This document shows positions 1 to 30,360 of a DNA stretch of 30,360 nt, piece by piece. Below the pieces are notes generated by a model. The model saw only the letters and a list, made by a program, of their open reading frames with translations, made no database searches and was not told where the DNA came from. Every line of letters begins with the position of its first letter. Within the stretch, counting starts at the first letter, position 1. The translations under genes and the position numbers were made by a program. Source of the stretch: a virus; the IMG/VR virus record IMGVR_UViG_3300023180_000270, positions 1-30,360 of that record. One strand, given 5' to 3'.

Positions 1-1480
1 CATCATAAAATTTTACAGTTGGATTTGTTGAGAAGTTAGAACCACTAATTGTAAATGTTGAACCAGCAGCACCAGTAAATGTTGTTGGTGTTACTGATGA
101 AACTAGTGGTGTAGCAGCTAGTGGTGTCCATGCTCCTTCTGAATATATTTCTAAAGCATCTGCATCAGTATTAAATCTCATCATTCCTTCTGCAGGGCTA
201 GAAGGTCTTTGTGCTGATGTTCCTGTTGGTAAACTAAAATATCCTGTAGAGTCTGTAGATGAATCAAATATTTCTGCTGATGCTATATCCCAAGCAGATC
301 CAGTCCAAATATATAATTTTCGAGTATTAGTAATATATGCAATATCACCTTGTTCATTATCTAGCAGTGGCAAATAATTTGCATAAGGATAAACTTTAAC
401 TGAAGACACTGCAGCTGTTCCATCTGCTGCTACAAGTGTAGCTGTACCCGCTACATCTTGAATTTTACGTTTAAAGTTTGGTGTTCTTTCAATATATGTT
501 GCCATATCTTGTGGCACAAATTTACTATTAGTAGCATCATATACTAAACACATCTGATCAACCATACTTGGGATTGGTCTTATTTCAACCGGTGTTGAAT
601 GACCGTCTTGTGTATGTTGTAAGTAGATGACATAGTTGCCGTCAGCATTTGTTTCAACTTCTAAATCTTTAACTTGAATAGTGCCTTGCATTACAGAATG
701 ATTACCACATTGATAATATAATGTATCTGGTGCATCATTTGGTACTACAATTGTAACTGTACCAGAGTCTGTTCGTGATCCTGTAACACCATTTGTATAT
801 TCATCAACATAAGAACCTGAAACAAATCCTGTTCCATTGTCAGTTGTTAAATAGAATGGATGGCCAGTCGCTGAAACATTAAATGTGTATGTACCACCAC
901 GATAGAATGGACCAATATCTGGATTATCGCCGTGCGCATTACCAGAAAATGTATATGCACCATTTCCATTATTTGTTACAGTGTATGAAATATTTGGAGC
1001 TGTTAGTGTAGGTAATGATATAAGTGATGGCACTTGAAATGATAAACGATCAACACCTGTAGTATCACCATTATTAATACTTGGGTGTGAATCAGTTGTT
1101 GTAGTTGTTGTAACCCAATTAACTAAGTTATCAGTACCAGCGCCTTCAAGCCATTTAAGATATAGCTCATGTGTTTGTGACATGCCAGAATGTGTTTCAA
1201 CCCCGGCATAATTGTTTATTGTATATGTACCTTGTTTATATAAAGGAATAGATGTTTGAGTTTCATTAGTAATTTCTACTCGAGAATATGGTAAAGATGA
1301 AGTTGTCCATGTCCATCTCCATACTGCGTTTTGTCCTGATGCAGTAACATTTGCCTGTATTTCTAAAACTTCAGGAGCAATTGTTAAATCAATTTTTGGT
1401 AATGCTGCACCACCGAGTTTAACACCTTCAGGTAAATCGGTAGTTGGATCAATGTTTGTGCCTTTAATTCGTGTTACCAT
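1..1480 (-). CDS. Partial fibre-like virion protein with cupredoxin-like and IPT/TIG-like domains
   Basis: The reading frame is open from ATG at 1480 to the left window edge: 493 codons, no stop, so the C-terminus is missing. The start is preceded by a good ribosome site (TAAGG, 7 bases upstream), 17 bases after the previous stop. Residues about 165-270 look like a cupredoxin: GHPFYL with H207, then YYQCGNHSVM with C258, H261 and M264. The spacing C-x2-H-x2-M is that of type 1 copper proteins such as amicyanin. Residues about 415-455 resemble common phage fibre segments (MMRFNTDADALEIYSEGAW). Residues 459-493 look like the start of an IPT/TIG immunoglobulin-like domain (FTISGSNF). It is the last gene seen after a run of fibre genes, so a tail fibre or tip role is inferred. 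Copper binding is a hypothesis from the ligand pattern; the fold could be kept without metal. Confidence 0.8.
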   Translation of the reverse strand, partial: MVTRIKGTNIDPTTDLPEGVKLGGAALPKIDLTIAPEVLEIQANVTASGQNAVWRWTWTTSSLPYSRVEITNETQTSIPLYKQGTYTINNYAGVETHSGMSQTHELYLKWLEGAGTDNLVNWVTTTTTTDSHPSINNGDTTGVDRLSFQVPSLISLPTLTAPNISYTVTNNGNGAYTFSGNAHGDNPDIGPFYRGGTYTFNVSATGHPFYLTTDNGTGFVSGSYVDEYTNGVTGSRTDSGTVTIVVPNDAPDTLYYQCGNHSVMQGTIQVKDLEVETNADGNYVIYLQHTQDGHSTPVEIRPIPSMVDQMCLVYDATNSKFVPQDMATYIERTPNFKRKIQDVAGTATLVAADGTAAVSSVKVYPYANYLPLLDNEQGDIAYITNTRKLYIWTGSAWDIASAEIFDSSTDSTGYFSLPTGTSAQRPSSPAEGMMRFNTDADALEIYSEGAWTPLAATPLVSSVTPTTFTGAAGSTFTISGSNFSTNPTVKFYD

Positions 1481-1497
1481 TGTTTACCTTACTAATA

Positions 1498-2727
1498 TTA
1501 ATTAAGTCTATTTTCTAATTCATTTACTTTTGCAGTTAACTCTTGAATAGATTTAACAAGAACTGGTATTAATTTACCATATGCAGCTTCGAGTTTTTCT
1601 GGGTTTGTATCATATACTAAACCTGGAATATCTACACCTGTAGTTTCTTGAACACTTTGTAAATCTTGAGCAATAAAACCAGTATCAGGTTCATTAACCT
1701 TAGCACCATCTCTCATATTCCATGTGAATTTAACAGGGCGTAATTCATTTACAAAATCTAATCCTGCAGGTAAATCTTCAATATCTGTTTTATCTCTTGC
1801 ATCAGATAAAGATGTAATAGAAGTTACTTGACAACGTAATGCAGATATTGAACTATTACCTAATGTAATTTCATTATTTACAGTATATACTGACATCGCA
1901 GCTTGGTAGCCAAGTACAATATTATTTACTCCTACTACTTGTGAACCCGTTCCTTGAGCTTGTCTTCCAATTACAACATTATTATCACCGTTGCAGGTTT
2001 TTAAAGCGTTAGTACCAATTGCAATGTTTCCATCACCTCCGTAACCTACCGACATAGCACTCATGCCTATAGCAATATTGTCAGTTTTAAAATTACTAGC
2101 TGCAAGAGCACTATTTCCTATCGCAATACTTCTAGTACCGGTTGTATTTGTTTGAAAAGCATTTTTGCCTATAGCAATATTATCTCCACCAGAAGTAATA
2201 GCATTACCAGCATTTGTTCCTGCAAGAAAACATTCATTTGCAGTCGTACGAGTGGTAGCAAAGTTAGTAAGATTAGAACTATAGAGGTTACCTGTACCGA
2301 TAGTCGCAAATTCTCCGCCTCCGCCACCAGAGACTGTAATATCCCCGGAACCTAATAGCGATGTACCATTAATGGTTTTTAAATTTGACCATGAAGCAGT
2401 ACTTCCATTTGTTGTAGCTACATAACCGGTTGAACCGGGTGATCCATTAAGATATAATTGTCCTACTATATCAACATTTAAAGTATTAACAGTTGACCAT
2501 CTTTTTGAAGATGTACCTAACTGATATGCATATGTTGAACTTGGAGCAACACTTCTATTAATTTCACCAAGAAATGCTTCTGTTACTAGTGGGTGACCAC
2601 CGTTTGTTGAACCGTCCATAACAACCAAAGTATTCTTGGTCGTATCCATGAAAAATTCACCGATAGCTCCTGCCTCAGAGGCTAGATTGGTTGTGGTATC
2701 TCTTCTGTGTTGTAATGTCTTTGCCAT
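1498..2727 (-). CDS. Tail fibre with YadA-like head repeats and C-terminal S74 self-cleaving chaperone
   Basis: This 409-residue protein has three recognisable parts. The N-terminus (HRRDTTTNLASEAGAIGEFF) resembles the attachment end of other fibres here. Residues about 181-295 hold seven degenerate repeats of the type N-I-A-I-G-x-x-A-L, like the head repeats of trimeric YadA/Hep-Hag adhesins. Residues about 305-409 match the Peptidase_S74 intramolecular chaperone found on endosialidases and many fibres. The SDARDK motif gives S308 and K313 with the five-residue spacing of the known Ser/Lys pair, so cleavage just before S308 is predicted, releasing a chaperone of about 100 residues. The C-terminal heptads (SIQELTAKVNELENRL) form a coiled coil typical of the released part. 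An exact late promoter core lies 28 bases upstream. Probably a trimeric receptor-binding fibre. Confidence 0.9.
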   Translation of the reverse strand: MAKTLQHRRDTTTNLASEAGAIGEFFMDTTKNTLVVMDGSTNGGHPLVTEAFLGEINRSVAPSSTYAYQLGTSSKRWSTVNTLNVDIVGQLYLNGSPGSTGYVATTNGSTASWSNLKTINGTSLLGSGDITVSGGGGGEFATIGTGNLYSSNLTNFATTRTTANECFLAGTNAGNAITSGGDNIAIGKNAFQTNTTGTRSIAIGNSALAASNFKTDNIAIGMSAMSVGYGGDGNIAIGTNALKTCNGDNNVVIGRQAQGTGSQVVGVNNIVLGYQAAMSVYTVNNEITLGNSSISALRCQVTSITSLSDARDKTDIEDLPAGLDFVNELRPVKFTWNMRDGAKVNEPDTGFIAQDLQSVQETTGVDIPGLVYDTNPEKLEAAYGKLIPVLVKSIQELTAKVNELENRLN

Positions 2728-2754
2728 TTTCTTTAACCTAAATTGATTATTATA

Positions 2755-2762
2755 TATTTATA
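2755..2762 (-). promoter_or_regulatory. T4-type late promoter core TATAAATA
   Basis: The coding strand reads TATAAATA, identical to the T4 late promoter -10 element. It ends 28 bases before the ATG at 2727, leaving room for a short leader with an AGG ribosome site. It lies in the short gap after the stop of the upstream fibre gene. It should drive the S74 fibre gene and the cupredoxin-containing gene behind it. Confidence 0.7.
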
Positions 2763-2768
2763 CTATTA

Positions 2769-4016
2769 TTAATTTAAATCTTCACTTCCAGAACCTGATC
2801 CTAAATCTTCAGATCCAGATAATGATTGCATATCACCAGATGAAGTTGGTGCTGTTCTTGCCACCAATAATGTTCTTACTAAATCAAATGTTGTATTAGT
2901 ATTTGCTGGTGTTGCTATTAGTTCTAATGTTGATCCATTTAATTGTGCACTCACTGTAAATAAACTTGCATTAGAATATATTGTTGCATATTCAGTAATG
3001 AATACATCAGTTCCATCATGATTTAATAATATTTCTGTTGAGTGTACATCTGAACCATTTACTGCTTGTAAAATATACTTAGCTGTTCTATATGTAGTAG
3101 CAGACCATGAATCAATAACCTGATTTGCTGTTGTTGTGGTTGTAGTAGCAGTATTTTCATCAATATTATTTGTAGTTAATATTGGTACTTGTGCACCAGT
3201 ACTTACGACTTCAACTGTATCAGTATTTAATACAGCATCAGTAAATGAAATGCTAATACCATCTGTTGCAGTAAAGTCATCACCATTAACTAATTTAATA
3301 CCATTTTGATATACTTCAACACTATTTGGATCATACAATAAAGTCTCACCATTATCATCTACACCTGATAGTGTAGATTCTGTTGATGTAATAGAAAATA
3401 CAAATCTTGTGTAATTAACATTGACTTGTGAAGCTGAACCGCTTGAAATAATACGAACATCAATATTATCATTTAATGCTGGAGCTGTTGCAAATGTAAG
3501 AGTATTTGCAGATAATGAATATTCTCCTGGATCTTGTACAACACCATTAAGAGAAACAATAGCATAACCATCATCAAGTGCACCACGTGTTAATGTAAAA
3601 TCTACTGTACTATTATCGCCAGTAAAAGTATCTGTAGTGACTGTAACACCATATGAATAATTTGTTCCAGAACCACCAGATTGATCTACAAATGAAAGAT
3701 TACCTGAACCGTCTGTAGTAATAACTTGTCCGTTAGTACCATCGGCTGTAGGAAGAGTGTAAAGGCTATCAATGGTCAAACCACCAACAGTAATCGAATT
3801 TGTTGTCGTACTACCGTTAGTTGTTACGTCATCAAGAGTTGAAGCTGTACTGAGCTGTGAACTCTCAAGAAAATATTTAATATTATTTGAAGAATCTTTG
3901 TAATAGAGTCGACCGTCTGCATAGTTAATTGCTATTTCACCATACTCGAGATCACTCGTAGTAGGTATACGACTCGCTACCGAAGATTTCTTCAGTAAGA
4001 CACGTGTGTTTGCCAT
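2769..4016 (-). CDS. Tail fibre protein with GELAIN-type N-terminus
   Basis: This is a 415-residue fibre-like protein rich in Thr, Ser, Asn and short beta-strand patterns. The N-terminus (VLLKKSSVASRIPTTSDL then YGEIAINYADGRLYYKD) is the common attachment type of marine phage fibres. Residues about 125-270 hold two similar beta domains (FTGDNSTVDFTLTRG and FVFSITSTESTLSG, each followed by NGV/NGI and a VQDP or VNGD turn). The section containing TAKYILQAV and VFITEYATIYSNA is a module seen in several marine phage fibres. The C-terminus carries a small tandem repeat (GSEDLGSGSGSEDL). A weak hairpin and a one-mismatch late promoter core lie upstream. Role in host binding is inferred from composition and context; no specific receptor can be named. 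Confidence 0.8.
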   Translation of the reverse strand: MANTRVLLKKSSVASRIPTTSDLEYGEIAINYADGRLYYKDSSNNIKYFLESSQLSTASTLDDVTTNGSTTTNSITVGGLTIDSLYTLPTADGTNGQVITTDGSGNLSFVDQSGGSGTNYSYGVTVTTDTFTGDNSTVDFTLTRGALDDGYAIVSLNGVVQDPGEYSLSANTLTFATAPALNDNIDVRIISSGSASQVNVNYTRFVFSITSTESTLSGVDDNGETLLYDPNSVEVYQNGIKLVNGDDFTATDGISISFTDAVLNTDTVEVVSTGAQVPILTTNNIDENTATTTTTTANQVIDSWSATTYRTAKYILQAVNGSDVHSTEILLNHDGTDVFITEYATIYSNASLFTVSAQLNGSTLELIATPANTNTTFDLVRTLLVARTAPTSSGDMQSLSGSEDLGSGSGSEDLN

Positions 4017-4044
4017 GTTCTATTTGCCTAAAAAGGTTTCAAAA

Positions 4045-4060
4045 AGGTATAAAAATACCT
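4045..4060 (-). terminator. Possible weak terminator hairpin between two fibre genes
   Basis: On the coding strand AGGTAT-TTTT-ATACCT forms a 6-bp stem with a four-base loop, followed directly by TTTTG. It sits 16 bases after the stop of the 721-residue fibre gene and 28 bases before the next start. The stem is short and AT-rich, so termination would be partial at best. It could instead be a leader hairpin. Confidence 0.35.
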
Positions 4061-4069
4061 ATTTAATTC

Positions 4070-4077
4070 TATTTATT
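4070..4077 (-). promoter_or_regulatory. Possible variant late promoter core AATAAATA
   Basis: The coding strand reads AATAAATA, one mismatch from TATAAATA. It overlaps the stop codon of the upstream fibre gene, 53 bases before the ATG at 4016. Placement fits the pattern of the four exact copies, but AT-rich DNA yields such near-matches by chance. Confidence 0.3.
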
Positions 4078-6241
4078 AATATGTACCGCCGTCAACGTCA
4101 CCCCAAATAGGCACGCCAGAAGCATTAATTTGTAATACTTTACCTTCAGTACTTGCTGCTAATGTAGTTAATGTATTAGAAGCTGAAGCATATAAAAGAT
4201 CACCAGTATTATAACTATTTACACCGGTACCACCGTATGTTTCATCAATAACTGTAGCATTCCAAGTACCAGTAGTAATTGTACCAAGAGTTGTGATTGA
4301 TGTTTGACCGACATATGTAGATGCAATATCAATATCATCAGCATTAACTGTAATACGATTTGCTGTACCAACAATATCAATAACACCGTTAGAGAATGTT
4401 GTACCGGCACCAGCAATTGTTGATGCAACTTGTAATTCATCAGAAGATATTGCTAAACCAGAATTTGTAGCAAGGTTAATATCAAATTCTGTACCAGTTA
4501 ATGTTAAACCTGCACCAGCAGTATATGTACCAGCACCAGAGAATTGTTGCCATGTAATATCATCAGTACCTACATCGAATGCACCTGGATCATCAACAAG
4601 AGCAACCCAACCTGTACCACCGTAAGTTGTACCTTCTTGTACAAATACGTATGCTGATGGAATTTCAGAAGCTTCATCACAGTATCCGCATCGTGTTAAG
4701 ATCCAATCTGTAGAAGCATCACCAACTTGTGATACATAGTAACGACCATTTTCGTAAGCATTTGTTTGGTCTTTAACTAAAACACCATCATATTGGGCTG
4801 TTAAACTAACACCATCAATAACAAGTGTAGCTGATGGACCAAGATTTAATGTGGCTCCAACACCTAAAGTACCATTACTGTATGTTGCTGTTAAGTTAGC
4901 AGTTGTTGCAGCTCTTACTGCAGGTTTTGCTGAGATACCTTGTGCTACATCATCAACATATCGTTTGTTAGCAGCATCTGTATCATTAATAGGATCAGCA
5001 ACATCTTGAATATTTGCGTTATTAACTGAAACATGAGAACCAGATTGTGGGTTAATTGATACACCACCGGATGTAGCTGATAGTTCATTACCATCTAATC
5101 TTAAGTTATCTACATCTAATTGTAATAGACCAGCAAGAACTGTTGTTGTACCACCAAGAGATACTGTTGTTGAACCAACTGTAACTGTATTATTTTCTAA
5201 CTGCGCATTACCGATACCAGCAGTTTTAATTGTAACAACACCGCCAGTAACTGCAAAGTCTCCTGAATCAAAAGATGCTACACCTTTATTTGTTGTAGAA
5301 GCATCTTCACCAGAAACTGTAATCTGATTATTTGTAACTGCAACATCAATACCTTCACCACCAGCAATTGTCAATGTATCATTGAGTAAGTCAACAGTAT
5401 CTGTACCAGTATCGCCAGCGATACTTAATTGTGTTGCAACTGAAACTGTAGAAGCAGCAGTTAATCGACCTTGAGCATCAACAGTAAATGTAGGGATAGC
5501 TGTTTGTGAACCATAAGAGCCTGCTGTAACACCAGTATTTGTAAGGGATAAATCAATACCGTCGCCAGCGTCGTCATATGAAACTGAGATACCTGAATGT
5601 GTACCGTTTGTAGTTAATGCTAAACCAATGATGTCTTCAATACGTTCATCATTTAATACAACATTACCTGAAGTAACAGTAAAGTCTGTACTATCAAAAG
5701 ATGCTACACCTCGATTAGATGTTGTAGCAACTTCAGCAGCTACAGTGTAAGTACCAGCAGTATCATCATATGTAAGATCAATTCCTTCACCTTCTTGTAA
5801 GGTTAAGTTAACTGAGTCTTGAATGTATTCTGTAATTGAAGTAGATGAATCACCAATATAAAGGTTTGAAATGATCGTTTTACCAGAACCAGCTGGTGTA
5901 ATATTGATATCACCGTTAGTATTTGTAGATGTAAGATCATTGCCATTTAATGTTAAGTTATCAACATTTAATACATCAATCTTATTATTTGAGTCTGTAA
6001 TTAATGCAGAATCTGCAGTTAGAACACCATGAGTGTGATCTAACATATCGGTGAAATACTTACCACCGATAACTATATGGTTAGCGGCGTTACCTGCTGT
6101 TTCAGTACCAAAACCAATATATAACCGATCACCGCCGTTTGATCCGTTATCAGCTAACGCAGAATAAGCTAATTCACCTGCTCCTAGCGTATTAGGATTT
6201 CCTGAAACCCCTGATCGTTTAATTCTTATGATTGATGCCAT
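4076..6241 (-). CDS. Long tail fibre protein with internal repeats
   Basis: This 721-residue protein has typical phage fibre composition. The N-terminus (IIRIKRSGVSGNPNTLGAGE then LAYSALADNG) is of the attachment type shared with neighbouring fibres. A repeated unit containing N-R/K-GVASFDS-x-DF-x-VT occurs at about residues 176-196 and 318-338, each preceded by a GEGID segment. Residues about 410-435 carry INDTDAANKRYVDD, a motif seen before shaft segments in many fibres. Residues about 440-570 match a widespread module (VLVKDQTNAYENGRYYV). This copy has an unusual CGYC at 518-521. The C-terminal part ends with GTWNATVIDETYGGTG, also common in fibres. The start has a good ribosome site (AAGGGA, 9 bases upstream). 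Most likely a trimeric distal fibre component; the partner is unknown. Confidence 0.85.
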   Translation of the reverse strand: MASIIRIKRSGVSGNPNTLGAGELAYSALADNGSNGGDRLYIGFGTETAGNAANHIVIGGKYFTDMLDHTHGVLTADSALITDSNNKIDVLNVDNLTLNGNDLTSTNTNGDINITPAGSGKTIISNLYIGDSSTSITEYIQDSVNLTLQEGEGIDLTYDDTAGTYTVAAEVATTSNRGVASFDSTDFTVTSGNVVLNDERIEDIIGLALTTNGTHSGISVSYDDAGDGIDLSLTNTGVTAGSYGSQTAIPTFTVDAQGRLTAASTVSVATQLSIAGDTGTDTVDLLNDTLTIAGGEGIDVAVTNNQITVSGEDASTTNKGVASFDSGDFAVTGGVVTIKTAGIGNAQLENNTVTVGSTTVSLGGTTTVLAGLLQLDVDNLRLDGNELSATSGGVSINPQSGSHVSVNNANIQDVADPINDTDAANKRYVDDVAQGISAKPAVRAATTANLTATYSNGTLGVGATLNLGPSATLVIDGVSLTAQYDGVLVKDQTNAYENGRYYVSQVGDASTDWILTRCGYCDEASEIPSAYVFVQEGTTYGGTGWVALVDDPGAFDVGTDDITWQQFSGAGTYTAGAGLTLTGTEFDINLATNSGLAISSDELQVASTIAGAGTTFSNGVIDIVGTANRITVNADDIDIASTYVGQTSITTLGTITTGTWNATVIDETYGGTGVNSYNTGDLLYASASNTLTTLAASTEGKVLQINASGVPIWGDVDGGTY

Positions 6242-6256
6242 CTTTTAATCCCTTAT

Positions 6257-6487
6257 TTAAAATTCGCCCGCTTCTACTTCTTGTTTTTCTAGTAGTTTAC
6301 TTGCAACCCATTTTGAAGATAATGTACTATATATTAGTAAAGATCCATCTTGTAAACCGTTTGTTATTGTATCTACGTTCGGAATATCTTCTACATTACC
6401 GGTAGTTGAAGATAGGCCTTGCTCGCCTACAGTAGTCACTGTCGTACTGTCTTCTTGTTCAACCGTTACGTAAATATCGTCTGCCAT
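6257..6487 (-). CDS. Small fibre-associated virion protein
   Basis: This 76-residue acidic protein lacks a signal peptide or membrane segment. The C-terminal half (NGLQDGSLLIYSTLSSKWVA then LLEKQEVEAGEF) matches a pattern I know from small proteins in marine T4-like fibre clusters, where D/N-G-S-x-L-x-Y-x-x-x-x-x-K-W/F-V is conserved. The sequence before it (TTVTTVGEQG) resembles the start of a collagen-like segment without any Gly-X-Y repeats. It begins 4 bases after the preceding 111-residue gene and is followed by the large fibre gene, so the three probably form one unit. Function is not established; an adaptor or tip role is inferred from position. Confidence 0.7.
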   Translation of the reverse strand: MADDIYVTVEQEDSTTVTTVGEQGLSSTTGNVEDIPNVDTITNGLQDGSLLIYSTLSSKWVASKLLEKQEVEAGEF

Positions 6488-6491
6488 AGTT

Positions 6492-6827
6492 TTATATCTG
6501 TGTTATTTCTGGTGTAACGATTATTATACCTTCAAGCACTCTTCGTTTTTCACCGATTGCTGATGTAATTTCTACATCATATAAGTATCTACCAGGTTTT
6601 ATTGCACTCGTTTGTGCTGCTGTTAATAACAATCTTATTTTTCCTGCAACTTCTGAATAAACTGTTGCTGTAAAATCATAAGCTGTTGACGATGCATAAG
6701 ATTTTCTTATTTGAGACTTAACTGTATAGCCTGTTAAGTTTAGAGGATCACCATTACTTTGATTTGCTGTAACAATGATACTATAATCTGCTCCCGCATC
6801 TATGTATAAGTTTGTTATCGTTGCCAT
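6492..6827 (-). CDS. Small beta-sandwich virion protein (BppU N-terminus-like)
   Basis: This 111-residue protein is predicted to be almost entirely beta strand: YIDAGADYSIIVTANQSNGD, LTGYTVKSQIRKS, GKIRLLLTAAQTSAI, GRYLYDVEIT, VLEGIIIVTPEITQ. The alternation of strands, the A-Q-T-S-A-I-x-x-G-R-Y-x-Y-D-V core and the final V-x-P-E-I-T resemble baseplate-attached N-terminal domains of the BppU type and small proteins common in marine myovirus fibre clusters. An exact TATAAATA late promoter core stands 18 bases upstream of the ATG, making this the first gene of a transcription unit with the 76-residue protein and the 721-residue fibre. Inferred to be a connector between baseplate and fibre; not demonstrated. 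Confidence 0.7.
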   Translation of the reverse strand: MATITNLYIDAGADYSIIVTANQSNGDPLNLTGYTVKSQIRKSYASSTAYDFTATVYSEVAGKIRLLLTAAQTSAIKPGRYLYDVEITSAIGEKRRVLEGIIIVTPEITQI

Positions 6828-6844
6828 TTACTTATTCTTTATAT

Positions 6845-6852
6845 TATTTATA
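6845..6852 (-). promoter_or_regulatory. T4-type late promoter core TATAAATA
   Basis: Exact TATAAATA on the coding strand, ending 18 bases before the ATG at 6827 and lying in the gap after the collar-domain fibre gene (stop at 6870). Position and match to the T4 late consensus support a promoter for the 111-residue, 76-residue and 721-residue gene set. Confidence 0.7.
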
Positions 6853-6869
6853 AAAGTTAATTATCGTAA

Positions 6870-8120
6870 TTACAGTTTCATAATATAAGCTAATGCATAA
6901 TATGGTGGTAAATTAGCATTAGTAACACTAGAACCTGTAGTAGATACTGATGCTGAATCAATTTTACCGTTAAGTCTAATACCTCTGTTTCCACCATCAT
7001 CACGACCTGTAGTCATATAGCCAGACCATGAACCTGATGAACTATATGGAATTGTTCTTAAACTACTAAATGATTGTGATGTTGCTTGTTGCATTTGATC
7101 AATATATTTATCGTCATATGTGTGAGAGTGGCTTGGAACAATAGCATTTGCACTACCACCTGTTGCACCAACTGCATATGTATTTCCTGCACCAACTACA
7201 AATTTATCTTCTAAATTAGGTGTTCCATTTGTGCCGTCACATAGAGCCCATCCACTTGGAATATTTGCTACTGATCCAGACCATAGTATAATTCCACCAC
7301 TAGGAATTGTATATGGATTAACTTCATCTATTGCATCTTGAACATTAGTACTTGTAAGTGTTCCTGTTGGAGAGTATGATACTTCAGATGCTGCTGTGTC
7401 ATATTCAATATATCCATCAACTTCAGCTAATACAACTGTTCCAGCTGATACACCTGTTAATAAAGTAAATGATGTTGTAGATGTTTCTGTATATTCACTA
7501 TCAAACTGTCTAACACCATCAATATAAACTCTTAATTGATTAGCACCCGCAACGTAAGTTGGTGCTGTAAATAATGTTTGTCCTGCTGTTGCAGTTGTAA
7601 TAACTCTTGTAGAATCAACACGTGTTCCGGCTGTTGTTACATTACCAGTCTGTGCTCCCCAAAAGTATGAACCTGCACCAGATGTTTTAAGAACATAGCC
7701 TGCTTGTTCACCAGCTGGTAAAAGATTATCTAATGCAGTTGTTACATTATTAGCTCCAGTACCGCCTTTAGTTATTGATAAAATGCTTGTAATATCAGAA
7801 GATGTTCCTGAAACATTACCAGTAACATCACCTGTTAAATCACCAATAAATGAATTAGAAGTAATAGACCCTGCAGAATCTCGTACTACAATAGAATTAG
7901 CTGTAGATGATGTAGATGGACTTAAACCATCAAGTAAATCAGCATCTAAACCAGAAGAGGCACCATCGACAGTTTTTAATTTTGTAAGGATATCTGATGC
8001 AGTATAAGATGTTATGTCTAACTTTGTTCCTAATTCAGTATTAACATTAGAAAAGTTATCATCCATCTCAGTGATGGTTAATGGTGATCCTTTTAAACTT
8101 CTGAGTGTAATTGATGCCAT
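6870..8120 (-). CDS. Tail fibre protein with phage tail collar domain
   Basis: This is a 416-residue fibre. The N-terminal segment (SPLTITEMDDNFSNVNTEL) is an attachment motif shared with two other fibres here. Residues about 52-66 hold GLDADLLDG, frequent in phage fibres. Residues about 272-310 match the tail collar domain: PSGGIILWSGSVANIPSGWA then LCDGTNGTPNLEDKFVVGAG. It is followed by VPSHSHT, a His-x-His motif (H331, H333) like those that coordinate metal along the axis of T4 gp12 and gp37 trimers. The C-terminus NLPPYYALAYIMKL is the usual end of collar-type fibres. An AAAGG ribosome site lies about 10 bases before the ATG. It is probably a trimeric short-fibre-like receptor-binding protein, analogous to T4 gp12; homology to gp12 over the full length is not claimed. 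Confidence 0.88.
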   Translation of the reverse strand: MASITLRSLKGSPLTITEMDDNFSNVNTELGTKLDITSYTASDILTKLKTVDGASSGLDADLLDGLSPSTSSTANSIVVRDSAGSITSNSFIGDLTGDVTGNVSGTSSDITSILSITKGGTGANNVTTALDNLLPAGEQAGYVLKTSGAGSYFWGAQTGNVTTAGTRVDSTRVITTATAGQTLFTAPTYVAGANQLRVYIDGVRQFDSEYTETSTTSFTLLTGVSAGTVVLAEVDGYIEYDTAASEVSYSPTGTLTSTNVQDAIDEVNPYTIPSGGIILWSGSVANIPSGWALCDGTNGTPNLEDKFVVGAGNTYAVGATGGSANAIVPSHSHTYDDKYIDQMQQATSQSFSSLRTIPYSSSGSWSGYMTTGRDDGGNRGIRLNGKIDSASVSTTGSSVTNANLPPYYALAYIMKL

Positions 8121-8131
8121 TTATCTTACCT

Positions 8132-8620
8132 TTAAACGTTCCATAAATTATCGAGATGCATTACGCATGCCCATAATGTACCTGATTCTGTTTTAGTTAT
8201 TCCGTGTGGTGTGCTTAATTGAAATGTAATACCTTGTCCTTCAGGTACAATAATTTCAGTACCATCAAGTGTAATATTACCTGCACCTTTTAAATTATAA
8301 CTTGTAACCCATGCAGCAGAAGGTTCATTCACCCAAGTTTTAGTTAAATCAATTTGACCGGTAGCTGCCGGCAATTTTAAAAACCATTTAGCCACAGCTT
8401 TTTCGTCTGCTGGATTTGGAAATGCATCCATAAACTGTTTACGTTGTGCACGATTCCATTTGTCTAGATATTTACTAAAGCTATATACGCTTAAATTATT
8501 AGGACCATTTACACCTACACGTCTTCTATATGAAGTTGCTTCCTTCATTGGGACGTTAGATTGTAAATCTAATAAACTAGCCTTAGCTTCTTCTGTCAAA
8601 TTATCCAAAATTTTATGCAT
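8132..8620 (-). CDS. Hypothetical 162-residue protein with cupin-like C-terminal strands
   Basis: I do not recognise the family. I chose ATG 8620 over ATG 8635 because AAAGAGG is placed 5 bases before 8620, while nothing precedes 8635. The protein then starts 1 base after the stop of the oxygenase gene. The first half is helical and charged (NLTEEAKASLLDLQS, KYLDKWNRAQRKQFMDAF). The C-terminal third (GTEIIVPEGQGITFQLSTPH then GITKTESGTLWACVMHLDN) has the strand-turn-strand pattern and the P-E-G ... P-H-G signature reminiscent of a cupin barrel, but too little is present to claim a metal site. Tight linkage suggests it works with the 2OG-Fe(II) oxygenase or with the collar fibre that follows. 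Confidence 0.65.
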   Translation of the reverse strand: MHKILDNLTEEAKASLLDLQSNVPMKEATSYRRRVGVNGPNNLSVYSFSKYLDKWNRAQRKQFMDAFPNPADEKAVAKWFLKLPAATGQIDLTKTWVNEPSAAWVTSYNLKGAGNITLDGTEIIVPEGQGITFQLSTPHGITKTESGTLWACVMHLDNLWNV

Positions 8621-8621
8621 A

Positions 8622-9113
8622 TTATCCTCTTTCATAGAGATATATCAAAGTATACCTAGTATTTATTACTGGTGGTACTGAATGAGTTACACCTATACCT
8701 TTAAAAATTACAGCTCTACCTATTTCATCTGGGTAGAATTTGTCTTCTATCTTTATACCATCCTCACCATCTTGTAAACTAATTAAAAGATTATGAGTGT
8801 ATAATGTTTTATCTTTATGACTAGGTAAGTAATCTCCTGGTTCATACCTATTCACAACAACTTCTGCTAACTTACTTCCTTCAAATTCAGGAGCCATATC
8901 AGTTAGCTTTTGTAAGCATTCTTTTCCTAATGCTTTATTTAATGCTATACTATAACTACAACTTAAATCATCACCATCAGCTCTTATATACTCCATCTTG
9001 TCTCGTTTTAACCACCGTGCAGGATGAAGTTTCTTTATTTCTTCTAATGCTTCCTTACACTTCTGGGGTGGCCAGAATTGTTGGGTTAAGCTGACGAGGT
9101 CCGATGAGTTCAT
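8622..9113 (-). CDS. 2OG-Fe(II) oxygenase superfamily protein
   Basis: This 163-residue protein carries the iron-binding facial triad and 2-oxoglutarate residue of the family: H99-x-D101 in YEPGDYLPSHKDKT, H144 in GIGVTHSVPPV, and R153 in NTRYTLIYLYE. Strand patterns between them (HNLLISLQDGEDGIKIEDKF, GRAVIFKGIG) fit the double-stranded beta-helix. Such enzymes couple oxidation of 2-oxoglutarate to hydroxylation of a protein or small-molecule substrate; prolyl 4-hydroxylase-like forms are frequent in marine T4-like phages. The start was set at ATG 9113 because AAGGTGGA lies 5 bases upstream; an in-frame TTG at 9128 has no such support. It overlaps the preceding gene by 59 bases. Its place between fibre genes makes a virion protein a plausible substrate, but this is inference. 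Confidence 0.88.
   Translation of the reverse strand: MNSSDLVSLTQQFWPPQKCKEALEEIKKLHPARWLKRDKMEYIRADGDDLSCSYSIALNKALGKECLQKLTDMAPEFEGSKLAEVVVNRYEPGDYLPSHKDKTLYTHNLLISLQDGEDGIKIEDKFYPDEIGRAVIFKGIGVTHSVPPVINTRYTLIYLYERG
8626..8630 (-). promoter_or_regulatory. Ribosome binding site deciding the start at 8620
   Basis: AGAGG, 5 bases before ATG 8620, inside the end of the oxygenase gene. The alternative ATG at 8635 lies upstream of this site and has none of its own. Confidence 0.7.
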
Positions 9114-9630
9114 GTAATCCACCTTCAAGTTGATTTTCTAATGTATTAACTTCTTCAGCTAATGTAACATAATTATAAGCTGGGTCATTTATTAATGATT
9201 CTTTAATTAAATTATTATTAGATTTAACTTCAGCAATAAAGTCTCTCATTTCTAAGAATGCATCATCTTCTACATTAAGAGCTGTAGCTAATTTTTCTAA
9301 TAAATTTTCTTGTATTTCTAAACGTTGGTAAATACCATATGTTTTATCAATTTTAAACTGTGCTGCATTGTTTAATGCAGTTTCTGTCATTAATAATGGC
9401 TGATCTTGTAAGTTTACAATTTCAAAATTATCATATGTACCTTTGAGTGTTTGCTTTTCTAAATTTATTTCAACTTTTTTATAATTAAAAAAGTCTTGAT
9501 TTAGTGTTTCTAAATCTACTAATTGTAATGTTGAAATAAATTCACCAGTAATTTTATTAAACTGGGCCCAACATTCTACCGTTTCATCTTCAGGTACAGT
9601 TTCTGTATATAATTTTTTTAATTCACTCAT
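9055..9630 (-). CDS. Hypothetical 191-residue protein in fibre module
   Basis: The family is not recognised with confidence. The N-terminal half contains VECWAQFNKITGEFISTLQL and LNQDFFNYKKVEINL, strand-like with a T-G-E-F turn of the kind seen in small tail-fibre-associated proteins. The C-terminal half is predicted helical (YQRLEIQENLLEKLATALNV, FLEMRDFIAEVKSNNNLIKE, LAEEVNTLENQLEGG), with coiled-coil heptads. The start is an ATG with an AAGGGA ribosome site about 8 bases upstream, overlapping the previous stop codon. Its last 59 bases also encode the first residues of the 2OG-Fe(II) oxygenase in another frame. A fibre assembly chaperone or a minor fibre component would fit the position, but neither is shown. 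Confidence 0.7.
   Translation of the reverse strand: MSELKKLYTETVPEDETVECWAQFNKITGEFISTLQLVDLETLNQDFFNYKKVEINLEKQTLKGTYDNFEIVNLQDQPLLMTETALNNAAQFKIDKTYGIYQRLEIQENLLEKLATALNVEDDAFLEMRDFIAEVKSNNNLIKESLINDPAYNYVTLAEEVNTLENQLEGGLHELIGPRQLNPTILATPEV
9118..9125 (-). promoter_or_regulatory. Ribosome binding site deciding the oxygenase start at 9113
   Basis: AAGGTGGA lies four bases before ATG 9113, within the preceding gene. It overlaps the codons that follow the alternative TTG at 9128, which argues against TTG. Confidence 0.7.
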
Positions 9631-9640
9631 GTATTATCCC

Positions 9641-10777
9641 TTATCGTGTAGCAATTAATTGCCAACTATTTGACGAAGACGTCTTAATATATGTTCGTCT
9701 TTCTGTTGCATTAGCTGTTGCATTACCGTTACCGGCCCAATATGTATATGAATAACTATAACTCATAGCTACTATAGTTCCTCTAGGGTAATCACTATAT
9801 GCTGACAATGATGCGGTAGGATTTGATGTTGATCCAATCCAATATGCTGATGTTGCCATATTATCATCTACATATTGTTTTGTTGCTGCATGCATTGCAG
9901 ATGTTGGATCACTGTGTAATGTTAAGAACCCTGTCATTGTATCGCCAGTTATATTAACAGCTCTTCCATCAACCCAGTTTTGTGTAGCAAGAGTACCTAA
10001 ATTTTCATCAGGTAAATTTAATCGTACAGTAGATCCTGAAGAAATTAAAGCAGCTTGAAAACGAACTTCTTTTGTAGGATCGCTATTATCTTTAATAGTA
10101 AAATTTTCATCAATAAACTCATGTGCACCTGTCCAATCAAAGTCTGCACCAGCAATAGATATAGATCCACCTAATGAAACAGGAACACCGTCTACTGTAA
10201 TTGTACTATTAGAAAGCTTATTATTATCAATTGAACCAGCTAACATTGTATTAGTAACTGTACCTGTATCACCAGTTGTTACTAATGTACCACTTGTATC
10301 TGGTAATGCAATTGTTCTGTCTGCAGTTGGATCTGCTACATCTAATGTAATTTCGAAACCATCAGCAGTTGTACCTTCAAAGATAACAGCTTCACCGACA
10401 TCTAAGTAAACATTACCAGCAATCAGGTTAGCTCTTACGGTATTTGCTGTAAAATCACCACTAGCATCACGATAAACTAATGAGTTAGGTGTATTATTAG
10501 TATCTGCAGAAAGCGCAATAGCTGGATTACCTGCAACACCATCACCATTTGTAATAGAGATACCATCACCAGAAACGGTAATTTCTCTTGCAACTGAAGC
10601 TTCATCACCATTTGTACTTACAGCTAAACCAGCAGAAGAAGGAAAATCTAATTTCTCATGTACTTCTGTATCGATGTTATAAAAGTTATCATCGATCTCA
10701 AGGTTTGTTAATGGCGTGCCTTTTGGCGCAACTCCAGTTTCTACCTGAGGTTTTATTCTATACGTTAAACTTGCCAT
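9641..10777 (-). CDS. Tail fibre protein with DDNF-type attachment end
   Basis: This is a 378-residue fibre-like protein. The N-terminal TPLTNLEIDDNFYNIDTEV (residues 21-39) is the same attachment motif as in the collar fibre and the short fibre-like protein near gp5. The body is typical shaft sequence: ITVSGDGISITNGDGVAGNP, NNTPNSLVYRDASGDFTANT, PTADRTIALPDTSGTLVTTG. Residues about 275-312 carry VNITGDTMTGFLTLHSDPTS followed by AATKQYVDDNMA, a widespread motif at shaft boundaries. The C-terminal 65 residues are short and aromatic (YWIGSTSNPTASLSAYSDYP, SYSYSYTYWAGNG) and could form a small tip. It begins inside the last 20 bases of the 68-residue gene. Role in adsorption inferred. Confidence 0.82.
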   Translation of the reverse strand: MASLTYRIKPQVETGVAPKGTPLTNLEIDDNFYNIDTEVHEKLDFPSSAGLAVSTNGDEASVAREITVSGDGISITNGDGVAGNPAIALSADTNNTPNSLVYRDASGDFTANTVRANLIAGNVYLDVGEAVIFEGTTADGFEITLDVADPTADRTIALPDTSGTLVTTGDTGTVTNTMLAGSIDNNKLSNSTITVDGVPVSLGGSISIAGADFDWTGAHEFIDENFTIKDNSDPTKEVRFQAALISSGSTVRLNLPDENLGTLATQNWVDGRAVNITGDTMTGFLTLHSDPTSAMHAATKQYVDDNMATSAYWIGSTSNPTASLSAYSDYPRGTIVAMSYSYSYTYWAGNGNATANATERRTYIKTSSSNSWQLIATR

Positions 10778-10964
10778 CTGTTATCCGTTCCATTTGTTGT
10801 TCTAATTTATTTATTTTATCTATCAAAGCATCGATAGACTTTTCACGCTCTTTTAAAGCACGTCGAATAGATCTGTGCTTTCTTAATTTACTTTTATCAG
10901 TTTCTTGTACTACACCAGTTTTAGTGTCTTTTACAAGAGTTTCATTTTCAACTTTAACTTTCAT
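10758..10964 (-). CDS. Small coiled-coil protein
   Basis: This 68-residue, highly charged protein has no recognised family. Residues about 32-63 form clear heptads (ALKEREKSIDALIDKINKLE then QQMERI), so a coiled-coil oligomer is likely. The N-terminus is Lys/Glu/Thr-rich and probably extended. The ATG overlaps the stop of the 1703-residue gene as TAATG, and the gene overlaps the next fibre start by 20 bases, so both neighbours are translationally linked. This close packing supports it being real despite its length. It could be an assembly chaperone or a connector for the DUF4815-type protein or the following fibre; that is inference only. Confidence 0.65.
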   Translation of the reverse strand: MKVKVENETLVKDTKTGVVQETDKSKLRKHRSIRRALKEREKSIDALIDKINKLEQQMERITDGKFNV

Positions 10965-13900
10965 TAACTATCCAATGCAATAATTCTTAAGTCTCTTAAT
11001 TTAGGAGAGAATTGTTCTTGTGATGATAACATTACAATCTTAATTTGGAATGTATTAAATCTTGTAGAGATAGGATCATCCGCAGGTACACCGTATTGAT
11101 CAAATGCATTTATTGGGAAATACCTATGCTCTTTAAAGTCAAAATTATTTATTGATGATGGTACTACACCTTCTAGTTCCATTTCAACCCAATTTTCATC
11201 AGTAATTGGTGTTACTGAACCAGATGGTAATGTTCTATAATACACTTTAACATCTGTTGCAGGTGGACGGTTAATATCAACAGTTACGTTAATATTAGAA
11301 GCATCAAATCCATCAGCAAGGTTAATTGGTTTAGTTAAGTATTTAGCTAATGCATTACCGCCTTGGTTTGTGCCAGCTTCACCAGTACTATCATTGTTAA
11401 TTGTATTTTCTGTAACTACAACTGCTAATGATTGAGTATCAATTAATGGCGATACAGTATCATTATTAGTTGTTAATTCAGCTCTTAATCTTAATGTTGG
11501 GGTTGCACCAGCATTTGCTGCAGCATCTAATTGTAATAATCTTGTGTATTCAATATCTTGATTAATATTAATTAATCCCCAATCTGTATCATGTGTACCA
11601 TTAGCATAAGCTTTAGCATACCATTTAACATTTGTTCCTGTTGGTGTAATAGCTGAAGCATTAGCAAATAATGCATGATAGTCTTTAACTGCCGTAGGAT
11701 CTTGTATTTCAAACTCAGCAGAACCTGATAATTCAAATACTGCTCTATTAATTATAAACTTAAGATCTTTATTCTGATCTGCTTCCCATGTTGAAGCATT
11801 CTGTGATTTGAACAGTGATCCAGCATATGGTTGTTTATCAACTTTAATTGTGCCACCTAAAACTGTTTGACCCATTTCAGCAATATACACTTCATAATCT
11901 TGTGTATTAGCAATCAATGTAATTGCATATTCACCTGGTGTTAAGTGAATTGATGGGAATTCAAATTTAGTAGCAAGTAAACCATTAGCAGAAGTTACTA
12001 CATCTTGTGGTTTCTTAACAGATACTGCAAATGGTATTGTTGTAGATTGAGCTTCAGGATAACCATTTACTGTTCTACGTATTTCCATTGTAATTGGAAC
12101 TGTATTAGATTTAGATCTAAAGTATACATCAACAGAAGAAATATGCATACCTTCTGGGAAAGCATTTGCATCAATTAAGAATGATTGAGCAACAGGATCA
12201 GCCCAGAATCTTGTACCACGTCTTCGAATTACACGTTGGTTTTGTATTGCACGTGTTGTTAAGATTGTTTCTTGTTTATCTTGCAATAAACCAATTGCTG
12301 TGTATTTAGATTCACCAATAGAATCTTGAGATTCAACATCATTTGTATTATTGTTAATTAATCTAAATGTTCTTTCACCTGTTCTAAATGTTTGTGCAGG
12401 AATATTAAATAATACACCAATATTACCATATTCATCAGGTATAATTGGATCACCTGCACTATATGTAGTCACTGCAGTAACTTCAGCATAACCACCATTT
12501 GCACCAACAATATATTCACCAACATTAATTGTTACTGTATCGTTAAATACTGTTAATAAACGTTTAGTTGCATCTGCAGTTGTTGGATCTGAGTAGATTG
12601 CTGTTTCAGCAGTACCAGTTTCTGTTGCAGGGTTTGTATGATCAGTTCTAATAGATAGTGCTTCATATACACCTTTTGTATCATCAAACAACGCACCATT
12701 ATGATTTTGTACTTCAATAACAGTTAATGGTGTTAAGTTTGAATCAATTGATGTATTTTCCATATAACCATATAAACGTGATAATGGTTTAAATGAATTT
12801 GCAATTGCTAGAACTTGATTATTTCTTATGAATGGTATAAATTGTACATCAACAACGTTAGAACCAAGGTTTGTTGTTTGTGATGATAATACATTTTGTT
12901 GTACTGATGTTGTAGTGCTTGTTACTCTTACTACATTACCAGAACCTGTAAAGTTATTGATAATAAGATCAGCAGCATCAGGTAATTGTACATCAACAAT
13001 TTGATTAACTGCAGGTAATTGATTAGTATCAACCCATTGATCAAATGATGGCTCTAGATTAATAAACCCAGCAAATCGAATAACATTAAATGGGTTAACA
13101 TTAATATATGAAGTTGCTAAATCTTGAGTAATTGCAGCTTGTTCAGTATGTTGTAGTCCAACTAAATCACCATCTTTTTCTGTATCTGTTAATGTTCCTA
13201 CATTAAAGCCATGGAATTCTACACTAAATGGTGCTCGTAATTCTTGATTAATAGGATCAATTGCAGCATTAAAGTCTGCAGCTGCAGGTTGTGCAATTGA
13301 ATTATTATTATAGTTTAATGCAGCAAAGTTCCATGTGTTTGAACCATTGAACCATGCATTCCACCAACCCCATCTTCTTTGTGACCATGCTGCTCCACCA
13401 ACCGCAAATATATCTGCAGAAGTAAATGGATCAACCGCAAAACCATTTTTAAATTTTTCTAGGTTTGATGCATCAGGGATTGCTGTATCTTTTGCTTGTT
13501 TTTCTAGTAAAGATAATTGTGTATAGTATTCTAAGTTATTAATACGTTTTTCTAGTTTACCAATATCCTTCATTGTATAACGTTGGTTATCAATGTATTT
13601 AATTTGAACATCAGAAATATCTGCTGTATAAGGTGGAATTAATACACAATATAAGCTCATACCATTTGATAAATCAGTTGGTACTTTAGGATATACCGCT
13701 GGCACACCTTGTTTAATTACAAATTCTTGATTTGATGTAGCAATAACTTTATCGATACGGCCTAAGTAATATTGATAGTCTGTATCAAATGTTCCATCAG
13801 GATCAGGTATTAAACCACCTTCAAATCCACTTCCACCATCAATACGTCTAGGTCTGAAGTCAACGGCATCTCTTAATTCAATTTGTTGACCAGATGCTGG

Positions 13901-16075
13901 ATCAGTAAATACTGGAATATCTTCATAGTCAATTGAATATGAATCAACTGTTAAGAAGCCATTGCCTGAATGTGTAAAGTTTCTGTAAACAACTACTAAG
14001 TAATCATTTGTTGTTGGAGCTGTTCCAGATAATGTAATACCACCATGATCATAGTATTCTGCTCGTTGACCATCATCAAAAATATAATCTGTTGTTACAT
14101 TTGTATTTGCTATTGCTCCCCATGTAACAACACCAGTATTTGGATCAACTGTTGCAGCAGTAGGATTAGTTGTACCTGTATTATAGATTGTTACATCATA
14201 AACGTCTGAAACATCTAATGATTCAGTAACACCTTGAGTTGCATTTAATCCACCTGCACCATCACCTAATATTTTAATTGTATAGTTAGATAACGCTTTT
14301 GTTCTTTCGGATACATTGTTTTGATTAACATTAGCAATTAATATTGAATCTCCGGATAATGTATTATCAGCACCACTATAATCAAGTGTTAATTGTTGTG
14401 TTGAACCTTGAGTATTTGCACCAACAGTTATAACACCATTATTTGAATTAGTAAAATCTAATGGTGTACCATTAGTCGGGTGGAAGACAATATAGTTGCC
14501 TTCTTTAATTGAATCTGCTAATGTACCAGAACCAATCCATCTTTCATTTGCTGAAGTAGTTGCAATGTTAGCAACACCTGAGTTAAATGTTACTGTAAAT
14601 GTTCTCTGTGTTGCATAGTCAGATACTGATAAACCAGCAGAACTTCTAACAGTTTTAATATAGTCATTAGGGAATTTAAATACTAATCCTGGAGAATCTG
14701 AACCAGAAATAAATGTATCACCCGTACCACCGACTTTACTTAATGCATCTACATTTGCTGACCATACAGCATCACCAACATTAGTAACACTTGCGAATAC
14801 TTCACCAGGATTCATTTGAATATCAAATAAGTATAGTTTCCATACTGCAGCATTTTGACCATGAATACCAGATACCCATTTAATATATCTTAATTTGGCT
14901 GTACCAATAGTACCGCTACCATCTCTTAAATTAAATGATGAATAACTATTTGGTACAATATTTGTTTTCGGAGCACTATCAGCAGGATCACCTAGAAGAA
15001 GATCTACATAGATATAATTACCATATGATGTAGATACATCTAAACTTTCTGCTTGATCAAACTCTCTTGCACGATCTAATTCTAAAAATTCTTGGTTAAT
15101 TGTTTCAAATTCATAACCCTTAACATATGCTTTACCTGGATCTAATGCAACCGTAAATTTATCTGCATTAGGAATATCTGCTTGATGATCTAAAACTTGA
15201 ATTGGGAATCTTTTAACTGTATAATCACCAGATTCATCAAATGTTCTTCTTGCTAATTCATTACCAATTTCGGAATAAACTGTTTTTGCTCTATTAACAA
15301 CAAGTTCACCATCAACAACTCTTGCAATTTCAATAAAATTATCTTGATCTACACCTAAATTTTTTGAAGTTAATGTTAATGCAACTTTATATCGATCTGC
15401 GCCAGGCGCTGCAAAGTTTGGTGAACCCTGAGCTCTATCAAGTAATGATTCATCTCCATCACTGTCAACAATAGTTTCCACAACTGTAAAACCAATATTT
15501 TTAGATGATGTATTTGAGTATTTGTCAATAGCAATTGTTTGTGCTTCAGAAAATACAAACTTACCATCAACAAAGAAAATTCCTTCATCAACTGAGAAAA
15601 GCATTGCATCATTAATTGGGTTTGTTAATTGTATAGATGCTGAGTATGTACCATCAGCTGTTTGAACTGTTTCGCCAGCTTGAAAAGAATTACCTGCAAT
15701 TGGTTTAACAATAAATGTAATTGGATCAGTCTCAGTTAAACCTATGGCTTGTTTAACTGTAGCTTCTGCACCAGATGTTTGACCAATAATAACTTTATCA
15801 ACAAAGTTAACTCTATTAACAGTTTGACCACCAAAATTAGTATCAATTTTAATTGATACAAGATCATTTTCAAATGTTCGGCCACCGCCTAATACAATAG
15901 AACCATTTACAAATACATGTTTACCAAATTTATCAATTTGATCTTGTAATTGTGTTTGTAATTGGGTAAGTTCTCTTGCTTGAACAGCGTAACCTGGTCT
16001 AAATAAGATTCTATGAAACTGTTTAGTTTCATCAAAATCATCATAGTAAGGATTGGTATTAAAATTAATTGCCAT
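10964..16075 (-). CDS. Large DUF4815-type virion protein (baseplate/fibre connector position)
   Basis: This is a 1703-residue protein. The N-terminus has the DUF4815 signature of marine T4-like phages: NPYYDDFDETKQFHRILFRP then GYAVQARELTQLQTQLQDQI. Around residues 830-865 lies a conserved-looking coiled segment (RYTMKDIGKLEKRINNLEYY). It is followed at about 895-915 by a Trp-rich stretch (WSQRRWGWWNAWFNGSNTWN). A later part (SFLIDANAFPEGMHISSVDV, GYPEAQSTTIPF) resembles a beta-sandwich module typical of this family, and the end is KLRDLRIIALDS. It occupies the place of T4 gp9/gp10, directly after gp8, so it probably links the wedge to the fibres. An exact late promoter core stands 28 bases upstream. 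The family is confidently recognised; the structural role is inferred from synteny. Confidence 0.85.
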   Translation of the reverse strand: MAINFNTNPYYDDFDETKQFHRILFRPGYAVQARELTQLQTQLQDQIDKFGKHVFVNGSIVLGGGRTFENDLVSIKIDTNFGGQTVNRVNFVDKVIIGQTSGAEATVKQAIGLTETDPITFIVKPIAGNSFQAGETVQTADGTYSASIQLTNPINDAMLFSVDEGIFFVDGKFVFSEAQTIAIDKYSNTSSKNIGFTVVETIVDSDGDESLLDRAQGSPNFAAPGADRYKVALTLTSKNLGVDQDNFIEIARVVDGELVVNRAKTVYSEIGNELARRTFDESGDYTVKRFPIQVLDHQADIPNADKFTVALDPGKAYVKGYEFETINQEFLELDRAREFDQAESLDVSTSYGNYIYVDLLLGDPADSAPKTNIVPNSYSSFNLRDGSGTIGTAKLRYIKWVSGIHGQNAAVWKLYLFDIQMNPGEVFASVTNVGDAVWSANVDALSKVGGTGDTFISGSDSPGLVFKFPNDYIKTVRSSAGLSVSDYATQRTFTVTFNSGVANIATTSANERWIGSGTLADSIKEGNYIVFHPTNGTPLDFTNSNNGVITVGANTQGSTQQLTLDYSGADNTLSGDSILIANVNQNNVSERTKALSNYTIKILGDGAGGLNATQGVTESLDVSDVYDVTIYNTGTTNPTAATVDPNTGVVTWGAIANTNVTTDYIFDDGQRAEYYDHGGITLSGTAPTTNDYLVVVYRNFTHSGNGFLTVDSYSIDYEDIPVFTDPASGQQIELRDAVDFRPRRIDGGSGFEGGLIPDPDGTFDTDYQYYLGRIDKVIATSNQEFVIKQGVPAVYPKVPTDLSNGMSLYCVLIPPYTADISDVQIKYIDNQRYTMKDIGKLEKRINNLEYYTQLSLLEKQAKDTAIPDASNLEKFKNGFAVDPFTSADIFAVGGAAWSQRRWGWWNAWFNGSNTWNFAALNYNNNSIAQPAAADFNAAIDPINQELRAPFSVEFHGFNVGTLTDTEKDGDLVGLQHTEQAAITQDLATSYINVNPFNVIRFAGFINLEPSFDQWVDTNQLPAVNQIVDVQLPDAADLIINNFTGSGNVVRVTSTTTSVQQNVLSSQTTNLGSNVVDVQFIPFIRNNQVLAIANSFKPLSRLYGYMENTSIDSNLTPLTVIEVQNHNGALFDDTKGVYEALSIRTDHTNPATETGTAETAIYSDPTTADATKRLLTVFNDTVTINVGEYIVGANGGYAEVTAVTTYSAGDPIIPDEYGNIGVLFNIPAQTFRTGERTFRLINNNTNDVESQDSIGESKYTAIGLLQDKQETILTTRAIQNQRVIRRRGTRFWADPVAQSFLIDANAFPEGMHISSVDVYFRSKSNTVPITMEIRRTVNGYPEAQSTTIPFAVSVKKPQDVVTSANGLLATKFEFPSIHLTPGEYAITLIANTQDYEVYIAEMGQTVLGGTIKVDKQPYAGSLFKSQNASTWEADQNKDLKFIINRAVFELSGSAEFEIQDPTAVKDYHALFANASAITPTGTNVKWYAKAYANGTHDTDWGLININQDIEYTRLLQLDAAANAGATPTLRLRAELTTNNDTVSPLIDTQSLAVVVTENTINNDSTGEAGTNQGGNALAKYLTKPINLADGFDASNINVTVDINRPPATDVKVYYRTLPSGSVTPITDENWVEMELEGVVPSSINNFDFKEHRYFPINAFDQYGVPADDPISTRFNTFQIKIVMLSSQEQFSPKLRDLRIIALDS

Positions 16076-16102
16076 AGTTAAACTCTTTTAATTTGTTTAT
16101 AT

Positions 16103-16110
16103 TATTTATA
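16103..16110 (-). promoter_or_regulatory. T4-type late promoter core TATAAATA
   Basis: Exact TATAAATA on the coding strand, immediately after the stop codon of the gp8-like gene and ending 28 bases before the ATG of the DUF4815-type gene at 16075. It probably starts a unit extending through the fibre and oxygenase genes to 6870. Confidence 0.7.
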
Positions 16111-18873
16111 TTAAATCTCTACAATTGTTCTAACTGTTATGATTTGATCTGATGTTGGTGCATATGATTCTCTTACACTAAAGAATAAGAAGTCACCAGA
16201 GAACTGATCAATTGTTCTTTCTGTTACAGATTGAACAGTAATATTCGATGCTGCAATTGCAGGATTAGAAACACGACCTGCATTTGTTGGATCTGTTGTT
16301 AATACATCGCCAACTTCAAGTGTAAAGTTGTTAAATACTGATAATAAGATTTGTGTATCTGTAAATTCAACAATACGATACTTCTTATATTCATCTTTTG
16401 TTAATAACATATCATATTCTAATAATGCAGGATTAAATACGCCTGTAATTAATACACAACCTGATCCCACATCTTCAGTAAATCTTCGATTTGATCCAAA
16501 TTGTTTAAAGTTACGAACTAATCCAACTTTACGATAATCGTTTGTAATCTCTAAGCCTTGGTTTTTGTCTCGTGATATTGATGTATAGAAAACAATAGCG
16601 TTTGCATTCAGTTCATCAATTGCATTTGAACCATGACCACCTAAAGGAGTCATAATTGCTCTTGCAACCGCACCGCTAGCACCAGTGTTACCTGTAATTT
16701 CAATTTCTGTCCATGTATATCCACGACCAGGATTAGTCATTTCAATGTGTGTTACTGAACCATTATTTACTGTAGCTACTGCTGTTGCTCCTTCACCATC
16801 ACCTAAGATGTTAACCGTTGCTGCAGAATAACCAGTACCACCATCAACAATTTTCATTGTGTAAATAGCACCTGGAACAGCAAGTAATTCTACATTTGAT
16901 TGTAATGTATCAACATTGCCCTGAGTAAAGTCAGCAACAAGTACAGCACCAGATCCATTACCTGATGAATCCACAACTTCAATATTAGCATTTGTATAAC
17001 CAAAACCTGCATCTGTAATTGTATAACCTACAATTTCTCCTCCTGTACCAAGAGTTGCAATACCAGATGCTCCGGATGTCATTGTTAAAGTATGTTCTTC
17101 ATCTAAACCTGTTGTTATTGCTATAGCAGTGCCAGCTTCAGCATTAATTAAAGAAGTAGCAAGTTTAAATGTGTTATCATCAACACGAATAACATAATAT
17201 GTATCATTATTTGTTAAACCGCCAACATCTGTACCGCCTCCATTGCTATACACAACTTCATTACCAGTAACTAATAAATGGTCTTCATATGTAATTTGAT
17301 TTGATGCAATATCATCAAGTGCATTAAATGTTTTAAATGGTGCACCGATTGTAACTGTAGGAGCTGCAGTATATCCATCACCTGGATTTGTTAAGTTAAT
17401 TAATGAAACTCTTCCATCTAATATTGATGCAGTTGCTTCTGCTTGTACACCTGATGCTGGAGCTGCAATAGTAACAAGTGGAACTTCTGTATATTTAGGA
17501 ACAGGGTTTGAAACAATAACTCTAAATACTGAATCAATACCTGGAGAAATAATTAAGTCAATTGTTGCGTTTGTTTTTTCTGTGACAGGTAATAGCACCG
17601 CATCTTTTGCATAATATGTTAGTTCTGCTGTACCATTAACTTGTGTTCCTGTTGTATGAGTAGGAGCTGTTGTTCCGGCTGTGCCAGCAAGTGTAACCTC
17701 ATAATATATTCCATTATGATAGATAATATCATTAAGTGAAAGGCTAGCTGCAATAGACCAATCAGCGTCTTTTGTAACTGGAAAATCTGCGGTTGCGGTT
17801 GGTTGATCTTCATAACCAAAACCTGCATCATCAAGTGTTACTGAATTAATAGCATCTCCTGATAATGATGCTGAAGCTTTTGCTCTTTGGCCTGCAAATT
17901 TTAATTGAGCAGCACCATTTGTAACAGTGCCAGTTGTATGTGTAGGACCTGTAGCTCCAACTTTTGTTCCTGAAACAACATAATAATAGTTTTGATCTAA
18001 TGTTGAAGGATCTACGTGTTTAACATATGAACCAACTGCTACATCTGCATTAGGAGAAAATGTAAAATATTCTGTAAATGGTTCTGACATTGTAATAGAT
18101 GGTATTGATGTAAAGCCATCCCCGCCATCAGTAACTTGAATTTCTTGTATTGCGTATGGGTTATCTTCTAAATATCCATCACCAGTAATTACAGCAGTAG
18201 TTGTTGCTGGGTTATATCCTTCACCGCCATCTTCAATAGAAATATTTTCTATTTCACCGGAACTATAGAACTGTGCTTTTAAAGCGTTTGATACTGGCAT
18301 ATATTCTGATGATAAGAATCTATTTCTTAATGAAACAGGAATCGTATACATGAATTTCCATTTATACCCATCACCAGTTTCAAATACATCAGGTGTTGTA
18401 CCGGTTGGCATAATTGTTGATGGTTGATTAACATTATTCCAGATACATTTATATACGTTATACTGAGTTGTAAGGACATAGAAGTTTGAATCTTCTAGGC
18501 GTGTAGCCCCGGAGTAAGCAGGGCCATATCCAAAACCAGTTGTTGTATCATATGCATCATCATAGTCATCATACACTTCACCTGACATCCAATCAATACG
18601 TCTTACAACATATGATACATCAGATGGTTTAACAAGTTTAGCAGTTAAGATATCACGACGAACGTGAAGATCATATCTAAAATTATCTGATGGCGCACCA
18701 GGAGCATCAGTTGTTGGGTTAGCAGGAATAAATGGTGACAAGAAATCTTGCCATGAGTTTTCCTTACCAAACCAATGATAGTAACGTGCTGTTCTAGACG
18801 TTACTTCCTGGTAGATAGCATCAGCAATTGTTTTCTTAAACTTTGCTTTAAATATTGAGTATGATGAAGCCAT
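16111..18873 (-). CDS. 8: Baseplate wedge protein gp8-like, greatly enlarged
   Basis: The ends match T4 gp8, a baseplate wedge subunit. The N-terminal part (about 1-205) has YNVYKCIWNNVNQPSTIMPT and TGDGYKWKFMYTIPV. The C-terminal part (about 740-920) has PLGGHGSNAIDELNA and ITNDYRKVGLVRN. T4 gp8 is 334 residues; this is 920. The extra roughly 535 residues sit between the halves. They contain at least seven G-x-G-Y/F repeats of the type I-x-D-G-G-x-G-Y-x-x-x-P-x-V-x-I and two units with APTHTTGT/GPTHTTGT (about 285-327 and 370-422). At about 520-600 there is a module also present in the gene just upstream. The start is 4 bases after the previous stop with AGGA upstream. The wedge role is established for the family; the insertion probably projects from the baseplate. 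Confidence 0.88.
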   Translation of the reverse strand: MASSYSIFKAKFKKTIADAIYQEVTSRTARYYHWFGKENSWQDFLSPFIPANPTTDAPGAPSDNFRYDLHVRRDILTAKLVKPSDVSYVVRRIDWMSGEVYDDYDDAYDTTTGFGYGPAYSGATRLEDSNFYVLTTQYNVYKCIWNNVNQPSTIMPTGTTPDVFETGDGYKWKFMYTIPVSLRNRFLSSEYMPVSNALKAQFYSSGEIENISIEDGGEGYNPATTTAVITGDGYLEDNPYAIQEIQVTDGGDGFTSIPSITMSEPFTEYFTFSPNADVAVGSYVKHVDPSTLDQNYYYVVSGTKVGATGPTHTTGTVTNGAAQLKFAGQRAKASASLSGDAINSVTLDDAGFGYEDQPTATADFPVTKDADWSIAASLSLNDIIYHNGIYYEVTLAGTAGTTAPTHTTGTQVNGTAELTYYAKDAVLLPVTEKTNATIDLIISPGIDSVFRVIVSNPVPKYTEVPLVTIAAPASGVQAEATASILDGRVSLINLTNPGDGYTAAPTVTIGAPFKTFNALDDIASNQITYEDHLLVTGNEVVYSNGGGTDVGGLTNNDTYYVIRVDDNTFKLATSLINAEAGTAIAITTGLDEEHTLTMTSGASGIATLGTGGEIVGYTITDAGFGYTNANIEVVDSSGNGSGAVLVADFTQGNVDTLQSNVELLAVPGAIYTMKIVDGGTGYSAATVNILGDGEGATAVATVNNGSVTHIEMTNPGRGYTWTEIEITGNTGASGAVARAIMTPLGGHGSNAIDELNANAIVFYTSISRDKNQGLEITNDYRKVGLVRNFKQFGSNRRFTEDVGSGCVLITGVFNPALLEYDMLLTKDEYKKYRIVEFTDTQILLSVFNNFTLEVGDVLTTDPTNAGRVSNPAIAASNITVQSVTERTIDQFSGDFLFFSVRESYAPTSDQIITVRTIVEI
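17074..17316 (-). repeat. Shared protein module, copy B (in gp8-like gene)
   Basis: Residues about 520-600 of the gp8-like protein align with copy A in the adjacent gene. Shared positions include TYYVI-x-VD-x-NT-x-x-LA, then NA-x-AGT-x-I-x-I and a final H-x-LT. Similarity is at protein level; I do not see long identical DNA. Confidence 0.65.
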
Positions 18874-18877
18874 TTAA

Positions 18878-19585
18878 TTATCCTACAGTAATCACCCAAG
18901 AAATTGCTACAGTTTCTGTAGATGATTTATTAATAACAGGGAATGTTGTTCTACATAGCATAGTACCGGCAGTTAACTTATGACCAGTACCACTTGTACC
19001 TGTAATATTTATCTGTGTTCCAGCATTTGCGTTTGATTCTGAAGCTGCAAGTTGGATTGTATTTGAATCAACAACAATAACATAGTATGTACCACCATCA
19101 GATAAACCGCTAATAGCAACGTTACCACCATCTGTATATGTTACTTTATCTGCAGTTGTAAATCCATGTGAACTAATTGTTATATTATCACTCGCATCAT
19201 CAACATCATTATCACCGTCAAATGTTTTAACGGCTGATGCTGCAGCATTAAAGATACCAGCTTCAACTAAAGCGCCTGTACCTACGCCAGCTCCGAATGA
19301 TGCATTAAATGTTGCAGATACACCAGAAGGTGTAGCACTTGATACAGCAACTCGAGCTAATTCGTTTTGAAGTGCAGTTTGATTAACTGCAGCAGTCGAT
19401 GCATCATCACCAACAGCCATATGACTCATAAAATCAAAGTCATTATTACATAAACGCTGAGCAATGAATTCCTTTCCTGACGTTACGACGAGGTTAGGAA
19501 CTTCTTTTTCATAGTTCACTTTACCTTCTTTATCGTATTTTTTAATTGACAAACGCCCTGTCAATTTAATACTATCTTTTAACAT
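18878..19585 (-). CDS. Virion structural protein with an inserted domain
   Basis: This is a 235-residue protein. The outer parts (NLVVTSGKEFIAQRLCNNDF then SHMAVGDDAS near residues 30-62, ALVEAGIFNAA at 105-115, and GTMLCRTTFPVINKSSTETV at 207-226) resemble a small virion protein of marine T4-like phages that is continuous in other members as I know them. Here residues about 118-206 are an extra module containing TYYVIVVDSNTIQLAASES. A strong ribosome site (TAGGAG) is fused with the stop codon of the upstream gene, so expression is probably coupled. It lies between the gp7-position gene and gp8. Baseplate location is inferred from that; the precise role is unknown. Confidence 0.8.
   Translation of the reverse strand: MLKDSIKLTGRLSIKKYDKEGKVNYEKEVPNLVVTSGKEFIAQRLCNNDFDFMSHMAVGDDASTAAVNQTALQNELARVAVSSATPSGVSATFNASFGAGVGTGALVEAGIFNAAASAVKTFDGDNDVDDASDNITISSHGFTTADKVTYTDGGNVAISGLSDGGTYYVIVVDSNTIQLAASESNANAGTQINITGTSGTGHKLTAGTMLCRTTFPVINKSSTETVAISWVITVG
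18968..19234 (-). repeat. Shared protein module, copy A (in 235-residue virion gene)
   Basis: Residues about 118-206 interrupt an otherwise ordinary small virion protein. The pattern DDASDNITISSHGFTTADKV, then TYYVIVVDSNTIQLA and NANAGTQINITG, recurs in the next gene (gp8-like). Predicted all-beta. Confidence 0.65.
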
Positions 19586-19593
19586 GTTTACTC

Positions 19594-21129
19594 CTAAGTT
19601 ACCGTTGTTATTGGATCTGAATCAGAAACGGTTATATCTGATTCTAACATATTTCTTCCATCACCATAGAATGTTAACATTCCTGGTGGGTTATAATCTT
19701 CTTCAGGTATTACATAGAATTCTAAATCATAAGGTTCAACTTTAATTAAACCACCATTATCTGTAGCATAAGTGTAGTCTGTAGGTATAGTAGTATTTAT
19801 TAACGTAAATGTAGCCTTCGATACCCATTCAGCAAGTTCAATACTTCCTTCAATCCCAGCTACAAAGTTATTCTGTATTTGATATTCACCAAATAACGCT
19901 GTACCAGCTGGATGTAAATATGATTTAGCAATTGATTTATATTTTTCTAAATTTTCATCAACTGTAATAAGATATGAATATTTTTGATAGAATCGACTAT
20001 CTTGAATAAACATATCATCGTCAAGGAAACTATCATTAGTAGAATAATACCCTTGATATTTTGCAACAGCACCAATTTCAAATTGGATTAGTGCAAAATT
20101 TGTTTCTTCGTTTTGACCAATGCCAGTTTCTTCAAAGAATTGTTGTATAATTGTACCTACATATGTTGCTTCACCATAAGAAGTTGCAGAATAATTAGGT
20201 GTTAATGCATAACCATATTCTTGATATTTTTCAATGATAGAATTATCAGGTAAAGAATATTGTCTTGTAACACCTTTATCTAAAGTAAAAGTAGATCCAG
20301 AAACATCAATCGTTGATTTAGATGTTAATAAGAAAAAATCATTCTCATAACCAGCACCAAATCGTATATTAACAACACCAGTAATACCACCATTTGAATC
20401 TACACTTGTTACTTTTAATAATTGAGTAATCGTTTTACCGGCAGATATAGTAGTACCTTCAATCAAATCACCAATCTTAAATCCTTCACCAGGTCTTATA
20501 ATTGTTGCTTTAGTTGATGTTGGTATAATATTACCGGTAATACCATTAAAATTAATTGTGTAATTAGTTTCAATTGTACCGAAGAAGTTTTTATCTATGA
20601 ATACTTCGTATACACCATCTTGTACATGTTTAACACGAGTTACAAATACATTAATTGAAACATTAGTACCACTAACAACAATTCGATTTCCAGGTAATGT
20701 ATTTGCATCACCAGAAGTAATGTCAATAAACAATGACATCTCTTGGTTCCAACGACCATCAGATGCCTTAAGTACAGAATTCCAAGGATACGAAATATCT
20801 GCAACTTTATTAAATAATATTTTAAATAAAAACTTATAAGAAGACTCTGTACCTTTTGATTTAAATAAAGGTTTAATCTTTCTTAAAAATAATCTTTTAT
20901 CGATAAATGGATAACTAGTACCGCCGAGTATATCAAGTTCTCTTCTAAAATATTCTACATACTCATCAAGAGTAGTATCAATATCTCTTAATTCAAGTAG
21001 ATCTCTTCGTTCGTGTTGATCTAACCATTCGTAATATCCTTTTAAGAATTCTACAAATATTGGATAGTCTGATCGTACGAACTCAGGTACCTGTTTAGAT
21101 ACTACACTTTTTAACTTAATATCACTCAT
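19594..21129 (-). CDS. Conserved virion protein in T4 gp7 position
   Basis: This 511-residue protein is directly downstream of gp6. The N-terminal region (VPEFVRSDYPIFVEFLKGYY then EWLDQHERRDLLELRDIDTT) is helical and resembles a family found next to gp6 in marine T4-like phages and some large phages. Residues about 85-125 (FIDKRLFLRKIKPLFKSKGT, SYKFLFKILFNKV) continue this conserved part. The middle has beta-strand and G-x-G-F/Y elements (IRPGEGFKIGDLIEG, VNIRFGAGYEND), similar in style to the repeats in gp8. The end is acidic and Pro/Tyr-rich. T4 gp7 is much longer (over 1000 residues), and I see no direct proof of homology. The wedge role is inferred from gene order between gp6 and gp8. 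Confidence 0.75.
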   Translation of the reverse strand: MSDIKLKSVVSKQVPEFVRSDYPIFVEFLKGYYEWLDQHERRDLLELRDIDTTLDEYVEYFRRELDILGGTSYPFIDKRLFLRKIKPLFKSKGTESSYKFLFKILFNKVADISYPWNSVLKASDGRWNQEMSLFIDITSGDANTLPGNRIVVSGTNVSINVFVTRVKHVQDGVYEVFIDKNFFGTIETNYTINFNGITGNIIPTSTKATIIRPGEGFKIGDLIEGTTISAGKTITQLLKVTSVDSNGGITGVVNIRFGAGYENDFFLLTSKSTIDVSGSTFTLDKGVTRQYSLPDNSIIEKYQEYGYALTPNYSATSYGEATYVGTIIQQFFEETGIGQNEETNFALIQFEIGAVAKYQGYYSTNDSFLDDDMFIQDSRFYQKYSYLITVDENLEKYKSIAKSYLHPAGTALFGEYQIQNNFVAGIEGSIELAEWVSKATFTLINTTIPTDYTYATDNGGLIKVEPYDLEFYVIPEEDYNPPGMLTFYGDGRNMLESDITVSDSDPITTVT

Positions 21130-21132
21130 CTA

Positions 21133-22986
21133 TTAATTTCTGCTCGATGTAAATATGTAATTAGAATTACCTGCTTGATCTCCTTGTGCTACTTTATCAG
21201 CAATTACATTAACAAATATATTGTTATCAGGTATTTGTACTAATTGATTTCTTATAGATGCTACATCATTTGATTGTGGTTTAATAATAAATTCAAAAGA
21301 AGGGCTTGCTGAAGTATCGATACCAGTAATTTCTATTTCATTCATTTTAATATAACCTGTATCATAGTCAATTTCACCAAAATCACGAATATAGTTTTTA
21401 ATATCGTTTTCAATGTAATACAATCTTAAATAGCCTGTTTGATCATCAGAATTTGGAAAATCTTCGATGTACATCATTTGATCATAACCTGCAATCATAA
21501 ATCCGTGTGTTGAAACAGATTGTTCAGGAACTCCTGAATGATAGATTGGGTTACCTAAATTAATTTCATATGTTGTATTACTATTATATCGAACTTCTAC
21601 TTCTCGATGTAATTTAATTGTTGTAATATTACTTAGTATTGAATCTTCGGTATCATCAATATTTCTAGACAGATTAGAATATTTAAATATTCCGGTAAAT
21701 GATTCTAAATGATCATCATTATAATCTTTAATTGTTTGTATGACAAGATCTTTAATATCACTTAATGCGCGTGTTGTAAGATTAGGATTATAATAAACTG
21801 TTGTTGTTACTTCTAAATTAATATATTCTGGGTCAACAATTTCTGGCGTAATAGATACAACGTTCTTATTCTTTAATATTTCTGTAATGATCAAATCTTT
21901 TTGTGCTGCTGTTAAAGCGTTTGTTGTTTCAGGTTTAATTGAAATAAACACTTTACCATATTGTGCAGGAATGTTATCTTCTCCACCCCATACATTAATT
22001 GTTTGAGCATCAGGATATGATCTATAAATTGTTGCTTTATAATCTTCGGTTGTAACAGCTCTATTTTGTGCTGTATAATATCTTGGTGCATTGTATCTTA
22101 TTGATTCAATATCTTCTACATCTGTACCACCGGTTGCTCCTAACGTTGTTGTTACAGCAACATTTCCACCTAAAAGCGTGGCACCTTGATATGAAAATAC
22201 TCGAGCACCATTTGCTTCTGTTTTATTTGTTGTCATGTATGAAATCGTAACAACATTACCATTAGCAAGGGCTTTACCAATAACATCATTACCAAACTCT
22301 AATTCATACAATTGATTTTCTATTTCTTTAATAAAGAATATTTTAGAAGTTTCATTTAAATCTAATAATTCGTCTTGACGAACAAATGTTTCAAATGAGG
22401 CACTTGCTGAATTTTCTTGAACTCTAACTCTTACTGTGCTTAAATCAACATTTTGATTTGGTATAATGTATTTTACACCATCAGTAACAGTATATTTAAA
22501 TTGTAGTGGTATACCTTCTTTAATTTCTATATCAGCAAATGTATATGTTGATCCTGAAAGTGAAGCAACCGCGGCTTCAGTATTATAAAAATTATATGTT
22601 GATCCATCTATTGTTGCTTGAAATGGTTGATATGCAGGAATTGTTAATGAAGCAGGAGTTGTTGTAGTATTAGAAACAACAACATTAATTTTTGCTATAG
22701 CACCAGTTGCAGAATGAGGAATATACCCAATTTCTTTTGCTCGTGAAACGATGCTTGATCGCTTGCTGGCTGAATCTAAAAATGATTCATTAACCGCTAA
22801 GTTAGTATATAGAGCATTGTAATGGGTGTTATAAGCAAGAACATCTAAAAGAATTGAAAGACTAGATCCTTCAAAGTCATAATCTCTAAAAGTATCTTGG
22901 CCTTGTAAATATTCTTTTATATTTGCTTTAATTGCATCAAAATCTAATTCTGATGTTTGTATTTTCCTATTCGTATAATGTGCCAT
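21133..22986 (-). CDS. 6: Baseplate wedge subunit gp6 (J-type)
   Basis: This 617-residue protein is close to T4 gp6 (660). The N-terminal segment is diagnostic: LDFDAIKANIKEYLQGQDTF, DYDFEGSSLSILLDVLAYNT, YNALYTNLAVNESFLDSASK, SRAKEIGYIPHSA. The middle part has AVTTEDYKATIYRSYPDAQT, another feature of gp6/J-family baseplate proteins. gp6 forms the inner ring of the baseplate wedge and joins neighbouring wedges; its dimers change shape when the sheath contracts. Its ATG overlaps the gp25 stop as TAATG. gp6 and gp25 form part of the wedge core, so coupled synthesis makes sense. The annotation is firm from sequence and gene order. Confidence 0.95.
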   Translation of the reverse strand: MAHYTNRKIQTSELDFDAIKANIKEYLQGQDTFRDYDFEGSSLSILLDVLAYNTHYNALYTNLAVNESFLDSASKRSSIVSRAKEIGYIPHSATGAIAKINVVVSNTTTTPASLTIPAYQPFQATIDGSTYNFYNTEAAVASLSGSTYTFADIEIKEGIPLQFKYTVTDGVKYIIPNQNVDLSTVRVRVQENSASASFETFVRQDELLDLNETSKIFFIKEIENQLYELEFGNDVIGKALANGNVVTISYMTTNKTEANGARVFSYQGATLLGGNVAVTTTLGATGGTDVEDIESIRYNAPRYYTAQNRAVTTEDYKATIYRSYPDAQTINVWGGEDNIPAQYGKVFISIKPETTNALTAAQKDLIITEILKNKNVVSITPEIVDPEYINLEVTTTVYYNPNLTTRALSDIKDLVIQTIKDYNDDHLESFTGIFKYSNLSRNIDDTEDSILSNITTIKLHREVEVRYNSNTTYEINLGNPIYHSGVPEQSVSTHGFMIAGYDQMMYIEDFPNSDDQTGYLRLYYIENDIKNYIRDFGEIDYDTGYIKMNEIEITGIDTSASPSFEFIIKPQSNDVASIRNQLVQIPDNNIFVNVIADKVAQGDQAGNSNYIFTSSRN

Positions 22987-23378
22987 TATCGTGTTCTCGT
23001 AAGAATTAAGTCAACCTCTATAGGTCTATTTGTATTTATTATTGTGAAATAGATGCTAACCGAAACTGTATATTCATCTGGTTGAACATTTACAAGTACA
23101 TCATCTAATACAACTCTAGGTTCAAAATTTATAATTGTATCTTCAATTGCTCTTTTTAACATTACATTAAGCATAGGACCAGAAGGTTCAAATAGTAATC
23201 CTCTTATCTGTGAACCTATTTCTGAATGAAATGGTCTCTCATAGTTTTGAGTTAAAACGAGGTTACGAACTGAAGCTTTAATTGCTTCTTCGTCATACTT
23301 CATAGCCACATCATACGTTGCTGGATGCTTAGTAAAGTTAAAATCAAAGTCTGAAAATGTTCTTGTATTCCTTGCCAT
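22986..23378 (-). CDS. 25: Baseplate wedge subunit gp25
   Basis: This 130-residue protein is the usual length for T4 gp25 (132). The sequence MARNTRTFSDFDFNFTKHP starts exactly as other members do, and LVLTQNYERPFHSEIGSQIR, LLFEPSGPM and DEYTVSVSIYFTI are family features (gp25/W-type, once called lysozyme-like). It lies at the junction of baseplate and sheath, where it helps start sheath assembly. The frame is open further upstream to 23489, but that would overlap the PAAR gene with unrelated sequence, so I chose 23378. A late promoter core ends only 5 bases before this ATG, and no clear ribosome site lies between them. Confidence 0.95.
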   Translation of the reverse strand: MARNTRTFSDFDFNFTKHPATYDVAMKYDEEAIKASVRNLVLTQNYERPFHSEIGSQIRGLLFEPSGPMLNVMLKRAIEDTIINFEPRVVLDDVLVNVQPDEYTVSVSIYFTIINTNRPIEVDLILTRTR

Positions 23379-23383
23379 AGTAT

Positions 23384-23391
23384 TATTTATA
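23384..23391 (-). promoter_or_regulatory. T4-type late promoter core TATAAATA, very close to gp25 start
   Basis: Exact TATAAATA on the coding strand between the PAAR stop codon and the gp25 ATG. With T4 spacing the transcript would start at or next to the ATG, so a message from here would have almost no leader. It may still serve the downstream gp6-gp8 genes. Confidence 0.6.
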
Positions 23392-23397
23392 AGCCTT

Positions 23398-23682
23398 TTA
23401 ACCGAAAAATACGCTTGGTGAACCTTGTGCTGCAATAGATCCACATGCAACTTGATCACCAATTCTAGCTGCAGGTATACCATTAACAAATACTGTATCT
23501 GATCCTTTTGCTAATACAGAATCATGACAAGAAGGACCACAACAATGTGTTACCCAGTGATCACCTTCTCGATGTACACCAATACCATTCACAAATACAT
23601 CAGTACTTGCTTCGTCATTAACCCTAGGTGGATAACACCCATGACCTGAACATATATCTCCTAATCGTGTAACTGCTGGCAT
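23398..23682 (-). CDS. PAAR-repeat spike tip protein (T4 gp5.4-like)
   Basis: This 94-residue protein has the PAAR fold signature. It includes the literal NGIPAARIGD at residues 67-76, the earlier sister repeat STDVFVNGIGVHREGD, and the end QGSPSVFFG. PAAR proteins cap the trimeric beta-helix of gp5/VgrG with a sharp metal-stabilised cone. Histidines and cysteines are plentiful (C11, H14, C16, H37, H42, H46, C47, C48, C52, H53, C80), enough for a zinc site at the tip. The ATG overlaps the stop of the glycine-rich gene as TAATG. Its presence between gp5 and gp6 matches T4 gene 5.4. High confidence in family; the exact metal ligands cannot be assigned by eye. Confidence 0.93.
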   Translation of the reverse strand: MPAVTRLGDICSGHGCYPPRVNDEASTDVFVNGIGVHREGDHWVTHCCGPSCHDSVLAKGSDTVFVNGIPAARIGDQVACGSIAAQGSPSVFFG

Positions 23683-24614
23683 TAAATTGTTCTCGTTTGT
23701 GTTGTATTTGATACGTAATTATATGTTGTTGATACACCATCAACAGTAACTATAATTTGCCCATTTCCGCTTCTACCACCTCGTGTTGTAGTAGATGATA
23801 TATATGTTACTCCGGTTGGCATACTTGAAGTCCTTCTATAATTAGAACCTCCTCCGCCGCCTGCTCCTGAAGCATTTCTACCACCTGATCCTGCACCAAA
23901 GTATCCAGCACCACCCCCTCCAGATCCTCCATCACCAAGATCTAAATAACCATTACCACCAGTACCATATCCCCAACCGCCTGCAAATGTTCCATTATTA
24001 CCTGAAAATATACCATTACCACCATTTCTTCCAGAGCCAGAATTACCTGTTCCTCGTGAACCTGAACCACCGCCACCCACACCGCTTTGTGTACCTCCAC
24101 CGCCACCATACGCGGCTCCAACGTGATTTAAGTTATTTCCGCCACTTTGTCCAGTATCAGCACCCCCAGCGCCACCATATGTTGATGCATTATTTATTCC
24201 GTCTGCGCCAGCTCCTCCGCCTCCACCGCCAATAGCAATTAAAGTGCTACCAATTAATACAGCAGAAGCTCCTCCGCCTCCACCGCCAGCTCTACCCTGA
24301 TTATTTCCGTTTGTTCCTGCTCGAGCAACATACATAGTTAGCACAGTACCAGGTGACATTGTTCCATTCCATACGACAGTACCGCCTTGGCCACCTGCAT
24401 CGTTTCCTCCATTTGATCCACCACTAGCACCATATACAGTAATTGATACTGATTTAGTAGAAGCTTTACCATAAAAATTGCTATGTTTAATTTGTCCTGA
24501 TGCAGGAACTCCAGCAGCAGCACTGTAAAATTCACTCATTGAATGAGGTGCAGCATCTCCAAATTCGTCAGCAATATTCTTTAATGATATTTGACCTGAA
24601 GATTGTAAAGCCAT
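23682..24614 (-). CDS. Glycine-rich adhesin-like virion protein
   Basis: This is a 310-residue protein. The N-terminus (ALQSSGQISLKNIADEFGD then SMSEFYSAAAGVPASGQIKH) is a short attachment domain common in marine phage virion proteins. Residues about 62-258 are dominated by glycine in runs separated by single aromatic, Asn or Ser residues (AGGGGGGASAVLIGSTLIAI, GGWGYGTGGNGYLDLGDGGS). This resembles the polyglycine-II type sandwich of gp38 adhesins and other phage glycine-rich tips, but no direct homology is claimed. The C-terminus (NGQIIVTVDGVSTTYNYV) is a final beta hairpin. Start and stop overlap both neighbours as TAATG. It lies just before the PAAR gene, an uncommon place for an adhesin. 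Local GC is higher because of glycine codons. Confidence 0.75.
   Translation of the reverse strand: MALQSSGQISLKNIADEFGDAAPHSMSEFYSAAAGVPASGQIKHSNFYGKASTKSVSITVYGASGGSNGGNDAGGQGGTVVWNGTMSPGTVLTMYVARAGTNGNNQGRAGGGGGGASAVLIGSTLIAIGGGGGGAGADGINNASTYGGAGGADTGQSGGNNLNHVGAAYGGGGGTQSGVGGGGSGSRGTGNSGSGRNGGNGIFSGNNGTFAGGWGYGTGGNGYLDLGDGGSGGGGAGYFGAGSGGRNASGAGGGGGSNYRRTSSMPTGVTYISSTTTRGGRSGNGQIIVTVDGVSTTYNYVSNTTQTRTI
24211..24231. repeat. 21-bp direct repeat, copy 1
   Basis: The plus strand shows the same 21 bases here and at 24268-24288, beginning GCTCCTCCGCC. Both encode a run of glycines followed by Ala in the glycine-rich protein. Slippage or recombination between such copies could change repeat number. 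Confidence 0.7.
24268..24288. repeat. 21-bp direct repeat, copy 2
   Basis: Second copy of the glycine-encoding repeat, 57 bases from the first and in the same reading frame. Confidence 0.7.
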
Positions 24615-25171
24615 TAAACAGTTCCAAATGCAGTCACATCACCAGTTACAGTTAAATTTCCTGAAGCATCTAGTTTCATTTTATTTGTACCACCTGTAGC
24701 AAAATATAGTACACCGCCTGATTCTGTAATTGTCCAATTATTTAATTTAACAGTTGATACTTGTAATGGTGCTGAACTATACGATGTATGCGTTGTATCA
24801 ATAAATGCAGATGCATCTGGTTCTGGAGTATAGCTATCATAAAATTTCCAATATCCATCACTGGCATCTCTAAATAAACCTGCATGTTGATATGTACCAT
24901 CATTATAATTACCAGCAATACCAAAATCTGGGTTTGCCACTGTTGATTCACTATTTAAATAAATCATATTATCTTCAACTGCTAAATCAGTTGTATTAAT
25001 AATATTTTGAGTTCCATTAACAGTTAAATCACCAGTAATAGTTAAATTTCCTGATAATGTTGCACTACCAGTTTTGTCTAGTTTATTTGTGTCTAAACTT
25101 GTAAAATTTTCATCTAAATCTGCAAGAGGTATTGAACCAGTTCTTGCAGCAAAAGTATTTGGTACACTCAT
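24614..25171 (-). CDS. Short fibre-like protein between gp5 and adhesin
   Basis: This is a 185-residue protein. I start it at ATG 25171, which overlaps the previous stop as ATGA and has GGTGGG 4 bases upstream; an in-frame GTG at 25180 is less likely. The N-terminus carries the DENF attachment motif (SIPLADLDENFTSLDTNKLD). Residues about 40-140 match a module common in marine phage fibres: LTVNGTQNIINTTDLAVEDN then MIYLNSES, and YQHAGLFRDASDGYWKFYDS, TPEPDASAFIDT. The end is another short shaft (KLDASGNLTVTGDVTAFGTV). It is a fibre element, but too short for a full fibre. It may form a side fibre with the glycine-rich protein encoded next, to which it is coupled by TAATG. Confidence 0.78.
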   Translation of the reverse strand: MSVPNTFAARTGSIPLADLDENFTSLDTNKLDKTGSATLSGNLTITGDLTVNGTQNIINTTDLAVEDNMIYLNSESTVANPDFGIAGNYNDGTYQHAGLFRDASDGYWKFYDSYTPEPDASAFIDTTHTSYSSAPLQVSTVKLNNWTITESGGVLYFATGGTNKMKLDASGNLTVTGDVTAFGTV

Positions 25172-25674
25172 GTTTCCCACCCTACAGTTTCATTATTGTC
25201 ATTATTCCATGGCAAAATAGTATTAGAATTATTTTTCCATGTTACTATTAATCCAGATGGATTAACGTATTGTAATAGTTTTAACTTATTATAATCCCAA
25301 TCATTTTCTACATCAATTGTATATGTTTGACTTGATGTAGTAGATGTTGCGGTGTATGTATATGTTCTAACTAATGTTGTATCAGCTCTAAAATAATATA
25401 CACCATATAATTCATTTCGGTTTATTTCTGCCCAATCATATACTTCTACAAAAGTATCTTGTTTTGTTCTGTATTGTATTAATTCATCAAATGCATCAAG
25501 AAATTGACCACTAATTGTATTGCTTGATACTGTAACACCGCTGTCTGGTGTTGAAGCAGTTATTGTAACTGGCTCAAATTCAGATGTTAATTCATTATAA
25601 TAAGTAATATTATAATTAAATAATTCTCTTTCATTAATGCTGCCTAATAATGAAGATAACGGTGACCAAGCCAT
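25168..25674 (-). CDS. Hypothetical virion protein downstream of gp5
   Basis: This 168-residue protein is from no family I recognise firmly. The ATG overlaps the gp5 stop as TAATG, so it is translated with the hub protein. The sequence is mainly beta: ELFNYNITYYNELTSEFEPV, GVTVSSNTISGQFLDAFDEL, NRNELYGVYYFRADTT, TYTYTATSTTSSQTYTIDVE. The repeated aromatic and Thr pattern suggests one or two immunoglobulin-like or similar sandwich domains. The C-terminus is Trp/Asn-rich (TWKNNSNTILPWNNDNNETV). A structural role next to the spike, or in attaching the fibre-like protein that follows, is inferred only from position. Confidence 0.7.
   Translation of the reverse strand: MAWSPLSSLLGSINERELFNYNITYYNELTSEFEPVTITASTPDSGVTVSSNTISGQFLDAFDELIQYRTKQDTFVEVYDWAEINRNELYGVYYFRADTTLVRTYTYTATSTTSSQTYTIDVENDWDYNKLKLLQYVNPSGLIVTWKNNSNTILPWNNDNNETVGWET
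25176..25181 (-). promoter_or_regulatory. Ribosome binding site deciding the start at 25171
   Basis: GGTGGG stands 4 bases before ATG 25171 and overlaps the alternative GTG at 25180, favouring the ATG. Confidence 0.55.
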
Positions 25675-27911
25675 TACGTAATTAATACAAACTGTCCATT
25701 ACTTGAAACGCGTTTGTGATCCCTCATTGTAAATGCATTAAATCGATTTGCTGTATATTTAAATGATACATGAATCCATACAGTATTTTTACCAGAATAT
25801 TCTAAAAGTATTTGGTCATACGGTACCATTTTAGCTAATTGACATGCTGCTTCATAGTGTTGTTCTCTACTAAATCCTGGTATGACGATATCTGCAGCTT
25901 GACCTAGATAATGTTGTGATGTAGCACTTGATCCTCTTACATCGCCCGGTCTTCTAAAGCCAGATGTAATGACCATATTAGGATATAATTCAGCAAGTGG
26001 TTCTAATACGTTTTCACATAAGCCTTTTAGATTACATACGATTTCATTTTCTGTTAAACCTTGTTGAGGTTTAGGCATACGTGAACCATTCTTTGTTAAT
26101 GCACTTAATGTAAAGTGCTTAGTTAAATATAAATCTGGTGTAAACTTTTCAAGGCCATTAATAATGGCACATGATTGAGGCAGTGCTGTAACACTATTTC
26201 TTGTAACTGCACATGTTTTTTGTGTAGTACCATAATTTTGTTGTTCTGGATCTAATGTACCTTCATTAATACGTTTAGCAATGTATGCAGTAGGATCACC
26301 TTCTTCTGGTGTTTCATAGTGAGCAGCAGCTTCTACACCTCGAGTAATCACTTGTAATTCTTTAAATGATGGCATAACTGGATCATATGCTAATGGTGTT
26401 GTTAATCCTGAAGATACCGCAACTCCACTGTTAAAGTCAATACGTGTTGCATCACCTGCAATATTACCTGACGCTGTCATATCAACGTTACCGCCATGTG
26501 CTTCTAAATTAATACTTGCGGCTTTAACTTTATATGAACCAAGTACTGATGTTTCCATGCTACCATGAACATGCGTTTTAGCATTACCCATAACTTCAAT
26601 ATTTGTATCATTATTAACTTTAACATTCCAATTACCATCGATAGTAATATTACCTGAACCTTTAACATAAACATAATCGTTACGTTCTAGTATTTCATAG
26701 TTATCACCAACAATCTTTTCTACTTTAGTGCCATTTGAATCTATCTCAAAGAATGTACCTTTTGTATGATAGAGATGAATACGTTCTGAATGTTTTGTAT
26801 CATCAAATTCGAATACATGACCAGATTCTGATTGATAAACATGGTTATATGGGTATGTTGCATTGTATGGTATAGGTGATTGATCCCATGTTACATTAAA
26901 TGCAGTTACTACGCCTTTTGTTCTTGTTAATTCTTTCTTACGAACAATTGTTTTCTTTATATCTTCATGTCTTGCAAGTTTATTTGTATCTGGTTCAAAT
27001 TTATAAAGAGGATATTTGCCATTAGGATCTCTAAACCCAAATACCATTTTAAGGCCATTATCTAATTGACCTGACGCAGTTGTACTAGAATCGACTGTAG
27101 GTATAGCTGCTTTAACTGGAACAAGATCACCTGTGGGCCCTGGAATGCCCTCAGCAATAAACTTATCTTTCTCTGCTAGGCGTTTTCTTAATTCACCTTG
27201 ATCAATTTCACCATTAACTTTTGCTTCTTCAGCAAATCCAGTTGCTGCAGCAAGATAATCATTATTATTAAGATCTGATACAATCGATGAACTATCTAAT
27301 GCTCCTGCTTTATTATATTCTAATGAAACAAGAGAATCAAACATTGATTGCGTTATGTCAGATTTAACTTGGCTTTTTACTTTTGCTTCTGCAGCTGCAA
27401 GTTTAACGTCTTGATAAGAAACTGAGCCTGTTAATTCATTTGCAGTTTGTGAAGAAGTAGTAAATGAGGATGCTGCTGCTAAACCAGTTGATTCTTCTGC
27501 TAGTGGACCTGATGTATTTTTAAAAAGATCACCCTTTTTTGTTGACAGAGTTTGTTCATCTGTTCCTGGAAGATAACCATCTTCCTTAAGAATCATTTCA
27601 GTATCATCATCATCTATTGCACCATCTTCTTGAGGTATACCGCCAATTGTACCAACAATAATAGGTTGTTGTTCATATTGATCTCTGAACATAACAATAA
27701 CCCAAGATCCTTCAACTGGACCTAATGGAGAATGTCCTATTCCAGAAATTCCTGCTGATGTAACTGGTTGTAAAGGATATGCCCAAGGCAAATCTTCTGT
27801 TTTAATGTAAGTTTTATCATGTGTATGTAAACCAACAACACGTACTTGACACCGTCCTAGTTTAAAAGGATCTTGTCTATTTTCAACAACGCCTGTATAT
27901 AATTTCATCAT
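25674..27911 (-). CDS. 5: Baseplate hub/spike protein gp5-like with lysozyme remnant and M15-type peptidase domain
   Basis: This is a 745-residue protein. Residues 1-95 are the OB-fold of gp5 (TGVVENRQDPFKLGRCQVRV, GSWVIVMFRDQYEQQPIIVG). Residues about 165-255 resemble only the C-terminal lobe of GH24 phage lysozymes (DITQSMFDSLVSLEYNKAGA, LNNNDYLAAATGF, ELRKRLAEKDKFIAEG). The catalytic Glu/Asp/Thr segment is absent. Residues about 340-500 are the VgrG-like neck and triple beta-helix (ERIHLYHTKGTFFEID, then short repeats such as GSGNITIDGNWNVKV). Residues about 590-735 resemble M15 peptidases: VLEPLAELYPNMVITSGFRR, SQHYLGQAAD (H667, D674) and ILLEYSGKNTVWIHVS (E704, H714), a complete zinc set. 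It forms the piercing spike; peptide cross-links of the wall are the likely substrate, replacing the T4 muramidase. Second start ATG at 27908 is possible. Confidence 0.9.
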   Translation of the reverse strand: MMKLYTGVVENRQDPFKLGRCQVRVVGLHTHDKTYIKTEDLPWAYPLQPVTSAGISGIGHSPLGPVEGSWVIVMFRDQYEQQPIIVGTIGGIPQEDGAIDDDDTEMILKEDGYLPGTDEQTLSTKKGDLFKNTSGPLAEESTGLAAASSFTTSSQTANELTGSVSYQDVKLAAAEAKVKSQVKSDITQSMFDSLVSLEYNKAGALDSSSIVSDLNNNDYLAAATGFAEEAKVNGEIDQGELRKRLAEKDKFIAEGIPGPTGDLVPVKAAIPTVDSSTTASGQLDNGLKMVFGFRDPNGKYPLYKFEPDTNKLARHEDIKKTIVRKKELTRTKGVVTAFNVTWDQSPIPYNATYPYNHVYQSESGHVFEFDDTKHSERIHLYHTKGTFFEIDSNGTKVEKIVGDNYEILERNDYVYVKGSGNITIDGNWNVKVNNDTNIEVMGNAKTHVHGSMETSVLGSYKVKAASINLEAHGGNVDMTASGNIAGDATRIDFNSGVAVSSGLTTPLAYDPVMPSFKELQVITRGVEAAAHYETPEEGDPTAYIAKRINEGTLDPEQQNYGTTQKTCAVTRNSVTALPQSCAIINGLEKFTPDLYLTKHFTLSALTKNGSRMPKPQQGLTENEIVCNLKGLCENVLEPLAELYPNMVITSGFRRPGDVRGSSATSQHYLGQAADIVIPGFSREQHYEAACQLAKMVPYDQILLEYSGKNTVWIHVSFKYTANRFNAFTMRDHKRVSSNGQFVLIT

Positions 27912-27913
27912 AA

Positions 27914-29200
27914 TTATTCTTTATCCAAATCTAACAAATAGGAATCTTTAATAAGTTCCATTACACATTCATGATTTTCTCTTGTAATAAAATGATTTAA
28001 TGAGCTTATAATATAATTTCCAGATAAAATCTTATCTATAGTTTCATCTTCATCATCTTTCATTTTTATAGGAGCATTTTTTGTTAATTCTAAATATACT
28101 TTATCTCCAACAGTATAGTCTGTTCTTCCTGGTACAGTGATCTGAACTTTATTTAGTTGTGCTAAATTAATTTGTGATATTCTTTGTTGTATACTTCTAC
28201 TAGCAGTTACATCTTTATAACCATTAAATGTTCCGTAATGTGATTTTGAATTAAATAATTTTTGTACAGATCTTCTTATACTGTTTGATGAAACCGGAGG
28301 AAAATTATTTAAATGAGGAAAATTATCATAATCATCTAACATATCAAAGTTTTTAACTGTGTACTTTTTAGTTACTAGATCATGTTTAATCTGTCTAGAT
28401 CCCATCATACCTGATTTTGCACGATCAATATAATCATACAATACTGGAACGTCTATACTAGTAATTCTTCTATATTCTTCAAACACGTCTCGAGTTGCAG
28501 AACCATCTTTATTGACTTTTCTGAAATATCCATCAGAAATAAAGTTTTGTTTAACGCTACCACCATATAATGTTGATATTGATAAAAAGTTAAAACCTCT
28601 TCTATTTTCAAAAAATAAATAATCTGATGCATCAATTGCATTTTTTGCAAGTTGAGAAAGATAATTTAGATTTGTTACTGGTGACCAATAGTTAGAAATA
28701 TACTTAGTTCCATTTGCTGATTCATCAAAATAAACATCTTTATTAGATTCTAAACCATGTAGTTTATCTTTAATAAAACTTTGAGCAAGATCTGTAATTT
28801 TTCCTTCAAAAGCTTTACTTACCTTTTTGTTTACATCAACTAATGCTTCTCTTGACATAAAATGGATTTCATATAATAAATTTCTTTCGCCAGCCTTTGT
28901 TCTATTTTTAACTTTAGTAATAACAAACTGCTCATCAATAATCATGCCTTTATCTTCAAATGAAGGAGTTCTAAGCGTAAAGGTAATATATTCCTCACCG
29001 ATAAGTGGGAAAAGGTTTGTGTAATCTAAGGTTTCTCGAATAACAGCAATTCCAGATATGAATGGAGCAAACATATCTTCATAAAATTCAATCGCCATTA
29101 CTTGGTTTTTGACATCTTGTGAAAAGCCTTTTGCGGTGATAATTTCAGCTTTGTCAATGTTAATATCGCCGGCAAAGCGTATTACTTCATCATTTTTCAT
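27914..29200 (-). CDS. Baseplate hub protein gp27-like
   Basis: This 428-residue protein is of similar size to T4 gp27 (391). The N-terminus has hub-type patterns: QVMAIEFYEDMFAPFISGIA then VIRETLDYTNLFPLIGEEYI, where a short secondary-structure domain is followed by a G-E-E element. The middle segment YLFFENRRGFNFLSISTLYG is typical of hub proteins of the gp27/gp44/GpD group. The C-terminal VPGRTDYTVGDKVYLEL and SGNYIISSLNHFITRENHEC match their last barrel, which meets the tail tube. Its trimer would hold the gp5 spike encoded just downstream, 2 bases after its stop. In T4 gene 27 is elsewhere, so the placement between 53 and 5 is a marine-type arrangement. Family assignment is by pattern recognition. 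Confidence 0.8.
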   Translation of the reverse strand: MKNDEVIRFAGDINIDKAEIITAKGFSQDVKNQVMAIEFYEDMFAPFISGIAVIRETLDYTNLFPLIGEEYITFTLRTPSFEDKGMIIDEQFVITKVKNRTKAGERNLLYEIHFMSREALVDVNKKVSKAFEGKITDLAQSFIKDKLHGLESNKDVYFDESANGTKYISNYWSPVTNLNYLSQLAKNAIDASDYLFFENRRGFNFLSISTLYGGSVKQNFISDGYFRKVNKDGSATRDVFEEYRRITSIDVPVLYDYIDRAKSGMMGSRQIKHDLVTKKYTVKNFDMLDDYDNFPHLNNFPPVSSNSIRRSVQKLFNSKSHYGTFNGYKDVTASRSIQQRISQINLAQLNKVQITVPGRTDYTVGDKVYLELTKNAPIKMKDDEDETIDKILSGNYIISSLNHFITRENHECVMELIKDSYLLDLDKE

Positions 29201-29694
29201 TATATACTATCTTTAAAATTCTTTAGAATTGTTTGTAATAATTCTGGAGCAATTAATTTAATTCTTCTTTTCTTTTCATTTTCTGAAGTTTCATAATCAT
29301 AGTTAGAAACAGAAGTTGCTTCAGCATTTGAAGAATCTACTATGTTTCCATTTGAATCAATATAATGGTGAATATTATATTCATTTCCTGCTCCATATTT
29401 TTCAGTAATATGTTGCTCTAAGTTATATGATGATAAAGGAAAGTCATTAATATAATCGTAACGTTGATTACATAACATTATAACCCAATGATATGTTGCT
29501 GAACCATAAACTTTTTCTGCTATAATTTCTGGTGTTTCACCATCTCTAATATCATATTCATCATATAACGTAATATTTTCAAGTATTTCTTTTCTTACAC
29601 GTACATTCTGTGTAATATCTTTTACTAAAAAATATTTATCCTCACCATTTATTTTAAAATCATATAAAAATTTTGGAAACTTTTTAAAATACAT
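29200..29694 (-). CDS. 53: Baseplate wedge subunit gp53
   Basis: This 164-residue protein is slightly shorter than T4 gp53 (196). The N-terminus (YFKKFPKFLYDF, FLVKDITQNVRVRKEILENI) and residues 47-80 (YDIRDGETPEIIAEKVYGSA then TYHWVIMLCNQRYD) match the family, whose core is a LysM-like fold. The segment INDFPLSSYNLEQHITEKYG is also typical. gp53 clamps neighbouring wedges during baseplate assembly. TAATG overlaps link it to the gp48-like gene upstream and the hub gene downstream. The order 53-hub-5 supports the call. Confidence 0.92.
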   Translation of the reverse strand: MYFKKFPKFLYDFKINGEDKYFLVKDITQNVRVRKEILENITLYDEYDIRDGETPEIIAEKVYGSATYHWVIMLCNQRYDYINDFPLSSYNLEQHITEKYGAGNEYNIHHYIDSNGNIVDSSNAEATSVSNYDYETSENEKKRRIKLIAPELLQTILKNFKDSI

Positions 29695-30360
29695 TATAAG
29701 CCACCTTTAATTGTTTCTTTTGTAAGTGGTAGAAGTTCTCTAAATGTCATAACAACATTAACTTGAGTCGGTGCACCGCCAGGGAATGAATTAAATCTTC
29801 CTTGAGGTGTGTAATTAACATTCAGTTCTGTTAATACACAAGACGTATGTTTATGAATATTAGGATTTTCTTGATTACCATGATAATAAACAACATCAAA
29901 TTCAGAAGGATAAACATACAAAAACGCATTTGCATCTTTATATTCTGGGTGCATATGAAATTTTAATTGATATATAATATTTTGGACATTCTTCATTTCT
30001 GTAGGTGAACGTGGAAAAAATTGATAATCAATTTGAAATGTTCTAACATCTACACTTTTAAATAATTGTTCTTTACGAGGGTTAGGTGCAATTCTTCCTA
30101 ATCGTTGTAGCATTTTACCACCGGGCATATCTTTTTGCAATGCAAATGCAGCAATACCTGATGCAAATTTATTTGTTAGTTCCTTGTCTTGCGTATCTTT
30201 AGCTTCATTTTCAGCACCAAATAACATTCCAGCTCCAGCTTGGCCTAATGTGCCTATTAATGCATCATCTAAAACTTCTTCTTCTTGATAGTTTGCGCTA
30301 TATCTAATATTTAATTGATTAGGCATATGCAATTTAATTGCTGTTTTTAATCTGCGTGTT
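29694..30360 (-). CDS. 48: Partial baseplate tail tube cap protein gp48-like
   Basis: The frame is open through the right window edge: codons upstream of the first candidate start (TTG at 30332) have no stop and read ...LKTAIKLHMPNQLNI. The true start is therefore probably outside, and this is a C-terminal fragment of at least 222 codons. The segment RIAPNPRKEQLFKSVDVRTF then QIDYQFFPRSPTEMKNVQNI and LKFHMHPE matches T4 gp48 homologues. gp48 sits on the hub and starts tail tube polymerisation with gp54. T4 gp54 ends quite differently, so gp48 is preferred. The stop overlaps the gp53 start as TAATG. Confidence 0.8.
   Translation of the reverse strand, partial: TRRLKTAIKLHMPNQLNIRYSANYQEEEVLDDALIGTLGQAGAGMLFGAENEAKDTQDKELTNKFASGIAAFALQKDMPGGKMLQRLGRIAPNPRKEQLFKSVDVRTFQIDYQFFPRSPTEMKNVQNIIYQLKFHMHPEYKDANAFLYVYPSEFDVVYYHGNQENPNIHKHTSCVLTELNVNYTPQGRFNSFPGGAPTQVNVVMTFRELLPLTKETIKGGL

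Follow-up and report, generated by a model that had tools for sequence, protein, structure and literature searches.

Residues 150-273 of P0001, a tail-fibre-type protein of a T4-like marine phage, almost certainly adopt a cupredoxin fold in which the type 1 copper site is intact. The DNA analysed, hereafter the window, is a whole virus record of 30,360 bases whose source is a T4-like marine phage, and P0001 is its last gene, open at the C-terminus because the contig ends there. The first-pass annotation had listed four ligands, H207, C258, H261 and M264, and all of them were found in the translation of P0001, where the ligand region reads TGHPFYL...TLYYQCGNHSVMQG. The C-x2-H-x2-M spacing, identical to that of amicyanin, was also present as claimed. 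The span originally given for the domain, positions 480-990, turned out to be shifted: the true domain covers 662-1033, with 480-658 falling outside it and the N-terminal residues encoded above 990 left out. Table 1 reports the features of P0001.

Table 1. Features of P0001 and their positions in the window.
Feature	Positions	Strand	Evidence
P0001, multidomain tail-fibre-type protein, at least 493 aa	2-1480	-	Open reading frame, PHROG tail family match, TIG domain
Predicted cupredoxin domain, residues 150-273, complete type 1 copper ligand set	662-1033	-	AlphaFold2 model, PDB fold matches, profile match to cupredoxins
Codon of ligand His207, GHPF loop	860-862	-	Conservation
Codon of ligand Cys258, final residue of model strand 105-110	707-709	-	Conservation and AlphaFold2 model
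Codon of ligand His261	698-700	-	Conservation
Codon of ligand Met264	689-691	-	Conservation
N-terminal companion domain, residues 25-149	1034-1408	-	Profile-profile match, two-domain model, weak Foldseek alignments
Start of IPT/TIG domain, residues 458-491, the rest cut by the contig end	8-109	-	Pfam PF01833, E 1.2e-4

Both the gene context and the PHROG match point to a fibre or baseplate-type protein, in line with the fibre-type protein named in the earlier reading. The window carries a minus-strand stack encoding a gp5-type hub lysozyme, PAAR, gp25, gp6, further wedge proteins and several fibres. P0001 matched profile positions 272-410 of the 412 of phrog_677, the cyanophage baseplate wedge tail fibre connector (gp9), leaving the N-terminal two thirds of the profile unmatched. 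Since the gp6 protein of the window is nearer to phages of heterotrophs, with about 40% identity to Pelagibacter and Methylophilales phages versus about 37% to cyanophages, the host of the window phage may be a heterotroph.

Other genes of the window were also inspected. The fibre encoded at positions 1498-2727 has an Mtd domain at its N-terminus and, at its C-terminus, a chaperone domain of the S74 endosialidase type. The gp5-type hub protein, at 25674-27911, combines a peptidase M15 domain with a phage lysozyme domain, putatively two wall-cutting domains within one tail protein. The protein encoded at 8622-9128 bears the PHROG name DNA endonuclease and has no Pfam match; its sequence features (HKDKTLYTHNLLISL) are suggestive of a 2OG-Fe(II) oxygenase. 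In P-SSM2, piuC is located near the cupredoxin fibre gene.

Predicted fold and sequence relationship to cupredoxins

The AlphaFold2 model of the P0001 domain, obtained from 82 sequences of the window and viral contigs, showed a mean pLDDT of 93 and values near 98 over the site. The predicted sandwich consists of about eight strands of Greek-key type, as in solved cupredoxins. In the model numbering, strands 49-55 and 61-64 are neighbours and the loop between them holds His207; Cys258 is the final residue of the penultimate strand, 105-110, and both His261 and Met264 belong to the loop that precedes the last strand, 117-123. In the model, the order of the ligands and their topological position are those of the cupredoxin type 1 copper arrangement.

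The cupredoxin fold anticipated for this region was supported by structural comparison of the model with the PDB, where cupredoxins were the first matches in both Foldseek and VIA. The best Foldseek matches were AcoP (8e-5) and CuNIR (2e-4), and rusticyanin, a pseudoazurin with amicyanin loop, azurin and plastocyanin were also retrieved, with moderate TM-scores of about 0.5. VIA returned a Z value of 10.8 for rusticyanin over 100 residues at 2.5 Å and of 10.7 for copper nitrite reductase, and 50 out of 50 among the matches listed were cupredoxin-fold copper proteins. A zinc-finger or haem site was discarded as a reading, as the domain has one Cys only together with a cupredoxin fold.

The relationship at the sequence level was evaluated with two profiles, A2, comprising 23 diverse copies, and A3, narrower and closer to the window. 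When A2 was compared with the PDB, the first matches were copper nitrite reductase (1.2e-4), plastocyanin (4.5e-4) and amicyanin (6.5e-4), and cupredoxin-type copper proteins made up 59 of the 60 among the matches listed. In the alignment of A2 with fern plastocyanin, the columns of the first His, the Cys, the second His and the Met coincide. The same profile weakly recovered the petE plastocyanin of P-SSM2, which served as an internal positive control. The NCBIfam amicyanin model matched 14 of the 23 A2 members and the rusticyanin and plastocyanin models matched others, all weakly, and Pfam Copper-bind (PF00127) matched 7 of the 23 relatives with a best E of 6e-5 and gave no match to the window domain itself. 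With A3, cupredoxins did not come first in the PDB; the top matches, such as ribosomal L31 and protein G, were due to chance, azurin and a copper oxidase ranked lower, and the sequence link therefore runs via the diverse A2 copies. The window sequence alone, searched by phmmer against the PDB, with Pfam and by tblastn against plasmids, returned nothing useful for the cupredoxin domain.

Assignment to amicyanin proper was rejected, the window domain scoring 11.5 bits with NCBIfam TIGR02657 against a curated cut-off of 110.2. In plastocyanin and amicyanin the first His ligand is followed by an Asn, whereas a Pro occupies this position in the window domain, and the second sphere therefore differs.

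The region preceding the cupredoxin in P0001, residues 25-149, is conserved together with it in 68 distinct viral relatives. A profile-profile comparison aligned the companion segment PLYKQGTYTINNYA...QTHELYLKW to the cupredoxin segment PFYRGGTYTFNVSATGHPFYLTT with E 4e-5 over 36 columns, superimposing the invariant His104 of the companion on His207. Other invariants of this domain include WxWxW, and the C-H-M ligands are absent from it. A model of the two domains showed a pLDDT of 91. Its Foldseek alignments with two-domain laccases, which extended over both domains, were weak, with an rmsd near 15 Å, and give a hint only. The companion domain may be a degenerate tandem cupredoxin-like sandwich; the two-domain model and the laccase alignments agree with a tandem cupredoxin but do not prove a degenerate copy.

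Conservation and loss of the copper ligands

Retention of the Cys and His residues in close homologues, on which the original proposal depended, was observed throughout, as 58 out of 58 distinct IMG/VR copies hold the four ligands. The analysis was extended to 131-132 copies from viral and phage loci, part of them gathered by a pattern including the Cys, in which His207 (131/131), Cys258 (132/132), His261 (132/132) and Met264 (131/131) were fully conserved. Among 40 diverse representatives sharing less than 60% identity, with a median pairwise identity of 36%, the first His was found in 39 and each of the other three ligands in all 40; out of about 110 positions, the five with the highest conservation are M264, H261, C258, Y256 and H207. 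The conservation of four ligands ruled out a chance CxxHxxM motif. A copy from Lentisphaerae has an Asn replacing the first His (GNPFWI) and retains the other three ligands.

Because the collection pattern contained the Cys, a profile search of whole phage genomes provided the unbiased test. This search identified the domain in 39 distinct places, 32 of which display the H...C-x2-H-x2-M arrangement. In S-SKS1 a further copy has a longer loop, C-x4-H-x2-M, without loss of any of the four ligands, indicating that the loop length varies while the ligands stay. Another copy is truncated at the edge of its locus, with an intact version elsewhere, and the one in S-PM2 is a fragment. The last four places correspond to one orthologous domain that lacks C, H and M and keeps the rest of the domain pattern, reading YAFSYSNPGYG in Syn33, YLFAYTTAGHG in S-SSM5, YLFAYVTAGAG in P-SSM4 and YVFGYPIASVG in Syn9. 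The joint loss of the three ligands in this paralogue was probably a single event, and the pattern that it keeps indicates that the cupredoxin fold does not need the ligands. The all-or-nothing pattern of the ligands, as read from the sequences, argues that the site is kept, rather than the fold. The ligand Cys would otherwise be unpaired in an extracellular protein, and its loss would be expected unless it is liganded. In the four phages with the ligand-less copy, the large protein after gp9 carries a live cupredoxin, a YHYH-like region and then the dead copy.

Distribution and mobility of the domain

Searches by tblastn detected the domain in 312 phage records at E 1e-5, nearly all of them from phages of marine Synechococcus and Prochlorococcus; among viral contigs, 392 stretches contained it. 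Fifteen cyanophage genomes chosen from these matches contained one to five domain matches each. A profile search of eleven further genomes showed that the marine cyanomyoviruses P-SSM4, Syn9 and S-TIM5 carry the domain and S-PM2 a fragment; the domain was absent from T4, KVP40, the freshwater phages S-CRM01 and Ma-LMM01, the pelagiphage HTVC008M and the podoviruses P-SSP7 and Syn5.

The domain was located at the C-terminus of annotated gp9, in tail-fibre proteins and at the end of S8-peptidase proteins, and close to the protein N-terminus in the podovirus P-GSP1; the gp9 (wedge-fibre connector) names are database annotations. Some large virion-type proteins hold it twice or more, in one instance beside a YHYH-type region. 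Judging from these placements, the domain is mobile among marine phage tail and baseplate proteins.

Bacterial and archaeal contigs encode the domain as well, some of them being phage genes within MAGs and others apparently cellular. The cellular-looking carriers include surface-type proteins of Halobellus and Ilumatobacteraceae, those of Halobellus being very large and containing one or two copies. Structural matches in BFVD included predicted beta-sandwich proteins from pithovirus- and marseillevirus-like giant viruses, with E about 1e-7.

The mobility of the domain raises the question of whether the cupredoxin fold might act as a mere beta-sandwich spacer, comparable to the Ig-like domains of phages, its ligand residues being inherited and copper either missing or adventitious. 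Spacer domains, too, occupy varying positions within fibre proteins; at least one paralogue persists after losing the site, and copper in seawater is scarce and complexed, which also speaks for such a role. However, the four ligands rank among the five most conserved positions at a median identity of 36%, and C, H and M disappeared jointly from the dead copies, so that the retention of these residues elsewhere needs a reason. On balance we regard a mere spacer as unlikely.

Proposed role of the metal and comparison with known systems

The occurrence of stoichiometric metal in the virion is probable, and the reading that we favour, with moderate confidence, is that the type 1 copper domain serves the tail of marine, mainly T4-like, phages as a structural or adhesion module stapled by metal. 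We infer copper occupancy, presence in mature virions and a stapling or docking role as parts of this proposal. The apo-protein would be assembled into the tail inside the host cell, and copper would be taken up either at that stage or, once the cell has lysed, from seawater. Bound metal would act as a staple between the His loop and the C-terminal loop with Cys, His and Met, generating a rigid and durable beta-sandwich. In known cupredoxins the end bearing the metal site is a docking surface, and the metal-proximal end of the phage domain might likewise serve for docking, either of tail proteins to one another or of the tail to the surface of the host. The presence of copies on connectors, fibres and baseplate-type proteins suggests a general structural or adhesive use over electron transfer with one partner.

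In cellular proteins, type 1 copper sites are known to act as electron-transfer centres, and they are redox sites in the characterised families. The first-pass annotation had put forward stabilisation of the tip, redox activity and exploitation of host metal uptake as possible roles. The site of the phage domain might be redox-active or deliver copper at the host surface, exchanging electrons or copper with envelope proteins of the host, or might exploit copper uptake as in the iron Trojan-horse model. The redox nature of characterised sites and the multiple copies per genome are in line with this idea, and metal on phage fibres has already been proposed for iron HxH motifs (PMC11705849). Nevertheless, no partner redox domain was found beside the cupredoxin, and copies also occur beyond fibres, in connector, peptidase and baseplate proteins. 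Moreover, the window gp6 is nearest to phages of heterotrophs, whereas most known carriers infect cyanobacteria; with such mixed hosts, no single host redox partner is evident. A redox or delivery function thus appears quite improbable.

The identity of the metal was also considered. In vitro, metals other than copper can occupy cupredoxin sites, and the cytoplasm holds little free copper, so a domain folding in this copper-poor environment might host another structural metal such as Zn, Ni or Fe. However, a Cys-His-His-Met set is the soft-ligand set typical of copper sites, and the invariant Met of the phage domain fits copper, which makes a different metal very improbable.

If abundant ocean phages build a family of type 1 copper sites into their tail-fibre and baseplate proteins, copper would be a component of the virion and, next to the iron proposed for fibres, a second metal. 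Many unnamed structural proteins of marine phages would gain a testable property, namely copper content and blue colour, and the prediction can be directly tested with cultured cyanophages. Virion proteomics of S-SM1 comprises 41 proteins (PMC3037559). A further-reaching proposal, which we consider rather unlikely, is that marine phage tails carry several to many type 1 copper sites per virion and that copper works at infection, possibly through a redox-triggered change of the tail, copper-dependent adsorption or docking to a copper-handling envelope protein of the host. If this were true, copper-loaded virions would constitute a pool of copper-binding ligands in the ocean.

We found no description of cupredoxin domains in phage tails in the literature searched, outside of which most subscription journals fall. 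Cupredoxins and the cyanophage plastocyanin were already known and annotation models already touch a few relatives, but the phage-tail family is undescribed in that literature. The small type 1 cupredoxins, i.e., amicyanin, plastocyanin, rusticyanin and pseudoazurin, share with the window domain the predicted eight-strand sandwich and the ligand topology, in which the first His precedes strand 5 of the model, amicyanin having the same ligand spacing too; however, they are free electron carriers, while the window domain lies within a large virion-type protein. The PetE plastocyanin of cyanophage P-SSM2 is likewise a type 1 copper cupredoxin encoded by a marine phage genome, but it is a separate small metabolic protein and not part of a tail protein.

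The C-terminal part of phrog_677 corresponds to the window domain (E 1.2e-23) and is the only portion of that profile in common with P0001. Iron-binding HxH motifs have been proposed for the tail fibres of phages, including T4 gp37 and alterophage R22Y (PMC11705849). P0001 was rejected as an HxH iron fibre, no HxH occurring within its 493 residues, with the C-terminus lying beyond the contig end. Like the window protein, the HxH fibres place metal ligands on a phage fibre; they coordinate octahedral Fe, whereas the window protein displays one Cys-His-His-Met site within one domain.
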